NCBI RefSeq assembly: GCF_002217405.1
Contig: NZ_MUHE01000011.1
Span: forward strand, 39,480 to 103,479
From: Flavobacterium psychrophilum DSM 3660 = ATCC 49418
Lineage (GTDB): Bacteria > Bacteroidota > Bacteroidia > Flavobacteriales > Flavobacteriaceae
Direction: 5' to 3'
Length of the DNA stretch: 64,000 nt
The notes beneath the pieces were generated by a model. That model worked only from the letters and a program-made list of their open reading frames with translations. It was not told where the DNA came from and did no database searches. A program made the translations under genes and the position numbers. Below are positions 1 to 64,000 of the stretch, in pieces. How positions within the stretch are numbered: position 1 is the stretch's first letter; each line of letters begins with the position of its first letter.

Positions 1-56
1 TTTATATTTATAAATGGTATAAAATTATATCATGACTTTTTATTTTTTTACAAAAA

Positions 57-80
57 AAACTCCTCTAAATAGAGGAGTTT
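57..80 (-). terminator. Rho-independent terminator of sucD
   Basis: A perfect 10-bp stem (AAACTCCTCT / AGAGGAGTTT) with a 4-nt loop lies 24 bases beyond the sucD stop. Read on the minus strand it is followed by a run of eight T, the classic intrinsic terminator form. Nothing is seen in bases 1-56. Confidence 0.85.
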
Positions 81-103
81 TATAATATATGTTTATGAGG
101 AAA

Positions 104-976
104 TTATCCTAAAACTTCTTTTACTTTTTTACCAATTTCTGCTGGAGAATCTACTACATGAATTCCGTTTTCACGTAAAATGCGTTTTTTAGCTTCTGCG
201 GTATCGTCTTCACCACCCACAATTGCACCTGCGTGCCCCATTGTTCTTCCTGCTGGAGCGGTAACTCCTGCAATAAAGCCAACTACTGGTTTGCGGTTTC
301 CGTCTGCACGTACCCATTTAGCGGCATCAGCTTCTAGTTGTCCTCCAATTTCACCAATCATTACGATGCAATGAGTTTCTGGATCATTCATTAATAATTC
401 AACGGCTTCTTTTGTTGTAGTTCCAATAATTGGATCTCCTCCAATTCCGATTGCGGTAGTTATTCCTAGACCTTGTTTTACTACTTGGTCAGCAGCTTCG
501 TAGGTTAATGTTCCTGATTTAGAAACAATTCCTACATTTCCTTTTTTGAAGACAAAACCTGGCATGATACCAACTTTAGCTTCACCTGGGGTTATAATAC
601 CCGGACAGTTTGGTCCTATTAGTCGGCAGTTTTTGCCTTTGATATAATCATTTGCTTTTATCATATCTGCAACAGGAATACCTTCTGTAATTGCAATAAT
701 TACTTTGATACCTGCATCGGCAGCTTCCATAATAGCATCAGCAGCAAAAGCTGGTGGTACAAAAATAATGGTTGTATCTGCTCCTGCTTTTTCTACTGCA
801 TCTTTTACAGTATTAAAAACGGGACGGTCTAAGTGCATTGTTCCTCCTTTTCCTGGAGTTACGCCTCCTACAACGTTTGTACCGTATTCGATCATTTGCT
901 CAGCATGGAAAGTTCCTTCGCTTCCCGTAAATCCTTGAACTATTATTTTTGAATCTTTATTAACTAAAACACTCAT
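104..976 (-). CDS. sucD: Succinyl-CoA synthetase (ADP-forming) subunit alpha
   Basis: This is the alpha subunit of succinyl-CoA ligase in the TCA cycle, which interconverts succinyl-CoA and succinate with nucleotide triphosphate formation. The 290-residue length is normal. The CoA-binding Rossmann region is near residues 10-100 (IIVQGFTGSEGTFH), the phosphate-loop segment GPNCPGIITPGEAKVGIMPG is at 121-140, and the active-site phosphohistidine is H248 in GRTMGHAGAIVGG. The ATG start is preceded by its own TAnnTTTG promoter box, so it is probably transcribed separately from the lpx run upstream. The beta subunit gene (sucC) is not in this window, as is usual in Flavobacteriia where the two are often apart. 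Confidence 0.97.
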   Translation of the reverse strand: MSVLVNKDSKIIVQGFTGSEGTFHAEQMIEYGTNVVGGVTPGKGGTMHLDRPVFNTVKDAVEKAGADTTIIFVPPAFAADAIMEAADAGIKVIIAITEGIPVADMIKANDYIKGKNCRLIGPNCPGIITPGEAKVGIMPGFVFKKGNVGIVSKSGTLTYEAADQVVKQGLGITTAIGIGGDPIIGTTTKEAVELLMNDPETHCIVMIGEIGGQLEADAAKWVRADGNRKPVVGFIAGVTAPAGRTMGHAGAIVGGEDDTAEAKKRILRENGIHVVDSPAEIGKKVKEVLG

Positions 977-1010
977 GATATATTTTTTATGTTATTTTTT
1001 TATTGTGTTA

Positions 1011-1018
1011 CAAAAGTA
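1011..1018 (-). promoter_or_regulatory. Probable -7 promoter box of sucD
   Basis: Read on the minus strand this is TACTTTTG, matching the Bacteroidota -7 consensus TAnnTTTG. It lies about 35 bases before the sucD ATG. No good -33 TTTG partner is evident. Confidence 0.5.
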
Positions 1019-1059
1019 ATGTTTTGAAATATACTTTTTAATAATTTTATTAAAATAAT

Positions 1060-1422
1060 TTAACTCAATTGACTCATTTGAAATCCGCGATATAATTTTT
1101 CGTCTTTTATTTCCCAAATAACCATAAAATTGGCTAAAATCATTTCTTCCCTTGGGTTCTCGATTGTTTTAACATAATGGTTATATCTTACTGTAATTTT
1201 ATTATTATCTTCTAACAAATGGGTAATATAAATTCTTGACGAATGATATGCTTTGCTCATTTGGTCGATAATTTTTACCATTTCTTCTTTATTCATTTGA
1301 ATAAAACCTTTGCTACTATTCCAATCTAGCGAAACATCAGCGTGCATATAAATATCTAACAATTTGCTGTCTAAGAAAGCATTCGATTTATAAAAATCTT
1401 TAACTAATTCTTTTGCGGTCAT
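1060..1422 (-). CDS. SnoaL-like / NTF2-superfamily small protein
   Basis: A 120-residue soluble protein with the composition and pattern of an NTF2-like cone fold: an N-terminal helix (TAKELVKDFYKSNAF), a central acidic/aromatic region (DVSLDWNSSKGF), and C-terminal beta strands with an EEMILANFMVIWEI segment. The fold is used both by small enzymes and by ligand-binding proteins, and no catalytic set can be assigned. It starts two bases after the stop of the lpxD-like gene and is therefore probably co-transcribed with it. The function is unknown; the family call rests on pattern only. Confidence 0.7.
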   Translation of the reverse strand: MTAKELVKDFYKSNAFLDSKLLDIYMHADVSLDWNSSKGFIQMNKEEMVKIIDQMSKAYHSSRIYITHLLEDNNKITVRYNHYVKTIENPREEMILANFMVIWEIKDEKLYRGFQMSQLS

Positions 1423-1424
1423 CT

Positions 1425-2354
1425 TTATTTTAGTTTATTTATGATTTCAGGGATTCGTTTTATATTGGCTAATTGTTTTAGCTTTTCGCGAGATTCTTGT
1501 ACTGGAGTACCAAAATATGATTTTCCTCCTTCAATAGATTTTGTTACGCCTGTTTGTCCCATAACTACAGCTTTTGTACCAATGGTAATACCGCTAGTGG
1601 TACCTACTTGTCCCCAAAGTGTCACGTCGTCTTCAATTATGACACAGCCTGCAATTCCTGTTTGTGAAGCAATTAAACATTTTTTACCTATTATTGTGTC
1701 GTGTCCTACATGAACTTGATTATCAATTTTGGTTCCTTGACCAATAGTTGTGTCGCCTGTAACACCTTTATCGATAGTACAAAGTGCTCCAATTCCTACA
1801 TTATCATGTATAACAACTCTGCCGCCAGAAATTAATTGGTCGAAACCATCGGGTCTTTTTTTATAATAAAAAGCATCAGCTCCTAAAATTGTTCCTGCAT
1901 GAATGATAACATTGTTTCCAATAATGGTATTGTCATAAATGGAAACGTTAGAATGAATAAGACAATTTTCGCCAATTATCACATTGTTTCCTATGAAGGT
2001 ATTGGGCTGAATTATAGTTCCTTTTCCTATTTTTGCAGAAGCCGAAATTGCTACATTTGATTTTTGAAATGGTCTGAAATGATTGGTTAATTTATTGAAA
2101 TCTCGAAACGGATCATCTGAAATGAGTAGTGCTTTTCCTTGTGGGCAATGTACATTTTTATTTATTAAAACTATCGTTGCTGCCGATTGTAATGCTTTAT
2201 CATAATATTTAGGATGATCTACAAACACAATATCTCCTGCCTCTACTACATGAATTTCATTCATACCCAAAACAGGAAAATTAGCATCTCCTACATACTG
2301 GCAGTTGATGATATTTGCAATTTCTTCAAGGGTTTGTGTTTGTATAAATTTCAT
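1425..2354 (-). CDS. LpxD-like UDP-3-O-acylglucosamine N-acyltransferase paralog
   Basis: A 309-residue left-handed beta-helix acyltransferase. Residues 1-100 resemble the LpxD N-terminal uridine-binding domain, followed by many hexapeptide repeats ([IV]G..[VCT]I). The segment [13 protein letters not shown] places a histidine where LpxD has its catalytic base (compare DNQIQIAHNVEIG in the true lpxD at 5220-6239). It is shorter than that gene (309 against 339 residues) and diverged, so it may act on a different UDP-sugar or acyl donor. It sits six bases after efp and two bases before the SnoaL-like gene in the same transcriptional direction. Database annotations of this family usually read UDP-3-O-(3-hydroxymyristoyl)glucosamine N-acyltransferase; the exact substrate is uncertain. 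Confidence 0.85.
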
Positions 2355-2360
2355 AAAAAA

Positions 2361-2924
2361 TTATTTTACACGTTCCATATAAGAACCTGAAGCAGTATCA
2401 ATTTTTATTTTATCCCCTTCATTAATAAATAAAGGTACATTTATGGAGGCACCAGTTTCTACCGTTGCAGATTTTGTTGCGTTTGTAGCAGTATTTCCTT
2501 TTACACCTGGCTCAGCATACGTAACTTCTAATATTATTGAAGCTGGCATATCTACAGAAAGAGGCAAATCGGTTTCGGTATTTACTTGTACCATTACGTT
2601 TGTTCCTTCTTTAAGTAATCCTGGATTATCAAGGATTTTTTTGTCTAAAGTAATTTGTTCGAAAGATTCGATATTCATAAAATGAAATTGATCGCCTTCG
2701 GCGTATAAATACTGATAAGTATGTGTTTCTACACGAACTTCGTCTATTTTATGTCCTGCCGAAAAGGTATTGTCTAATACTTTTCCGTTAGATAAGCTTC
2801 GTAATTTTGTACGTACGAATGCTGGTCCTTTACCTGGTTTTACGTGAAGAAATTCGATTATTTTATAAATATCGTGGTTAAATTTGATACACAATCCGTT
2901 TCTTATATCTGATGTAGATGCCAT
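2361..2924 (-). CDS. efp: Translation elongation factor P
   Basis: EF-P rescues ribosomes stalled at polyproline stretches by binding between the P and E sites. The 187-residue length is typical. Domain I is at about residues 1-62, with the tip loop HVKPGKGPAFVR carrying K32, the residue aligned with the modified lysine of E. coli EF-P. Two OB domains follow, and the C-terminal signature DKIKIDTASGSYMERVK is complete. No EpmA/EpmB-like modification gene is in the window. It lies 67 bases downstream of lpxA within the lipid A run, an arrangement common in Bacteroidota. Confidence 0.96.
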   Translation of the reverse strand: MASTSDIRNGLCIKFNHDIYKIIEFLHVKPGKGPAFVRTKLRSLSNGKVLDNTFSAGHKIDEVRVETHTYQYLYAEGDQFHFMNIESFEQITLDKKILDNPGLLKEGTNVMVQVNTETDLPLSVDMPASIILEVTYAEPGVKGNTATNATKSATVETGASINVPLFINEGDKIKIDTASGSYMERVK

Positions 2925-2991
2925 TTTTTTGTATTTATTCGATTATTTGGTTATTCTCTATTTTTTTTATTTGTTAATCTGAAATCTAAAA

Positions 2992-3774
2992 TTATACTCC
3001 CGTGTATCCTTTCATAATTCCTCTTGAAGAATTTCTTATAAAATCTAGGATTTCATCTCTTTCTGGAGTTGCTTCCATTTCTGCTTCAATGATTGCTAAT
3101 GCTTGTGAGGTATTATAATTTTTTTGGTACAAGGTTCTATATATGCTTTGTATTTCGCTAATTTTTTCGGTGGTAAAACCTCTTCTTCTTAGTCCTACAG
3201 AATTTATGCCTACATAAGATAATGGTTCTTTTGCTGCTTTTGTAAAAGGAGGCACATCTTTTCTTAATAAAGATCCTCCAGAAATCATGGCATGATCTCC
3301 AACGCTTATAAATTGGTGTACTGCCGATAGCCCTCCTATTATTGCATATTTTCCTATTGTTACGTGTCCGCCTAAAAGTACGCCGTTTACAATAATTGCG
3401 TTATCGCCTACATGACAATCGTGTGCAACGTGTGCCGTTGCCATGATTAAACAGTTATTGCCTATTACGGTTTGTCCTGATGCTATTGTACCTCGATTGA
3501 TGGTAACACATTCTCTTATCGTAGTATTGTCACCTATTATTACTAAAGAATCTTCACCGCCAAATTTTAAATCTTGTGGTACCGCAGAGATTACTGCGCC
3601 TGGAAAAATATTACAGTTTTTACCTATTCGTGCACCTTCCATAATGGTTACGTTAGAACCTATCCAAGTTCCGTCGCCAATAATTACATTATTATGTATG
3701 GTTGTAAATGGCTCTATAACAACATTTTTGGCAATCTTTGCTCCTGGATGAACGTATGCTAATGGTTGATTCAT
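2992..3774 (-). CDS. lpxA: Acyl-ACP--UDP-N-acetylglucosamine O-acyltransferase
   Basis: LpxA catalyses the first step of lipid A synthesis, moving a 3-hydroxyacyl chain from ACP to the 3-OH of UDP-GlcNAc in the cytoplasm. The 260-residue protein is a left-handed beta helix of hexapeptide repeats followed by a helical C-terminal domain from about residue 195 (GLRRRGFTTEKISEIQSIYR). The conserved AHVAHDCHVGDN segment contains H118, aligned with the catalytic histidine H125 of E. coli. It is 54 bases downstream of lpxC/fabZ and part of the same minus-strand operon. Confidence 0.96.
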   Translation of the reverse strand: MNQPLAYVHPGAKIAKNVVIEPFTTIHNNVIIGDGTWIGSNVTIMEGARIGKNCNIFPGAVISAVPQDLKFGGEDSLVIIGDNTTIRECVTINRGTIASGQTVIGNNCLIMATAHVAHDCHVGDNAIIVNGVLLGGHVTIGKYAIIGGLSAVHQFISVGDHAMISGGSLLRKDVPPFTKAAKEPLSYVGINSVGLRRRGFTTEKISEIQSIYRTLYQKNYNTSQALAIIEAEMEATPERDEILDFIRNSSRGIMKGYTGV

Positions 3775-3828
3775 ATATTATTTTTAATCGTTCTGTTGTT
3801 TAATTGATTTGATCAAATTAAGAAAAAG

Positions 3829-5217
3829 TTATTGTTTTTTGGCAATTTGCGCCATCAATTCGGCTTCAGCAACCAGTTTGCCATTTGCGTAAGCGTGAGC
3901 TTGCATGTGGCAAATACCTCTTCTTATAGGGGTTATTAAATCGCATTTGAATATTAGTGTATCACCTGGTAGTACTTTTTGTTTAAATTTAACATTATCT
4001 ATTTTCATAAAAAAGGTTAAATAATTTTCTGGATCAGGGACTGAACTTAGAATTAAAATTCCTCCTGTTTGCGCCATGGCTTCTACAATAATGACCCCAG
4101 GCATAACTGGTGCGCCTGGAAAATGTCCTACAAAGAATGTTTCGTTCATTGTTACATTTTTTAATCCAACTACAGAGCAGTCTGTCATTTCGATAATTCT
4201 ATCTACAAATAAAAATGGCGGACGGTGTGGCAAAATACTCATAATTTTGTGAATATCCATCAATGGTTCTTTGTTTAAATCATAAACTGGAACAAAATTT
4301 CTTTGCTCATTTTTTATTAATTTAGACATTTTTTTTGCAAATTGAGTATTTACAAAATGACCTGGTTTATTTGCTATTACTTTTCCTTTTATTCTTGTTC
4401 CTATTAAGGATAAATCGCCTATTACATCGAGTAATTTGTGTCTTGCTGCTTCGTTGGGATAGTGCAGGGTAAGATTGTCTAAAACACCATTTGGTGTAAC
4501 CGAAATTTTATCTTTCCCGAAAGCTATTTTTAGCCTGTTCATGGTTTCTGCAGAAATTTCTTTATCTACATAAACAATGGCATTGTTTAAATCGCCTCCT
4601 TTTATTAATCCGTTTTCTAACAAAGTTTCTAGTTCGTGTAAAAAACTAAAGGTACGACAATCTGCTATTTCGTCTTTAAATTGGCTAATATTTTTGAGGC
4701 TTGCATTTTGAGTTCCTAATACTTTAGTACCAAAATCGACCATAGCGGTTACTTGATAATCATCGCAGGGCATTACAATTATTTCGCTTCCTGTAGATTC
4801 ATCTAAATAGGAAATAACTTCTTTGACGACATACACATTTCTTTCGGCTTCTTGTTCTGCGATGCCTGCTTTTTCTATAGCTTGCACAAAATATTTTGAG
4901 GAACCGTCCATAATTGGGAGTTCAGAAGCATTCAATTCGATAATAACATTGTCTAAATCGCAACCTACTAAGGCGGCTAAGACATGTTCTGGTGTCTGAA
5001 TTTTTACGCCTAATTTTTCTAGATTTGTGCCTCGTTGCGTGTTTACAACATAATTTACATCGGCTTCAATTATAGGCGAACCTTCTAAATCTACTCTAAC
5101 AAAAGAAAAACCATTATTTATGGGGGCTGGTTTAAATGTTATTCTTACTTCATTTCCTGTATGAAGTCCAACTCCTGTAAGGGAAATTTCGTTATTGATG
5201 GTTTTTTGTTTGACCAT
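3829..5217 (-). CDS. lpxC/fabZ: Bifunctional UDP-3-O-acyl-GlcNAc deacetylase / 3-hydroxyacyl-ACP dehydratase
   Basis: This is a fusion of LpxC (about residues 1-305) with FabZ (about 315-462), the arrangement typical of Bacteroidota. LpxC is the zinc deacetylase that commits precursor to lipid A. The expected zinc ligands are H78 (TPEHVLAAL), H260 and D264 (ARHKLLDVIGDL), with H287 as the conserved downstream histidine. FabZ dehydrates 3-hydroxyacyl-ACP and shows its active-site H366 and E379 in GHFPGAPVMPGVIIVEAMAQ. The fusion puts two enzymes that compete for the 3-hydroxyacyl-ACP pool on one chain. It is separated from lpxD by only two bases. Confidence 0.97.
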   Translation of the reverse strand: MVKQKTINNEISLTGVGLHTGNEVRITFKPAPINNGFSFVRVDLEGSPIIEADVNYVVNTQRGTNLEKLGVKIQTPEHVLAALVGCDLDNVIIELNASELPIMDGSSKYFVQAIEKAGIAEQEAERNVYVVKEVISYLDESTGSEIIVMPCDDYQVTAMVDFGTKVLGTQNASLKNISQFKDEIADCRTFSFLHELETLLENGLIKGGDLNNAIVYVDKEISAETMNRLKIAFGKDKISVTPNGVLDNLTLHYPNEAARHKLLDVIGDLSLIGTRIKGKVIANKPGHFVNTQFAKKMSKLIKNEQRNFVPVYDLNKEPLMDIHKIMSILPHRPPFLFVDRIIEMTDCSVVGLKNVTMNETFFVGHFPGAPVMPGVIIVEAMAQTGGILILSSVPDPENYLTFFMKIDNVKFKQKVLPGDTLIFKCDLITPIRRGICHMQAHAYANGKLVAEAELMAQIAKKQ

Positions 5218-5219
5218 AA

Positions 5220-6239
5220 TTATTTTATTATTTTTTTTAATTCTTCTATTTCGGTAACAATTTTTGGAAGATTTTTAAAATGAACATATGATTTACTATA
5301 TTCAGAATAGCCAAATGATGGACTTCCTTGCAAGGTTTCTTTGTCTTTTATATTTTTTCCCACTCCAGATTGTGCTTGTATTTTTACATTATTACCTATG
5401 GTTAAGTGTCCTGCAATACCTACTTGTCCGCCAATCATGCAATTTTTGCCAATTTTTGTAGAACCAGCAATTCCTGTTTGGGCTGCTATTACAGTATTTT
5501 CGCCAATTTCTACATTGTGAGCAATTTGAATTTGATTGTCTAATTTTACTCCTTTTCTAATAATTGTAGATCCTAATGTTGCTCTGTCTATTGTGGTACA
5601 AGCGCCAATATCTACATTGTCTTCGATCACTACATTTCCTATTTGGGGAATTTTACTAAAAGTTCCGTCGGGATTTGGTGCAAAACCAAAACCATCTGCT
5701 CCAATTGTAGTTCCAGAATATATGTTGCAATTATTGCCTATTACTGTTTCTGAAAGAATTTTAGCTCCTGCAAAAATAATGGTGTTGTTACCTATTTGTA
5801 CATTATCGCCAATAAAACTATTGGGATATATTTTTACATGATCGCCAATAATTACGTTTTCGCCAATGTAGCTAAAACTTCCTAAATAAAAATCTGTTCC
5901 ATACTTTGCGGATTGTGCTATCACACAAGGTGCTTCAATTCCTGTTTTATTATTTTTTACTTGATTGTAAAATTCTAATAGTTTCGCAAAAGATTTATAA
6001 GCATCTTCTACTTTTATTAATGTGGTTGAAATCTCATTATCAGGTACAAATGTTCTATTGACAATAACTATTGATGCTTTTGTGTCGTATATATAATTTG
6101 TATATTTAGAGTTTGCTAAAAATGTTAAGCATCCTTCTGTTCCTTCTTCAATTTTAGACAACTTAAAAACGGTAGCTTTCGGATTTCCGAAAATTTCTCC
6201 TTCTAATATTTCGGCTATTTGTTCGGCTGTAAATTTCAT
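5220..6239 (-). CDS. lpxD: UDP-3-O-(3-hydroxyacyl)glucosamine N-acyltransferase
   Basis: LpxD adds the second 3-hydroxyacyl chain, amide-linked, to the product of LpxC. The 339-residue length and domain plan are canonical: an N-terminal uridine-binding domain (1-100), a hexapeptide-repeat beta helix, and a C-terminal helix. H241 in DNQIQIAHNVEIGENT aligns with the catalytic histidine H239 of E. coli. The GADGFGFAPNPDG segment at about 180-192 is also typical. It is the first gene of the lpxD-lpxC/fabZ-lpxA-efp run and has its own promoter-like box upstream. Confidence 0.95.
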   Translation of the reverse strand: MKFTAEQIAEILEGEIFGNPKATVFKLSKIEEGTEGCLTFLANSKYTNYIYDTKASIVIVNRTFVPDNEISTTLIKVEDAYKSFAKLLEFYNQVKNNKTGIEAPCVIAQSAKYGTDFYLGSFSYIGENVIIGDHVKIYPNSFIGDNVQIGNNTIIFAGAKILSETVIGNNCNIYSGTTIGADGFGFAPNPDGTFSKIPQIGNVVIEDNVDIGACTTIDRATLGSTIIRKGVKLDNQIQIAHNVEIGENTVIAAQTGIAGSTKIGKNCMIGGQVGIAGHLTIGNNVKIQAQSGVGKNIKDKETLQGSPSFGYSEYSKSYVHFKNLPKIVTEIEELKKIIK

Positions 6240-6333
6240 TTTATCTGATTATATTTTCTGCATAAAATAATGAACTTTATAAATTATTATTTATTTAAGT
6301 TGAAAATTTTTAGTTTTCTTAATTTTACGACGA

Positions 6334-6341
6334 CAAAAATA
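6334..6341 (-). promoter_or_regulatory. Probable -7 box for the lpxD operon
   Basis: On the minus strand the sequence is TATTTTTG, a match to TAnnTTTG. It lies about 95 bases before the lpxD ATG, in the intergenic gap after the HD-domain gene. This suggests the lipid A genes can be transcribed independently of that gene. Confidence 0.4.
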
Positions 6342-6361
6342 TAAAAATTTAAAAAGAATCT

Positions 6362-7597
6362 TTAGTTTTTATTGAGTTGTTTTGGAAAACAAAGAAAATA
6401 TTTTGTAACTTGTTTAGATAATGCTTTTAATGACAATTGGTCTGACAATAATGCTACGTCTTCTATAGAGCCGTCTTTTTTGAGGATTCGTATAGGTTCT
6501 GCAGATTTGCTATAGGCCTGATTTCTTATTTTTCCTTTGAAAACAAAATATTTTGCTTCTTGTATTGCGATATTATTTGCTTTCGAAAATTGTTCTATTA
6601 ATTCTTGTATTTCTTCTTTAGAAAAATTTTCTTCATTCATTTTAATTTTCAGCAAATCTCGATTTATTATCATTTTGCTTAATGAACTTAAGGTAAAATC
6701 TTGATGGTTTTGCCAATGTTTTATGGCACCAACAATGTCTGTATCATCTAATTGTGCAAATTTATTTAGAATTTGATCGTTAAAATCGGTTAAACTTATT
6801 TTGTTTTCTATAAAGAAAAGTAAATTTTCGCTGCAAGTAATTGCAATTCCTTTTTGGTACAATTCTTTGGCTCTTTTTAGTGTGTTTGTTAAGGTAAGTT
6901 CTGCAACTAAACTGGTTTTGTGTAAATATACTTGCCAATACATGAGTCTTCTTGCCATTAAGAATTTTTCGACCGAATAAATTCCTTTTTCTTCAATGAC
7001 TAATACATCATCAACTACATTCATCATTTGGATTAATCTGTCGGAGTTTATTTTTCCTTCTTCTACTCCAGAATAAAAACTATCTCGTTTGAGATAATCC
7101 ATCCTATCCATATCTAATTGGCTAGAAATAAGTTGTAGCATAAATTTTCTAGGATATTCTCCTTTGAAAATTTGAATGGCTAGGTTTAATTGTCCGTCGA
7201 ATTCGATATTCAATTTATTCATAAATAACAAAGAAATTTCTTCGTGGTGCACTGCTTCTACAATACTGTGTTCCATAGCATGAGAAAACGGACCATGACC
7301 AATATCGTGTAATAAAATGGCAATATATAAGGCATTTTCTTCTTCGGCAGAAATGATAGTATTTTTAAATCGAAGGACTTGAATGGCTTTTTGCATTATG
7401 TGCAAGCAGCCCAAAGCGTGATGAAATCTGGTATGATTAGCGCCTGGATATACTAAAGATGATAGCCCCATTTGAGAAATTCTTCGCAATCGCTGAAAAT
7501 ACGGATGCTGTATTAAATCGTAAATTAACGGATTAGGAATCGTAATGAAACCATATATAGGATCGTTAAATATCTTTAGTTTATTAGTATTACTCAC
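6362..7597 (-). CDS. HD-domain phosphohydrolase (dGTPase-like)
   Basis: A 411-residue HD-superfamily metal-dependent phosphohydrolase. The motif set is visible: RFHHALGCLH (first H), the LLHDIGHGPFSHAMEH HD signature at about residue 95, and a later QLDMDRMDYLKRDS segment supplying the distal aspartate. The family includes dNTP triphosphohydrolases of the SamHD1/YdhJ type, but the substrate cannot be read from sequence. It starts with GTG (reverse CAC at 7595-7597), just downstream of a TATATTTG promoter box, and is upstream of lpxD on the same strand. Homologues are often next to lpxD in flavobacteria. Confidence 0.88.
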   Translation of the reverse strand: MSNTNKLKIFNDPIYGFITIPNPLIYDLIQHPYFQRLRRISQMGLSSLVYPGANHTRFHHALGCLHIMQKAIQVLRFKNTIISAEEENALYIAILLHDIGHGPFSHAMEHSIVEAVHHEEISLLFMNKLNIEFDGQLNLAIQIFKGEYPRKFMLQLISSQLDMDRMDYLKRDSFYSGVEEGKINSDRLIQMMNVVDDVLVIEEKGIYSVEKFLMARRLMYWQVYLHKTSLVAELTLTNTLKRAKELYQKGIAITCSENLLFFIENKISLTDFNDQILNKFAQLDDTDIVGAIKHWQNHQDFTLSSLSKMIINRDLLKIKMNEENFSKEEIQELIEQFSKANNIAIQEAKYFVFKGKIRNQAYSKSAEPIRILKKDGSIEDVALLSDQLSLKALSKQVTKYFLCFPKQLNKN

Positions 7598-7613
7598 TTT
7601 TTTCGATTTTATA

Positions 7614-7621
7614 CAAATATA
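7614..7621 (-). promoter_or_regulatory. Probable -7 box for the HD-domain gene
   Basis: On the minus strand this reads TATATTTG, a full match to TAnnTTTG, about 17 bases before the GTG start. The very short leader supports the GTG as the start codon. Confidence 0.5.
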
Positions 7622-7735
7622 GAAACGAATTTAAGAATTAATTGTACAATTTTTTGTTTTAATTTGGTAAAATAAAAATAAACACGAATTTCTAAATAAT
7701 CTAGAATTTTATTCTAAACTAAATTTTTAAAAATA

Positions 7736-8446
7736 ATGAAAGCATTTCTGAAAAAATTACTGGTTGGTAAGATTTCTAAAAAAGAAAAAATAAGATTTAA
7801 TCCTATTGAAAAGAGGATTTTGAATATTCGCTCTATATGGAATAACGACCATCAGGAGGATAACGGAATCGAAAAAATATTCAGATTATTTCTTTCTATC
7901 TCTCAACTTTTGTTTCCTGGAATTTATATTAAGTATTTTGCCAATAAAAAAGGTTCTGAGTATCAGGATTTAGCTTTAGATGTTTATATTTTAGCAAAAG
8001 TTATGTTTCCGCTTATGATATTAATAAATGAATGGCAACATAATATCTATATAATATTTGTAATGACTTATGTTTTGCTAGAAACAGTTTTATATATTCC
8101 TACTTTGATTTTTGCTTCCGATTTGTTTTCTCGTCCACGTTCCTACAAACGTTCTATGCTTTTACTGTTTTTTAATTATATGGAAATTGTTTTGGCTTTT
8201 GCGGTTTTATATTCTTGTGGTAATTACTTAAATAAAGATTTTACGCATTGGTTTGATGCTCTGTATTTTAGCATTATTACCTCTTCTTCTATAGGTTATG
8301 GTGATTTTTATCCTGTAACTATTTTTGGAAAATTTTTAGTAAGCATGCAAGCTTTACTTTTTTTGTTTTTTGTGATTTTATTTCTTAATTTCTTTTCTAC
8401 AAAGATTAAAAGTAAAGGCTATTTTGATCATGAAAATGAGGATTAA
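7736..8446 (+). CDS. Two-pore-helix ion channel family protein (K+ channel-like)
   Basis: A 236-residue membrane protein. After a basic cytoplasmic N-terminus there are several hydrophobic segments (about residues 80-98, 102-122, 138-158 and 196-216). A pore-loop signature, ITSSSIGYGDFYP (about 180-192), carries the potassium selectivity filter (T/S)xGYGD between the last two segments. The fold corresponds to the Ion_trans_2 family. No C-terminal RCK regulatory domain is present, only a short charged tail. It is divergent from the HD-domain gene and convergent with kdsB, with just two bases between the stop codons. Confidence 0.88.
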   Translation: MKAFLKKLLVGKISKKEKIRFNPIEKRILNIRSIWNNDHQEDNGIEKIFRLFLSISQLLFPGIYIKYFANKKGSEYQDLALDVYILAKVMFPLMILINEWQHNIYIIFVMTYVLLETVLYIPTLIFASDLFSRPRSYKRSMLLLFFNYMEIVLAFAVLYSCGNYLNKDFTHWFDALYFSIITSSSIGYGDFYPVTIFGKFLVSMQALLFLFFVILFLNFFSTKIKSKGYFDHENED

Positions 8447-8448
8447 TC

Positions 8449-9174
8449 TTATAACATGCTCCTCGCCTTCTCTAAATCCTCTAAAGTGTCAATTCCGATT
8501 CCTACATGAGTAGTTTCGATCATTTTGATGCGCTTGCCATATTCTAAATACCGGAGTTGTTCTAATTTTTCGGAGGCTTCGAGTGATAGCATAGGTAAAT
8601 GATAAAAATCTAGCAAGGCTTGTTTTCTAAAAGCATATATACCAATGTGTTGCATGTATCTTACACCTACATTTTCTTCTCTTGGATACGGAATTACGGA
8701 GCGAGAGAAATAGAGCGCAAATCCTTTTTGGTCGACAATTACTTTTACATTATTTGGATTTTGAATATCATTTTTATGGGTAATATTTCTCATTAAGGAA
8801 GCTAAATCTACTTTTTTATGTGTATCATTTCTAAAAACTTGAATTACTTCTTCGAGTGGCTCTTTGTTTATAAAAGGTTCGTCTCCTTGTACGTTGACTA
8901 CAATATCTACCTCTAGATTTTGGATGGCTTCAGCAATTCGGTCACTACCCGATTCGTGTTCTTTGATGCTCATTATGGCTTTGCCAGCATTGGTAATAAT
9001 TTCATTGTAAATTAATTCTGAATCGGTTACAACAAAAACATCATCAAACAAATTGGTTTCTACCGCTGCTTGATAGGTTCTTAGAATAACTGTTTTTCCG
9101 CCCAAATCTTGCATGAGTTTTGCTGGGAATCTTGTTGAGGCGTAGCGTGCTGGAATTACTGCAATTATTTTCAT
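8449..9174 (-). CDS. kdsB: 3-deoxy-manno-octulosonate cytidylyltransferase (CMP-KDO synthetase)
   Basis: KdsB activates KDO with CTP to CMP-KDO for transfer to lipid A. The 241-residue length is standard. The N-terminal nucleotide-binding signature [15 protein letters not shown] (about 6-20) is intact, as are [10 protein letters not shown] (the metal/substrate aspartate), SGSDRIAEA, and the C-terminal [13 protein letters not shown]. It fits functionally with the lipid A genes to its left although it has its own transcription unit. Confidence 0.97.
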
Positions 9175-9280
9175 TTTTTTAAGTTCTGAGTGACAAAGGT
9201 TTTTATATTTTTTGAATTGTTTTTATTTTTACACAAATTAAATAAATTATTGTTGTTTTGACTGGGTTGAATTTAATATC

Positions 9281-9374
9281 GAGCTGCGTTAGGGATAGTA
9301 GCGAAAATCCTTTTTAGAGGCTTTTCGCCGATAAAAAGATTGTAGCGAATAGCCCGACCCTTGTGGTAACGCCC
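9281..9374 (-). repeat. Palindromic intergenic repeat, copy A
   Basis: A structured repeat of about 94 bases occupies most of the 205-base gap between kdsB and the helicase gene. Read on the minus strand it begins GGGCGTTACC five bases after the helicase stop and ends CCCTAACGCAGCTC. Its interior has a stem built from ATCTTTTTATCGGCG and the complementary CCTTTTTAG side. It is homologous to the repeats at 45968-46070 and 62970-63049 (shared blocks CGCTA..AATCTTTTT and AGGATTTTCGCTACTATC). All three follow a stop codon in the same relative orientation. A role as transcript 3'-end structure or mobile REP-like element is inferred. Confidence 0.75.
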
Positions 9375-9379
9375 TAATT

Positions 9380-10804
9380 TTAGTTTACAAAATTTTCGTC
9401 TTTAAAGCCTATTAAATATAACTTGTCTTTTGCTCTTGTCATGGCGGTATATAACCAGCGAATGTAATCTTTATCGATTCCGTTGGGCAAATATGGTTGC
9501 TCGATAAATACGGTATTCCATTGTCCGCCTTGCGATTTGTGGCAGGTTATGGCATACGAGAATTTGACTTGCAGGGCATTGAAATATTCATTTTCTTTTA
9601 CTTTTTGGAACTTTTTGTATTTAGTGGTTTCATTTTCATAATCTTTGATGACTTCTTCGTACAATTTGTTTGATTCTTCGTAGGATAATGATGGTGATTC
9701 GCTGGTAATGGTGTCTAACAACAGAACGGTTTCATAGGGTTTTTGGTCAGGATAATCGACCATTCTAATTTTTACATTGGCAAATTTGAAACCATATAAT
9801 TCTTTGATATTTCTTATATCTAATACTTCGATAATATCGCCATTGGCAATAAAACCTGCTTGGTCGGAATCTTTTAACCAAAAGTAATTGTTTTTTACAA
9901 CCATTAGGAAATCTCCAGTAGAGAGTTCGCTTTCTTTGTCTAGAATTTTTGTTCTAATTTGCTGATTGTACTGGTTGGCTCGTTTGTTTGATCGGACTAT
10001 AAATGCTGTATCTTCTATACTATAATTGCTATATGCTGTGTTAATGGCGTCTTGAATATCGTAACCATCTGATAAGCGAATGATGTCTTTGAATCCTTTG
10101 AGATTAAATTTGAAACTGTTAAAAAATACATCTTTTAATAATTCTCGAAGTTCTGTGGCATTGTACAAAATTCCTGAGTTTTCTTCCTGTCGCATGACTT
10201 CATCAAACTCGATAGAATACACGTCTTTATTGTAATGTAAACTCAAAGTATCTGTATCTAAAGCTGGCGATATATCTAACTGAACTGGTGGTAATTGTGC
10301 TGTGTCACCTAACAGAATCATTTTGCAGTTATCGCCCGAATATACATAGGAAATTAAATCATCTAAAAGGGATCCGTTTTCGTATAATTTAGATTCGGTA
10401 TTCACATCAGAAATCATTGAAGATTCATCTATAAAAAAAATAGTGTTCTTATGTTTGTTGGGTTGTAAAGTAAAAGAAACCCCTCCGCCAGATGACTTTT
10501 TAGGAAAATATATTTTTTTGTGAATGGTAAAGGCTGGCTTGTTCGAATAATTAGCAATTACTTTTGCGGCACGACCTGTTGGGGCAAGTAAGACATACTT
10601 TTTATTAATCTCGATTAAGTTATTTACAATGGTAGATATGACGGTTGTTTTTCCCGTTCCCGCATACCCTTTTAGTACAAAAATTTGGTCTTTAGTATTG
10701 TTTGTAACAAATTCTGCTATTTGCTGAAAGAAAATATCTTGTTTTATTGTGGGGTTAAAAGGAAATTTTTTTTGTAAAACATTGTAAAACAAAGAAGCAC
10801 TCAT
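9380..10804 (-). CDS. RecD-like / UvrD-family DNA helicase (AAA ATPase)
   Basis: A 474-residue superfamily 1 helicase of the short RecD2-like type. Walker A is LKGYAGTGKTTVIS at about residue 43, and Walker B is IFFIDESSMISD at about 125. A glutamine motif III (ILLGDTAQLPPVQ) and the UvrD_C_2 tail YAITCHKSQGGQW / LYTAMTRAKDKLYLIG are complete. Such proteins unwind DNA 5'-3' in repair or replication, but they are also found as accessory genes with unknown substrates. It lacks the long N-terminal domain of full RecD2. It has its own promoter-like box upstream and is followed by palindromic repeat A. Confidence 0.88.
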   Translation of the reverse strand: MSASLFYNVLQKKFPFNPTIKQDIFFQQIAEFVTNNTKDQIFVLKGYAGTGKTTVISTIVNNLIEINKKYVLLAPTGRAAKVIANYSNKPAFTIHKKIYFPKKSSGGGVSFTLQPNKHKNTIFFIDESSMISDVNTESKLYENGSLLDDLISYVYSGDNCKMILLGDTAQLPPVQLDISPALDTDTLSLHYNKDVYSIEFDEVMRQEENSGILYNATELRELLKDVFFNSFKFNLKGFKDIIRLSDGYDIQDAINTAYSNYSIEDTAFIVRSNKRANQYNQQIRTKILDKESELSTGDFLMVVKNNYFWLKDSDQAGFIANGDIIEVLDIRNIKELYGFKFANVKIRMVDYPDQKPYETVLLLDTITSESPSLSYEESNKLYEEVIKDYENETTKYKKFQKVKENEYFNALQVKFSYAITCHKSQGGQWNTVFIEQPYLPNGIDKDYIRWLYTAMTRAKDKLYLIGFKDENFVN

Positions 10805-11144
10805 TTATTTTTGATAAAATATTATATTTCAAATATACGCATGAAAATTGACTTGCGGTATTTTTTTTACGGCAGATTCACATAATATTTTTTAATTTTT
10901 TAATTTGTGCTTTTTTGTAGTACAATTTTTTTAATTTGAAATCTATTATTTTTACACTGTTTTTTTTATACCTTTATTTGGGCGTTACCGTTTTGCGGAT
11001 TTAAGAAGTTGGGGATTTGTAAACCCAAAACTTATGATTAAACCCCCAAAATAAAAAGTAGAAAACAAACTTTAAATGAAGCCCAAAAAACCTGTTTTTT
11101 TAACCAATCTTACCTGCTGCGTGTTTTCCGTACTACACTTTCCG
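10805..11144. other. 340-base intergenic region left of the AraC/TonB block
   Basis: This non-coding stretch holds the helicase promoter, then at 10980-10989 GGGCGTTACC, the exact reverse complement of GGTAACGCCC at 9365-9374 in repeat A. It also holds TTACCTGC at 11110-11117, the inverse of GCAGGTAA at 14772-14779. No open reading frame with coding character is seen. It looks like degenerate repeat DNA at the edge of an accessory insertion. Confidence 0.45.
10830..10837 (-). promoter_or_regulatory. Probable -7 box for the helicase gene
   Basis: On the minus strand this reads TATATTTG, a full match to TAnnTTTG, about 25 bases before the ATG. Confidence 0.5.
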
Positions 11145-13568
11145 TTAAAATTTATAACTATACCCAAGTCTTAATACTTGTGTTTCGTAATAGTCGTTGC
11201 TTGTATAATTAAACCCTTGTCCGTTTATTTCTTTTTTGATTATCATTGTGTTTAGCAAATTAGTTGCGTTAAAAAACAGTTCGCCTTTTCCTTTTTGAAT
11301 TGCTTTTTTAAGTCCAAAGTCTAATGAAAATCTCGATTTTATTTTTCCTTGTGGAATAATATCTGGGGCTAAATAGATAGCTGTTAATTGTAAGTCAATG
11401 TTTTTAGGAAAATGAAAAGTATTATTTATTTTTAAATTTCCTGAAAATATTTCTTGTTTGTTTGCTGAAAATGTATGTGTACTAGGATATTTGTTTTCAA
11501 CTGTAAACGCATCAATTTGATTTTTGTATGCGTTTAAATTAATATTAAATGCGTACAATTTAGAAATTTCTTGTGCTAAAACCATTTCTACTCCTGTATT
11601 GTAACTTTTATTTACGTTTTGAAATGTTGCATAAATTAAATGACTTGGTGGAACAGTACTAGAAATTCTTGTAATCGTTCCGTCAGCAAATTGGTGATAA
11701 ATAGCATTATATAAACTTCCTTTTTCCCAACTTTTTTTATAACCCAACTCTATCGAATTGGTAAATTGTGAGCGCAATGCAGGATTCCCTACTTTAATTA
11801 TTTCTGCGTCATCATATTTTGGAAAAATACGAATATCAACTTCGTTTGGTCGGTCAACTCTTCGGTTGTAGAAAATAGAAACTTTGTTATTGTCGCTAAT
11901 TTTATATGCCAAACGTAAATTTGGAAATGGTTGTGTGTAATTATAACCATCGCTTTTATAAACTATATGATTAGGATTAACGTCATATTGAATTTTCACA
12001 TATTCAATTCGCAAACCTAGTTCGCCTTCCCATTTTTTGTTTTCAAAAATGTAGTTTCCATAAACGGCAGGAATTAATTCTTTGTAAGTTGCCCAACCGC
12101 CTGCATTGGCATCTAATACAGAATTTGTTCCTGGTATAAATTGCATATTGGTTGGTATGTTTCTATTACGAAATTTGATACCTGTTTCAATTCGTCCGTA
12201 TTTAAGTGGTTTTATGTAGTCAAAATTAAAATCATACACTTGTTCGTCTGACAATAATTTAAACGCATCGGTTCCTGTAGAAGTTGGCAAATAATTATTG
12301 TAAAAATATTTTTCGTCTTCTCTGTGAAAAGTGTAATTGAAACCAATATTTAGCAAATGTCCTGCTGCTGCAAATTTGTGCTGATAGCTGGCTGTTGCCA
12401 TAATAGTTGTTTTTAATTCATCTTCTAAAAACTGCCAAAGCCTGTTTCGTTGTAAAAAACCGTTATTAAAAAAGGGTTGGTCTCCTCTGTCAATTATTTT
12501 TTCACTTCCAAAAAGTCCTGAAATAGTCAAAGAATTTTGGTCGTTAATTGCATAATCAAAACCACTTTTCAATGTCGTAAAATGTGTATTTCTGTTGCGT
12601 TTTAATTGCGAATTAATTACATCGCCATTGTCGTAATTTCTTGTTACAAATTCATTTTTGTTAAGCGTTTCTGTATATAAGTAATCGCCTTGAAAAAAGA
12701 CATTGACTTTGTTTTTTCTATAATTGAGTGAAACGCTTGGGTTGATTTTTGGCGTAAAAGTATATTGTGGTCTTATGGTTGGTAAATTTTCCTTTTGCAC
12801 CCAAAGTGAACCTACACCTGTTGTAAAGCCAAACTTTCCATTAAAGCCATCTTTTTTGTTTTTTTTGTAAATAATATTGATAATTCCTGCGTTTCCATTG
12901 GCATCATATTTGGCAGAAGGATTGTTGATAATTTCAATTTTTTCAATCGCAGATGCAGGAATATTATCTAATCCTGTTTGGTTGCCAAAACCTGTTAATG
13001 CTGTTTGTTTGCCGTCAATTAATATGGTTACTTTATCGTTTCCACGAAGTTGTACTTTTCCGTCGTGCACTGTTACACTTGGCATATTTTGCATGGCTTG
13101 TAAAACCGACCCCCCACTTTGACTAATATTGTCTTTCAAAGAGAATGTTTTTTTATCCATTTTCTCACTAATTTCGGCAGTTTTACCTGTTACAAGAACT
13201 TCTTGCAATGAAGTTAATTTTTCTTCTATTTCAATATTTTTAATGTCAAGATACTCTGTTAGAGTACCAACAAACAGCGATTTTTTTGATGTTTTGTAGC
13301 CAATATATGAAACTTCTAAATAGTAGTTTCCAGATTTTATTTTTGATAATGAAAATCGTCCTTCTTCGTTGGTAACAGTTCCACTCACAAAAGTGCTGTC
13401 CTTTTCGGTTTTCAAGACTACATTCACAAAAGATAAAACTGATTGGGTGTTTTTGTCTTTTATAAGTCCCGAAACCGTTACACTTGTTTGTGCATTTGAA
13501 ATAGAGAAGAATGAAAGTTGTAAAATTAAAAAATACAGTACTTTTTTCGATGTTTCTTGTAGAGACAT
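11145..13568 (-). CDS. Outer-membrane beta-barrel / TonB-dependent receptor family protein
   Basis: The protein has a signal peptide (VLYFLILQLSFFSISNAQ), then a CarboxypepD_reg-like beta-sandwich (about 28-115, ending with a GYKTSKKSL turn), a plug-like region (LQAMQNMPSVTVHDGKVQLRG), and a long C-terminal barrel ending in an aromatic residue (LRLGYSYKF). This is the Pfam14905 type found in many flavobacteria. The most upstream start in this frame (13595) is a TTG; the ATG at 13568 is preferred because the signal peptide follows it directly, giving 807 residues. It lies 89 bases downstream of a membrane-anchored AraC regulator on the same strand, which probably controls it. The substrate is unknown. 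Confidence 0.88.
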   Translation of the reverse strand: MSLQETSKKVLYFLILQLSFFSISNAQTSVTVSGLIKDKNTQSVLSFVNVVLKTEKDSTFVSGTVTNEEGRFSLSKIKSGNYYLEVSYIGYKTSKKSLFVGTLTEYLDIKNIEIEEKLTSLQEVLVTGKTAEISEKMDKKTFSLKDNISQSGGSVLQAMQNMPSVTVHDGKVQLRGNDKVTILIDGKQTALTGFGNQTGLDNIPASAIEKIEIINNPSAKYDANGNAGIINIIYKKNKKDGFNGKFGFTTGVGSLWVQKENLPTIRPQYTFTPKINPSVSLNYRKNKVNVFFQGDYLYTETLNKNEFVTRNYDNGDVINSQLKRNRNTHFTTLKSGFDYAINDQNSLTISGLFGSEKIIDRGDQPFFNNGFLQRNRLWQFLEDELKTTIMATASYQHKFAAAGHLLNIGFNYTFHREDEKYFYNNYLPTSTGTDAFKLLSDEQVYDFNFDYIKPLKYGRIETGIKFRNRNIPTNMQFIPGTNSVLDANAGGWATYKELIPAVYGNYIFENKKWEGELGLRIEYVKIQYDVNPNHIVYKSDGYNYTQPFPNLRLAYKISDNNKVSIFYNRRVDRPNEVDIRIFPKYDDAEIIKVGNPALRSQFTNSIELGYKKSWEKGSLYNAIYHQFADGTITRISSTVPPSHLIYATFQNVNKSYNTGVEMVLAQEISKLYAFNINLNAYKNQIDAFTVENKYPSTHTFSANKQEIFSGNLKINNTFHFPKNIDLQLTAIYLAPDIIPQGKIKSRFSLDFGLKKAIQKGKGELFFNATNLLNTMIIKKEINGQGFNYTSNDYYETQVLRLGYSYKF

Positions 13569-13657
13569 TTTTATCAATTTTAAATTATACTGCAAATAAC
13601 GTGAGTAACAAAGAGTAAATAAAAAAAGACAAGTGCAGAATAATTTTTTTGTACAAA

Positions 13658-14692
13658 TTACTTGTTTTCTGCAAGATTTTTTTTGAATTGATTTGGTGTT
13701 AAACCTTTGAATTTCTTGAATATAGCATTAAAAGAAGATTTAGCATTAAAACCTACCTCTGTGGCAATTCCTAAAAGTGTAAATTGATTATTTGGGTCGT
13801 TTTTTAGACGTTTTATAAATTCTTCTACTCTGTATTCATTAATGAAATCTTGAAAATTTGTTTCCATGTGTTCGTTTAAAACTTCCGAAATATACTGTTT
13901 TGGGATATTGAGTTCGTTTGAAACATCTTGAATGGATAATTTTCCGTTTAAGTATAATTTATCCATTTCCATTGAATGAATTAAATCCGACTTATACTGT
14001 TCAATCAGTTTTCTATTTAGATTAGAATTTTTGTATTTGCTTATTTCGTTTTTCGGCAAAATATCTTTCCCTTTGCTTAATAATTTAAAAGAAATAAAAT
14101 AGAATAAAAATGCAACAATTAATAAAAGATAGGAGTCAAAGTTTTGATTGCTAAAAAATGACAATTCTTCTAATCCTATTATTTTTAGAATATCATTTAT
14201 ACAAGAAAATACTAATAAAATAACAATTGGAATAACAAAATATGTGACCCAAATTCTTCTTTTATCTGTAAAAACGGAATATAAGATTACGCCTAGATAA
14301 ATCACAAAAGTTAATTTCAATAGTACTTCAAGAATTTCAATATTCAAGTTTTCTTTGGGTAATTGTATTTCAAAAACTTCAAGAATTAAATAAAAAATGT
14401 TGGGAAGAAAAAACAGATAATCAGATTTTATAAATATTTCTCTTTCCTTTTTGTGATACTTAAAAAACAAAAAAAGAAAGGTTACAAATAAGGTGTTGTC
14501 AAAAAGAAACCAGTCGGTATTTTTAACAAATAGATTGTTTTTGTCATCACCCAAGATGTAAAGCAAAACAGATAGTAAACTTCCAAAGAGCAACCAAAAA
14601 GTAGTTTTTTTGTAATCTTTTCTATTTGTAAACAGAATAATAAGAACAAAAATTCCTTGTATTAAACCAATGATTTGAATTGTTTGGAGCAT
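13658..14692 (-). CDS. Membrane-anchored AraC-family transcriptional regulator
   Basis: The 344-residue protein has about seven hydrophobic segments in residues 1-210 (for example QIIGLIQGIFVLIILF and the FLLIVAFLFYFISF-like run near 190). After a cytoplasmic linker comes a C-terminal AraC HTH domain (about 240-340) with GIATEVGFNAKSSFNAIFKKFKGLTPNQFKK, the usual second HTH. This architecture senses a signal in the membrane and acts on DNA near its own gene. The closest target is the outer-membrane receptor immediately downstream. A TACATTTG promoter box precedes it. Confidence 0.85.
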   Translation of the reverse strand: MLQTIQIIGLIQGIFVLIILFTNRKDYKKTTFWLLFGSLLSVLLYILGDDKNNLFVKNTDWFLFDNTLFVTFLFLFFKYHKKEREIFIKSDYLFFLPNIFYLILEVFEIQLPKENLNIEILEVLLKLTFVIYLGVILYSVFTDKRRIWVTYFVIPIVILLVFSCINDILKIIGLEELSFFSNQNFDSYLLLIVAFLFYFISFKLLSKGKDILPKNEISKYKNSNLNRKLIEQYKSDLIHSMEMDKLYLNGKLSIQDVSNELNIPKQYISEVLNEHMETNFQDFINEYRVEEFIKRLKNDPNNQFTLLGIATEVGFNAKSSFNAIFKKFKGLTPNQFKKNLAENK

Positions 14693-14714
14693 TATTTTAT
14701 TTAAGTTTTTTGAA

Positions 14715-14722
14715 CAAATGTA
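14715..14722 (-). promoter_or_regulatory. Probable -7 box for the AraC regulator
   Basis: On the minus strand this reads TACATTTG, a full TAnnTTTG match, 23 bases before the ATG at 14692. The rest of the 14693-15016 gap holds the right inverted repeat (14772-14779), an ACACAAGGGTTGGG segment resembling repeat A, and a plus-strand promoter box. Confidence 0.5.
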
Positions 14723-14985
14723 GTAAAATTTTTGTTATTTTTTTCTGCTATTCGTGTTGCTCGAAACGCTTGCAGGTAACACAAGGGTTGGGTTTTATAT
14801 ACAAACCAAATTCATGAAACTAGGATAAAAATAAAAGCATAGTGAGGCATATTTTTTAAAAAAAAGTAGAAATGTTTTTGTTTTTTTGAAATGTTAAAAT
14901 ACTTTGTGCAAAAGCCCTGCCTCTTTCTTAAAACCTATGGTAAAATCATTATTGTACTAAATTAAGGATAATCATAAAAAAATTG

Positions 14986-14993
14986 TAGATTTG
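14986..14993 (+). promoter_or_regulatory. Probable -7 box for the DUF3822-rsmD operon
   Basis: TAGATTTG matches TAnnTTTG and lies 23 bases before the ATG at 15017. No convincing -33 element was seen. Confidence 0.45.
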
Positions 14994-15016
14994 CTTTTTA
15001 ATGATTTAAAGCCATT

Positions 15017-15841
15017 ATGTCTTCAGGAAACGCTACAATTCTAGAAAAAAAATATAAAAATTTAGTACTTCAAGTGTCATTAACTGAGGTTTCTTTTTGC
15101 ATAAAAGATACGTTGAAAGATACAATTGATACCATTAGAAGTTTTTCTTTTCATAAAATTTCTAATCCAACAGAAATCGAGCAATCTCTAATTAAATATT
15201 TTGAAGAAACACCAGAATTAAACACAAATTTTGATGAGATTACTGTTTTGCACAACAATAACTTACTCACTTTTGTGCCATCAGTTTTGTTTGATCCGCA
15301 ATATTTAGGTAGCTATTTACAATATAATACAAAAGTTTTTGAGTCAGATTTTTTTGCTTATGATCTGGTATCTAATAATGATATGGTTACTGTATATATT
15401 CCGTATGTAAATATAAATAATTTTCTAATAGACCGTTTTGGAACTTTTAATTACAAACATTCCTTCACCATTTTAGTAAAAAAAGTATTAGATTTTTCTA
15501 AAAATATAGACGAACCACAATTATATGTTCATATACAATCCGATAATTTTCAGATAATAGCAGCAAAAAATCAGAAGTTATTGCTTTTTAATACATTCGA
15601 TTATAAAACCGAAGCTGATTTTATTTATTACTTACTTTTTGCAACCGAACAACTAAATTTGAATCCAGAAACAATACAGGTAAAACTTTTTGGAACAGTT
15701 TCTAAAGAAAGTGATTTGTATCAAATTGCTTACAAATATATACGAAATGTGTCTTTATTTTTTGATTATAATAGGATAGAAAACAGCATTTCACAACAAG
15801 AATATTTACAAAATTTTATACCCATACACACGTGCGAATAA
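15017..15841 (+). CDS. DUF3822 family protein
   Basis: A 274-residue cytoplasmic protein without signal peptide or membrane segment. The pattern of two duplicated ribonuclease H/actin-like halves (FDEITVLHNNNLLTFVPSVLF; LYVHIQSDNFQIIAAKNQKLLLFNTFDYKTEADFIYYLL is the second-half region) and its position just before rsmD match the Bacteroidota-specific DUF3822 family. The function is not established. Its last ten bases overlap the rsmD start, implying translational coupling. Confidence 0.8.
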   Translation: MSSGNATILEKKYKNLVLQVSLTEVSFCIKDTLKDTIDTIRSFSFHKISNPTEIEQSLIKYFEETPELNTNFDEITVLHNNNLLTFVPSVLFDPQYLGSYLQYNTKVFESDFFAYDLVSNNDMVTVYIPYVNINNFLIDRFGTFNYKHSFTILVKKVLDFSKNIDEPQLYVHIQSDNFQIIAAKNQKLLLFNTFDYKTEADFIYYLLFATEQLNLNPETIQVKLFGTVSKESDLYQIAYKYIRNVSLFFDYNRIENSISQQEYLQNFIPIHTCE

Positions 15842-16419
15842 TTTCAGGAAAATACAAAGGAAGAAGAATTTCTCCACCCAAAAACTTACCAGTTCGACCT
15901 ACTACCGATATGTGTAAGGAAGCTTTATTTAATATTTTAAATAATAATTTCAACTTTACAGAACTTCGCATTCTAGATTTATTTGCAGGAACAGGAAGCA
16001 TTAGTTACGAATTTGCCTCACGTGGTTGCAAACCCATTACCAGCGTAGATGGAGATATGGGTTGCGTAAATTTTATTAGAAAAACTACCAAGGAATTCGA
16101 TTTTGATATTACTCCCATAAAAAGTGATGTTTTTGCTTTCCTAGAAAAAAATAAAGCTAGTTACGATATTATTTTTGCCGATCCGCCTTACGCAATGGAG
16201 CAAAAAGATTTTGAAAAAATTATTACATTGGTTTTTAAAAACCAACTGCTAGAAGATGACGGTATGATGGTTATCGAACACTCGAAATACACAAAACTTA
16301 ACCACATAGAGAATTTTTCTTATGATAAAGGTTACGGTGGTTCAGTTTTTACTTTCTTCGAATTAGCACATGACGAGGAAGAAACAGGTCATGAAGATGA
16401 CGATGAGATTGATGCGTAA
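15832..16419 (+). CDS. rsmD: 16S rRNA (guanine(966)-N(2))-methyltransferase
   Basis: RsmD methylates N2 of G966 in 16S rRNA in the assembled 30S particle, using SAM. The 195-residue protein shows the N-terminal MRIISGKYKGRRI signature, the SAM-binding LDLFAGTGSISYEFASRG (motif I) and the catalytic DPPY motif in IIFADPPYAM. The C-terminus carries an extra acidic tail (DEEETGHEDDDEIDA), which is unusual in length. The start is a GTG at 15832 that overlaps the preceding gene by ten bases; the conserved N-terminus begins exactly there, which supports this start. Confidence 0.93.
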   Translation: MRIISGKYKGRRISPPKNLPVRPTTDMCKEALFNILNNNFNFTELRILDLFAGTGSISYEFASRGCKPITSVDGDMGCVNFIRKTTKEFDFDITPIKSDVFAFLEKNKASYDIIFADPPYAMEQKDFEKIITLVFKNQLLEDDGMMVIEHSKYTKLNHIENFSYDKGYGGSVFTFFELAHDEEETGHEDDDEIDA

Positions 16420-16442
16420 TTAGTTCTTATTTTAAAATGTTT

Positions 16443-16497
16443 AACCACAAATTAACACCAATTTTTAGATTATAAGAAATTTGTATAATTCGTGGTT
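16443..16497. terminator. Imperfect inverted repeat between convergent genes
   Basis: AACCAC at 16443-16448 pairs with GTGGTT at 16492-16497, and the inner arms (AAATTAACACCAATTT / AAATTTGTATAATT) continue the pairing with mismatches. A T-rich run follows on the plus strand. It lies between rsmD and the next, convergent gene, so it may terminate both. CCACAAATT...AATTCGTGG sequences of this kind recur in flavobacterial intergenic DNA. Confidence 0.5.
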
Positions 16498-16525
16498 TTT
16501 TCCTTTTTTAGACCCAAATGCTTTG

Positions 16526-18622
16526 TTAGCGTATTCTATTCTCATTAATACTTTTCTCTTTAAATTCCGAATCTTTTATTTTTCCAAAAGAATATCTAAT
16601 TGCTAAAGAAATTTCATGCGTATCTGATAGATAGTGTGACTTCGAGCTCACTTTATTTACCGTGAAATTTTCTTTATAAACGAAATTTTTAAAAATATCA
16701 TTAAAACTTAAAGTACAATCCCACTGCTTTAAAATTTTTTTCGAAATAGCCAAATCTATTAAAAAATTAGGTTGCTTTCTTTCAAAAACACCTTCATGTT
16801 GCGTTGTTAATCCCCAAACTGTGGTAGAAATCGTGTATTCTTTAGGTAATTTAAATACATGATTAGAGTAATAATACATATAAGGTTTAGATTCTTTTTG
16901 TAGGGCTAATTTGTCTTCAATTTTATTTAAAATAAAACTTAAACTATTGTTTACTGTCCAAAATTTATAAGTAAACGGAATCGTAAAATCTATTTCTAAC
17001 CCCATTTCTTTATCAAAATTTTTCTCACTAAAAGTTAAAATATTTTGAAAGTTGTCATACTTAAAATCCCCATAAACAGGATTCGAATTTTTATAATAAC
17101 GCAATCTAATCGATTTGTCATTGTACTGAAAATTAGCTGCAATTTCATCATTAATTGTAGGATCTAAATTAATGTTGCTTCCGTAAATAAAATAAGGATT
17201 GATATAAGTAGAACCCTGATTTGTAGCCGAATAATTAGGTCTGATTATACTTTTAGCATAATTTAAAGTAATCGTTTTCGAACTATCTAACGGAATATCT
17301 AATTGTACTTTCGGGAAAAAATTAGTGTACTCTTTTTTAATTAAAGGTAAAATTTCATTCGTGTATTTTCCAATAATATTGGTATTTTCTATTCTAAAGC
17401 CAGCTGAATATTGCACCTTTTTTATTTTACCTGAAACTTGCGAATAACCTGAAATATTTTGCTCTTTAAAATTATATTTCGAGGTCGCTAAAGTTAAATT
17501 AATTAAGTTTGAAATATCAGAATTTGTCTTGGCATTGGCACTAAGAAATAAACCACCAATCTCTAATTTTATTTCATTTTTAAACGTTTTTTCTAAATCT
17601 GTTCTACCAGAAATAACCGAAACATTAAATTGCTGATTCCTATTTTGTGCTTGTTCAAATGAAATATTATTATAACTGTTTTCAACTAAAGTAACCATTT
17701 TTTGATTAAAATTAGAAAACTGAAAACCTGAAAAAAATTGCGTATTTATCGACTTTATTTTCTTAGCATAATTTGCAAATAAATTTATATAAACTCGATT
17801 ATTATCATTGCTACTTTGTGTTAAAATATTGTTTTCAATAGTATTTTGTTTGTTGAAAGTTTTTGTATTGATACCAAAAATATGTTTTTGAGCTCTGGCA
17901 TTTCCACTGATAGAAAAATAATCATCGTCATTTATTTTGTAAAATAATCCACTTCCAAAAATGAATTGAGGTCTTTTAGTGTAAGCTTCTACATCATAAT
18001 TTGAAATAATATTTTCCTCAGGAATCTCATATTTTATATCGTGTCCTTCCCAAATAGTTAACTGATTGTAATTGAAATTTGCTTTAATTTCTAATTTCTT
18101 TTTTTTGATGCTGGCATTAACTCCTACATAATTATTGAATCTTTTTTTGACGGAAGCTGTTTCTGTCAAATCGATTTTAAATCCTTCTTTTTTGCTCAAT
18201 TTCCTTGTAATTAAAATGACAACTCGACCTTCCGCTTCGTATTTTGCTGATGGATTATTTATAATTTCAATGCTTTTAATTTCATCTACAGACAATGCAT
18301 TTAAATCGTTTATACTTACTTTTTGATTGTCTATATAAAGCAAAGGATTCCCTTTTCCTATAATATTAATCGTTTCTTTATTCGCATCAATAATTACATT
18401 GGGCAGTTTTGATACTAAATCGATCGTATTTGGAACTGATTTTAATATAGAATTGGCTACATCAACTTTCAAATTTCCGTTTTTATTGGTAAAAACTTTC
18501 TTTTCCGTTTTTATGATTACTTCTTCTAATTTTTTAGAAATTGTATCTTGTTTGACTTCATTTTGTGCCAATGCCAAATTTGAAATCATCAGACCAAACA
18601 GTATTATGAGTGCTTTTTTCAT
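16526..18622 (-). CDS. Outer-membrane beta-barrel family protein (TonB receptor-like)
   Basis: The 698-residue protein has a signal peptide (KALIILFGLMISNLALAQ), then a plug-like domain with IDNQKVSINDLNALSVDEIKSIEIINNPSAKYEAEGR-type sequence at about 95-135, and a barrel domain to the end (SLAIRYSFGK). There is no large N-terminal CarboxypepD_reg domain, unlike the receptor at 11145-13568. The IEIINNPSAKY(E/D) plug motif is shared with that receptor, which shows they belong to the same superfamily. The alpha/beta hydrolase gene lies just upstream on the same strand. Cargo unknown. Confidence 0.86.
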   Translation of the reverse strand: MKKALIILFGLMISNLALAQNEVKQDTISKKLEEVIIKTEKKVFTNKNGNLKVDVANSILKSVPNTIDLVSKLPNVIIDANKETINIIGKGNPLLYIDNQKVSINDLNALSVDEIKSIEIINNPSAKYEAEGRVVILITRKLSKKEGFKIDLTETASVKKRFNNYVGVNASIKKKKLEIKANFNYNQLTIWEGHDIKYEIPEENIISNYDVEAYTKRPQFIFGSGLFYKINDDDYFSISGNARAQKHIFGINTKTFNKQNTIENNILTQSSNDNNRVYINLFANYAKKIKSINTQFFSGFQFSNFNQKMVTLVENSYNNISFEQAQNRNQQFNVSVISGRTDLEKTFKNEIKLEIGGLFLSANAKTNSDISNLINLTLATSKYNFKEQNISGYSQVSGKIKKVQYSAGFRIENTNIIGKYTNEILPLIKKEYTNFFPKVQLDIPLDSSKTITLNYAKSIIRPNYSATNQGSTYINPYFIYGSNINLDPTINDEIAANFQYNDKSIRLRYYKNSNPVYGDFKYDNFQNILTFSEKNFDKEMGLEIDFTIPFTYKFWTVNNSLSFILNKIEDKLALQKESKPYMYYYSNHVFKLPKEYTISTTVWGLTTQHEGVFERKQPNFLIDLAISKKILKQWDCTLSFNDIFKNFVYKENFTVNKVSSKSHYLSDTHEISLAIRYSFGKIKDSEFKEKSINENRIR

Positions 18623-18687
18623 TTTTAATTTAAGCTTTTGTGTGTGATTTTTATTTTTATAGTTTTTTAATAATGGTACCCAATGCG

Positions 18688-19665
18688 TTAATTTGTTGAA
18701 TTATGTAACCAGTCTAACCAGTCTTTTGCCACTTTATCCCAATTCTCTTTCTCATAAATAGGTTCTAATTTTTCATTTACAGCGAAAAAATTATGTTCTA
18801 AATCAGGATAATTTATAAATTTGAAATTCTGTTTTCGGTCACGAATAATTTCTATTTGAAATAAATCGTTGTAGTTTGCTGCCACATCTTTTGAGCCATA
18901 AGTCACTAAAATTGGAATTTTAAGTTGTACTAAATTTTGCCTTTGTGGCAACGAAAAACTATAAGTAGCTTTATAAGTATCACCGCCATTATAATTGATA
19001 ACAGCACTGTTTTCGACTACCGTTTTCCAATAATTTATGGTGTTTTCTTTATCCCTTTCTTCTGATAAAATATTTACAATTCGACCAAAAGGATTCCCTC
19101 CAGAATAAATGAGATGCGTTATTTTAGGATATAAAATCGCCATTTTTGAAGCAATAGAACTTCCTTCAGAATGCCCAGCAACAACAAGCTTTTTCTTACT
19201 AACCCATCGCTCTTTACTTAATTGTTTAAGAATGAAATTGTTCCTAAAAACATAATAATCTAGATAATTCCTATCGGTATACCCTTTGGGTGGAATTTCA
19301 TTTTCTTTGTCTTTCAAATACATAAAATTTTTGCCCAAGATGTTAGCATTTGCAATAATTGGAATAGCTGGTTTTGCAATAATTATGATATGAAAATCAT
19401 CTAAAAAAGGAGTTTCGTTAAAAGGCAAAGTACCATACAATCCTTTTTCGTCATAAATAACAACAGGTCTTGGCAAACTTCCTTGGCAAAAAAAGAACAA
19501 TGGTTTGGCTATTTTTTCTTCTCCTTTTTTAGAAGTAACAATCAAATCTACTTTATCATCTTGAAATTTGAATGACATTTGTTTGTACCCAAAATCTTCT
19601 GGAGTTTTTTGAGCAATGGCGTAATTTTTTGAAATTAAGAGCATAATTATCAGTATTTTCTTCAT
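18688..19665 (-). CDS. Secreted alpha/beta hydrolase
   Basis: A 325-residue protein with a signal peptide (ILIIMLLISKNYAIAQ) and an alpha/beta-hydrolase fold. The nucleophile elbow is VVAGHSEGSS with S166, an aspartate candidate lies in YGSKDVAANY, and the catalytic histidine is likely in DLEHNFF near residue 292. Substrate specificity (esterase, peptidase or lipase) cannot be told. It is the first of two same-strand genes with the outer-membrane barrel and shares its 116-base upstream region with the divergent sensor kinase, where three 11-bp repeats lie. Confidence 0.82.
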   Translation of the reverse strand: MKKILIIMLLISKNYAIAQKTPEDFGYKQMSFKFQDDKVDLIVTSKKGEEKIAKPLFFFCQGSLPRPVVIYDEKGLYGTLPFNETPFLDDFHIIIIAKPAIPIIANANILGKNFMYLKDKENEIPPKGYTDRNYLDYYVFRNNFILKQLSKERWVSKKKLVVAGHSEGSSIASKMAILYPKITHLIYSGGNPFGRIVNILSEERDKENTINYWKTVVENSAVINYNGGDTYKATYSFSLPQRQNLVQLKIPILVTYGSKDVAANYNDLFQIEIIRDRKQNFKFINYPDLEHNFFAVNEKLEPIYEKENWDKVAKDWLDWLHNSTN

Positions 19666-19713
19666 TTAGTATTTAATTATCAATGCAAAATTGCTTTCAA
19701 AATTTGAATCTGA

Positions 19714-19745
19714 AAGTTAATAGAAGGTTAATGCTAGGTTAATGT
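19714..19745. promoter_or_regulatory. Three 11-bp-spaced direct repeats (response-regulator box)
   Basis: AAGTTAATAG (19714), AGGTTAATGC (19725) and AGGTTAATGT (19736) repeat GTTAAT at an exact 11-base period. OmpR/PhoB-family response regulators typically bind direct repeats with this spacing. The array sits between the hydrolase gene and the divergent histidine kinase, so it could control both. No response-regulator gene is adjacent. The binding factor is inferred. Confidence 0.55.
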
Positions 19746-19781
19746 CTTTTTTATTGAATAAAATCGATTATTTTTGAAGTG

Positions 19782-21140
19782 ATGAAGAAGAAAATCAACT
19801 TATTAATTCTGTTTTCGGTTGTGGTGCTTATAGCACTTTCGGTTATGCAATTTTATTTGGTAAAAACTACTTATGATTATAAAGTAGCACAATTTAGAGC
19901 CGAAGTAAAAACCAAAATTGCCGATATTACAAACGATTATAGTGATATCGATTCGACCATTTTTAACAAAAAAGATTTGTTGTATCGCGAATTGGCGATG
20001 CGTTATATTTTAGATCCTAAAACCAGAAACAGAATTAAGAATGCCATTCTTCAAAACCAATTTAAAGAAGAATTAACGCATAAATTACAACTTAAATTCG
20101 AACAAGAAATCCCGGATTTGAAACTAGATTTTGCCATTGTACTCAACAAATTTGTATTGTATAACAATGCCAAGGCAGCTGATACCATTTTTGCTGAAAA
20201 ACCAATCATTGGAAATAAACTATATGGTGATTTAGCATCACTAGACGATGCTTTTTTGGTCCGAAATTACGTAGGAACCACAAGCGGAAATACCTTGAAT
20301 TCTGATTTCAAATTACTTACCGAAGATGCTTTGTATGTTTCGGTAGCCAATTGGGAAACTATAATCCTGAGACGAATGGCTATGATTTTAGGCTTTGCAA
20401 TTTTGTCAATTTTAACCTTAATAAGCCTTTTTGTATTCGCCATCAAAGCATTAATAAAACAAAAAAAAGTAAGCGACATTAAAACAGATTTTATTAATAA
20501 TATTACCCACGAATTAAAAACGCCATTGGCTACATTAGCTATTTCTACTAAAATATTAGAAAGAAAAGAGATTCGAGATAACCAGCAACATTTTGATAAT
20601 TTAGTAGCCACTATATCTCGTCAAAATAATCGTTTGCAACAATTAATCGATCAGGTTTTAAATAATTCATTGGAAGACAGCGAAATAAAATTGAAAAAGG
20701 AAAAAATTAATTCCGAAGTTTTTTTAAATGTAATTACCAATGATTTTAAGATTTCTAATCCATCAATTGCAATTTCAACCGAATTTAAAACCGTGCAAAC
20801 TTCCTTATTTCTAGACAAGTTTCATCTCACAACGGCTATTCAGAATGTGTTAGAAAATGCAGCAAAATATGGTTGTCATCATATTAATATCCGAACTTCA
20901 TTAGTAAACAACCAATTTAATATTAGTATTGAAGACGATGGAATTGGAATTTCAAAAAATAAGCATTCCTTACTTTTTGATAAATTTTACCGAGTAGAAC
21001 AAGGCAATTTACACAATGTTAAAGGGTTAGGGTTGGGTTTGTATTATGTAAATCAGATTATAAAAGCCCATAAAGGAACTATTATGGTGATTAGCGATTT
21101 GGGAAAAGGAGCTATTTTTAATATTAGTATTCCTTTTTGA
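19782..21140 (+). CDS. Membrane sensor histidine kinase (orphan)
   Basis: A 452-residue sensor kinase. TM1 (LLILFSVVVLIALSVMQFYLV) and TM2 (ILGFAILSILTLISLFVFAI) bracket a periplasmic region of about 170 residues. The HisKA box is NNITHELKTPLATLA with H243 as phospho-acceptor, followed by N-box LENAAKYG, DDGIGIS (G1) and GLGLGLYYV (G2). The ATG at 19782 is preferred over the adjacent GTG at 19779. No cognate response regulator is next to it, but OmpR-type repeats lie 37-68 bases upstream, suggesting a partner RR elsewhere that also binds here. HKs of this form in flavobacteria usually pair with an OmpR-type regulator. Confidence 0.9.
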   Translation: MKKKINLLILFSVVVLIALSVMQFYLVKTTYDYKVAQFRAEVKTKIADITNDYSDIDSTIFNKKDLLYRELAMRYILDPKTRNRIKNAILQNQFKEELTHKLQLKFEQEIPDLKLDFAIVLNKFVLYNNAKAADTIFAEKPIIGNKLYGDLASLDDAFLVRNYVGTTSGNTLNSDFKLLTEDALYVSVANWETIILRRMAMILGFAILSILTLISLFVFAIKALIKQKKVSDIKTDFINNITHELKTPLATLAISTKILERKEIRDNQQHFDNLVATISRQNNRLQQLIDQVLNNSLEDSEIKLKKEKINSEVFLNVITNDFKISNPSIAISTEFKTVQTSLFLDKFHLTTAIQNVLENAAKYGCHHINIRTSLVNNQFNISIEDDGIGISKNKHSLLFDKFYRVEQGNLHNVKGLGLGLYYVNQIIKAHKGTIMVISDLGKGAIFNISIPF

Positions 21141-21178
21141 AAATTGGTTATCTATACTAAATTAATTGGTTTTATGTT

Positions 21179-21739
21179 TTAATAATAAAGTCTAAAATCG
21201 AGTAATTTACAAAGCTCATTATTTTTTTGATACAATGTTTCTACAATTTTAACAATATTATCTTGTTCTTGGAGCAATTTAAAGAAAGCTATATCGATAG
21301 AAATACTGTTTATATTTTTGTATGATGTCCCATAACCTGAAACGGCAAGCGCTCCGGTAATGTCTAGAAAATATTGAGCTTCCTCTTGGCTTAATTCTAA
21401 TGTTTTGGCATTGGAAAAATGCAAAATTTTACCCCTCATTTTTCCTTCAAAGAGTTCGGCTATTTCTTCTAAAGTATAGTAATATTGATTAAGACAAATA
21501 TTATTTCCTTCGCCTAACATTACCAAATAAATGATTTCATAATCTTTAAAATTATGGTCGTCATAGAGTAAGTTATTCAAACTTTCTTCTAGCCCTTCAA
21601 TAGAGTCGCAGGTTTTGTAAATACTTGTAATATTGTCTTCAATGGCTAATTTCTCTAAGTTTTTAACTACTTTTGTAATGGTATTCGTGTCTATGTTTAG
21701 AACGCCTTCTAAGCAGAAAATAAAAGTTTCATCATTCAT
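21179..21739 (-). CDS. Hypothetical protein
   Basis: A 186-residue protein of no recognised family. The N-terminal part has an alternating pattern (FIFCLEGVLNIDTNTITKVVKN), the centre is acidic, and no signal peptide or membrane helix is evident. The ORF can be extended to a TTG at 21760, but the ATG at 21739 is preferred because a TATATTTG promoter box lies at 21758-21765 and would overlap the longer reading. It is convergent with the sensor kinase. Confidence 0.6.
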   Translation of the reverse strand: MNDETFIFCLEGVLNIDTNTITKVVKNLEKLAIEDNITSIYKTCDSIEGLEESLNNLLYDDHNFKDYEIIYLVMLGEGNNICLNQYYYTLEEIAELFEGKMRGKILHFSNAKTLELSQEEAQYFLDITGALAVSGYGTSYKNINSISIDIAFFKLLQEQDNIVKIVETLYQKNNELCKLLDFRLYY

Positions 21740-21757
21740 AAATTGTACCTTAAAGTG

Positions 21758-21765
21758 CAAATATA
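21758..21765 (-). promoter_or_regulatory. Probable -7 box of the 21179-21739 gene
   Basis: On the minus strand this reads TATATTTG, a full TAnnTTTG match, 18 bases before the preferred ATG. Its position argues against the upstream TTG start. Confidence 0.5.
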
Positions 21766-21947
21766 ATGATGTTTTTATAGCTACAAAATGAATAATGATT
21801 ATGCTTGGTGTTTAGAAAGGGTAAAGTCTTAATTGCGTGTAAAATAAAAATTTTAATTGTAAGAATTGAAAAGTTATAGAAATAGATTTATACAGCTATA
21901 CTTAATGTTTTTATAAATGAATATTCATTCTTTTTTTTGATAAAAAA

Positions 21948-22526
21948 TTAGACTTTTATAGCATCCCAAGCTAACTGAAAAGTTTCATTTAATGTCTTTT
22001 TATTCAGTGTATATAGACTCCTCTCTTGCATAGACATTAGAAATGATAACGGATATATAGCGTAGGCATAAAGTACAAAATTTGAAATAGGTTTAATAAT
22101 ACCCTCCTCTTTTCCTTTTTCCCATAAATCAAGTAGAGGCTGTAAATGTTTTAATCCTTCTTTTTGCACCTCATCATCAATCATAGGTGTACTATCGCAT
22201 TGTGATAAAAATTTAGCTTCTGTTATTTTATTTAATTTATAATCTGCAATATTGTACCAAATCATTTCAAAACCCTTTTTTACAGGTAAATTTTTATTAT
22301 AACCTTCAAGAGCGCAATTGCTAAATGAAGTTTTTACCTCAAGATAAAGTGTATTAATTAAATCTTGTTTGCTATCAAAATAAAGATAGATTGTTGCTGT
22401 TGCTACACCAGCTAACTTTGCAATTTTAGACATTGGAGCATCATGAAACCCATGATTATTAACCAATGTTAAGGTAGCATTTAGTAAAGCATTTTTTTTA
22501 TCTGTTATTTTTTCTTTTTTAATCAT
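21948..22526 (-). CDS. TetR/AcrR family transcriptional regulator
   Basis: A TetR-type repressor of 192 residues from the ATG at 22526. The N-terminal HTH is KKNALLNATLTLVNNHGFHDAPMSKIAKLAGVATATIYLYFDSKQDLI, with the diagnostic ATIYLYF recognition helix ending; the C-terminal ligand domain is helical and diverged. A longer reading to 22574 would run into the upstream DoxX gene; the ATG at 22526, one base after the DoxX stop, is preferred. DoxX and this regulator form an operon with a palindromic operator just in front of the DoxX promoter, so autoregulation is likely. Confidence 0.9.
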   Translation of the reverse strand: MIKKEKITDKKNALLNATLTLVNNHGFHDAPMSKIAKLAGVATATIYLYFDSKQDLINTLYLEVKTSFSNCALEGYNKNLPVKKGFEMIWYNIADYKLNKITEAKFLSQCDSTPMIDDEVQKEGLKHLQPLLDLWEKGKEEGIIKPISNFVLYAYAIYPLSFLMSMQERSLYTLNKKTLNETFQLAWDAIKV

Positions 22527-22527
22527 A

Positions 22528-22917
22528 TTAATTTTCTTCTTTTTTGGATAATTTATTATAAATTTTCCAAGCAAATATAATTAATACAAATTGCATAGGA
22601 AGTCTTATTAATGCTGCATTATGACTCCCTATTGCAGGATTTTTAGAAAATACGTCCCAGATATGAATTGGCAAAAACAATAGCATTAAGAAAAATATAC
22701 CCAAAGCTCCATATCTTGCATATTTTTTGTTTAATAGCAATAATATACCTAAAACTATTTCTATAATACCTGAAATATAGATTATTGCAGTTGTGTATGG
22801 TAAAAATAGAGGAACAAAGGGGATATAAAAACTTGGCTTTACAAAATGTTGTATCCCTCCAAATATTATAAAGATTGAAAGAATAAATTTTAATATGTTC
22901 CAAAAAAGCTTTTTCAT
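22528..22917 (-). CDS. DoxX family membrane protein
   Basis: A 129-residue protein with four predicted transmembrane helices (about residues 8-24, 44-62, 70-88 and 103-121), the plan of the DoxX/SURF4 family. Motifs include GGIQHFVKPSFYIPFVP at the N-terminus and SGIIEIVLGILLL. DoxX-like proteins are linked to redox or quinone-related functions in other bacteria, but the substrate is unknown. It is the first gene of the DoxX-TetR operon with a very short leader after a TATATTTG box. Confidence 0.85.
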   Translation of the reverse strand: MKKLFWNILKFILSIFIIFGGIQHFVKPSFYIPFVPLFLPYTTAIIYISGIIEIVLGILLLLNKKYARYGALGIFFLMLLFLPIHIWDVFSKNPAIGSHNAALIRLPMQFVLIIFAWKIYNKLSKKEEN

Positions 22918-22936
22918 TTTATATGTTTTAAGATTT

Positions 22937-22944
22937 CAAATATA
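22937..22944 (-). promoter_or_regulatory. -7 promoter box of the DoxX-TetR operon
   Basis: On the minus strand this reads TATATTTG, a full TAnnTTTG match, 20 bases before the DoxX ATG. Confidence 0.6.
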
Positions 22945-22949
22945 AATAA

Positions 22950-22975
22950 AATAAATAAACGTTCGTTTATTTATT
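22950..22975. promoter_or_regulatory. TetR-type operator palindrome
   Basis: AATAAATAAACG-TT-CGTTTATTTATT is a perfect inverted repeat with 12-base arms and a 2-base centre. The GC-containing core AAACGTTCGTTT is typical of TetR-family operators, and it lies 5 bases upstream of the -7 box, across the expected -33 region. This position would let the TetR protein encoded in the operon block RNA polymerase. It may also influence the divergent AraC gene at 23100. Confidence 0.7.
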
Positions 22976-23099
22976 GTGTGATTAACTAAATTTTAAGATA
23001 TTTACAAAAAAATACTTACTGTAAGTGTTTTAATTAATTAGATTTTTTGCGACCACAAATATCGAATACTTTTTTTTGTAAAAATATATTATTGTATAA

Positions 23100-23966
23100 A
23101 TGGAGAATTACAAAAATTTGCAGGATACACTTTCTTTCTTTAATATTGATTGTAATAACTCTTATTATATTTCTACTGGTAAATCTATTTTTGAATTTCC
23201 AAATGAACCTTTCCGGATGGATTACTATACTTTTTGTATTTGTACCAAAGGCGAAATTGATTTAGAAATAAACGGCATTAAATATAAAATAAGCCTTGGT
23301 AGTATAATTTGTTCTGCACCCTCAACGATAGTACATTTTCTTAATGCAACAAATGATTTTCAGATGCAATTGGTTTTTTTTGATAAAATCTTTTTGTTAA
23401 CAAATATTTCTGATCCATATATTATTGAAAAAATGGGACTGTTCCAGAATGACTCATATTCTATTGTGAATACTTCTAAAAAAAATATAAAAAACGTATT
23501 AAATATTGTAGGAAAACTAAAGAATGAAGAAAAAAATACTAGCGATTTTATAATTCCAAAAATCCGAACTCTAATTTTTCTGCTACTTATAGAAATTGCC
23601 GAAATATATATTAAAGTTGCACCAGAAACCATTGCAGATAAAGATCCGCAAACAAACTTATTTTTTAGATTTAATAAACTTATACAAGAAAATATTTTAT
23701 TGCATAAAGAAGTTACTTTCTATGCAAATCAATTATGCGTTTCTAATAAATATTTAATAGAAATTACAAAAAAGACCACTGGTAAAACACCTCACGAAAT
23801 AATAAATGAAGCTTTATTTAAAGAATCAGTAGTTTTATTAGGAAATCCTAATTTATCGATATCAGAAATTGCTTATAAACTACAATTTAACTCTATTTCG
23901 GCTTTTGGCAGATTCTTTAAGCACCAAAATAACTGCTCACCATCTGATTACAAAAGAGGAAGGTAA
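23100..23966 (+). CDS. AraC family transcriptional regulator
   Basis: A 288-residue soluble regulator. The N-terminal half (about 20-130) is a cupin-type sensor with alternating strands (FPNEPFRMDYYTFCICTKGEIDLEING). The C-terminal AraC domain (about 185-285) has the first HTH around VTFYANQLCVSNKYLIEITKK and the second around SISEIAYKLQFNSISAFGRFFKHQ, ending CSPSDYKRGR. It precedes the oleate hydratase operon on the same strand, so it may be its regulator. It is also divergent from the DoxX-TetR operon. Confidence 0.87.
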   Translation: MENYKNLQDTLSFFNIDCNNSYYISTGKSIFEFPNEPFRMDYYTFCICTKGEIDLEINGIKYKISLGSIICSAPSTIVHFLNATNDFQMQLVFFDKIFLLTNISDPYIIEKMGLFQNDSYSIVNTSKKNIKNVLNIVGKLKNEEKNTSDFIIPKIRTLIFLLLIEIAEIYIKVAPETIADKDPQTNLFFRFNKLIQENILLHKEVTFYANQLCVSNKYLIEITKKTTGKTPHEIINEALFKESVVLLGNPNLSISEIAYKLQFNSISAFGRFFKHQNNCSPSDYKRGR

Positions 23967-24327
23967 TATTTTTTTAAACAATATCTAAATTTAGGGATGC
24001 CCTACAAAATTTTTATGGCAAAAATTAGCGCAAATTACTTTACTAAGTTCTAATAAGAATCATGTAAAGTAATCTCTAATAAATAAATGCAGCTACAAAT
24101 AGAATATAGTACTAAATACAGCCCTTTATACCCCTTACTGCAAAAAATATAAACAAATATTAATTTTAAATTTAGGGATTTATAAAAAAAATATCTTACG
24201 AAAGACAATACTAATGCTATTAAACACAATTGGAAATTTAAGTACACAATTTCTGAATTTCGGGATACATTAGTTTTTAATATTAGTGATAAATTTGTAG
24301 GTAAGTAATTTAAAAAAACAATTTAAA
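23967..24327. other. 361-base gap before the oleate hydratase operon
   Basis: No coding sequence is seen. The only recognisable element is the promoter box at 24290-24297. An AraC binding site is expected here but no clear repeat was identified. Confidence 0.5.
24290..24297 (+). promoter_or_regulatory. Probable -7 box of the oleate hydratase operon
   Basis: TAAATTTG matches TAnnTTTG and lies 30 bases before the ATG of the first oleate hydratase. Confidence 0.5.
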
Positions 24328-26262
24328 ATGAATAAAGAAACCTCAAAATTTGACAAAGTATTAAACGTTTCTCCTTTTTTAGGCAACGTAAATCACACAC
24401 CTGATGCAAGTAAAGATGTGGTTCGCAATTCAAAAGATATTTCAATGCCCTTTGCAGATTTAACAGGAAATTATCAGCGTAATAAAGGCATTCCTTCAAA
24501 ATCATTTAAAGATAGTAAAGTTTATATTGTAGGTAGCGGAATAGCAGGTTTATCGGCAGCATATTATTTTATTAGAGATGGTCATGTTTTAGGCAAAAAT
24601 ATTATTTTTTTAGATAAACTTTCGATAGCAGGTGGTTCGCTAGATGGAGCTGGAAATGCCAATGATGGTTATATTATTAGAGGTGGTAGAGAAATGGAGA
24701 TGACTTATGAGAATCTTTGGGATATTTTTCAGGATATTCCTGCCTTAGAGCTACCTGCTCCCTATAGCGTTTTAGATGAATATCGTTTGCTAAATGATAA
24801 CGATCCTAATTACTCCAAAGCTCGATTAATTCACAATAAAGGTGTTGTTAAAGATTTTAGTAAATTTGGTTTAGAGAAAAAAGATCAATTAGCCATTGTA
24901 AAACTTTTATTAAAAAAGAAAGAAGATTTAGATGATTTAACCATTGAAGATTATTTTAGTAAATCCTTTTTACAAAGTAATTTTTGGTTTTTATGGCGTA
25001 CTATGTTTGCTTTCGAGAACTGGCATAGTTTACTAGAGTGCAAATTATACATGCACCGTTTTTTGCACACCATCGATGGGATGAAAGATTTATCTTGCTT
25101 AATTTTCCCAAAATACAATCAGTATGATACATTTGTAAAACCATTAACGGAGCATCTAAAATCTAAAGGCGTAAAAATTCAGTTTGACACACTGGTTAAA
25201 GATTTAGACATTCAAATTAATTCTGAAGGAAAAATTGTAAAAGGTATAATTACCAAACAAAACAATAAAGAAGTAGTAATTCCTATTACAAAAAATGATT
25301 ATGTAATAGTAACCACAGGTTCTATGACCGAAGATACTTCGTATGGAACCAATACAAAACCAGCCATTGCAGGACTCGATAATAATGAAAGCGGAGAAAG
25401 TGCGGGCTGGGAATTATGGAAAAATTTAGCCGCTAAGTCGTCTGTCTTTGGAATACCTGAAAAATTTTGCAGTTCGATAGAAAAATCGGCTTGGCAATCT
25501 GCAACTTTAACCTGTCGCCCCTCAGATTTAACAGAGAAATTTAAAGAGTATTGTGTAAATGATCCTTATTCAGGAAAAACTGCAACAGGCGGTATTGTAA
25601 CCATTACCGATTCAAATTGGTTAATGAGTTTTACCATCAACCGTCAGCCACATTATCCTACGCAACCAGATGATATTTTAGTAGTTTGGGTTTATGCCTT
25701 ATACATAGACAAACCAGGAAATTATGTGCAAAAAACAATGACTCAATGTACTGGTAACGAAATTTTATCAGAATTATGTTATCACCTTGGTTTGGAAAAT
25801 CAATTAGAAAACGTAATAGAAAACACCATTGTTCGTACTGCTTTTATGCCATATATTACATCTATGTTTTTGCCTAGAGCCACCGGCGATAGACCAGAAA
25901 TAGTACCAGAAGGATGTAAAAATTTAGGACTTGTGGGGCAGTTTGTAGAGACAAAAAATGATGTTGTATTTACCGTAGAATCATCGGTAAGAACTGCTAG
26001 AACAGCCGTTTATAAATTATTAAACTCTAATAAACAAGTACCAGATATTGCAGGAACACAATACGATATTCGCCAGTTATTAAAAGCTACAAAAGCATTA
26101 AATGACAACATGCCTTTTCCTGGTGAAAGTATTTTAAGAAAGGTATTGAAGAACACCTACTTCGAACATATTTTACCTAACAATGATCAGACCGAAGAAC
26201 ACCACGAATCATTTATTAGTGAGCAATTTGGAAAACTTCAAGAATGGGCAAAAAGTCTTTAA
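24328..26262 (+). CDS. ohyA: Oleate hydratase (E122-type)
   Basis: This FAD enzyme adds water across the cis-9 double bond of oleate to give 10-hydroxystearate. It has 644 residues, full length for the dimeric type with an N-terminal extension. The FAD-binding glycine motif [14 protein letters not shown] is at about 68-81. The catalytic motif [12 protein letters not shown] gives E122, and LYMHRFLH gives Y241; both fall at the same residue numbers as the catalytic E122 and Y241 described for the Elizabethkingia enzyme. [18 protein letters not shown] is a conserved substrate-site segment. It is followed by a 3-hydroxyacyl-CoA dehydrogenase and a second, different oleate hydratase. Confidence 0.95.
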
Positions 26263-26377
26263 TATAAAAAAAGATTTTATGTATAAACCATTTTTTTAAT
26301 TAAAGAGATATAGTAAAATACTTACTTTAAAAATCACCTTTTTAGAGCAAATAAAATATAATATAAAAAAATATAAA

Positions 26378-27274
26378 ATGAATTATAAAAATATTACCGT
26401 AGCAGGAAGTGGCGTTTTGGGATATCAGATAGCTTTTCAAGCAGCTTTTCATAATTTTAACGTAACCGTTTATGATATTAATGATGAAATATTAGCAAAA
26501 GCAAAACTCAAATTTTCAAGTATGAGTGATGCTTTTAAAAGAGATTTACATGCTTCAGAAGCAGATTTAGCAGTTGCTTTTAGAAATTTAAAGTACAGTT
26601 CAAATTTAGCTGATGCCGTAAAAGATGCCGATTTATTAATTGAAGCAGTTCCAGAAAACCCAATTATAAAAATAGATTTTTACAAAAAACTAGCACAAGT
26701 TGCTGTTGCAAAAACGGTGTTTGCTACCAATTCGTCAACCCTTTTGCCAAGTCAGTTTGCTCAGGTTACTGGGCGTCCTTCTCAATTTTTGGCACTGCAT
26801 TTTGCTAATGATATTTGGAGAAATAATACAGCAGAAATTATGGGACATACAGGCACAAATCCCGAAATATTTAATGATGTTGTTGCTTTTGCAAAAGCCA
26901 TCGGAATGTTAGCTTTACCTTTACAAAAAGAACAACCAGGCTATATTTTAAACTCGCTACTAGTACCATTTTTAACAGCTGCAACGAGCCTTTTAGTTAA
27001 GGAAGTTGCTGATCCTAAAACTATCGATAAAACTTGGATGAAAGCCACAGGTGCTCCCATAGGTCCTTTTGCGATTTTAGATATTGTAGGAATTAATACC
27101 GTGTATAATATCAATAAAATGGCTTCTGAAAAATCACAAGATCCTTTTGAAATTAAAACAACTGCATATTTAAAAGAGCACTTTGTAGATACTAATAAAT
27201 TAGGGGTCTCAACCGGAGAGGGGTTTTATACCTATCCCAATCCTGCCTATAAAGAGAAAGATTTTTTACGTTAA
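26378..27274 (+). CDS. 3-hydroxyacyl-CoA dehydrogenase family protein
   Basis: A 298-residue NAD-dependent oxidoreductase. The Rossmann motif VAGSGVLGYQIAFQAA is at residues 7-22, the ATNSSTLLPS loop at about 115-124 and the conserved ALHFANDIW at about 138-146 (the catalytic histidine is in HFAND). The C-terminal dimer domain (about 190-298) carries TGAPIGPFAILDIVG and ends with a GEGFYTYPNP signature. Family members oxidise 3-hydroxyacyl-CoA. Its place between two oleate hydratases suggests it handles a hydroxy-fatty-acid intermediate, but 10-hydroxystearate is not a 3-hydroxyacyl-CoA, so the actual substrate is open. Confidence 0.9.
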   Translation: MNYKNITVAGSGVLGYQIAFQAAFHNFNVTVYDINDEILAKAKLKFSSMSDAFKRDLHASEADLAVAFRNLKYSSNLADAVKDADLLIEAVPENPIIKIDFYKKLAQVAVAKTVFATNSSTLLPSQFAQVTGRPSQFLALHFANDIWRNNTAEIMGHTGTNPEIFNDVVAFAKAIGMLALPLQKEQPGYILNSLLVPFLTAATSLLVKEVADPKTIDKTWMKATGAPIGPFAILDIVGINTVYNINKMASEKSQDPFEIKTTAYLKEHFVDTNKLGVSTGEGFYTYPNPAYKEKDFLR

Positions 27275-27313
27275 AAATTAAACTACAATAAAAAAATAAT
27301 ACATAATTTAAGG

Positions 27314-28900
27314 ATGAATACAAATCAAGAAAATAGAAAAGCCTATTTTATAGGTGGCGGAATTGGTTCGTTAGCAGGGGCTGTTTTTTTAATTAGAGAT
27401 GCAGGAATATCAGGAAAGAATATCACAATTTTCGAAAGTTTACCACATTTAGGAGGCAGTTTAGATGCTTTTGGAAATCCAGAAAATGGCTATATTATGC
27501 GTGGCGCTCGTATGCTTACTATGAATATTTATGAATGCACATGGGCATTATTTAAGACAATCCCCTCCCTTACCGATCCTACTAAAACAGTATATGAAGA
27601 AACAATAGCATTTAATGAGCGTGTAAAATCTAATGCAAAAGCACGTCTTATAGATAAAAATAGAGCCATTATTGATGCTTCAAAATTAGGTTTTTCGATA
27701 ACAGATAGAATAGAATTATTAAAATTAAGTGAAGCCTCCGAAGATAAATTAGACAATACAACTATTTCAGATTGGCTATCTCCATCTTTTTTTGAAACTA
27801 ATTTTTGGTTTATGTGGCGTACTACTTTTGCTTTTTCACCTTGGCATAGTGCCATAGAATTTAAGCGTTATTTGCACAGATTTATGCAAGAGTTTGCCGA
27901 AGTTGAAACAATGACAGGCGTACGACGCACGGTTTATAACCAATATGATTCGATGGTTCGCCCTTTAGAAGTTTGGTTGGAATTGCAGGGCGTTAATTTT
28001 AGAAATAATTGCACAGTAACTGATTTACACACTGAACTTAATGATAATCAAGAGATACTAGCAAGCAGCATTGAATATCAAGAAGCAGAAAAAAGCCATC
28101 AAATTACTGTTCATAAAAATGATTTGGTATTTTATCAAAACGGATCTATGACTGATGCCTATAGCTTTGGATCTATGAAAAACGCACCAAAACCGCTAAC
28201 CAAAAAAACAAGTAAAGGCTGGGAAATTTGGGAAAAATTAGCTAAAAAACATTCTGGCTTTGGAAATCCAGCAGTCTTTAATTCAAGTATTCCAGAAACT
28301 GCCTGGGAATCATTTACTGTTACTTTAAAGGATACTGCTTTTTTTGATAAAATGGAAGCTTTTTCTGGAAATAAATCAGGAACAGGAAGTCAAGTTACAC
28401 TTAAAGATTCTAATTGGTTTCTAAGTTTTGCGTTAAATAGCCAGCCACATTATAGCAATCAACCTTCTAATGTGCAGGTTTTTTGGGCCTATGGACTCCA
28501 TCCAGATCGTGTTGGCAATTTTGTAGGAAAACCTATGACAGAATGTTCAGGCGAAGAAATTCTTCAAGAACTTTGTGGTCATTTAAAATTTGATTATGAC
28601 ACCGTATTTGGCAATGCAATTTGCATTCCGTGCCGTATGCCATATATCACTAGCATGTTTATGCCTAGAAAAAAAGACGATAGACCGCTTCCTGTGCCAA
28701 AAAAATCTAAAAATTTAGCCTTTATAAGTCAATTTGTCGAAATTCCTGATGATGTGGTTTTTACAGTTGAATACTCTATTCGTGCTGCACAAATGGCGGT
28801 ATATGAGCTTTTAAATATAGATCTTAAAATTCCACCCATAGCACCTCATGACAAAACATTAAAGGTAAAAATGGAAACAATTATTAAAGCGTTTGAATAG
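27314..28900 (+). CDS. Second oleate hydratase (short, Met-type)
   Basis: A 528-residue oleate hydratase paralog lacking the N-terminal extension of the first. The FAD motif FIGGGIGSLAGAVFLIRD starts at residue 12. The RGGREM catalytic motif is replaced by RGARMLTMNIYE, so the position of E122 is M67. The tyrosine equivalent to Y241 is retained (Y186 in KRYLHRFMQ). A methionine at this position is known in the short, monomeric class exemplified by Rhodococcus OhyRe. It therefore probably has a different substrate range or mechanism from the enzyme two genes upstream. It begins 39 bases after the dehydrogenase. Confidence 0.92.
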   Translation: MNTNQENRKAYFIGGGIGSLAGAVFLIRDAGISGKNITIFESLPHLGGSLDAFGNPENGYIMRGARMLTMNIYECTWALFKTIPSLTDPTKTVYEETIAFNERVKSNAKARLIDKNRAIIDASKLGFSITDRIELLKLSEASEDKLDNTTISDWLSPSFFETNFWFMWRTTFAFSPWHSAIEFKRYLHRFMQEFAEVETMTGVRRTVYNQYDSMVRPLEVWLELQGVNFRNNCTVTDLHTELNDNQEILASSIEYQEAEKSHQITVHKNDLVFYQNGSMTDAYSFGSMKNAPKPLTKKTSKGWEIWEKLAKKHSGFGNPAVFNSSIPETAWESFTVTLKDTAFFDKMEAFSGNKSGTGSQVTLKDSNWFLSFALNSQPHYSNQPSNVQVFWAYGLHPDRVGNFVGKPMTECSGEEILQELCGHLKFDYDTVFGNAICIPCRMPYITSMFMPRKKDDRPLPVPKKSKNLAFISQFVEIPDDVVFTVEYSIRAAQMAVYELLNIDLKIPPIAPHDKTLKVKMETIIKAFE

Positions 28901-28918
28901 TTTTTTAATATCGATACT

Positions 28919-29446
28919 ATGAAATTTGTATGTCCTATTTTTCTTTTCTTTTTTAATATTGGTCTAGTTACTGCACAAGAAAATTATCCCAAACCTATTA
29001 AAACAAAAACATTACTATTTTACATACAACATAGTAATAATTACAACACATATTTATATGATATAAATATGAATGGACAAACCATTAATAGTATCGATCC
29101 TATTAAAGAATACCGTATTCTTTATGCTACAGACAGTAGTAAAAGACCACTAACTAAGATGCAAAAAAAATTAGCTTATGGTATTGTTTTAAAATCATCT
29201 AGAGATAATTTATATAAATTTAACCTTGCTGCTACCGATGAATTATTATTCTACTTAAATTTTGATAAAAAACAGCCCTCCAAAATTTATGTCACAGTAA
29301 ACAATCAAAAAATGTATTTAAATAAGATGTTTATTCAGCTAGAAAAGGCTGTTTTATTAGAAAATATCAACATAGCTTATATACTATTTTATGGTAATGA
29401 TTATAATTCAAATAAGGCTGTTGTAGAGAAGTTTATATTAAAATAA
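28919..29446 (+). CDS. Secreted DUF4833-like hypothetical protein
   Basis: A 175-residue protein with an N-terminal signal peptide (CPIFLFFFNIGLVTAQ). The mature part has the pattern LLFYIQHSNNYNTYLYDINMNG ... PIKEYRILYATDSSKRPLTKMQKKLAYG, which resembles the DUF4833 family of small Bacteroidota exported proteins. No catalytic motif is seen. It starts 18 bases after the second oleate hydratase and is probably the last gene of that operon; a perfect palindrome follows as terminator. Confidence 0.65.
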   Translation: MKFVCPIFLFFFNIGLVTAQENYPKPIKTKTLLFYIQHSNNYNTYLYDINMNGQTINSIDPIKEYRILYATDSSKRPLTKMQKKLAYGIVLKSSRDNLYKFNLAATDELLFYLNFDKKQPSKIYVTVNNQKMYLNKMFIQLEKAVLLENINIAYILFYGNDYNSNKAVVEKFILK

Positions 29447-29490
29447 CTAAACTTTTAGCTAACTGTATTGTATTAGTTAGTTATAAATTT

Positions 29491-29542
29491 TTTAATAACA
29501 AAAAAGGGAGAAATTTAAATTTCTCCCTTTTTTGTTATTAAA
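29491..29542. terminator. Perfect 52-bp palindrome, bidirectional terminator
   Basis: The two 26-base arms are exact reverse complements with no loop bases, and contain GGGAGAAATTT / AAATTTCTCCC. Long A and T runs flank the stem on both sides, so it can terminate the plus-strand oleate hydratase operon and the minus-strand phosphate transporter gene. Confidence 0.9.
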
Positions 29543-29552
29543 AAATAATCTA

Positions 29553-30995
29553 TTAAATAAATATTGTCGTGATATAATATACAATGGCTGCTATAGTTGC
29601 CGAAACAGGTATTGTTAAAATCCAAGCCCATAATAAACTTATTGTAACTCCCCAACGTACTGCGCTGAGTCGTTTTGTGGCGCCAACTCCAATTATAGAT
29701 CCAGTAATAGTATGTGTAGTAGAAACAGGAATCCCCATATTAGAGACCGTAAATAAGGTTAATGCACCTGCAGTTTCTGCACAAACACCTTCTAGCGGTG
29801 TTACTTTTGTTATTTTTGTTCCCATTGTTTTTACAATTTTCCAACCTCCCATTAATGTTCCTAGACCAATCATGAGATAACATCCAAAAGCAATCCACCA
29901 AGGCATCGAGTCTGAATGTACTTTGGTTTTTACTTTGTAGCCTTCTTTTAGTTTTCCAGCAACTACATAGTCTGTAAATTGTGCTGACTCTGCATAGGCT
30001 GTGTTTAGTTTTTTATCTTCAAAAATAACTTGATTTGTTATTACATCTATGATGTCTTTTCCTTTTGTATAAACAAATATTTTATCTCCATTTTTATGCT
30101 CTGGCTTAAATTTTTCTTTTTTACCATCAGGGGTTTCGTACTCAATTTGCATTAATTCAGTAACCTGAAAATTTTTATCTATAAACTTATCGGTTCCTTT
30201 TTCTCTAGCAATATTAGCGTAAACCATACAAGCGGCACAAATAATACCCATTACTTTTTGCGAATCTGCGCCACCATGACCTAAGGAAAATGCTGCAGAT
30301 GATAATAATTGTAGTTTTTTGTACATGTTAGATTCTTTTAGAACTGTTTGGCTTTTTCCGTGAACTACATAGTACCAAACATAAAAAAGAATCATAATCC
30401 CTAACATGCCACCTACAATCCACATCATAACAGGTTTAACATCCATATAATTTACCATATAATTCATTAAATACATAACTCCTATTGAAAGTACTGTAAA
30501 TGAACCTATCTTTTTATAAGGATTTCTTTGTATTGTGATGATGGTAATGATATATGAAATGACTCCCCCAATAACTGGTGCTAGAAATATAAAAGCAACT
30601 ACTTTTAGTATTTCTGAAGAGTTTACAACGTCAAAACCTGCGTGAGCAACAGCTGCACCTGCAAATCCTCCAATAAGGGTATGTGATGAAGATGAGGGTA
30701 TTCCTAGTTTCCAAGTGGCTAAATTCCAGATAGTTGCAGCTATTAATCCGGAAAATATTACCCAAAGGTTTATGGCTCCATTGTCTACGGTTTTTGCAAC
30801 TGTATTTCCAACACTCATGTCAAATATCCAAAAGGCAAGTACATTAAAAAAGGCAGCCCAAACAACGGCTTGTCCTGGGGTTAAAACCTTAGTAGAAACA
30901 ACTGTTGCGATAGAATTTGCTGCATCGTGAAAACCGTTAACCAAATCAAATAATAGTGCAATTATAATAATTACAATAAGTAGCGTAAATTCCAT
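29553..30995 (-). CDS. pit: Inorganic phosphate transporter, PiT family
   Basis: A 480-residue integral membrane Pi/cation symporter. The two duplicated PiT signatures are DLVNGFHDAANSIATVVSTKVL (about 17-38, N-terminal half) and NMGIPVSTTHTITGSIIGVG (C-terminal half), with about ten hydrophobic helices. A hydrophilic loop of roughly 100 residues (about 260-365) between the halves is characteristic of bacterial PiT. It lies 24 bases downstream of the DUF47 gene and is presumably co-expressed with it. Confidence 0.95.
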   Translation of the reverse strand: MEFTLLIVIIIIALLFDLVNGFHDAANSIATVVSTKVLTPGQAVVWAAFFNVLAFWIFDMSVGNTVAKTVDNGAINLWVIFSGLIAATIWNLATWKLGIPSSSSHTLIGGFAGAAVAHAGFDVVNSSEILKVVAFIFLAPVIGGVISYIITIITIQRNPYKKIGSFTVLSIGVMYLMNYMVNYMDVKPVMMWIVGGMLGIMILFYVWYYVVHGKSQTVLKESNMYKKLQLLSSAAFSLGHGGADSQKVMGIICAACMVYANIAREKGTDKFIDKNFQVTELMQIEYETPDGKKEKFKPEHKNGDKIFVYTKGKDIIDVITNQVIFEDKKLNTAYAESAQFTDYVVAGKLKEGYKVKTKVHSDSMPWWIAFGCYLMIGLGTLMGGWKIVKTMGTKITKVTPLEGVCAETAGALTLFTVSNMGIPVSTTHTITGSIIGVGATKRLSAVRWGVTISLLWAWILTIPVSATIAAIVYYITTIFI

Positions 30996-31019
30996 ATTTA
31001 GAATTTTATAAATTAAATA

Positions 31020-31673
31020 TTAAGCGTGTTTTACCGAAATTGCTTCTAATGTTCTGGCAACACTTCTACATTTGTCGGTAGCATTATGCAATGCAGATAA
31101 AACTTCTTTGTATTTTATTATATTAATGGCATCGCTTTCATTTTCGAACAAATCAGCCACAGCTTTATCAAAAACAACATCAGCTTTGCTTTCTAATTTA
31201 TATATATTTTTTACAGCATTATTTATTTTATCAAGATTTTTTAAATCTTTTAATTGCGCTACTGCATTATTTATATGATTACAAGATTCAACATTAATCT
31301 CTGTTAATTTTCGTATAGATTTATTAATCTTTCCAACATTATATAATCGCATTCTGTTTGAAGCAGAATAAATGTTATTTGCCACTTCGTTTATTGATGT
31401 GATTAATGAATGAATGTCTTCTCTGTCAAAAGGAGTAATAAAATTTTTACTCAATTCTAAATTCATTTTATGTGTCGTTTCTTCTATACTAACAACTAAT
31501 ATTTCTACTTGTTTGTAATAATCAATACGATTCTCTTTTTCGTCTTTACTAATATTTACTGCTTCATGAAGGTTTTCTGATAAAGCATATAAATCATTAG
31601 AAGCCTTTATGAATAAAGGAAAGAAAGTTTTGTCTTTTGGTACAAAAAATTGAAAGATATCTTTTAAAGCCAT
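31020..31673 (-). CDS. DUF47 family protein (PhoU-like phosphate transport regulator)
   Basis: A 217-residue all-helical protein of the DUF47/PhoU-like family. The N-terminus FQFFVPKDKTFFPLFIKASNDLYALSENLHE and the heptad-like helices DREDIHSLITSINEVANNIYSASNRM are the typical family pattern. DUF47 genes are almost always next to pit genes and the product is thought to control the transporter, possibly with a metal cluster. It precedes pit on the same strand and has a TACATTTG promoter box upstream. Confidence 0.9.
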   Translation of the reverse strand: MALKDIFQFFVPKDKTFFPLFIKASNDLYALSENLHEAVNISKDEKENRIDYYKQVEILVVSIEETTHKMNLELSKNFITPFDREDIHSLITSINEVANNIYSASNRMRLYNVGKINKSIRKLTEINVESCNHINNAVAQLKDLKNLDKINNAVKNIYKLESKADVVFDKAVADLFENESDAINIIKYKEVLSALHNATDKCRSVARTLEAISVKHA

Positions 31674-31698
31674 TTTTGTTTGTTTATTTATTAGGGTG

Positions 31699-31706
31699 CA
31701 AATGTA
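31699..31706 (-). promoter_or_regulatory. Probable -7 box of the DUF47-pit operon
   Basis: On the minus strand this reads TACATTTG, a full match to TAnnTTTG, 26 bases before the DUF47 ATG. Confidence 0.5.
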
Positions 31707-31843
31707 ATAATGTAATGTTAAGTAAACATTAATTTTTTAAAAAAAATATTCAGCTATAAAATAAATTGATTGATTAAAATCACAATTGATTTTGTATTTT
31801 AGCCACATAAAAATTATTAGTATTTAAACTTATACGCTATAAA

Positions 31844-33472
31844 ATGGACATTAACTTCAACAAAAACGAAGACCACAATAAGCTTTTATTATCAGATTTA
31901 AGACAACGTTTTGCCAAAGTAAAATTAGGAGGAGGAGAAAAACGAATTCAAAAACTACACGCAGAGGGCAAAATGACTGCTCGAGAACGAATAGATTACC
32001 TACTTGATAATAAAGAAAATAGTATCGAAATTGGTGCTTTTGTTGGAGACGAAATGTACAAAGAACACGGTGGTTGCCCATCAGGTGGTGTAGTAGTAAA
32101 AATAGGATACATTTCAGGAAAACAATGTATCGTTGTGGCAAACGACGCTACTGTAAAAGCTGGTGCTTGGTTTCCTATAACCGCAAAAAAAAATCTTAGA
32201 GCGCAAGAAATCTCGATCGAAAATCGTTTGCCAATTATATATTTAGTAGATTCGGCAGGGGTTTATTTGCCATTACAAGACGAAATTTTTCCAGACAAAG
32301 AACATTTCGGACGTATTTTTAGAAATAATGCCATTATGAGCAGTATGGGAATTACTCAAATTGCCGCCGTTATGGGAAGTTGCGTGGCCGGTGGTGCTTA
32401 CTTGCCTATTATGAGTGACGAAGCCATGATTGTAGATAAAACAGGAAGTATTTTCCTCGCTGGAAGCTATTTAGTAAAAGCAGCTATTGGAGAAACAATA
32501 GATAATGAAACATTAGGTGGCGCAACAACACACTGCGAAATTTCGGGCGTGACAGACTATAAAGCCAAAGATGACAAAGACGCTTTAAACAGAATAAAAA
32601 GTATTGTAGGGAAAATTGGCGATTTCGATAAAGCAGGCTATAACCGAGTTAAATCAGAAAAACCAGCACTTGACCCAAATGATATCTACGGAATTATTCC
32701 AAAATCTCGTGCCGACCAATATGATATGTACGAAATTATAAAACGAATAGTAGATAATTCTGAATTTGATGAATATAAAGGCGATTACGGAAAAACATTA
32801 ATCACTGCTTATGCCCGTATAGATGGTTGGGCTGTAGGAATTGTAGCTAACCAACGAAAAGTGGTAAAAAATGCCAAAGGCGAAATGCAATTTGGTGGCG
32901 CCATTTATTCAGATTCTGCCGATAAAGCAACCCGCTTTATTGCAAATTGCAATCAGAAAAAAATTCCATTAGTTTTTGTACAAGATGTTACAGGATTTAT
33001 GGTTGGAAGCAAATCAGAACACGGAGGAATCATAAAAGATGGTGCTAAAATGGTTAATGCAGTCTCTAATTCGGTAGTGCCAAAGTTTACTATAATTGTA
33101 GGAAACTCCTACGGAGCAGGAAATTATGCCATGTGTGGCAAAGCGTATGATCCAAGATTAATATTTGCTTGGCCAAGTGCAGAACTCGCTGTTATGGGCG
33201 GAACTCAAGCGGCAAAAGTACTCGCACAAATAGAAGCCTCTTCGCTCAAAGCTAAAGGAGAAGTAATTGATCAAGCCAAAGAAAAAGAACTATTTGATAA
33301 AATAAAAGCACGCTACGACGAGCAAGTTTCCCCATATTATGCAGCTTCCAGATTATGGACAGATGCCATAATAGATCCTCTAGATACAAGAAAATGGATT
33401 TCGATGGGAATAGAAGCAGCAAATCACGCTCCAATCGAGAAAAAATTTAATTTAGGCGTAATTCAGGTTTAA
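31844..33472 (+). CDS. Acyl-CoA carboxylase, carboxyltransferase (beta) subunit
   Basis: A 542-residue carboxyltransferase of the propionyl/methylcrotonyl-CoA carboxylase class. It moves a carboxyl group from biotin to an acyl-CoA. The N-terminal half has HAEGKMTARERIDYLLD, GGCPSGGVVVKIGYISGKQC, and SAGVYLPLQDEIFPDKEHFGR; the C-terminal half has GSKSEHGGIIKDGAKMVNA and FAWPSAELAVMGGTQAAKVL. The SAGVYLPLQ and EHFGR segments are more like methylcrotonyl-CoA carboxylase than PccB. The biotin carboxylase alpha subunit is not in this window, so it must be encoded elsewhere. Confidence 0.9.
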   Translation: MDINFNKNEDHNKLLLSDLRQRFAKVKLGGGEKRIQKLHAEGKMTARERIDYLLDNKENSIEIGAFVGDEMYKEHGGCPSGGVVVKIGYISGKQCIVVANDATVKAGAWFPITAKKNLRAQEISIENRLPIIYLVDSAGVYLPLQDEIFPDKEHFGRIFRNNAIMSSMGITQIAAVMGSCVAGGAYLPIMSDEAMIVDKTGSIFLAGSYLVKAAIGETIDNETLGGATTHCEISGVTDYKAKDDKDALNRIKSIVGKIGDFDKAGYNRVKSEKPALDPNDIYGIIPKSRADQYDMYEIIKRIVDNSEFDEYKGDYGKTLITAYARIDGWAVGIVANQRKVVKNAKGEMQFGGAIYSDSADKATRFIANCNQKKIPLVFVQDVTGFMVGSKSEHGGIIKDGAKMVNAVSNSVVPKFTIIVGNSYGAGNYAMCGKAYDPRLIFAWPSAELAVMGGTQAAKVLAQIEASSLKAKGEVIDQAKEKELFDKIKARYDEQVSPYYAASRLWTDAIIDPLDTRKWISMGIEAANHAPIEKKFNLGVIQV

Positions 33473-33516
33473 TTTGTTGTCGCCACGCAACTATTAGAGA
33501 TTTTATCTAGCCTATT

Positions 33517-35094
33517 ATGAAAACAAAATTCATCAAAAAAATAACATGCGTTATTATAATTGTACAATCAATTATAAGTTGCTCATCAATAAAAAAATAT
33601 AATGCACATCTAAATGATTTAATTTCTGAACAAGATTTAAAATCCGATGCCCATTTTATATACAAAAAACTACAAAATTTACACCCAAAATTATATTGGT
33701 ATATAAATAAAGAAACGTTAGATTTTAAATTCGATAGTTTAAAGGCAACCATAAACAAACCAATGACTAGTTACGATTTTTATAAAAAAATAACTCCTAT
33801 TATTTGCGAAGTAAGACAAGGTCATATCTTTGTAATCCCTCTAACAAAGAAGTACTCTAAAAAAGAAACCGCAAGCATGAAAAAACGTGGCGAGGGACCA
33901 TTGTCACAATTTGATTTTGAAATTTTTGATAAAAAATTATATGTTACAAAAAACAAATCGAACAACAAATCGATATCAGTAGGAACCGAAGTTGTTGCTA
34001 TTGACGGAAAAAATGTTTCAACATTATTAGATGATTATAAAAATAATTTTACCTCTGATGGTTTTAATACAACTCTAAAAAACAATTTCTTAGGACAACG
34101 ATTTTCAAGCCTATATTATTTAAATAATGATATTAAAGATTCATTACAATATAATTTTAAAATTAAAAATGAATTAAAATCTATTATCATAAAAAGACAA
34201 ATAGTAGATTCGACCGAAATAAAAAAAATAAAAACAGTTCTCACTAAAGAACAAAAAAAAGCAATAGCAAAAAAGAAAGATATTTTTGGTTTTGATACTA
34301 AAAGCAAAAAATACATGCGTAATCTTAAATTTATCGAAAAAGATAGCAGTATTGCAGTCATGAAAATAAATGGTTTCCGAGAAGGTGATGCTGAGACATT
34401 TTACAAAGAAAGTTTCCTGAAAATTAAAAAATTTAACACAAAAACTTTAATTATTGACTTACGAAATAACGGAGGAGGACGACTTAATGAAATAGCAAAA
34501 TTATACACTTATCTAACAGATAAAGACTTTTATTTTATTGAAAAATCATTGGTTACCAAAAAAACAAGCTTATTATATGCCAATTATTATAAAGGAGGAG
34601 GCATTGGAACTAAAATCATCAAAACAATATTTGCCCCATTTTATTATCCAATAATGTATTTTTCGGTACACAAAAACGGAACTAATTACTATAATTACAC
34701 AAATTCTAAAATTAAGAAACCAGACACAAATAATTTTAAAGGAAAATTGTATGTACTCATAAATGGAGGCAGTTTTTCTGCATCTAGCATTATTTCATCT
34801 AATCTAAAAGGAGCAAAAAGAGCCCTATTTGTAGGCGAAGAAACAGGCGGAGCTTATAACGGAACTGTAGCAGGAAGAATGCCAGTACTAAAAATGCCAC
34901 ACTCTAAATTAAATGTCAGAATGGGACTTATGGCTTGCGTACCAATATATAAAACCCAAGTAGAAGGAAGAGGAATTTTTCCTGATAAAGAAATAATTCC
35001 AACACTTGATGACAGAATAAACAATACAGATCCTGAAATGAATTGGATTTTGCAAGATATAAACACAAATAAATTTGACCTTTCTAAAAATTAA
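33517..35094 (+). CDS. S41 family peptidase (tail-specific protease-like lipoprotein)
   Basis: A 525-residue exported peptidase. The N-terminus (KKITCVIIIVQSIISCSS) fits a lipoprotein signal with C22 as the acylated cysteine. The C-terminal S41 domain (about 275-510) shows VMKINGFREGDAETFYKES, LIIDLRNNGGGRLNEIA and the nucleophile segment LINGGSFSASSIIS. The following VGEETGGAYNG has Glu where CtpA-type enzymes have the catalytic lysine, so this belongs to the other S41 branch. It is six bases upstream of an M1 peptidase and probably co-transcribed; a periplasmic proteolysis role is likely. Confidence 0.85.
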   Translation: MKTKFIKKITCVIIIVQSIISCSSIKKYNAHLNDLISEQDLKSDAHFIYKKLQNLHPKLYWYINKETLDFKFDSLKATINKPMTSYDFYKKITPIICEVRQGHIFVIPLTKKYSKKETASMKKRGEGPLSQFDFEIFDKKLYVTKNKSNNKSISVGTEVVAIDGKNVSTLLDDYKNNFTSDGFNTTLKNNFLGQRFSSLYYLNNDIKDSLQYNFKIKNELKSIIIKRQIVDSTEIKKIKTVLTKEQKKAIAKKKDIFGFDTKSKKYMRNLKFIEKDSSIAVMKINGFREGDAETFYKESFLKIKKFNTKTLIIDLRNNGGGRLNEIAKLYTYLTDKDFYFIEKSLVTKKTSLLYANYYKGGGIGTKIIKTIFAPFYYPIMYFSVHKNGTNYYNYTNSKIKKPDTNNFKGKLYVLINGGSFSASSIISSNLKGAKRALFVGEETGGAYNGTVAGRMPVLKMPHSKLNVRMGLMACVPIYKTQVEGRGIFPDKEIIPTLDDRINNTDPEMNWILQDINTNKFDLSKN

Positions 35095-35100
35095 TTTTAT

Positions 35101-36732
35101 ATGAAAAATACCCTGTTTTTTTTATTATTTACAAATATCCTCACAGCACAACTAACTGTTCCCAAAGAAAAATTTACACATCGTGATAGCCTTCAAGGCG
35201 GTTTTAGAGCAGAAAGAACTTGTTTCGATGTGCAACGCTATGATTTGAATATTAAAGTTAATCCAACAGAAAAATTTATAATTGGTTATAACGACATTAC
35301 ATTCAAAGTTGTTGAAAATACAAATAAAATACAAATCGATTTATTCGAAAACATGCAAGTAGATAGTATTATTTTTAATCACAAAAAACTCAATTATAAG
35401 CGGGATAATTTAGCCGTTTTTATTACTTTCAACGAAAGTTTAAAAACAGGAAATCAAGAAAAAATTCGATTTTATTATTCAGGAAATCCTACTATCGCAA
35501 AACGTGCTCCTTGGGACGGCGGTTTTGTATTTACAAATGACAAACAAGGAAAAACTTGGATAGGAGTTGCTTGTCAAGGTTTTGGTGCAAGTTGTTGGTA
35601 TCCCGTAAAAGATTCTCAAAGCGACGAACCAAACTTGGGAGCAACTATAAAAGTGGCTGTTCCTAACGGATTAATGAATGTTTCTAACGGAAGATTATTA
35701 GGTTCTGAAGATCTAAAAAATGGTTATACACGCTGGGATTGGGAAGTAAAAAATCCTATTAACACTTATGATATTACCCTAAATATTGGAGATTATATAC
35801 ACTTTGGAGAAAAATACAAAGGACTAGATTTAGATTATTATGTTTTGAGAGAAAATGAAGAAAAAGCTCGCAAACAGTTTGAAGAAGTAAAACCAATGAT
35901 GGATTGTTTTCAGTCTAAATTTGGAGAATATCCTTTTACTACCGATGGATATAAGCTTGTTGAAACCCCTTATTTAGGAATGGAACACCAAAGTGCTGTT
36001 GCCTACGGAAATCATTATAATAATGGGTATTTGGGTAAAGATTTATCCAGAACAGGAATGGGAATGCTCTTCGATTTTATTATCATTCACGAATCAGGTC
36101 ACGAATGGTTTGGCAACAGTATAACCGCTAGAGATATTGCTGATATGTGGATTCATGAAGGATTTACTTGCTATACCGAAACAGTATTTTTAGAGTGCCA
36201 GTATGGCTATGAAAAATCACAAATTTATATTAATGGATTAAAAGATAACGTAAATAATGACCAACCAATAATTGGACATTACGGCGTAAATAAAGAAGGT
36301 TCTGGCGATATGTATTACAAAGGGGCATTAATGCTAAATACCATAAGAAGTATTATAAATGATGATTCAAAATGGTGGGCACTCTTGCTAAAATATTCCA
36401 AGACATATCGCCATCAAATTATTGATACTAAAACAGTAATAGATTTTTTTAATCAAGAAGCAGGACTCAATCTTACGCCAGTTTTTAATCAATACCTTAG
36501 GTATGTTTCTATTCCTAGATTAGAATTTAGACATAGCGGAACAAAAAACCAGTTCGAATACGCTTGGAAAACTAATGAACCCAATTTCGAAATGCCAATA
36601 GACCTTATTTTTAAAAATAAAAAAACAAGACTAATAGGTACTAACAAATGGCAAAAAGTACCATTTAAAATGAAAAATGTTTTAGAAATTGAAGTGGTAA
36701 AGAATAAATTTTATATTACAACTAATTTATAA
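35101..36732 (+). CDS. Secreted M1 family metallopeptidase
   Basis: A 543-residue M1 aminopeptidase-type protein with a signal peptide (TLFFLLFTNILTAQ). The zinc site HESGHEWFGN puts H330, E331 and H334, and the third ligand is E353 in HEGFTCYTE, exactly 19 residues after H334. The substrate-binding LGMEHQSAVAYGN replaces the usual GAMEN (GMEH). The protein ends after the catalytic and middle domains without the large C-terminal helical domain of PepN. It forms an operon with the S41 peptidase. Confidence 0.9.
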   Translation: MKNTLFFLLFTNILTAQLTVPKEKFTHRDSLQGGFRAERTCFDVQRYDLNIKVNPTEKFIIGYNDITFKVVENTNKIQIDLFENMQVDSIIFNHKKLNYKRDNLAVFITFNESLKTGNQEKIRFYYSGNPTIAKRAPWDGGFVFTNDKQGKTWIGVACQGFGASCWYPVKDSQSDEPNLGATIKVAVPNGLMNVSNGRLLGSEDLKNGYTRWDWEVKNPINTYDITLNIGDYIHFGEKYKGLDLDYYVLRENEEKARKQFEEVKPMMDCFQSKFGEYPFTTDGYKLVETPYLGMEHQSAVAYGNHYNNGYLGKDLSRTGMGMLFDFIIIHESGHEWFGNSITARDIADMWIHEGFTCYTETVFLECQYGYEKSQIYINGLKDNVNNDQPIIGHYGVNKEGSGDMYYKGALMLNTIRSIINDDSKWWALLLKYSKTYRHQIIDTKTVIDFFNQEAGLNLTPVFNQYLRYVSIPRLEFRHSGTKNQFEYAWKTNEPNFEMPIDLIFKNKKTRLIGTNKWQKVPFKMKNVLEIEVVKNKFYITTNL

Positions 36733-36741
36733 AACACTGCT

Positions 36742-36749
36742 TAATTTTG
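36742..36749 (+). promoter_or_regulatory. Probable -7 box of the AraC gene at 36811
   Basis: TAATTTTG matches TAnnTTTG. It is immediately downstream of the M1 peptidase stop and about 61 bases before the AraC ATG. Confidence 0.4.
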
Positions 36750-36810
36750 TAATAAAAAGCATTTTAATATTGTGCATTTTACAAGAAACACTTCGAGATT
36801 CTATTTTTAA

Positions 36811-37653
36811 ATGAAAGAAGAAATATATAGCTTGCCTGATGATTTTTTTAACGGAAATATTACCGATATAAATTATTATTTTTACACAACCGACCAATCT
36901 ACACAAAATAACAAAGTACAATTTAACCAAAATGTATTGTGTTTTATGCAAGAAGGCCACAAAGAAGTCATAAATAGAGTAACAAAAACGTATATAAATA
37001 ATGACTCTGTTTTTTTACTTAAAGCAGGAAATGTTTTAATGACAGAAAAAATTACAATTGAAAAAAAGTACCAAAGCACACTACTTTTTTTCTCCGATAA
37101 TTATTTAATTCGGTTTTTAGCAAAAAATTTAATAATATTACCAAAAAATCCTGTTGAAAATAATATAATTTATTTCCTTAAAGATGATTATGTTTTAAAT
37201 TATGAAAAATCATTATCTTTATTAAAAGGAAGTTTATCTAAAAATAAAAATTTGCTCGATGCTAAAATAGAAGAAATTTTATTATACCTTTTTCAAAAAA
37301 ATCCAATTTTATTAAGTGATTTTTTTCGAACCATATTAAACCAAAATAAAGACATTCCTTTTCTAAAAATAATTCAAGAGCAATCAGACAAACATTTAAC
37401 TATAGATGAACTTTCATTTTTATGTAATATGAGTAAATCTACTTTTAAACGTAAATTTTTCGAACTATTTCACACAACTCCAAAACAATATTTTATAGAA
37501 CAACGAATGCTAAAAGCAGCTTCGCTTCTTCAAGAAAATAATCGTCCAACAGAGATTTACAATGATTTGGGCTACGAAAATTTATCTGCATTTAGTACAG
37601 AATTTAAAAAATATTTTGGTGTTTCGCCAAAAAACTATAACACAAAAAGTTGA
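36811..37653 (+). CDS. AraC family transcriptional regulator
   Basis: A 280-residue soluble AraC protein. Residues 1-130 are a diverged ligand domain; the C-terminal DNA-binding domain has FLKIIQEQSDKHLTIDELSFLCNMSKSTFKRKFFELF (first HTH, about 188-225) and EIYNDLGYENLSAFSTEFKKYFGVSPKNY (second HTH). It lies directly upstream of the YbhB gene, with AACTCTAAC-type repeats in the gap, so it may control that gene. Confidence 0.87.
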   Translation: MKEEIYSLPDDFFNGNITDINYYFYTTDQSTQNNKVQFNQNVLCFMQEGHKEVINRVTKTYINNDSVFLLKAGNVLMTEKITIEKKYQSTLLFFSDNYLIRFLAKNLIILPKNPVENNIIYFLKDDYVLNYEKSLSLLKGSLSKNKNLLDAKIEEILLYLFQKNPILLSDFFRTILNQNKDIPFLKIIQEQSDKHLTIDELSFLCNMSKSTFKRKFFELFHTTPKQYFIEQRMLKAASLLQENNRPTEIYNDLGYENLSAFSTEFKKYFGVSPKNYNTKS

Positions 37654-37673
37654 ACTCTTAGCATAACTTTTTG

Positions 37674-37717
37674 AACTAACAACTCTAACAACTCTAATTC
37701 GTTTTATATTAATTTTG
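37674..37717 (+). promoter_or_regulatory. Direct repeats and -7 box ahead of the YbhB gene
   Basis: AACTAAC, AACTCTAAC and AACTCTAA follow each other at 37674-37697, and TAATTTTG (a TAnnTTTG match) lies at 37710-37717, 22 bases before the YbhB ATG. The repeats sit over the expected -33 region and could be a binding site for the AraC protein encoded just upstream; this is inference. Confidence 0.45.
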
Positions 37718-37738
37718 CCTTATTAAAATCTATACAAT

Positions 37739-38278
37739 ATGAAAAATATTTTTTTATCGTTATCAATGCTCTTTTGCATTTATACTAACGCACAAACTTT
37801 TACATTAAAAAGTAACGACATTGGTGGTCAAGCGACTAACAAACAAGTTTTTAGTGGTTTTGGCTGTACAGGAGGAAATACTTCTCCAGAATTATCATGG
37901 TCAAACGCACCCGTAGGAACAAAAAGTTTTGCGGTAACTATGTATGATCCAGATGCTCCTACAGGAAGCGGATGGTGGCATTGGGTTGTTTTTGATATTC
38001 CAGAAAACGAAATGCAATTAAAACAAAATGCAGGAAATTTAACTTTAGATCTTGCCCCAAAAGGGAGTGTACAAAGCCTTACCGATTTTGGAAAAGCTGG
38101 CTATGGTGGCCCTTGTCCTCCAGAAGGTCACGGTTTTCATCAATACATAATTACTGTTTACGCCTTAAAAACTAAAATGCTTGGTCTAGACAAAAATGCA
38201 AATCCTGCACTAGTTGGCTATTATTTAAATGGCAATACGATAGAAAAAGCTTCGATAGTTGCTTATTACAAACGATAA
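37739..38278 (+). CDS. YbhB/YbcL family PEBP (Raf kinase inhibitor-like) protein
   Basis: A 179-residue secreted protein of the phosphatidylethanolamine-binding superfamily. It has a signal peptide (KNIFLSLSMLFCIYTNAQ). The family signatures are DPDAPTGSGWWHWVVFDIP (D-P-D-x-P and the ligand-pocket HWV) and YGGPCPPEGHGFHQYIITVYAL. Bacterial members are of unclear biochemical role. The AraC gene lies immediately upstream. Confidence 0.9.
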   Translation: MKNIFLSLSMLFCIYTNAQTFTLKSNDIGGQATNKQVFSGFGCTGGNTSPELSWSNAPVGTKSFAVTMYDPDAPTGSGWWHWVVFDIPENEMQLKQNAGNLTLDLAPKGSVQSLTDFGKAGYGGPCPPEGHGFHQYIITVYALKTKMLGLDKNANPALVGYYLNGNTIEKASIVAYYKR

Positions 38279-38287
38279 ACTAATAAA

Positions 38288-38519
38288 ATGGAAGCAATTA
38301 GTTCCCAACAATTCATTAATTACCGCAACTCCTGAAGAAGGAAGGCAATTAGCCGTAAAACTTTCAAGACTTATAATTAAAGCTACTCAACCAGATGCTA
38401 GTATAAGAGAAAAATTGCGTCCTATTTATTCTGAAGATGCTACAATGCTAATTCTTATTGGGCAAACTGTTGCCACAGAATTTGCTACAATAGCCGCAGC
38501 AAATAATTATTGGAAATAA
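38288..38519 (+). pseudogene. Small conserved-looking gene with apparent frameshift
   Basis: An ATG at 38288 starts a 15-codon reading (MEAISSQQFINYRNS) that hits TGA at 38333. The other frame continues directly with TPEEGRQLAVKLSRLII and runs to 38519, ending in AAANNYWK. Joined, the two parts give a soluble protein of about 77 residues; the long frame alone has only a TTG start at 38259 that overlaps the YbhB gene. A single-base loss near 38325-38335 is therefore suspected. The family was not recognised. Confidence 0.5.
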
Positions 38520-38598
38520 AAAAAGAATAAAAACCTTTATTTACAATAAGTTAAACGCTTTATTTTAAATACTAAAAGTTTCCAAATTTGATAAATTT

Positions 38599-38647
38599 TT
38601 ACCGCACATTTTCAGATTATTAAAAAAAATCTGAAAACATGCGGTAA
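38599..38647. terminator. Hairpin terminator between convergent genes
   Basis: A 20-base stem with two mismatches (TTACCGCACATTTTCAGATT at 38599-38618 against AATCTGAAAACATGCGGTAA at 38628-38647) with a 9-base A-rich loop. It is followed on the plus strand by a T run and is preceded by A/T runs on the other side. It lies between the frameshifted gene and the convergent M1 peptidase and probably serves both. Confidence 0.8.
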
Positions 38648-38682
38648 TTTTTTATTTTTTTATACAAATGCAACAAGGAAAA

Positions 38683-40749
38683 TTATTCCTCTAGTAATTT
38701 TTCTAAATTAAGCCTCTCTTTATCTATAAGTTTTGGTAATAATTCTTCAAATAATTTTCTGAATCCTTCTTTTTTAATCATTCCTCGAATGGTTTCTTTT
38801 GCAAATTTTACAAATTGCCATTTATGATGAGTTGTTGCATTTGCTAACGATTGTAAAACTATTTCGTCTGACGGATTTATTTTAATTAAAACTTCTAAAG
38901 CATTTTGCCTAATCGAACTGTCAAAATTTGTACCCGCATAATTTACAATTTCGTTATAAAATTTAGTTTTTTTAGTTGGTTCATACTCTTTTGTTGCTAA
39001 AGCTAATGTGAGCCAAATTATGCGAAGATTTCTGTCATTATTTCCTTCCCAAATTTTTGCTTTTTCTAATAATATTGTACGGTTTTCAGGAAATTGTATC
39101 CACAAATTCTGTAAGGCTATTTCTCGTGTTGCATAAGATTTATCATCTAGCAAACTTTCGTATTCTGGTTTAAATTCTAAAGGAATTTTTGGCATTGTTT
39201 GCGCAATAGCTTGGCGAATATTTACATCGCCAGTTTTCATTGCAATTTGTATTAATTCCTTTTTTTCTTCAAAAGGAGTAGCGGCTAATTGATAAATTAC
39301 TTCTTCCTTTATTGGATAAAACAAATCTGATTTCAAAATAGCTTCAAACTGATTTTTCTTTTCTGCAAATGAAATATTTTCGTTTTTCTGTAAATCTAAA
39401 TATTGCTTTATAAATTTATTTTTACTTATAATAGCCATTGCTTCGGTAGTATTGAAACCTGATTTTTCTAACCAATTTTTCTTAAAATTAGCAGTATCAT
39501 AATTGGATATTTTTTTTATTTCAGCCAAAAAATCATCGGTAATTACATTCTTAAATTTGTAGTTATTTAAATAATTTTTTAGTGCTTTTTTGAAGTTTTT
39601 TTCTCCAATTCCTTCTCTTAAAATATGCAAAGCCCATGCTCCTTTTTTGTAGAAAGAAAGCGAACTGGCTTTTGCATTTAAGACTGGAATGGTATCGGTT
39701 TTACTAGCTTTTTTTAGTTCTTTAGCCATTTTTAGCAATTCGTAATTAAAATAATCCTTGCCAAAAATTTTCTTTTCTGCCAAAAGTGCATAATAGCTTG
39801 CAAAACCTTCTTGCAACCAATGATCTTTGCCAGATTTTGCTGTAATCATATTACCAAACCATTGGTGCGCTAGTTCATGTGCATTAATATTAATATAATT
39901 TCTATCATTAAAACCTATGGCATCAACTACAAAATCTTGCGAGAAAATAGTTGCCGATGTGTTTTCCATTCCGGCATATAAAAAATCATTTACAGGAACT
40001 TGTTTGTATATTTGCCAAGGGTACTTCACTCCTATTTCGGTTTCAAAAAAATCGAATATTTCCTTTGAATATTTGTAGGTTGGCTCGAATTTTTTTTTGT
40101 CTTCTAACTTTAAATATTGTGCCAAAGGAATTCTTGTTTTTGATTGTAAAACTTGTTTTTCAAATTTTCCAATAGCCAGCATTACAAGATAAGAAGACAT
40201 TGGTTTTTGCATAGAATAATTCCAGGTTTTAATGTTTCCCTTATTATTTGTAGTGGTATTAACCAGTTTTCCGTTAGAAAGTACTTCAAAATCATTTCTA
40301 AAATCGATACTTAAATTAAATATCAATTTTTCATTAACATCATCAAAACTTGGCAACCAATTGCTGGTATATTTTCCTTGTCCTTGTGTCCAGATTTGCA
40401 AATTTTCGTCTTGTCCTATAAAATATAAGGTTTGTTTTGGTGTTGCTTTATAATTAAAAGTTAAGATATTTTTTCCTATTTTAAAGCCTTCAAACAATTG
40501 TAATTCTTTGACTGTATTTTTAAATTTAACTTCATTTCCATTTATTTTTACCGATGAAAATTCTATTCGCTGGGCATCAATTTTTATAGTATCTATTGAA
40601 GATATTACAGTAAAATCATATTTTATGCTACCAGAAATAGACTTTTGTATAGCATTTGGATAAACCGAACCATTCATCGAAATAAAATCGACCTTTTGCG
40701 TTTGTTGGGCAAAAGAAAATACAGAAAATAAAAGGATAATATATTTCAT
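38683..40749 (-). CDS. M1 family aminopeptidase with HEAT-like C-terminal domain
   Basis: A 688-residue exported aminopeptidase. From the ATG at 40749 the signal peptide is YIILLFSVFSFAQ. The GMEN substrate motif is in YAGMENTSATIF; the zinc site HELAHQWFGN gives H291, E292 and H295, with E314 in HWLQEGFASYYALL. The C-terminal 250 residues are helical HEAT/armadillo-like repeats, as in larger M1 enzymes. A reading from 40770 begins with TTG; it is rejected because a TATTTTTG promoter box overlaps it. It probably trims N-terminal residues from peptides in the periplasm. Confidence 0.92.
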   Translation of the reverse strand: MKYIILLFSVFSFAQQTQKVDFISMNGSVYPNAIQKSISGSIKYDFTVISSIDTIKIDAQRIEFSSVKINGNEVKFKNTVKELQLFEGFKIGKNILTFNYKATPKQTLYFIGQDENLQIWTQGQGKYTSNWLPSFDDVNEKLIFNLSIDFRNDFEVLSNGKLVNTTTNNKGNIKTWNYSMQKPMSSYLVMLAIGKFEKQVLQSKTRIPLAQYLKLEDKKKFEPTYKYSKEIFDFFETEIGVKYPWQIYKQVPVNDFLYAGMENTSATIFSQDFVVDAIGFNDRNYININAHELAHQWFGNMITAKSGKDHWLQEGFASYYALLAEKKIFGKDYFNYELLKMAKELKKASKTDTIPVLNAKASSLSFYKKGAWALHILREGIGEKNFKKALKNYLNNYKFKNVITDDFLAEIKKISNYDTANFKKNWLEKSGFNTTEAMAIISKNKFIKQYLDLQKNENISFAEKKNQFEAILKSDLFYPIKEEVIYQLAATPFEEKKELIQIAMKTGDVNIRQAIAQTMPKIPLEFKPEYESLLDDKSYATREIALQNLWIQFPENRTILLEKAKIWEGNNDRNLRIIWLTLALATKEYEPTKKTKFYNEIVNYAGTNFDSSIRQNALEVLIKINPSDEIVLQSLANATTHHKWQFVKFAKETIRGMIKKEGFRKLFEELLPKLIDKERLNLEKLLEE

Positions 40750-40767
40750 AAAATTAAATCTAAAACC

Positions 40768-40775
40768 CAAAAATA
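40768..40775 (-). promoter_or_regulatory. Probable -7 box of the M1 aminopeptidase gene
   Basis: On the minus strand this reads TATTTTTG, a TAnnTTTG match, 18 bases before the ATG at 40749; it overlaps the alternative TTG start. Confidence 0.45.
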
Positions 40776-40823
40776 CAAAGTAATTTCTGACTTTTTAGTA
40801 AGTTTACACTCAAATAAAAAATT

Positions 40824-41558
40824 GTGAAAAAGAAAGCCATTTTTAATTGGAGTAGCGGAAAAGATTCTGCTCTAGCATTATATAAAACCTTGCAAGATAC
40901 AGAAATAGAAATTGTTTCGTTGCTTACAAGCGTTAATAAAAAACACAATCGCATCTCGATGCATGGTGTGCGTACCCAATTGTTAGTACAACAAGCCAAA
41001 AGTATTGGTTTACCGCTTCATATCATGGAAATTCCAGAAATGCCAAGCATGAACGATTATGAAGAGGTAATGCAAAAAACTCTAAAAAACTTTAAAGAAA
41101 AAGGAATATCACATTCTATTTTTGGGGATATTTTTCTAGAAGATTTGCGAAAATATAGAGAAAATAAATTAGCCGAAATGCAATTAGAAGCTATTTTTCC
41201 GTTATGGAAAATTCCTACCAAAGCGTTAATTCTGGAGTTTTTAGCTCTAGGTTTCAAAACCATTGTGGTTTGTGTTAATGAACGAAATCTTGATAAAAGT
41301 TTTGTGGGTCGAGTCATAGATGCTCAGTTTATTGCCGATTTGCCAGATGATGTAGATCTTTGTGGCGAGAACGGAGAGTTTCATACTTTTACTTTCGATG
41401 GTCCCATTTTTAAAAAACCAATCGATTTTGAAATAGGCGAAATTGTGTATAGAAAGTACGAAAAACCAAAACAAGAATCTTCTAATACCGCTTGCGATAC
41501 AAGTAGTTCCGATGCTTTCGATTTTGGGTTTTGGTATTGTGATTTGATTCCGAAATAG
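40824..41558 (+). CDS. Diphthine--ammonia ligase-like ATP pyrophosphatase
   Basis: A 244-residue member of the Dph6/MJ0570-related PP-loop ATPases. The N-terminal NWSSGKDSALALYKT is the SGGxDS-type ATP loop. HNRISMHGVR, LGFKTIVVCVN and CGENGEFHTFTFDGP are the family markers that follow, and the last is the best signature of the diphthine-ammonia-ligase group. Bacteria lack diphthamide, so the bacterial substrate is unknown. The start is a GTG at 40824. It is divergent from the M1 aminopeptidase. Confidence 0.88.
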   Translation: MKKKAIFNWSSGKDSALALYKTLQDTEIEIVSLLTSVNKKHNRISMHGVRTQLLVQQAKSIGLPLHIMEIPEMPSMNDYEEVMQKTLKNFKEKGISHSIFGDIFLEDLRKYRENKLAEMQLEAIFPLWKIPTKALILEFLALGFKTIVVCVNERNLDKSFVGRVIDAQFIADLPDDVDLCGENGEFHTFTFDGPIFKKPIDFEIGEIVYRKYEKPKQESSNTACDTSSSDAFDFGFWYCDLIPK

Positions 41559-41638
41559 AATATTAAACTGTTTTTTTTGCCACAAATTTTGACAGATTAA
41601 AATAAATAAAATTTATCTTCGCATTATTGAAATTGAAT

Positions 41639-43744
41639 ATGAATAACCTCTTCGAAACCCCAATAGAATACCTAAAAGGCGTGGGTCCACAACGCGGGGA
41701 TTTGTTGCGCAAAGAACTGGGGGTTTATAAATACGGCGATTTAATAAACTTTTATCCAAATAGGTATTTAGACCGAACCAAATATTATAAAATAAGTGAA
41801 CTGCAAAATTCTAGTGCCGAAGTTCAAATTATTGGTAAAGTAATTCATATAAAATTAGTCGAATTTGCCAAAGGAAAAAGCCGATTGGTAGCCACTTTTA
41901 TCGATGATACTGGCCAAATGGAATTGGTTTGGTTTCAAGGTCAAAAATGGGTTAAAGAAAGTTTAAAACTTAATGTGGTTTATGTTATTTTTGGAAAAAC
42001 GACTTCCTTCAACAATACCTTCAACATGGCACATCCAGAAATGGAATTGCTAAGCGAACATGAGCAAAGCATCCGTTTGGCGATGCAACCCGTGTATCCA
42101 AGTACCGAAAAACTGACCAATAGAGGCATTTCGAACAAGGTTGTAAATAAAATGATGCAACAATTATTCTCGGAAACACATACTTTGTTTTCAGAAACAT
42201 TACCCATTTATTTAATCGAAGAATTAAAGCTAATTTCTAAAAAAGAGGCTTTAATAAATATTCATTTTCCAAAAAATGCAGAAGCTTTGGCGAAAGCCCA
42301 ATTTCGATTAAAATTTGAAGAATTGTTCTTTATTCAATTACAATTAATCACTAAAAATTTAATTAGAAAACACAAAATAAAAGGTTTTCCTTTCGATAAA
42401 GTAGGAAACTATTTTACTGAATTTTTCAATAATCATTTACCTTTCAATTTAACAAATGCTCAAAAAAGAGTACTCAAAGAGATTAGAAATGACATGGGAA
42501 ATCCTGCTCAAATGAACCGATTATTGCAAGGCGACGTAGGGTCAGGAAAAACAATTGTTGCTTTTATGAGCATGCTTTTGGCTTTAGACAATGGTTTTCA
42601 AGCTTGTTTAATGGCACCTACAGAAATTTTAGCAAACCAACATTTTATTGGGTTATTAGAATTATCTAAACCACTTAATATCAATATAAAAATACTAACT
42701 GGCTCTAGTAATACTAAAGCTAGAAAAATAATTCATGAAGAACTCGAAAACGGAAGTTTACACATTCTAATTGGTACACATGCTTTATTAGAAGATAAAG
42801 TACAATTTAAAAATTTAGGCCTGGCAATTATCGATGAGCAACATCGTTTTGGTGTAGAACAACGCTCTAAATTATGGAAAAAAAACACCATTCCTCCGCA
42901 CGTTTTAGTCATGACTGCTACGCCAATTCCTAGAACTTTAGCCATGAGTTTGTATGGCGATTTAGATATTTCGGTAATTGATGAGTTACCACCAGGCAGA
43001 AAGCCTATTAAAACAGTACATCGGTTTGATTCCAACCGATTAAAAGTTTGGCATTTTATTCGTGAAGAAATCGAAAAAGGGCGCCAGATATACATCGTTT
43101 ATCCATTAATACAAGAATCTGAAAAAATGGATTTTAAAGATTTGATGGATGGTTATGAAAGTCTTTCTCGTGATTTTCCACTTCCAAAATATGCTATTTC
43201 TATCCTTCACGGAAAAATGAAACCAGCCGATAAGGAAGCCGAAATGAAACGCTTTTCCGATGGAAAAACTAACATTATGGTGGCTACAACAGTTATAGAA
43301 GTAGGTGTAAATGTGCCTAATGCCAGCGTAATGATTATAGAAAGTGCCGAACGTTTTGGGCTCTCGCAATTGCATCAGTTGCGTGGTCGTGTAGGCCGTG
43401 GTGCCGACCAAAGTTATTGCATCTTAATGACTTCACACAAAATAGGTGAAGATTCTAAAACCAGAATGGAAACCATGGTGGCAACCAATGATGGTTTCGA
43501 AATTGCCGAAGTAGATCTAAAACTTCGTGGTCCCGGAGATATTATGGGCAAGCAACAAAGTGGCGTTTTAAATCTTCAAATTGCCGACTTAGTGCGTGAT
43601 AAAGACATATTATTACTCGCTCGAAATTATGCCCTAAAACTATTAAAAGATGATGCTCCTATGGAAAAACCAGAACATCAAACCCTAAGGAAGGTATTTA
43701 TAGAAATTTCTAAGAAAAAGAATATTTGGAATTACATTAGCTAA
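41639..43744 (+). CDS. recG: ATP-dependent DNA helicase RecG
   Basis: RecG reverses stalled replication forks and unwinds branched DNA. From the ATG at 41639 it is 701 residues. The N-terminal wedge/OB domain is at about 1-250. Helicase motifs are RLLQGDVGSGKTIVAFMS (Walker A), AIIDEQHRFGVEQR (DExH), MTATPIPRTLAMS and the motif VI QLHQLRGRVGRGADQSYC. The DLKLRGPGDIMGKQQSG block is the RecG-specific C-terminal signature. A start at a TTG (41627) is possible but the ATG is preferred; a near-match promoter box TATCTTCG is at 41614-41621. Confidence 0.96.
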   Translation: MNNLFETPIEYLKGVGPQRGDLLRKELGVYKYGDLINFYPNRYLDRTKYYKISELQNSSAEVQIIGKVIHIKLVEFAKGKSRLVATFIDDTGQMELVWFQGQKWVKESLKLNVVYVIFGKTTSFNNTFNMAHPEMELLSEHEQSIRLAMQPVYPSTEKLTNRGISNKVVNKMMQQLFSETHTLFSETLPIYLIEELKLISKKEALINIHFPKNAEALAKAQFRLKFEELFFIQLQLITKNLIRKHKIKGFPFDKVGNYFTEFFNNHLPFNLTNAQKRVLKEIRNDMGNPAQMNRLLQGDVGSGKTIVAFMSMLLALDNGFQACLMAPTEILANQHFIGLLELSKPLNINIKILTGSSNTKARKIIHEELENGSLHILIGTHALLEDKVQFKNLGLAIIDEQHRFGVEQRSKLWKKNTIPPHVLVMTATPIPRTLAMSLYGDLDISVIDELPPGRKPIKTVHRFDSNRLKVWHFIREEIEKGRQIYIVYPLIQESEKMDFKDLMDGYESLSRDFPLPKYAISILHGKMKPADKEAEMKRFSDGKTNIMVATTVIEVGVNVPNASVMIIESAERFGLSQLHQLRGRVGRGADQSYCILMTSHKIGEDSKTRMETMVATNDGFEIAEVDLKLRGPGDIMGKQQSGVLNLQIADLVRDKDILLLARNYALKLLKDDAPMEKPEHQTLRKVFIEISKKKNIWNYIS

Positions 43745-43785
43745 AAAAAAACTGCTCCATTTTAATTAATGGAGCAGTTTTTTTT
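43743..43785. terminator. Bidirectional rho-independent terminator
   Basis: A 10-base stem (CTGCTCCATT at 43752-43761 and AATGGAGCAG at 43768-43777) with a 6-base loop is flanked by nine A on the left and eight T on the right. It terminates recG on the plus strand and the convergent DUF2911 gene on the minus strand. Confidence 0.9.
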
Positions 43786-43802
43786 AACCAATTTTAATAT
43801 TC

Positions 43803-44648
43803 TTATTTCTTAGACCAATCAGCAATACTATCCTGATTCATTTTTACATAATCTTCATTTTTTGCGGCTTGTGCTCCTGCCAATGATGATTTTGCTGTTT
43901 CAATAGCCCCTTTTTTATCCCCTAATTTTGCTTGTATTTGAGATTTTAAACGTGTGTACCAATATGGTTTTTTGTCATTCAAATCGTATGCTTTGTTTAC
44001 ATAACTCAGTGCTTTATTCAAATCTCCATTAGATTGAAAAAAGTATTGTGCAGATGAGTAATAATCCGCTGCCGAAGGACCTGAAAGTGTTTTATCTATG
44101 CTAGACATGGTTAGTTTTTGTGTAGGAACTTCTATTTTTAGAGGTACAATTGTTTTTTCCCAAGAAATTTCAAGATTTGCAAAATTACTATCGGTATTGT
44201 TTATTCCAATTGTAAATGTTTCTACATTTCTGGCTAAAATTTCTGGCTTTGCATTTACTTTTAGTACAATTTTAGATTCGTCCCAAACTTCTGGATTTCC
44301 CCAATTATTAGTATCTGAATAAAAAATAACTTCCCAAATATCAGGTTTTGGAATCGTATAAATTGCATATTTTCCTTGTTTTAGTGGCGATCCATTTATA
44401 ACAACATCATCTGTAAAAGTAATTGTTGTGTTTTCATTTGCTCCAGTTCTCCAAACTTTATCAAAAGGAACCAATCCTCCAAAAACAACCCTACCTTTTG
44501 CACTTGGTCTGTGGTATTCTATATCAATATCAGTTAATCCAACCGTTTGTATTAGTGTCGATTTCGGACTCATTTGCGGCAGTTTTACCTGAGCTTCAAT
44601 CGTGTATGAAGCAATCATAAAAATTAAGGCAACAATTATTTTATACAT
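43803..44648 (-). CDS. DUF2911 domain secreted protein
   Basis: A 281-residue protein with a signal peptide (IIVALIFMIASYTIEAQ). Residues about 30-180 are DUF2911: the RVVFGGLVPFDKVWRTGANENTTITF stretch is the family signature, and KQGKYAIYTIPKPDIWEVIFY follows. The remainder has a TPR-like helical tail (ALSYVNKAYDLNDKKPYWYTRLKSQ). Function is unknown, but the family is common in Bacteroidota as exported proteins. It has a well placed TATCTTTG promoter box. Confidence 0.92.
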   Translation of the reverse strand: MYKIIVALIFMIASYTIEAQVKLPQMSPKSTLIQTVGLTDIDIEYHRPSAKGRVVFGGLVPFDKVWRTGANENTTITFTDDVVINGSPLKQGKYAIYTIPKPDIWEVIFYSDTNNWGNPEVWDESKIVLKVNAKPEILARNVETFTIGINNTDSNFANLEISWEKTIVPLKIEVPTQKLTMSSIDKTLSGPSAADYYSSAQYFFQSNGDLNKALSYVNKAYDLNDKKPYWYTRLKSQIQAKLGDKKGAIETAKSSLAGAQAAKNEDYVKMNQDSIADWSKK

Positions 44649-44668
44649 TTTTTAAAATTTTATTTATT

Positions 44669-44676
44669 CAAAGATA
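44669..44676 (-). promoter_or_regulatory. Promoter of the DUF2911 gene
   Basis: On the minus strand this reads TATCTTTG, a TAnnTTTG match. A TTG lies 17 bases upstream on that strand, giving one of the better -33/-7 pairs in the window. It is about 21 bases before the ATG. Confidence 0.55.
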
Positions 44677-44728
44677 AAGCATCAAATACAAATCAAGTGT
44701 TAACAAAAAGATAAAAACAAAATATTTT

Positions 44729-44756
44729 GTTTAACTTTATACGTGTATAGTTAAAC
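44729..44756. promoter_or_regulatory. Inverted repeat in the SRPBCC promoter (MerR-like operator)
   Basis: GTTTAACT (44729-44736) and AGTTAAAC (44749-44756) are exact inverse 8-base arms. The inner spacer also has ATAC-GT-GTAT dyad symmetry. A long dyad overlapping the promoter region resembles operators of MerR-type light- or stress-responsive regulators, but no such regulator is encoded next to it. Confidence 0.5.
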
Positions 44757-44786
44757 ATTTTGTACATTTACACAAAAACAGCTAAA

Positions 44787-45257
44787 ATGAAAATTTATAC
44801 TTTACAGTCAAAACAAAACTTACCAATAACCTTGCAACAAGCATGGGATTTTCTTTCAGACCCTAAAAACCTAAAAGCAATAACACCAGAATATATGGGT
44901 TTTATCATAAAATCTGGCGCAAATAAACCCATGTTTGCAGGACAAATCATACAATATATTGTAACCCCCATTTTAGGAATAAAAACAAAATGGGTGACCG
45001 AAATTACCCATGTTGAAGACAAAAAATATTTTGTCGACGAACAGCGTTTTGGGCCATACGCACTCTGGCATCACAAACATTTCTTACGAGAAATTCCTGG
45101 TGGTGTCGAAATGGAAGATATTGTAGACTATAAAATACCCATGGGAATATTAGGACAATTAGTTCACCCGTTTTTAGTAAAACCAAAATTGAAAGAAATA
45201 TTCGAATACCGAGAGAAAAAATTAATTGAACTTTTTGGCGAATTTAAACCACAATAA
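44787..45257 (+). CDS. SRPBCC family ligand-binding protein
   Basis: A 156-residue START/SRPBCC (helix-grip fold) protein. From the ATG at 44787 it reads MKIYTLQSKQNLPITLQQAWDFLSDPKNLKAITPEYMGF, the typical N-terminus, with the helix grip WVTEITHVEDKKYFVDEQRFGPYALWHHKHFL. Upstream in-frame TTG codons exist but the ATG matches the family start. It is two bases upstream of the SDR gene and is probably co-transcribed with it and perhaps with the photolyase. Confidence 0.87.
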   Translation: MKIYTLQSKQNLPITLQQAWDFLSDPKNLKAITPEYMGFIIKSGANKPMFAGQIIQYIVTPILGIKTKWVTEITHVEDKKYFVDEQRFGPYALWHHKHFLREIPGGVEMEDIVDYKIPMGILGQLVHPFLVKPKLKEIFEYREKKLIELFGEFKPQ

Positions 45258-45259
45258 TC

Positions 45260-45958
45260 ATGAAAAACATATTACTAATAGGAGGTTCCTACGGAATTGG
45301 TTTGGCTATTGCAAAAGAATTAGAGTCTGGAAACAAAGTATTTGTAGCTTCGAGAACAAACGAAGGTTTAACCAATTTGAATGTCACACATATTCCTTTC
45401 GATGTCATTACTGATACTTTAGACACCACAAAATTACCCGCCATAATAGACGGCTTAATATATTGTCCAGGAAGCATCAACCTACGCCCCTTTAAAGCCC
45501 TAAAAATAGAAGCTTTCGAAAATGATTTGCAAATTAATTTCATAGGCGCTGTCAAGGTAATTCAAACCGTTTTACCCAATTTAACTGCCTCACAACAATC
45601 AAGTATTGTCTTATTTAGTAGTGTTGCGGCAAGCATGGGAATGCCTTTTCATACCAGTGTCGCCGCTGCAAAAAGTGCCATCGAAGGTTTTGCAAAAGCA
45701 CTAGCTGCCGAGTACGCACCAAAAATTAGGGTAAACGTCATTGCACCATCACTAACAAATACCCCACTGGCTGATAAATTCCTAAATAACGACGAGAAAA
45801 AAGAAAAATCTGCCTTGCGTCACCCACTAAAACGCTTCGGAACTGCAAACGATATTGCACAAATGGCAAGCTTCCTAATTAGCAACAATAGCAGTTGGAT
45901 TTCTGGTCAAATTTTCCATGTCGATGGCGGAATGTCAACCCTTTTAGTCAACAATTAA
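45260..45958 (+). CDS. SDR family oxidoreductase
   Basis: A 232-residue short-chain dehydrogenase. The cofactor motif LIGGSYGIGLAIAKEL is at residues 5-20. The catalytic Ser is in VLFSSVAASMGMPFH; where classical SDRs have YxxxK, this protein has HTSVAAAKSAIEGFAKALA, so the Tyr is replaced (Ser/Val region) while Lys is kept. It therefore may be a non-classical or inactive SDR. The end, SWISGQIFHVDGGMS, is typical. It sits directly downstream of the SRPBCC gene and upstream of the photolyase. Confidence 0.88.
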   Translation: MKNILLIGGSYGIGLAIAKELESGNKVFVASRTNEGLTNLNVTHIPFDVITDTLDTTKLPAIIDGLIYCPGSINLRPFKALKIEAFENDLQINFIGAVKVIQTVLPNLTASQQSSIVLFSSVAASMGMPFHTSVAAAKSAIEGFAKALAAEYAPKIRVNVIAPSLTNTPLADKFLNNDEKKEKSALRHPLKRFGTANDIAQMASFLISNNSSWISGQIFHVDGGMSTLLVNN

Positions 45959-45967
45959 AATCTTTAG

Positions 45968-46070
45968 GAGCACAACATTTCGTTCCTTTACAGCCATAAT
46001 CCCGCTTTTCGCAGTATCTTTTGGCTCAAGAAAAATGAGCCAAAAGGATACAAGCTTCAATCGGGGCTAA
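45968..46070 (+). repeat. Palindromic intergenic repeat, copy B
   Basis: The gap between the SDR and photolyase genes holds a structured repeat. CCCGCTTTTCGCAGTATC begins at 46001 and the repeat ends near CAATCGGGGCT (46058-46067). Its central stem GTATCTTTTGGCTCA / TGAGCCAAAAGGATAC (46014-46051) has only one bulged base. It begins 10 bases after the SDR stop and is homologous to copies A and C. Confidence 0.7.
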
Positions 46071-46120
46071 ATTGTAACTTTACGATTTTTTACAACATTC
46101 CTAAAAACAAAACCTTACAA

Positions 46121-47407
46121 ATGAATATATTCTGGTTCCGCCGTGATTTGCGATTAGATGATAATGTAGGATTATTTCATGCTCTAAATAGTGACCAAAC
46201 TATTTTGCCCATCTTCATTTTCGATTATAACATACTCTCGCAACTATCTAAAGATGATGCTCGTGTTACTTTTATTCACGAATTATTATCTAAAATGCAA
46301 AAAAAATTACAAGAAAAAGGAAAATCGTTAGCTGTTTTTTACGGAAAACCATCAGAAATTTTCGAAAAACTAATTTCCGAAAATAAAGTAACAACAATTT
46401 ACACAAACCACGATTACGAACCCTACGCTCGCAAACGAGATAAAGAACTAAACCAGCTATTTGCAAACCATAACATACAATTCCTAACCAGCAAAGACCA
46501 AGTTATTTTCGAAAAAAGTGAAGTCACAAAAGATGACGGAAAACCCTATATAGTTTACACACCATATACTAACAAATGGAAAGAAAAATTTAAGCAAACA
46601 ACCCTAAAAAATTATAATTCCGAAAATTATTTAGACAAAATCGTTACACACCCCTACCCTTTTCTAAGCCTAGAATCGATAGGATTCGAAACATCAAAAA
46701 TAACCGTCGCATCCTATGATATATCAGAAAATTTAATAGATAATTACGAAGCTACAAGAAATTTCCCCTCACTAAATAAAACTTCATTTCTAGGTATTTA
46801 TCTTCGTTTCGGAGCCGTTTCTGTCAGAAAAATGATGCAGGAAGCCATCAAAAGTAAAAACGAAACTTTTTTTAAAGAACTTATTTGGAGAGAATTTTTT
46901 ATGCAAATATTATGGCATTTCCCACACACCATAAATAAAAGTTTTAAAGAAAAATATGATGCCATTATTTGGGAAAATAAAGAAGATTTATTCCAGAAAT
47001 GGTGCCAAGGAAAAACGGGTTATCCCTTTGTAGATGCAGGAATGAGAGAACTTAATGCAACTGGACACATGCACAATAGAGTACGCATGATAGTGGCCAG
47101 TTTTTTATGCAAACATTTACTAATAGATTGGCGCTGGGGAGAAACTTATTTTGCCACAAAACTTTTAGATTACGAACAATCAAGTAATGTAGGCAACTGG
47201 CAATGGGCGGCTGGTTCTGGTGTAGATGCAGCACCCTATTTTAGAATTTTTAATCCCACAGAACAAATAAAAAAATTCGACAAAGACTTAAAATACATCA
47301 AAAAATGGATTCCTGAATTGCAAACCTCTCATTATCCAGAACCAATCGTAGAACACAAATTTGCAAGAGAACGCTGCTTAAAAGTTTATAAAGAAGCCGT
47401 AGGATAG
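46121..47407 (+). CDS. phrB: Deoxyribodipyrimidine photo-lyase / cryptochrome family protein
   Basis: A 428-residue flavoprotein of the CPD photolyase/cryptochrome family. It shows the N-terminal antenna domain start NIFWFRRDLRLDDN, then the FAD domain with KTSFLGIYLRFGAVSVR, the signature WCQGKTGYPFVDAGMREL, and RMIVASFLCKHLLIDWRWGETYFATKLLDYEQSSNVGNW-type sequence at about 320-360. This residue pattern matches active CPD photolyases. The length is short but within range. It shares a cluster with SRPBCC and SDR genes, a grouping seen in light- or oxidative-stress loci. Confidence 0.92.
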   Translation: MNIFWFRRDLRLDDNVGLFHALNSDQTILPIFIFDYNILSQLSKDDARVTFIHELLSKMQKKLQEKGKSLAVFYGKPSEIFEKLISENKVTTIYTNHDYEPYARKRDKELNQLFANHNIQFLTSKDQVIFEKSEVTKDDGKPYIVYTPYTNKWKEKFKQTTLKNYNSENYLDKIVTHPYPFLSLESIGFETSKITVASYDISENLIDNYEATRNFPSLNKTSFLGIYLRFGAVSVRKMMQEAIKSKNETFFKELIWREFFMQILWHFPHTINKSFKEKYDAIIWENKEDLFQKWCQGKTGYPFVDAGMRELNATGHMHNRVRMIVASFLCKHLLIDWRWGETYFATKLLDYEQSSNVGNWQWAAGSGVDAAPYFRIFNPTEQIKKFDKDLKYIKKWIPELQTSHYPEPIVEHKFARERCLKVYKEAVG

Positions 47408-47512
47408 CACAAAAAACTTCATGACAAAGACAAAAATTAGTTGTTATAACCTCTTCTAATTTGCAACAGTTTTGGTTTGCTTTTTTATAAAACACACTAA
47501 ATTAAAAATCCA

Positions 47513-47566
47513 TTTATCGACACTTTTTTGCCATTGGTCGATACTTAATCTAATTTCATCGAAAAT
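47513..47566 (+). promoter_or_regulatory. Three 21-bp-spaced TTnnTCGA repeats (LytTR-type operator)
   Basis: TTTATCGA, TTGGTCGA and TTCATCGA occur with their TCGA at 47517, 47538 and 47559, an exact 21-base period. The first two repeats extend to TCGACACTT and TCGATACTT, separated by 12 bases. LytTR domains bind pairs of about 9-bp direct repeats in this spacing. They lie 56-109 bases before the first gene of the signalling operon, whose last gene encodes a LytTR regulator, so this is its likely self-operator. No clear TAnnTTTG box was found between it and the first gene. Confidence 0.65.
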
Positions 47567-47621
47567 AAATCGCCCTTTACAATTTATAAAATACATTAGC
47601 TTACAAAACAAAACTTACTAA

Positions 47622-48035
47622 ATGGCAAAATCATTAAACATACTCCTGATAGAAGACGATACAATTGAAATAATGAAATTCAATAGAGTTTTAAAAACTA
47701 TCGAATCAAATCATAAAATAATTGAAGCTAACAATGGTGAAGAAGCTTTAGAAATTTTGAAAGAAAAAGAAAACACACCAGATATTATCATCCTTGACTT
47801 AAACATGCCTAGAATAAACGGCATAGAATTTCTAGGTATTTTAAAACAAGATCCAGTATTAAAATATATTCCAGCCATAATTTTAACAACTTCTAACAAC
47901 CATACAGATATTTTAGAATGCTATAAAATTGGTATTGCAGGGTATGTTTTAAAACCCTTAAAATATGACGACTATGTAGATAGAATTAAGAAAATGCTAG
48001 ATTATTGGAGTATAAACGAACTCATATCACAATAA
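47622..48035 (+). CDS. Single-domain response regulator (CheY-like)
   Basis: A 137-residue stand-alone receiver. The acidic pocket is E11/D12/D13, the phospho-acceptor is D59 in PDIIILDLNMP, the switch residue is T90 in IILTTSNN, and the conserved lysine is K111 in VLKPLKYDDY. There is no output domain, so it works by protein contact, for example as a shuttle or phosphate sink. It is the first gene of the NO-sensor operon, seven bases before the H-NOX gene. Confidence 0.93.
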   Translation: MAKSLNILLIEDDTIEIMKFNRVLKTIESNHKIIEANNGEEALEILKEKENTPDIIILDLNMPRINGIEFLGILKQDPVLKYIPAIILTTSNNHTDILECYKIGIAGYVLKPLKYDDYVDRIKKMLDYWSINELISQ

Positions 48036-48042
48036 CAATACC

Positions 48043-48585
48043 ATGTACGGAATAGTAAACAAGGCTATAGAAGATTTAGTAATTGCTAACTTTGGTGAAG
48101 CAAAATGGAATGCCATCAAAGACAGAACAGGTATAGATATAGATTTTTTTATAAGCAATGAACCCTATGACGACGAGATAACATTTAAACTTGCTCTTGC
48201 CGTTTCCCAGGAAATGAATATGACTATTAATCAGGTACTTATTACTTTTGGCGAGTGGTGGGTTATAAAAACAACATCAGAAAAATATCCAGGACTCATG
48301 AACTCCGGAGGCAACAATTTAAGAGATTTTTTAGTAAATTTACCTAACTTTCATAACAGAGTAATGCTAATTTATCCAAAATTAACACCACCAGAATTTA
48401 AAATAAGTAATATTACAGAAAATGGCTTAAATTTACATTACTTTTCTAAAAGACAAGGCTTACAAGAATTTGTTCGTGGCTTAATTCAAGGATTAGGAAA
48501 AATGTTTAATACGCAGGTTACAATAGCCTTAATTCAAACTCGCAATCAAGGTAGCACTCACGAAATTTTTAAAATAAATTGGTAA
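48043..48585 (+). CDS. H-NOX heme nitric-oxide-binding protein
   Basis: A 180-residue H-NOX (HNOB) protein, the family of soluble guanylyl cyclase heme domains. It binds heme and senses NO (and in some members O2). The proximal heme ligand is H104 in LPNFHNRVMLIYPKL, and the heme-propionate motif Y-x-S-x-R is Y133, S135 and R137 in HYFSKRQGL. The start MYGIVNKAIEDLV is typical. The distal pocket (near residues 70-78, GEWWVIKT) shows no obvious tyrosine for O2 stabilisation, which suggests NO selectivity. It stops one base before the kinase gene whose N-terminus has an HNOBA domain. Confidence 0.95.
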   Translation: MYGIVNKAIEDLVIANFGEAKWNAIKDRTGIDIDFFISNEPYDDEITFKLALAVSQEMNMTINQVLITFGEWWVIKTTSEKYPGLMNSGGNNLRDFLVNLPNFHNRVMLIYPKLTPPEFKISNITENGLNLHYFSKRQGLQEFVRGLIQGLGKMFNTQVTIALIQTRNQGSTHEIFKINW

Positions 48586-48586
48586 T

Positions 48587-51199
48587 ATGAATACATTAGA
48601 ATTTAATTTTAACGAAGATAGTTTTAACAAATTATTCCCATTTTATATTCTAATTGATACCAACTTAAAAATAAAAAGTTTTGGTAAAAGTTTAGCTAAA
48701 ATTTGTCCTAATATTAAAAAATCACTTTCCTTTAAAAACAATTTTGAGGTTGTTAGGCCCCACCTAGACAACCTCAATTTCAACGAATTGGCTTCAAACT
48801 GTAATCAATTAATTATAATAAAATATATAAATAGTAATACCCCAATTCGTGGACAATTCGAATTAATTAACAATTCGCTTTTATTTGTAGGTTCTCCCTG
48901 GTTTGGTTCTATGAGTGATGTTATCGAAAAAAAACTAACATTACATGATTTTGCAATTCATGACCCATTGTTAGATTTACTACATATTCTTAATAATCAG
49001 GAGAATACCGCTAATGAATTAAAAGAATTGTTAACAACAATAAACGATCAAAAAAACAAATTAAAACAAGCCAATAAAGAAATTCATGATATTGCGCTTT
49101 TCCCAACACAAAATCCTGATCCAATAATTCGAATTGATACCAAAGGAAATTTACTAAAAAGAAATCCAGCAGCCGAAAAATTATCTTCATTTATTTATGA
49201 TGAAATTAATTATAAAATAGAAGATTTTTTCAAATTTATTATTACAAAAATAGACCCCGAGAAAGAGCGTTGGATTTTTGAAATACAAAACGACCAAAAA
49301 TATTATTCCTTTGTTTGTATAAGCCTAAAAGAAGATAATTATATTAATATTTACGGCCGAGATATCACACAACAAAAAAAAACAGAAGAAGAATCAAATC
49401 GTCTATCATTAGTAGCAAGCGCTAACCAAAATGGTGTCGTTTTTACAAACCCCAACGGAATAATATTTTGGTGTAACAATGCCTATTTAAAACTTACAGG
49501 ATTTTCTCGAGAAGAAGTTATTGGAAAAACCCCAATAGAAATAGGAAAAACAAATCATACCAATAAAAGTGATTTAAAAAAAATGATCGAACCGTTTTAT
49601 AAAGGAATCCCTTTTGATATCGATTTAATACATGCCCGCAAAGACGGTAGTAGCTTTTGGTCTAAAAACAAAGGACAACCAATTTTAAATTCAAAAGGAG
49701 AAGTAATTCAGTATTTTGCCATGATTGAAGACATTTCGCTAAAAAAACGATACGACGAAAGTTTGCAAAACGAGAAAGAAAAATATCGAAGCATTATTGC
49801 CAACATGAATCTTGGTCTTTTAGAAGTTGATCTAAATGACGTTATCACCCTTGCTAATAATAGTTTCTTAACCATTAGTGGTTATTCTTCTGAAGAATTA
49901 ATAGGAAAAAAAGCTGCCGAATTATTACTAACACAAGAAAGCAAAAAGTTAGTAAAAAGTAAAAATGAAATTCGAAAAAAAGGAAAAACAGATTCGTATG
50001 AAGTTAAAGTAATCGATAAGTTTGGAAAAAACAGACATTGGCTAATTAGTGGTGCACCCAATTATAATGCAATGGGAGAATTAATAGGCACCATAGGAAT
50101 ACATCTTGACATTACCCTACAAAAAGAGCAGGAAGAAAAACTATACTTATTATCATTAATTGCCGAAAAAAATATAAATTCTGTTATCATTGCTAATCCA
50201 GAAGGCAAAATTGAATGGGCAAACAAAAGCTTTATCGAAATTTCTGGATACACAATAGAAGAACTCATTGGCAAAAGACCAGGAAATTTACTACAAGGCA
50301 AAGAAACAAACCCCGAAACAATTATTTATTTACGAGACCAAATAAAAAAAGGATTACCCTTTAACTGCGAAATCATTAATTATTCTAAACAAGGAAAAAA
50401 ATATTGGATAAACATACAAGGTCAGGCATTATACAATAAAAAAGGTCAAATTGTTAAATTTTTTGCAATTGAAGAAAATATAACTAAAAAGAAAGAACTC
50501 GAGGAAAAACAAGATTTTTTAGTAAAAAGTTTAGCAAAAAGTAATAAAGAATTAGAAGATTATGCCTCGATTGTATCGCACGATTTAAAATCACCATTAA
50601 GAAGTATTCATTCTTTAATATCTTGGATTAAAGAAGATAACGACAAACAATTAAACGATCAAACATTACAATATCTATCATTAATTGAAGGAAAAGTAGA
50701 AAAAATGGACTATTTAATTGAAGGAATTTTAACCTATGCTAAAATAGATAAAATAAATTTGGCTTCAGAAAAAGTAAATACACATGAAATAATAGAAAAT
50801 ATTATCAATATAATTCATATTCCCAATCATATTAATGTATCAATTATAGGAAAATTACCAATTATAAATGCCGATAAATTTAGAATACAACAACTTTTTC
50901 AAAATATTATAAGCAATGCCGTAAATTATATAGACAAACCAATTGGTACTGTCAATGTAAGTTGCATCGAAAAAGACGGCAAATATATATTTTCTATTCA
51001 AGATAACGGACCAGGTATTGCTAAAGAAAACCAAGAAAAAATATTTAAAATTTTTCAATCACTCCAAAAATCAGACAAATCAACAGGCTTAGGCCTTTCA
51101 ATAGTAAAAAAAATTATAGAAACCTATAACGGTAAAATATGGCTAGAAAGCCAAATTAATCATGGAACAACATTTTTTATATCGCTAAACGATCAATAA
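48587..51199 (+). CDS. HNOBA-PAS sensor histidine kinase (H-NOX partner)
   Basis: An 870-residue soluble kinase with no membrane segment. Residues 1-150 match the HNOBA domain found next to H-NOX in guanylyl cyclases (FPFYILIDTNLKIKSFG, LLFVGSPWFGSM at 98-109, and DFAIHDPLLDLLHIL at 121-135). A coiled coil (140-170) and about four PAS/PAC units (roughly 175-270, 275-400, 400-515, 525-640) follow. The HisKA box has H665 in VSHDLKSPLRSIHS, then N-box LFQNIISNAVNY, DNGPGI and GLGLSIV. HNOBA next to an H-NOX gene points to direct partnership. It is two bases upstream of the FIST gene. Confidence 0.93.
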   Translation: MNTLEFNFNEDSFNKLFPFYILIDTNLKIKSFGKSLAKICPNIKKSLSFKNNFEVVRPHLDNLNFNELASNCNQLIIIKYINSNTPIRGQFELINNSLLFVGSPWFGSMSDVIEKKLTLHDFAIHDPLLDLLHILNNQENTANELKELLTTINDQKNKLKQANKEIHDIALFPTQNPDPIIRIDTKGNLLKRNPAAEKLSSFIYDEINYKIEDFFKFIITKIDPEKERWIFEIQNDQKYYSFVCISLKEDNYINIYGRDITQQKKTEEESNRLSLVASANQNGVVFTNPNGIIFWCNNAYLKLTGFSREEVIGKTPIEIGKTNHTNKSDLKKMIEPFYKGIPFDIDLIHARKDGSSFWSKNKGQPILNSKGEVIQYFAMIEDISLKKRYDESLQNEKEKYRSIIANMNLGLLEVDLNDVITLANNSFLTISGYSSEELIGKKAAELLLTQESKKLVKSKNEIRKKGKTDSYEVKVIDKFGKNRHWLISGAPNYNAMGELIGTIGIHLDITLQKEQEEKLYLLSLIAEKNINSVIIANPEGKIEWANKSFIEISGYTIEELIGKRPGNLLQGKETNPETIIYLRDQIKKGLPFNCEIINYSKQGKKYWINIQGQALYNKKGQIVKFFAIEENITKKKELEEKQDFLVKSLAKSNKELEDYASIVSHDLKSPLRSIHSLISWIKEDNDKQLNDQTLQYLSLIEGKVEKMDYLIEGILTYAKIDKINLASEKVNTHEIIENIINIIHIPNHINVSIIGKLPIINADKFRIQQLFQNIISNAVNYIDKPIGTVNVSCIEKDGKYIFSIQDNGPGIAKENQEKIFKIFQSLQKSDKSTGLGLSIVKKIIETYNGKIWLESQINHGTTFFISLNDQ

Positions 51200-51201
51200 T
51201 C

Positions 51202-52338
51202 ATGAAAATAGTTCAAGCTACAAAAACAGAAAATCAAGATTGGAAATTTTTGCAAGAAAAAATAATTTTAAAAAATCCGTTAGTGCTAGTTTTTGCCAAC
51301 AGATTTTTATTAGATGACGAAAAAGTAATTAACGATATTCGAGTACAATTCCCTTACGAACATATAGTTTTTGGCTCTACATCTGGAGAAATATCAAATA
51401 TAAATGTAAACGAAAATTCTATTTCTGTAGTGGCAATAGAATTTGAAAAAAGCTCTTTTATCGTAAAAAGCGATAACATTATTAACTATAATAAAAATGC
51501 CAAAATACTAGGAAAAATCTTGTACAATAAAATGCCAAAAGAAAATTTGAAGCATTTGTTTGTACTATCGGAAGGAAGTTTCGTAAACGGAAGCGACCTC
51601 ATTGACGGATTAGAACAAGACATGAACCCTAACATATCTATCACTGGCGGCATGTGTGGCGATGATGCACGATTTGAAAAAACACTCGCATCATACAAAG
51701 AAAACCCAAAAATTGGCGAAGTCGTTTTAATAGGTTTTTATGGCGACACATTAGAGATCTCTTTTGCTAGTTTTGGAGGATGGACACCGTTTGGACCAGA
51801 AAGAACAATAACATCATCAGAAGGAAATATATTATTTGAAATAGATGCAAAACCAGCCTTAGATTTATACAAATATTACCTTGGTGATAAAGCAAGCCAA
51901 TTGCCGCAAGCCTCATTATTATACCCCCTAAATGTAATCCCAGAAGGAAAAACAGAAGCCGTCGTGAGAACCATTTTGAGTATTAATGAAAATAACAATT
52001 CGATGGTTTTAGCTGGCGATGTACCCCTAAATTCACGAGTTCAATTAATGATGGCTTCGATAGATGCAATAGCCTCTGGTGCCCAACATGCGGCAGAAAT
52101 AGCCAACGAAAACCGTAAAAAACCAGCAGAACTAGCATTAATCATTAGTTGTATTGGAAGAAAACTAATTATGAATCAACGAGTTGAAGAAGAAATAGAA
52201 CAAGTTCAAGAAATTATTGGAAATCAAGTTGCCATAGCTGGATTTTATTCTTACGGAGAAATTGCACCATTTAATGGCAAAAATAATTCTTGCGAATTAC
52301 ACAATCAAACCATGACATTAACATTAATTAGTGAATAA
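51202..52338 (+). CDS. FIST-domain signal protein (NosP-type)
   Basis: A 378-residue protein consisting of FIST_N (about 20-215) and FIST_C (about 220-365). FIST_N is seen in VFGSTSGEISNINVNENS, ITGGMCGDDARF and VLIGFYGDTLEISFASFGGW. FIST_C ends GFYSYGEIAPFNGKN and CELHNQTMTLTLI. FIST proteins include NosP, a heme-binding NO sensor in Pseudomonas and Vibrio. Heme binding has to be tested; H367 in CELHNQT is one candidate histidine. Its stop overlaps the next kinase start by one base, as in known NosP-kinase operons. Confidence 0.9.
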   Translation: MKIVQATKTENQDWKFLQEKIILKNPLVLVFANRFLLDDEKVINDIRVQFPYEHIVFGSTSGEISNINVNENSISVVAIEFEKSSFIVKSDNIINYNKNAKILGKILYNKMPKENLKHLFVLSEGSFVNGSDLIDGLEQDMNPNISITGGMCGDDARFEKTLASYKENPKIGEVVLIGFYGDTLEISFASFGGWTPFGPERTITSSEGNILFEIDAKPALDLYKYYLGDKASQLPQASLLYPLNVIPEGKTEAVVRTILSINENNNSMVLAGDVPLNSRVQLMMASIDAIASGAQHAAEIANENRKKPAELALIISCIGRKLIMNQRVEEEIEQVQEIIGNQVAIAGFYSYGEIAPFNGKNNSCELHNQTMTLTLISE

Positions 52339-53363
52339 TGAATTCATTATTAAAAAGACAAATAGATAAAAAATTAAAAAACGGACTCGATGATATAGCC
52401 CCGTTTATTAATGCCGTAAATGATTCCTATAACAATTTTGAAGATCAAATTTCAATGCTTCAACGAGCAATGAAAATTAGTTCAGACGAATTGTTTCTTG
52501 CCAATCAAAAACTACGAGACGAAGCAAAAGGATTGAAAGAAATTAACAAAAATCTTCAAAATGTTTTAAATTCAATGAATTTAGAAAACAACAATATAGA
52601 TAATGATGATCATTTAAATTCAGCCGATTATGTAAAACAACAATCAGATGAAATAATTAGAATAAACAAACAACGAGAAGAATTATTAAAAAATTTAGAA
52701 AAACAAAACCAAGCATTAAACCAGTATGCACATGTAGTTTCCCACGACCTAAAAGCACCATTACGAAGTATAGATACCCTAATAAATTGGTTTAAAGAAG
52801 ACAATGCTGCAATATTAGATGATAATAATAATAAATCACTAGATTTAGTTTTGTCTAATGTTGAAAAAATGGACTTATTAATCAAAGGAATTTTAGATTA
52901 TTCGGCTATCGATAAATTAGAAGTAAAAGACCGAACTATTGATTTGAATATTTTAATTCACAAAATTATTAGAACAATTACTATTCCAAATCATATCGAA
53001 ATAATTTTGAAAAACAAAATGCCAAAAATCGTTGGAAATGATATTACACTAAAACAATTGTTCCAGAATTTAATTCAAAATGCTATAAAATATAACGATA
53101 AAGAAATGGGATTTGTCGAAATAGGAAGCAAAGAAAATGACAATGAAATAGAATTTTATATAAAAGATAACGGTATTGGAATTAAAGAGCGCTATCAAGA
53201 CAAAATATTTAATTTATTTTCTAAATTAGAAAACACAGATCAATCATCAGGAATTGGGCTTTCAATTGTAAAAAAAATAATAGATATATACCAAGGAAAA
53301 ATTTGGTTAGAAAGCCAAGAAACAATAGGAACTACCTTTTATTTTACTATACCAAAGCAATAA
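52338..53363 (+). CDS. Soluble sensor histidine kinase (NosP-associated)
   Basis: A 341-residue kinase with an N-terminal coiled coil (about 1-125, rich in ISMLQRAMKISSDELFLANQKL-type helices) and no PAS or membrane segments. The HisKA box is VVSHDLKAPLRSIDTLINWF with H136. The ATPase has N-box LFQNLIQNAIKY, DNGIGI and GIGLSIV, and the IVKKIIDIYQGKIWLESQETIGTTF tail. It resembles HK1 in the catalytic part, so the two kinases probably arose by duplication. Its direct coupling to the FIST gene, and the HPt gene after it, mirror the NosP-NahK-HptB arrangement known in Pseudomonas. Confidence 0.92.
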   Translation: MNSLLKRQIDKKLKNGLDDIAPFINAVNDSYNNFEDQISMLQRAMKISSDELFLANQKLRDEAKGLKEINKNLQNVLNSMNLENNNIDNDDHLNSADYVKQQSDEIIRINKQREELLKNLEKQNQALNQYAHVVSHDLKAPLRSIDTLINWFKEDNAAILDDNNNKSLDLVLSNVEKMDLLIKGILDYSAIDKLEVKDRTIDLNILIHKIIRTITIPNHIEIILKNKMPKIVGNDITLKQLFQNLIQNAIKYNDKEMGFVEIGSKENDNEIEFYIKDNGIGIKERYQDKIFNLFSKLENTDQSSGIGLSIVKKIIDIYQGKIWLESQETIGTTFYFTIPKQ

Positions 53364-53680
53364 TGGAAAAACCTAATTCTAACTACATCAATCAATTATC
53401 AGGAGATAATGAAGATTTTAAAACCAAAGTTATCGGGATATTAAAAAAAGAATTACCCGAGGAAATAACGATTTATGAACATCTAATTCAAACCAAGAAA
53501 TACAAATTAGCATCAGAAAGCGTTCATAAACTGAAACATAAAATTTCTATCCTTGGTCTTGAAAAAAGTTACTATATTGCCGAAGAATTTGAAAATAATT
53601 TGAAAGAAAATTCTACAAAATTGCAACCTGATTTTGAAACCATTTTAAAATCTATGCAGGATTTTGTAAATACATTATAA
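53363..53680 (+). CDS. Histidine phosphotransfer (HPt) protein
   Basis: A 105-residue helical-bundle protein. The ATG at 53363 overlaps the kinase stop by one base (TAATG). The phospho-histidine is likely H55 in ESVHKLKHKISILGL, the HPt-typical H-K-L-K-(H/G) motif. There is no kinase or receiver. It can carry phosphate between the two kinases and the receivers of the CheY-like and LytTR proteins encoded on either side. An upstream reading starting inside the kinase gene is not supported by the family start. Confidence 0.85.
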   Translation: MEKPNSNYINQLSGDNEDFKTKVIGILKKELPEEITIYEHLIQTKKYKLASESVHKLKHKISILGLEKSYYIAEEFENNLKENSTKLQPDFETILKSMQDFVNTL

Positions 53681-53692
53681 AGTATTTAGCAC

Positions 53693-54418
53693 ATGAATTG
53701 TATTATTATAGATGACGAAGAAATGGCAAGAGCAATTATTAATCAAATGATTGCAAACCATAACACATTAAATTTAGTACAAGAATTTTCAAACGCCATA
53801 CAAGCCATAAAATATCTAAATCAAAACAATATTGATCTAATATTTTTAGACATTCATATGCCCGATTTTACAGGATTTGATTTTATGCAAACCATAAAAA
53901 ATCCTCCAAAAATAATACTAATTACTTCAGACAAAAACTTTGCCATCGAAGCTTTCGAATACGAATGCGTTGTCGATTATTTAGTAAAACCAATTACTAA
54001 AGAACGTTTTGAAAAAGCCATTGCAAAAGCCCTTGCAAAAACTAATGCCGCACAAATAAGTAATCGAAATTCTACCATCGAAATTAAATCATTAACAGAA
54101 GATAATAACAAAGAATTTTATGTAAATATTGACCGCCGTTTGATAAAAATAGAATTCGATTTGGTTACTATTGTCCAAGCAAAAGGAGATTACATTCATA
54201 TTAAAACCGAAGGCAAAAATTACGTAGTACATTCTACTCTAAAAAAAATAGAACAAAAACTACCCAAAGATACATTTCTAAAAGTGCATCGGTCGTACAT
54301 CATCAATACTAAAAAAATTATTGATATTGAAGACAATAGCGTACTAATTGCTAAAGATGTTATACCTGTAAGTCGTGCCAATCGTCCTGAATTAATGAAA
54401 TTTCTAAATTTACTCTAA
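53693..54418 (+). CDS. LytTR-family response regulator
   Basis: A 241-residue response regulator. The receiver has D7/D8 and phospho-acceptor D53 in LIFLDIHMPDFTGFD, the TS switch in ILITSDKN and K in YLVKPITKERF. The C-terminal LytTR domain (about 140-241) has FYVNIDRRLIKIEFDLV, IVQAKGDYIHIKTEGKNY, LKVHRSYIINTKKI and IPVSRANRPELMKFL. It is the DNA-binding output of the operon. It begins 12 bases after the HPt gene. Its binding site is probably the 21-bp TTnnTCGA array at the operon's own promoter. Confidence 0.95.
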   Translation: MNCIIIDDEEMARAIINQMIANHNTLNLVQEFSNAIQAIKYLNQNNIDLIFLDIHMPDFTGFDFMQTIKNPPKIILITSDKNFAIEAFEYECVVDYLVKPITKERFEKAIAKALAKTNAAQISNRNSTIEIKSLTEDNNKEFYVNIDRRLIKIEFDLVTIVQAKGDYIHIKTEGKNYVVHSTLKKIEQKLPKDTFLKVHRSYIINTKKIIDIEDNSVLIAKDVIPVSRANRPELMKFLNLL

Positions 54419-54458
54419 AAATCATCTATACTTTAAAGTACGCACCTCTTGGATTTTT

Positions 54459-56516
54459 TTATAATTTAAAAACGGGTTTACTACGCAAATCCCATTTCAA
54501 ACGAAGACCAAATTCTGTAAATGTAAATCCCGAGGCTGCCGCCGATGCAATGTTACTTTTTAGTCCATAAATATTAACCAGCAATCGGTTCGAAAATTTG
54601 TAACCCAATTTGGCTTGAACTCTATAAGTTGCTTGTTTGTCTAATTTTTCGATATATTGAAATCCAGTTGCTGCATTCAAATTGTAAAACCACGAATGTG
54701 TTTCGGTAATTTTTTCGTCTTTCAACAATTCGACAAATACTTCATAAGCATTAAATTCGCTTGGGCTAAAATAAACAGTTGGCAGTTGGTTTTTAAACGA
54801 AATATATTGGTAATTAAATCCAGCTTTTAAAATAGGTTTTGATAAAAAGCTGTAATACAATGAAGTAAATAATAAATTTCGGGTATTATTATCGGATTGC
54901 GTCGTGTAAAAATATTGTGTAAACCAACCCAATTTAAAATTAGAACCAATGTTGTAATTAAAATAATAGTTATTTGCAGCAATTTGTTTGCCAATTAAAT
55001 CTGTATTAAAATTTTGCAAATCCCGCTTATAACCCACTTCTAAATCTTGCAATTTAAGGGGTTTAATTTTAAAATACGAGTTCAACAGCAATGAAGTATA
55101 ACTTGCTGTTGTTAAATTAGCTGAAGTAATTCCGCTATCGAGATTAAAACTTATTTTGGGATGAAATTTATATGAAGCTCCAATTAAAAAATCGTTGGTA
55201 TTTGCACTTACATTGGTTACTGTATTTTCTGTTTTTCGGTATTGATAGGCTGTGTTTACAGACCATTTTGTCGAAACAGGAAAAGTAATTTGTGTTCTAG
55301 AACTGATGGCATTATTATTTCCATTATCGAACGAATAGCTTAATTTTTCTTCTATACTTGGTGTATGTTCTTCGTTTAATTTCTTCAAAAAAATCATAGC
55401 ATCGTTCTGATTTTTAAAAATTTCTAAGGTTTGATAAACTGCTTTTATCGATTTTTTAATTTCTCCCGAAGCATAAAAAGCATTTGCAATTCCTAAATTT
55501 CCATCAAATGATTGGGCATCGTTGGCTAAAATACTTTCATAATATTTTATACTTTCTTCAAAATTACTTTTATAAATTGCTAATGTTGCAGATAAAGCTA
55601 ATACCCAATTTTCGTTAGGATATTGTTTATTAAGTTCATTAATTTTAGTTATTGCTAAATTGTATTTTTTATTCCAAATTAAGGCTTGAACATTACGTTC
55701 TTTAGTCTGTTTTATCAAAACGCTGTCTGAAGTTTCATTAATTTTAGCCATTGCTTTATCAGAAATTACCAAAGCTTTTTTTTCTTTTCCAGCAATATGT
55801 TCTACTAATGACAAGCCGTTTAATGCTAAAATAGGATCTAAACTGGATAACAAATCATACGATTCTCGTCCTTTTTTGCTGTTTTTTGTAATCAAATACA
55901 AATTTGCTTTATTAAGAAGTGTTTCTTTATCATTCGGAAAATCGACTAAAATCTCATCGTAAAAGCTTTCAGCATTAGCATATTTTTTTTCCGAAATCAT
56001 TTGGTTAGCATACCCTAATTTAATGTATTTTCTTGAAACCAAAGCGCCAATATTTCCAGAAGAAATCCCTAATGCTTTGTTTACATTAAATAATGCTTGT
56101 TCAAATTCTTTTAAATTAGATAGCGTATTGGCAAACCCAAGATGTGCGACAAAGTTTGTTGCATTCTCATCGACTAATTTTGTATAATACAGTTTAGCAC
56201 TATCAAAATTTTTGTTCCACAATAACGATTCTGCATAATTTAATTTAATTTCTAAATCATCTGGAAATTCGCTTTTTAATGTTGTAAATAAAGCCAAGGC
56301 TTTTTGGGGTTGCTTATTTAAACCAATAGCTCTTGCGTAGCAAAGCCGAGCCGTTTTATTTTGGGGATAATCTTTTAATATGGTTGTAAAAAAAATTTCG
56401 GCTTTATCAAACTCGCCTTTTTCTAAATTAGAAAAGCCTTCATTCATATTTTGAGCATTTCCAATAAAGCCTATAAAAATAAACAGAATAGTAATTGTCT
56501 TTTGAAATGATTTCAT
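54459..56516 (-). CDS. TPR protein with YaiO-like outer-membrane beta barrel
   Basis: A 685-residue secreted protein. After a signal peptide (TITILFIFIGFIGNAQ) comes a run of tetratricopeptide repeats (about 25-390, for example NMNEGFSNLEKGEFDKAEIFF and FEQALFNVNKALGISSGNIGAL). The rest (about 395-685) has alternating beta strands and ends AVS-like LRLKWDLRSKPVFKL, the type III YaiO outer-membrane barrel (TIGR04390). TPR-barrel proteins of this kind are common in Bacteroidota and are used in polysaccharide export or secretion. It is convergent with the LytTR gene. Confidence 0.85.
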   Translation of the reverse strand: MKSFQKTITILFIFIGFIGNAQNMNEGFSNLEKGEFDKAEIFFTTILKDYPQNKTARLCYARAIGLNKQPQKALALFTTLKSEFPDDLEIKLNYAESLLWNKNFDSAKLYYTKLVDENATNFVAHLGFANTLSNLKEFEQALFNVNKALGISSGNIGALVSRKYIKLGYANQMISEKKYANAESFYDEILVDFPNDKETLLNKANLYLITKNSKKGRESYDLLSSLDPILALNGLSLVEHIAGKEKKALVISDKAMAKINETSDSVLIKQTKERNVQALIWNKKYNLAITKINELNKQYPNENWVLALSATLAIYKSNFEESIKYYESILANDAQSFDGNLGIANAFYASGEIKKSIKAVYQTLEIFKNQNDAMIFLKKLNEEHTPSIEEKLSYSFDNGNNNAISSRTQITFPVSTKWSVNTAYQYRKTENTVTNVSANTNDFLIGASYKFHPKISFNLDSGITSANLTTASYTSLLLNSYFKIKPLKLQDLEVGYKRDLQNFNTDLIGKQIAANNYYFNYNIGSNFKLGWFTQYFYTTQSDNNTRNLLFTSLYYSFLSKPILKAGFNYQYISFKNQLPTVYFSPSEFNAYEVFVELLKDEKITETHSWFYNLNAATGFQYIEKLDKQATYRVQAKLGYKFSNRLLVNIYGLKSNIASAAASGFTFTEFGLRLKWDLRSKPVFKL

Positions 56517-56844
56517 TAGTCGAAAATTTTATTAATATTCTTTGCAAGTTAGTCATTAAACATTTATCATTCGACAGTAGCAACGTGTTATTCATCGAAA
56601 AATAAGCATATTTATTTATAATTTTGAGGGTTTTTAGCTAGAAGTTATAATTTAAATGAGAAAATTGATTTTAAAAAATACATTTTTACTAAATGATCCC
56701 TGTGGTTTTTATTTTAAAATTAAATCAGACTATTATACATATCTAAATGGTATTATTAGTACATGAAATGTATATTGATAAAAAAATAGCAAAAAAAAAT
56801 GTCAGGTCTTTTGAACCTGACATTTAAACTTTAAAAAGAAATGA
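56517..56844. other. 328-base intergenic region with TCGA motifs
   Basis: No gene is seen. The region holds TCATTCGA (56567-56574) and TTCATCGA (56591-56598); the latter extends to a TTCATCGAAAAATAA block almost identical to TTCATCGAAAATAA at 47555-47568 in the signalling operon operator. The motif spacing here is 24, not 21 bases. The terminator of the metalloprotease gene lies at the right end. Confidence 0.45.
56797..56825 (-). terminator. Rho-independent terminator of the M43 protease gene
   Basis: An 11-base perfect stem (AAATGTCAGGT at 56797-56807 and ACCTGACATTT at 56815-56825) with a 7-base loop. On the minus strand it is followed by a run of T. It lies 20 bases beyond the M43 protease stop. 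Confidence 0.85.
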
Positions 56845-59800
56845 TTATATTTTTATTATTTTTTTAATAATAATTTTTTTGCTTTTAGACTCTACTTTTA
56901 CATAATAAATACCTTTTTCTTTCCCAGATAAATTAATTATATTTTGATTGGTGTTAGATCCTGAAAAGGAGTCTTTTAGGACTAACTGACCTAAAATATT
57001 GTAAATGGTAATGCTATATTCCTCATTTGAAAAAGGTAAAGAGATATTAAATATATCTTTTGAAGGATTTGGGTATATAGAAACTGTATCAAATGAATTT
57101 TCTTCGGTATTTAATACAGCATTGCTATTAATCTTAATATTATCAAACCAAACTCTAGTTCCGTATCCTGAAGTATTTTTAATTTTAATTAAAACACTTG
57201 ATTGATTTGCAACAGTACTAAGATTTACTATTTCGTGTCTCCAATCAGAATCTACTGTTGGTTTCCAATCATTAGTTTCATTTTGAGTTGTTGTGGTTGG
57301 ATTATCTTGTATAGCAGGTAAAACAGTTTGCAATTGTATTTGATTTTTAGAATATACATTAGTCCATGTTGTACCACAATCTGAAGATGCAAATATGTCT
57401 ATTTGGTCTGGAGCAGGAGTAGGATCTGTAGCACTAAAATACTGAGTGTAGGCAAGATCAAAATGAAGATATGGTGTTGCTGTGGTAGCAAAATTTATAG
57501 GTTTTAAAATAATTTCGTCTGTTAAATTTGTTGGATTATCAGCATTATTAATTACTAAACAAGATAAATCACCTTTTCCAACATCTGAACGTTTTTCCCA
57601 CGTTATAGCATCGTTATCTATATTAATTGTTTCCCAATCTTGAATAGGAAATACACCAGCAAAATTTTCTGTATATGGTACTGTACTTCTTCCTTTGATC
57701 TTTATAATATTTGATTTTTCGATTGTTGTACCAGTACCATAAGTATTTGTAGTAACTAGTGTTGCGCTGTAATTGCCAGGAGTATTATACGTTACAATAG
57801 GGTTTTGCAATGTTGAGGCTGATGGTGATCCTCCAGGGAATGACCATAACCATGAAGTAGGTAATCCTATTGATGTATCTGAAAAAGTTATAGGCAAATC
57901 AATGCATAATTTTGAATTTGCAACTTTAAAATCTGAATATGGTTTTTCATGACTATCAAAAGTTAATTTTACATTATCTATCCAAATTCTAGAGCCATAA
58001 CCCGAAGTACTTACAAACTTGATTAACACATTAGGTGATCCTATAAAACTATTTAAATTAATTCTTTCAGTTCTCCAATGCGAATCTAGTGTAGGTACCC
58101 AATTATTTGGATCAGCACTTAAATAAGTTTCTAATTGAAGGTTGTTTTTAGAATAAATATTTACCCAAGTAACACCACAGTCAGATGAGGCTAAAACATC
58201 TAATTTATCAGGGCTATTGGCATCAAATTTTGCATAAGCTAAATCAAAAGAAAAATCAGTTACACCAACAGTTAATTTTAGAGGTTGCAACATTATTTCA
58301 TCAATATCTCCTGTTGGATTATCTGCGTTATTTATTACCATAGACGATGATGAATTATGCCCAACATCTGCACGTTTTTCCCATGTTAAGTTACTTCCTG
58401 AATTAGTAATTTCCCATCCAGCAGGTAAAAAAGAGCCTTCAAAATCTTGAGTAAAATTAGTTCCAACTGGATTGGCAATAGTAATAAAACTGGATTTATT
58501 ATTTGTTGTACCTGCACCAGCAGCGTTAGTTGTAGTTAATGATACAAGATATGTACCAGGTGTATTATAATTAATGGTTGGGTTTTTTAAAATTGATGTT
58601 GACGGACTTCCTCCAGGAAATGACCATGCCCAAGTTGTTGGATTTCCAGTCGATGTATCTAAAAAAGGAATTGATATTGATGAACAATTGGTTTTTCTAA
58701 CACTTGAAGTAAAATCTGAAACTGGAGTTGAATTTTGTGTAATTGCAACATTTACATTATCTATCCAAATTCGAGTTCCGTATCCCGATTTATTTTTAAA
58801 ACGAATTGTTACATTGGGATTTCCTATATAAGAACTAAGGTTAATTACTTCTTTTCTCCAGTTATTTTCAGCAGTTGGAAACCAATTATTAGTCAGTGCA
58901 GTAGGAACAACAGTAGTTTGAAGCGCATCTAAGGATTTTGTATATACATTTGTCCATGTTAAACCGCAATTTGTTGAAACCTCTACCGATAATTGATCAG
59001 GACTTAAATCATTAAATTTGGTATATGCTACATCAAAAAACATTTGACTATTAACTCCAGAAGTAAAATTATAATAAGGCAACTGTATATAATCTAATTC
59101 ATTTAATACAGAATTATCACTATTATTCATAATCATACACGCAGTATCACCATTTCCTACATTACTTCTTTTTTCCCAAGCTAAACCAGCGTCTGGATTT
59201 GTAATTAGCCATCCATTAGGTGGGAAAATACCTGTAAAACTTTCGGTATAGTTTCCAGAAGTAGGCTGTCCAACTTTTATATAATTAGTTACCGTTTTTG
59301 GATTTGTACCAAGAGCATTAGTCACGGTTAAAGTTACGGGGTATAATCCTGCTGTTGCATAAGTAACTGTAGGACTAACAGCAGTTGACGTTGATGGACT
59401 TCCTCCTGAAAAACTCCATACTCTAGAAACAGGTAACCCTAAAGAAATATCTTTAAAAACAATACCTTTACCTGGGCATATTGCAGTTGTATTTGCCGTA
59501 AAATTTGCCGTTGGTATACTGGCAAGAACTCCAGTAGCTATGAGATTGCTTGGTTGCCAAAGAAATTTTCTAGGATAATTTGCAACAGTTCCGTCTTCTA
59601 GCCAAAATGTCATGGCGCTTGTTTGATTAAGAGTAAACATGTTTTGACAATCAACATTATAATCCATATGATTCTCTGAATTCGCATAGACTCCGCAGCT
59701 GTTTAAGACATTTCTAGTGCATCCTTCGGCAACTTTAGTAGGAGGTGTATCGGCCATACCGTCATTAATTGGGTCGCAATCATCTTGAAAAGTATGGCGA

Positions 59801-60501
59801 AGTCCAAAATAATGACCTAACTCATGTGAAAAAACTTTTGCAAATGTTACTGAAGACGAAGACCCACAAGTACTACCAATGTAACGATAATTAAATGTAA
59901 CGTGTGGTACTACATTTTGTACTGGAAGAAAGGCATGCCCAGACCCAGAAGCTCCTTGACCTGTATTGGGTTCATCTACAATAACAACATCTAAATAGTA
60001 TTTAGAGTTGCTACCATACCACATATAGTTGTATATTGCTGGATTATAACCATCAATTATATGGGCTTCTGGATGCCAGTCTAATCCTGGAGTTTCCATT
60101 AAATTTCCAGTTGGATCTACTGTAGCCATTACAAATTGAATATCCATTTTACTTTTTACACTATTAAATCTCGGGTCAGTAGTTAAAAAACCAGGAAATA
60201 AACCATTAAAATCTTTATTTGCAATTTGCAACGCATCGTCAATTCTGCATTTCATATCTACTTTAGTAAAACTAGCTGCACCATCTGTTAAGATGTGAAA
60301 TACAACAGGGATGACATACGGTAAAGCTGTTGGGGATTTATTAGCTTTGTTTTTGAAGTTTTCTAATTTAGGTAATGATTGCCTAAATAAAACCTCTTCT
60401 TTTTGTGATAATTTCACACCACAACCTACCTTGTTTTGGGCAAATGTGGTAAAGGTTATTAAAAAAAAGAGTAGGATACATAAATAATTTTTATTATTCA
60501 T
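56845..60501 (-). CDS. T9SS-secreted M43 metalloprotease with PKD and choice-of-anchor modules
   Basis: A 1218-residue secreted protease. The signal peptide is LCILLFFLITFTTFAQ. The M43 (pappalysin-like) zinc site is HELGHYFGLRH with H226, E227, H230 and H236; a Met-turn is at ENHMDYN (M279). Then come three tandem PKD modules (about 331-412, 592-676, 866-950; core VWSFSGGSPSTS / AWSFPGGSPSTS / LWSFPGGSPSAS), each followed by a choice-of-anchor-J-like module of about 175 residues. The last 75 residues (FDTVSIYPNPSKD ... NILGQLV ... KIIIKKIIKI) form a type A T9SS sorting domain. It degrades extracellular protein or cell-surface targets. Confidence 0.93.
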   Translation of the reverse strand: MNNKNYLCILLFFLITFTTFAQNKVGCGVKLSQKEEVLFRQSLPKLENFKNKANKSPTALPYVIPVVFHILTDGAASFTKVDMKCRIDDALQIANKDFNGLFPGFLTTDPRFNSVKSKMDIQFVMATVDPTGNLMETPGLDWHPEAHIIDGYNPAIYNYMWYGSNSKYYLDVVIVDEPNTGQGASGSGHAFLPVQNVVPHVTFNYRYIGSTCGSSSSVTFAKVFSHELGHYFGLRHTFQDDCDPINDGMADTPPTKVAEGCTRNVLNSCGVYANSENHMDYNVDCQNMFTLNQTSAMTFWLEDGTVANYPRKFLWQPSNLIATGVLASIPTANFTANTTAICPGKGIVFKDISLGLPVSRVWSFSGGSPSTSTAVSPTVTYATAGLYPVTLTVTNALGTNPKTVTNYIKVGQPTSGNYTESFTGIFPPNGWLITNPDAGLAWEKRSNVGNGDTACMIMNNSDNSVLNELDYIQLPYYNFTSGVNSQMFFDVAYTKFNDLSPDQLSVEVSTNCGLTWTNVYTKSLDALQTTVVPTALTNNWFPTAENNWRKEVINLSSYIGNPNVTIRFKNKSGYGTRIWIDNVNVAITQNSTPVSDFTSSVRKTNCSSISIPFLDTSTGNPTTWAWSFPGGSPSTSILKNPTINYNTPGTYLVSLTTTNAAGAGTTNNKSSFITIANPVGTNFTQDFEGSFLPAGWEITNSGSNLTWEKRADVGHNSSSSMVINNADNPTGDIDEIMLQPLKLTVGVTDFSFDLAYAKFDANSPDKLDVLASSDCGVTWVNIYSKNNLQLETYLSADPNNWVPTLDSHWRTERINLNSFIGSPNVLIKFVSTSGYGSRIWIDNVKLTFDSHEKPYSDFKVANSKLCIDLPITFSDTSIGLPTSWLWSFPGGSPSASTLQNPIVTYNTPGNYSATLVTTNTYGTGTTIEKSNIIKIKGRSTVPYTENFAGVFPIQDWETINIDNDAITWEKRSDVGKGDLSCLVINNADNPTNLTDEIILKPINFATTATPYLHFDLAYTQYFSATDPTPAPDQIDIFASSDCGTTWTNVYSKNQIQLQTVLPAIQDNPTTTTQNETNDWKPTVDSDWRHEIVNLSTVANQSSVLIKIKNTSGYGTRVWFDNIKINSNAVLNTEENSFDTVSIYPNPSKDIFNISLPFSNEEYSITIYNILGQLVLKDSFSGSNTNQNIINLSGKEKGIYYVKVESKSKKIIIKKIIKI

Positions 60502-60602
60502 AAGTCGTTAATTGTTAACAGTTAATTCGTTTTAACACAGCCAAATTCTTACTTTTAATCAACAAAAAAAATAATGATATACATATATGTAAAATGATAT
60601 AG

Positions 60603-60986
60603 TTAATCTTTAAAACGTTTCCATTTCATAAGCATAAACTTATCGCCAAGCTCGGTTATAATCATTCCTGCACCAGATAATAAATCCTTATTTTTAATAT
60701 ATTCTACCAGCTCTAAATGATTCAATATTTTATAAGTAGGATGGTAATTACCCTGCGATTTTTTTTTTATTCTATACTCTTTTACCCAGTTACTTACCGT
60801 AACATGCGAAACCCCAATAATGCGTTCTATTTCTCGATAACTAAGCCCTTCTAAATAAAGCTGTAAAGCTTTAACAACATAATAATCATCAATCTTTTTA
60901 CCTAGTTTATTTACTGTAAAATAATAATTGCATTTTTTGCATAAATACCTTTGTTTATTATTAATCACACCGCTTTTTATAATCAC
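60603..60986 (-). CDS. IS1/InsA-like zinc-ribbon HTH protein
   Basis: A helix-turn-helix protein of about 127 residues with an InsA-type core: YLCKKCNYYF, followed by LYLEGLSYREIERIIGVSHVTVSNWVKEYRIKKKS. The GTG at 60986 gives VIIKSGV as MIIKSGV. Upstream in the same frame an ACPKCQNN segment carries the CxxC of the first half of a zinc ribbon, but no ATG/GTG/TTG lies before it, so the true start may be atypical or lost. There is no InsB/DDE transposase or flanking inverted repeat, so this is a stand-alone protein of this type, not an IS copy. Confidence 0.7.
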   Translation of the reverse strand: MIIKSGVINNKQRYLCKKCNYYFTVNKLGKKIDDYYVVKALQLYLEGLSYREIERIIGVSHVTVSNWVKEYRIKKKSQGNYHPTYKILNHLELVEYIKNKDLLSGAGMIITELGDKFMLMKWKRFKD

Positions 60987-61193
60987 ATTGTTTTGGCATT
61001 TTGGGCAAGCTAAAATCTCTATATATATAAATTTTGCATAAATATATTAAATTAGCAATTATAATAAAAACACATTTAATATTTTTATTTAAAAAAAAAT
61101 AAAAAGTATCTAATTTTAAAGCTAAAAAAATAAGTTTTTATCATTTTAAATCATTTTAACGCCATGCGATAATTTATAGCAAATTTAGTCTAG

Positions 61194-61382
61194 CAAGCCC
61201 TACCGCTATTTATTACCACCATAAAAACAAAACCAATAAGGCTTAACAAAAGCATACTAGGATTATTTTTTCTCGATATCACCGCAATTGAAGTAGAATA
61301 CGTACTTTTAACCCAACTATATAATTACCCAAAAGGAATTAATTTTGTAACACAATTACCTAAAAAAGAACCATCAAAATAA
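61194..61382 (+). pseudogene. Possible C-terminal gene remnant
   Basis: An open stretch of 62 codons after TAG at 61191 has no ATG, GTG or TTG start, but its end looks coding (DITAIEVEYVLLTQLYNYPK ... QLPKKEPSK, stop at 61380-61382). It lies six bases before the GltS-like gene. It may be the tail of a truncated gene; chance is also possible. The rest of the 60987-61388 gap is AT-rich and featureless. Confidence 0.2.
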
Positions 61383-61388
61383 TACATA

Positions 61389-62969
61389 ATGAGAAAAGCA
61401 TTCCTAATAATTAGTATGACAATCCTTTCCCTAACAGGAATATTAATTTATATTAATTTAAAATTTAGTTTTCTACTAATAATATTTGTACCACTACTCA
61501 TAATGGGATTATATGATATGCTTCAATCTAAAAAAACAATACGCAGAAACTTTCCATTACTAGGCAGAATGCGATATTTACTAGAATCTATCGGACCAGA
61601 AATGCGACAATATTTTGTTGAAACCGATTTAGAAGGAAAACCTTTCAACCGCTTACAACGAAGCATCGTATACCAACGAAGCAAAAAAGAAACAGACTCT
61701 ATGCCTTTCGGAACACAACTAGATGTGTATAAGGAAGGTTACGAATGGATTAATCACAGTATCCGCTCTATTCCTTTTTCGCAAGTAAACCAAAACCCGA
61801 GAGTTCACATCGGATCATCACAATGCACAAAACCTTACCAAGCCAGTTTATTTAACATCAGCGCAATGAGCTTTGGCTCACTTAGCAAAAACGCCATTTT
61901 AGCCTTAAATAATGGCGCAAAACAAGGCGAATTTTACCACAATACAGGCGAAGGTGGCTTATCACCTTACCATTTGCAAGGCGGAGACGTAGTTTGGAAT
62001 ATCGGAACAGGATATTTTAGTTGTCGCACACAAGACGGCAAATTTAACTATGACCAATACACAAAAAGAGCCACTTTACACAACGTAAAAATGATCGAAA
62101 TAAAATTCTCGCAAGGCGCAAAACCAGGTCACGGCGGCATTTTACCCAAAGAAAAAGTAACAGACGAAATAGCAACAATACGCCTAGTTTCTAAAGACCA
62201 AGATATATTATCACCACCTAGCCATTCTGCTTTTACAACACCTTTAGAATTAATAGATTTTATAAAATTGCTACGAAAAGGCTCAGGCGGAAAACCCATT
62301 GGAATAAAAATTTGTATCGGCAATAAATCAGAATTTTTATCCATTTGCAAAGCCATGGTCGAAACCAAAACCTACCTCGATTTTATTACCGTCGATGGTG
62401 GCGAAGGCGGTACTGGTGCCGCACCACAAGAATATTCAGACCACGTAGGCATGCCACTACGAGATGCCATCGCCTTTGTTTATGACGCCCTAAACGGATA
62501 CGGAATAAAAGACCAAATTAAAATCATTTGCAGCGGAAAAGTTATTACAGGATTCGACATCATCAGAAATCTTTCTCTTGGCGCAGATTTATGCAACTCA
62601 GCACGAGGAATGATGTTTGCACTAGGCTGCATTCAAGCACTAGAATGTCATGCAAATACCTGCCCAACAGGTGTTGCCACCCAAAAACCAGAATTAACCA
62701 AAGGATTAGTTCCCGAAGAAAAAAGTATCCGAGTAGCAAGATTTCAGCACGAAACCGTAAAAAGCGCAATGGATCTAATGGCATCAGCCGGAATAGACCA
62801 TCCAGACAAAGTAGACCGATCAGTTGTTAGCACAAGAACACATCTAGGCAAAACACAAACCTTTGAAGAAACATACCCCGAAATAAAAACAAACTCATTA
62901 TTAGAAGCAAACACAGTACCTAACGAACTATTTCCCGCTTGGAAAAAAGCAAGTATAGCAAAATTTTAG
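61389..62969 (+). CDS. FMN-binding glutamate synthase family protein
   Basis: A 526-residue protein of the glutamate synthase central/FMN domain family without a glutaminase domain. The N-terminus has two hydrophobic stretches (about residues 3-22 and 28-45), so it is likely membrane-anchored. The FMN/substrate region includes MSFGSLSKNAILALNNGAK, GEGGLSPYHLQGGDVVWNIGTGYF-type residues, KPGHGGILPKEKV, TVDGGEGGTGAAPQEY and CSGKVITG. GCIQALECHANTCPTGVATQ gives the three cysteines for the 3Fe-4S cluster. The amino donor and acceptor are not certain. It is followed one base after its stop by repeat C. Confidence 0.9.
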   Translation: MRKAFLIISMTILSLTGILIYINLKFSFLLIIFVPLLIMGLYDMLQSKKTIRRNFPLLGRMRYLLESIGPEMRQYFVETDLEGKPFNRLQRSIVYQRSKKETDSMPFGTQLDVYKEGYEWINHSIRSIPFSQVNQNPRVHIGSSQCTKPYQASLFNISAMSFGSLSKNAILALNNGAKQGEFYHNTGEGGLSPYHLQGGDVVWNIGTGYFSCRTQDGKFNYDQYTKRATLHNVKMIEIKFSQGAKPGHGGILPKEKVTDEIATIRLVSKDQDILSPPSHSAFTTPLELIDFIKLLRKGSGGKPIGIKICIGNKSEFLSICKAMVETKTYLDFITVDGGEGGTGAAPQEYSDHVGMPLRDAIAFVYDALNGYGIKDQIKIICSGKVITGFDIIRNLSLGADLCNSARGMMFALGCIQALECHANTCPTGVATQKPELTKGLVPEEKSIRVARFQHETVKSAMDLMASAGIDHPDKVDRSVVSTRTHLGKTQTFEETYPEIKTNSLLEANTVPNELFPAWKKASIAKF

Positions 62970-63049
62970 GAGCTATTTCCCGCTATCCGTTACAATCTTT
63001 TTTTCGGAGAAAAACCTCAAAAAAGGATTTCCACTACTATCGGGGCTAA
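62970..63049 (+). repeat. Palindromic intergenic repeat, copy C
   Basis: The repeat starts right after the stop of the preceding gene with GAGCTATTTCCCGCTATCCG, continues with TTACAATCTTTTTTTCGG, and ends AAAGGATTTCCACTACTATC and CGGGGCT (63041-63047). It pairs CCCG with CGGG and AATCTTTTTTT with AAAAAGGATT. Copies A (9281-9374) and B (45968-46070) have the same block order relative to the upstream gene. Confidence 0.75.
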
Positions 63050-63121
63050 AATATCAGCAACCATAAGTGACCAATCAAAAAAACAGTACTATTTTTTTAA
63101 CAAGTGTCAAAAATAAAAAAA

Positions 63122-64000
63122 ATGAAACTACTTACATACAAAACATCAGCAACAGAACCAAGACTAGGATTTATTCATAACAATCAAATTATCGATATGC
63201 AAGATTTTGGCGAAATATCCAATTTCCCATTACCAAATGATATGTTAGAACTAATAGACCTTGGATTTGAAATTATTACCGAAATAAATGATTTAATTTC
63301 AGAAACAACCCAAGCACAAATAGATCAAATTAGTTACACAATAGACCAAATTACCATCCTTGCCCCCATCGAAAAACCAAGAAAAAACATCATCGGAATT
63401 GGCCTAAATTATACCCAACACATAACAGAAAGCGCAAAAATACTAGGCACAACAGGCAAATTACCCACAAAACCAATTATCTTCTCAAAACCAACCACAA
63501 CAGTAACCGGAACCAATACAAATATTATAAAAAACACAAAACTAACCCAACAATTAGATTGGGAAGTAGAACTAGCAGTTGTTATTGGCAAAAAAGGAAA
63601 ATATATTCAAAAAACACAAGCATTAGATTATGTTTTTGGCTATACCATAATCAACGATATTTCCGCACGAGATTGTCGCCGTGAAGGACAATGGATCGTT
63701 TCTAAAGGACAAGACACATTTGCACCAATGGGACCTTATTTAATAACAAAAGACGAAATAGAAAACCCACATAATTTAAACTTATCCTTAAAAGTAAACG
63801 GCCTAGAAAAACAAAATTCAAATACAAAATACTTATTATTCAACATCAATGATATAATCGAAGATTTAAGCATTATTTTCACATTAGAACCTGGAGATAT
63901 TATCGCAACAGGAACACCATCAGGCGTTGGAGCAGGAAGAAACCCTCAAGAGTTTATGAATCATGGCGATATTGTAGAAGCTACTATACAACAAATAGGA
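63122..64000 (+). CDS. Fumarylacetoacetate hydrolase family protein (partial, 3' cut off)
   Basis: The ATG at 63122 opens a frame of at least 293 codons that runs to the window end without a stop, so the C-terminus is missing. It matches the FAH fold: LAPIEKPRKNIIGIGLNYTQH in the N-terminal part, the metal-binding ExE in DWEVELAVVIGKKG, GYTIINDISARDCRR, and GDIIATGTPSGVGAGRNPQ. The family includes 2-hydroxyhepta-2,4-diene-1,7-dioate isomerases and fumarylpyruvate hydrolases, so substrate is open. It is 72 bases after repeat C and in the direction of the GltS-like gene. Confidence 0.9.
   Translation, partial: MKLLTYKTSATEPRLGFIHNNQIIDMQDFGEISNFPLPNDMLELIDLGFEIITEINDLISETTQAQIDQISYTIDQITILAPIEKPRKNIIGIGLNYTQHITESAKILGTTGKLPTKPIIFSKPTTTVTGTNTNIIKNTKLTQQLDWEVELAVVIGKKGKYIQKTQALDYVFGYTIINDISARDCRREGQWIVSKGQDTFAPMGPYLITKDEIENPHNLNLSLKVNGLEKQNSNTKYLLFNINDIIEDLSIIFTLEPGDIIATGTPSGVGAGRNPQEFMNHGDIVEATIQQIG

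Follow-up and report, generated by a model that had tools for sequence, protein, structure and literature searches.

In Spo0-type phosphorelays, phosphate moves in the order His-Asp-His-Asp through a free-standing receiver (REC) and a phosphotransferase, with several kinases as inputs. In Shewanella oneidensis, H-NOX/HnoK and NosP/NahK bring an H-NOX and a FIST-type sensor onto a common network, the output of which reportedly consists of c-di-GMP enzymes. Crosstalk between H-NOX and NosP in this species has already been published, as indicated by the title of a study cited in PMC12570481. Moreover, the available part of PMC6769237 describes H-NOX/HqsK-LuxU of Vibrio harveyi and NosP/VpsS-LuxU of V. 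cholerae, in which a sensor kinase feeds a phosphotransfer protein (HPt) common to several kinases. FIST genes have also been reported among the Pfam families found at most five genes from hnox in H-NOX group 1, the families of that network being present in at least 20% of the genomes (PMC8738867, section 10 and the legend to its figure). Finally, in Streptococcus mutans, the LytTR regulatory systems (LRS) have a regulator whose sites, in front of the operon that encodes it, are 9-bp repeats in tandem with a spacing of mostly 12 bp (PMC6193735, in the part available).

The locus considered here lies in a window of 64,000 nt (the whole stretch of DNA analysed) from Flavobacterium psychrophilum DSM 3660 = ATCC 49418. 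It resembles the Shewanella network in its pair of sensors, but its output is REC-HPt-LytTR, its FIST protein falls under the NosP cut-off, and the core of its second kinase (K2) appears to be a duplicate of that of the first (K1). The Vibrio systems, as covered in that same text, differ in their hybrid kinases and LuxO output, and LuxU receives its input from H-NOX in one species and from NosP in another. The neighbourhoods of PMC8738867 are given as frequencies only, and section 10 mentions neither HPt nor LytTR, nor the origin of the kinase or an operator. The S. mutans systems, in the text available, have a membrane inhibitor and no phosphorelay. Compared with Spo0, the relay order and the multiplicity of kinases are the same, with HPt in place of Spo0B, LytTR in place of Spo0A and sensors of gas type. 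No published description was found of the HPt-LytTR architecture, the chimeric kinases or the operator. Thus, the proposal of the first-pass annotation that the operon had not been described as a single system holds for the architecture in the literature covered, but not for H-NOX/NosP crosstalk or for FIST genes beside H-NOX, which are in print.

Layout of the operon

Open reading frames and Pfam matches placed seven genes head to tail on the forward strand (47622-54418), separated by −1 to +12 bases, in agreement with the order and the spacing of at most 12 bases first claimed. The stand-alone REC (47622..48035; PF00072, 1e-23; D59) is followed by an H-NOX of the sGC/Alr2278-like type (48043..48585; PF07700, 1e-49), whose HNOB domain scored 168.7 bits against a curated cut-off of 25.5 and which carries the heme motif as annotated (H104 and YxSxR, here Y133-x-S135-x-R137). 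Next comes K1 (48587..51199; 870 aa), with HNOBA (PF07701, 9e-19), three PAS domains, HisKA with H665, and HATPase_c. The putative second sensor (51202..52338) has FIST (3e-42, 145.1 bits) and FIST_C (2e-36, 125.3 bits) domains, and precedes K2 (52338..53363; 341 aa; HisKA with H136, HATPase_c), a chimera with an N-terminus of the FIST-kinase type (approximately residues 1-80) and a K1-like core, in which no known sensor domain was detected by Pfam. The HPt protein (53363..53680; PF01627, 2e-5; H55) scored barely above its cut-off (25.0 vs. 24.6 bits); its listed start is a TTG at 53303, the ATG at 53363 being likelier. The last gene encodes a REC-LytTR response regulator (53693..54418; PF00072, 2e-20; PF04397, 1e-19; D53), with both models above cut-off, as the putative DNA-binding output. 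Separate histidine kinase (HK), REC, HPt and output receiver proteins, all with their phosphoacceptor residues, are therefore present as expected for a His-Asp-His-Asp phosphorelay, and each sensor has its own adjacent kinase with a single HPt and a single LytTR output, as had been noted.

These residues were conserved in alignments drawn from 95 loci (L062-L156). H104, Y133 and S135 of H-NOX were each found in 95/95 sequences and R137 in 92/95, while REC D59 (93/93), LytTR D53 (84/84), the HPt histidine (84/84) and the K2 histidine (77/77) were invariant, as was K1 H665, counted separately over 30 sequences. A promoter and terminator scan remained at chance level (47 vs. a mean of 41.5 and 2 vs. 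3.0, respectively).

Conservation across the family

The gene-neighbourhood survey comprised 397 genomes of the family with 150 H-NOX loci. The full set of seven genes was found by script in 68 of the 150, 67 of which had exactly the order of the window, while one (L066) had an extra gene before LytTR. By eye, the number rose to 72 with L065, whose gap of 496 bp exceeded the limit of 420 bp, L214 and L129, where a spurious opposite ORF intervened, and L118, in which an extra ORF divides K2. Another 55 loci had the operon set without FIST-K2. A FIST gene lay downstream of H-NOX in 79 loci (77 by script, plus L065 and L214 from inspection by eye), so that the two sensors are lastingly linked rather than only occasional neighbours; two of these 79 lacked HPt and LytTR, and five more had no LytTR alongside. 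The recurrence of all seven genes, by script in 68 of the 150 loci, takes their order beyond chance, and a chance neighbourhood was rejected. The operon is common to many relatives in the family and not a one-off.

Regarding scope, 149 of the 150 loci were labelled, the other one (L263) being a fragment (two TAG, one TAA) under the family cut-off and without an anchor; L161 had no anchor at one step of locus collection. In L329 and L337, among 80 named loci, the script detected no FIST around the position expected, and both were left out of the count. The family FIST search considered the best 150 matches; the H-NOX loci served to recover four genomes with none among them (G049, G118, G267 and G313) as well as another match in G338. 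A phylum sample showed 21 further H-NOX places, beyond those of the family set, of which 20 were used and one, in G765, was left out. Plasmid FIST genes of Legionella and Azospirillum showed 36-40% identity, with no H-NOX annotation near them in the two regions examined.

Nine operons of this kind lacking H-NOX were examined. REC and HPt were kept in all nine, while LytTR was in line in four, on the other strand in one and absent there in four, and the operator score was under threshold in three. Furthermore, the relay tree implies at least 25 changes in FIST presence, which marks FIST-K2 as a branch easily lost or gained.

Origin of the kinases and of the H-NOX

A total of 161 K1, 85 K2 and 24 kinases beside stand-alone FIST genes were collected, and trees were built from chosen rows (88 in the first and 54 in the second, which omits the long-branch rows of the first). 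The cores of K1 and K2 formed one clade with a support of 100/100 in the 54-row tree, and the best paralogue of K2 in this genome was K1 (49%, 211 bits), the next one scoring 75 bits. For the core, K2 as a transplanted stand-alone FIST kinase was rejected (AU p 1e-9). On the other hand, a topology joining Flavobacterium K1 and the other K1 in one clade to the exclusion of K2 withstood the test (p 0.42), so that more than one order of the K1/K2 duplication is compatible with these trees. The HDLK-type phosphoacceptor helix common to both kinases had a mean identity of 0.717 over 85 operons, compared to 0.246 between K2 and stand-alone FIST hybrid kinases; the latter figure leaves out L175, L176 and L264, whose kinases beside stand-alone FIST genes fell in the K2 clade of the 88-row tree. 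K1-K2 helix identity was 0.717 both within and between operons, thus giving no sign of pairwise co-evolution.

The N-terminus of K2 has other affinities. A profile built from 80 of the 85 K2 sequences matched all 20 stand-alone FIST hybrid kinases longer than 500 aa (median E 2e-15), and matched none of 200 shuffles and none of the 161 K1 N-termini, cut to 200 residues. The reverse profile from stand-alone FIST kinases, which carry a PAS, matched 147 of the 161 K1, the match as shown covering positions 45-193, that is, the PAS part. By sequence, then, K2 is a chimera, with an N-terminus akin to the kinases of stand-alone FIST genes and a core that is the sister of K1. It has no REC and scored 79.3 bits against the cut-off of 400 of the NahK/ErcS hybrid kinase model (NF041832), placing it outside that family. 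Other sensors sit on the same type of core in relatives, namely a GAF domain by Pfam (L190) and a membrane-like N-terminus (L191).

The nearest solved structures to the window H-NOX were Alr2278 and sGC beta-1, and in the tree it fell in the HNOBA-type clade. Arrival of the window K1 as a whole with an HNOBA-type H-NOX was rejected (AU p 1e-37). These trees indicate that H-NOX and the K1 N-terminus were swapped in the window for an sGC-like H-NOX/HNOBA pair.

Predicted operator and candidate targets

Motif search and a position weight matrix (PWM) predicted a LytTR operator upstream of the operon (47510..47546, forward strand), formed by two 16-bp direct repeats similar to CCATTCGTCTACACTT with a 21-bp period. 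Upstream of REC, the motif scored above all 775 shuffles in 126 of 155 loci. In the window, the PWM gave 48.0 bits at this site, the next non-overlapping site reaching 7.8 and shuffled windows up to 12.4. It was the only match in the genome at up to three mismatches, with none in the reversed control. Among the 397 genomes, 49 strict sites were found (reversed control, 0). Of these, 45 lay upstream of an H-NOX gene at a distance of no more than 1200 bp, and the remaining four preceded a REC of this type. A more degenerate pattern gave two overlapping matches at the operon of this genome and two in the reversed control, and a third half-site suspected there accordingly did not rise above noise. 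The operon is thus preceded by tandem direct repeats with a period of about 21 bp, as in LytTR-type systems, and LytTR would be the protein binding them. LytTR sites of 9-bp repeats 12 bp apart fit this layout (PMC6193735, in the part available).

In relatives, the predicted operator also precedes surface and polysaccharide genes. A total of 111 other sites, less than 300 bp before a gene, appeared in 81 of 149 loci, and the largest cluster of candidate targets (39) counts a T9SS-sorted surface protein among its members. Since similar sites in relatives precede such genes, the output of the relay is probably the surface or biofilm matrix.

Identity of the FIST sensor and signal flow

The first-pass annotation had seen both known NO-sensor families in the operon. 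This is half supported: the H-NOX carries its heme motif, with NO as its presumed ligand, but the FIST protein lies far under the NosP cut-off (NF041558; 53.0 bits vs. an equivalog cut-off of 450). To our knowledge, there is no known heme ligand for the FIST subfamily of the operon, and the portions of the literature available gave none for NosP. The FIST fold was modelled confidently, with FBXO22 as its nearest match and no FIST-heme structure among the best 50 fold matches listed, and no match to sequences of solved structures was obtained in single-protein or profile searches (E up to 1 and up to 0.1, respectively). That FIST is a functional NosP binding heme and NO, giving an NO response over two ranges, is a tentative reading that we regard as somewhat doubtful. 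In its favour, each of the 25 FIST proteins scanned hit the NosP model (E ≤ 0.01), kinase-partnered FIST proteins act as NO/heme sensors in other systems (PMC12570481 and PMC8846402, in the parts available), and the pairing with H-NOX is lasting; yet six other FIST proteins also scored only 38-98 bits, and the conservation of H367 and C317 in the operon proteins says by itself nothing about heme. We give an even chance to FIST sensing another ligand, with the relay integrating NO and a second signal, as suggested by the distance of the subfamily from NosP and by the GAF and membrane-like sensors on the same core type, although the persistent pairing could mean related signals.

For the operon as a whole, a multi-input phosphorelay is the likely reading. 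H-NOX would control K1 and FIST would control K2; both kinases, with their sister cores, would phosphorylate the stand-alone REC, and phosphate would pass to HPt and then to LytTR, which would bind the 21-bp tandem repeat and thereby regulate its own operon. In relatives, LytTR would also bind comparable sites in front of surface-protein and polysaccharide genes. The direction of control is proposed on the same footing as the phosphotransfer order, for which the evidence consists of fused relatives with the order HK-REC-HPt (L197, L201) or HK-REC (L063, L198, L200). These fusions fit a forward relay better than direct phosphorylation of LytTR by K1 and K2, with HPt and REC as a phosphate sink that resets LytTR, a scheme permitted by pairwise chemistry but unlikely. 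Two separate two-component systems on one transcript, with K1 acting on REC and K2 on HPt/LytTR or elsewhere, would agree with the two receivers and with the specificity that kinases can have; we hold this quite improbable, as the cores are sisters with similar contact helices, REC, HPt and LytTR remain in the 55 loci without FIST-K2, and REC and HPt are kept in all nine examined loci that lack H-NOX, with LytTR in line in four of them. REC may also have an output of its own, which would count against the phosphorelay, as do the equal helix identities within and between operons, the FIST-bearing and H-NOX-less loci that have no LytTR in line, the single operator match in this genome and the frequent changes in FIST presence. 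As to the logic, first put as AND/OR or graded, an obligate AND gate was rejected because each branch is absent in many loci; either sensor can be absent, and the inputs are therefore probably parallel, OR-like or graded.

More broadly, we lean slightly towards one REC-HPt-LytTR relay onto which sensors were fitted repeatedly, each time through fusion of a sensor-specific N-terminus with a copy of one and the same kinase core, all inputs being optional and NO being one of several signals setting the surface matrix via one operator. Such inputs would comprise FIST, H-NOX types that do or do not come with HNOBA and, among relatives, a GAF or a membrane sensor.

Significance

Published NO-sensor pathways, in the sources available, lead for the most part to c-di-GMP enzymes or to LuxU/LuxO, while this operon would be a common route in one Bacteroidota family ending in a LytTR transcription factor, directly testable because the predicted operator and candidate matrix genes are given. 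Moreover, the family holds a natural record in which a kinase core was apparently copied and given a different sensor while the relay stayed unchanged, and in which both sensors are removable or swappable. As the genomes record core duplication and sensor loss or swap, the rewiring of bacterial signalling is testable with existing variants, and the operon could show how new sensors join an existing signalling relay.

Gene order and distribution of the operon

The seven genes claimed for the operon (47622-54418, forward strand) were borne out in the stated order by open reading frames, Pfam and sequence reading, namely a receiver (REC), H-NOX, a first kinase (K1), a FIST protein, a second kinase (K2), HPt and a LytTR regulator, with intergenic distances (negative for overlap) of -1 to 12 bases. 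In alignments, the phosphoacceptor residues and the H-NOX heme motif were intact in the window and conserved among relatives. A whole-genome search (2.64 Mb, 83 contigs) returned one H-NOX match and one FIST match, both inside the operon, and the closest named FIST proteins were mostly from Flavobacterium (71-76% identity for loci L298-L302). A convergent TPR gene follows the operon (54459-56516), with a look-alike at the same position in relative L192 and genes of similar length there in many relatives.

In the family set of 397 genomes, H-NOX was found in 146 and FIST in 116. All 150 H-NOX places were fetched, 149 of which were labelled using profiles from the window's own genes. The order REC-HNOB-HK-FIST-HK-HPT-LYT was detected by script in 68 of the 150 loci (67 exact, L066 with one extra gene), the full set reaching 72 once L065, L118, L129 and L214 were added by eye. 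A further 55 loci had REC-HNOB-HK-HPT-LYT without FIST-K2 (54 exact, L255 with an extra REC), and L230, L254 and L260 were variants of this shorter order. FIST lay downstream of H-NOX in 79 of the 150 loci (L065 and L214 recognised by eye, the other 77 by script), a lasting linkage rather than the occasional neighbourhood that the first-pass annotation had named as its refutation, and HPt followed in 77 of them. The H-NOX-to-FIST spacing fell mostly in steps near 1350, 1730, 2120 and 2500 bp, consistent with K1 proteins that differ in their number of PAS repeats; K1 length among family loci changes by about one PAS domain, and PAS number seems to grow and shrink.

A sparse sampling of the phylum, 395 genomes, had H-NOX in 27 and FIST in 89. 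Among the 20 of 21 new H-NOX places that were read, the seven-gene order appeared in L189, L192 and L193, all of the same genus, and in L196, from a different family within the class, and with a third kinase in L190 and L191, while the remaining places had shorter, fused or different neighbourhoods. One genome (G723) carried an identical H-NOX pair about 57 kb apart (L194, L195), the second copy lacking the other operon genes. Four consecutive FIST genes were found in G261 (L267), G069, G101 and G225, genomes without an H-NOX match, and a conjugative Legionella plasmid (L177, 4636-5802) carried a FIST sharing 40% identity with that of the window and having no annotated kinase alongside.

Kinase architecture and proposed phosphorelay

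K2 and K1 appeared to share a core. The best paralogue of the K2 core in the window's genome was K1 (49%, 211 bits; next, 75 bits), and a tree built on 54 selected kinase cores placed operon K1 and K2 in one clade (38 rows, 100/100), separate from other H-NOX kinases and from the kinases of stand-alone FIST genes, those away from H-NOX. A clade of K2 with the stand-alone FIST kinases was rejected by a topology test of the cores (p 1e-9). At the other end of the protein, a K2 N-terminus profile (about 80 residues matched) hit 20 of 20 stand-alone FIST hybrid kinase N-termini (median E 2e-15), and none of 200 shuffles or 161 K1 N-termini. The core grouping together with this N-terminal match indicates that K2 is a chimera in which a FIST-type N-terminus precedes a duplicate of the H-NOX kinase core. 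Mean identity of the phosphoacceptor helix was 0.717 between K1 and K2 (85 operons) versus 0.246 with the stand-alone hybrid kinases; since K1-K2 identity was equal within and between operons, the likeness speaks for a common specificity rather than for co-evolution of each pair. In L175, L176 and L264, FIST lies away from H-NOX with kinases of the K2 clade, so the FIST-K2 pair can exist alone; in L324 and L326 (Flavobacterium davisii and F. covae chromosomes), both kinase genes, K1 and K2, seem to have disrupted reading frames.

An HPt must be loaded by a receiver, and by Pfam neither kinase has a receiver domain. Fused relatives showed HK-REC-HPt (L197, L201) or HK-REC (L063, L198, L200), the latter fusion also occurring in the stand-alone FIST kinase of L168. 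On these grounds, phosphate would pass from K1/K2 to REC, then HPt, then LytTR.

Sensors and inputs

HNOBA was uncommon in K1, being detected by Pfam in two of 30 proteins scanned (the window and L063) and by profile in 12 of 194 loci. The window H-NOX clustered with HNOBA-type H-NOX proteins (100/99; 46-row tree) and had a median identity of only 25% with the H-NOX of L063-L136, while the other window proteins were ordinary in this comparison (REC 66%, LytTR 68%, FIST 57%). Its nearest solved structures were Alr2278 and sGC beta-1; the common operon H-NOX, tested with L067, was instead very near 6bdd/6bde (324 bits). These entries are labelled aldolase in the archive copy searched; we take them to be a misnamed H-NOX of Kordia algicida. 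The window K1 core remained among operon kinases, and a grouping of Flavobacterium K1 with the other HNOBA kinases was rejected (p 1e-37). A divergent HNOBA-type H-NOX beside an operon-type K1 core indicates, at the sequence level, that the sensor half (H-NOX and HNOBA) was replaced in the window and the relay retained.

The claim that both known NO-sensor families are combined was supported for H-NOX, with its heme motif, but not for FIST, which has both FIST domains yet fell far below the NosP equivalog cut-off. Its structure model was confident (pLDDT 92.5) and nearest to the FIST fold of FBXO22 (TM about 0.5); the 50 fold matches listed included no FIST with bound heme. The protein is not called NosP here, though it may work like one. 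As for novelty, H-NOX and NosP pathways already meet in Shewanella (by a title cited in PMC12570481), target LuxU in vibrios (PMC6769237) and in Legionella come together on c-di-GMP (PMC11237717), and a published network places FIST near H-NOX (PMC8738867). What stands of the claim of an undescribed system is that no description of the operon, the chimeric kinases or the operator was found in searches of one open library with few subscription papers.

Either sensor can be missing, as seen in the 55 loci without FIST-K2 and in nine operons without H-NOX. Of 80 named loci fetched, 78 had a labelled FIST; in 11 of these no H-NOX lay within four genes before it, and nine of the 11 retained REC-K1-FIST-K2-HPt (L303, L308, L313, L318-L322, L327), with no H-NOX found by tblastn of the fetched stretches. 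Four of the nine had LytTR in line, L313 had it on the opposite strand and none was seen alongside the other four; the operator was over threshold in six. Whole-genome searches found H-NOX in one of the nine genomes, all of unstated completeness (that of L320), and no match in the other eight, L303 and L319 being MAGs. On a REC+HPt+LytTR tree (128 loci), FIST presence required at least 25 changes, at least eight on starred branches. A third kinase with the HDLK-type core lies between K2 and HPt in Flavobacterium relatives L190, L191, L308 and L310. Its front is a GAF domain in L190, as shown by Pfam, and L310 resembles it; in L191 and L308 the N-terminus reads as membrane-like. A third input is possible.

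Predicted operator and candidate output

Sequence reading upstream of REC (47510-47546) gave a predicted operator of TCGACACTT and TCGATACTT, 21 bp apart, the fuller repeat CCATTCGTCTACACTT being carried by relatives. Its 9+12 layout agrees with that of LytTR operators described in PMC6193735. Two copies 21 bp apart outscored all 775 dinucleotide shuffles in 126 of 155 operon upstream regions, a few of which are not independent because the consensus was chosen from them; among these were 64 of 77 loci with FIST and 53 of 66 without. At the score at which spacing 21 retained 83 loci, ten other spacings retained 0-3, and 65 of 75 named loci had the operator. A strict pattern yielded 49 sites in 49 of the 397 family genomes (reversed control, 0), of which 45 were at most 1200 bp upstream of an H-NOX match, two stood before REC and a PAS protein whose N-terminus resembles that of K1, both in genomes lacking an H-NOX match, and two preceded a distinct REC-LytTR locus, the H-NOX operon of these genomes having no LytTR (G172 C2 and G347 C11; L284, L285). 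Hence the predicted site tracks this system. In the window's genome, the operon's own site was the sole match at up to three mismatches, and a looser pattern matched at control level.

A weight matrix above 18 bits gave 262 sites in 149 loci and none when that 1.89 Mb was shuffled once by mononucleotides. Of those, 124 preceded the operon, 111 lay less than 300 bp before another gene (81 loci), 20 were farther and seven at an edge; the convergent TPR gene had no site over noise (7.8 bits at 56564). The largest target clusters encoded proteins of about 864 (39), 98 (17) and 409 aa (9). Pfam, run on ten example proteins from such neighbourhoods, returned DUF6923 with a T9SS sorting tail (862 aa), STAS (100 aa), glycosyl transferase group 1 (411 aa), CAP, UDP-sugar dehydrogenase and HlyD, a GNVR match below its cut-off, and no family for three. 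Judged from the targets of relatives, not of the window's genome, these predictions point to the cell surface and matrix as the candidate output of the system.
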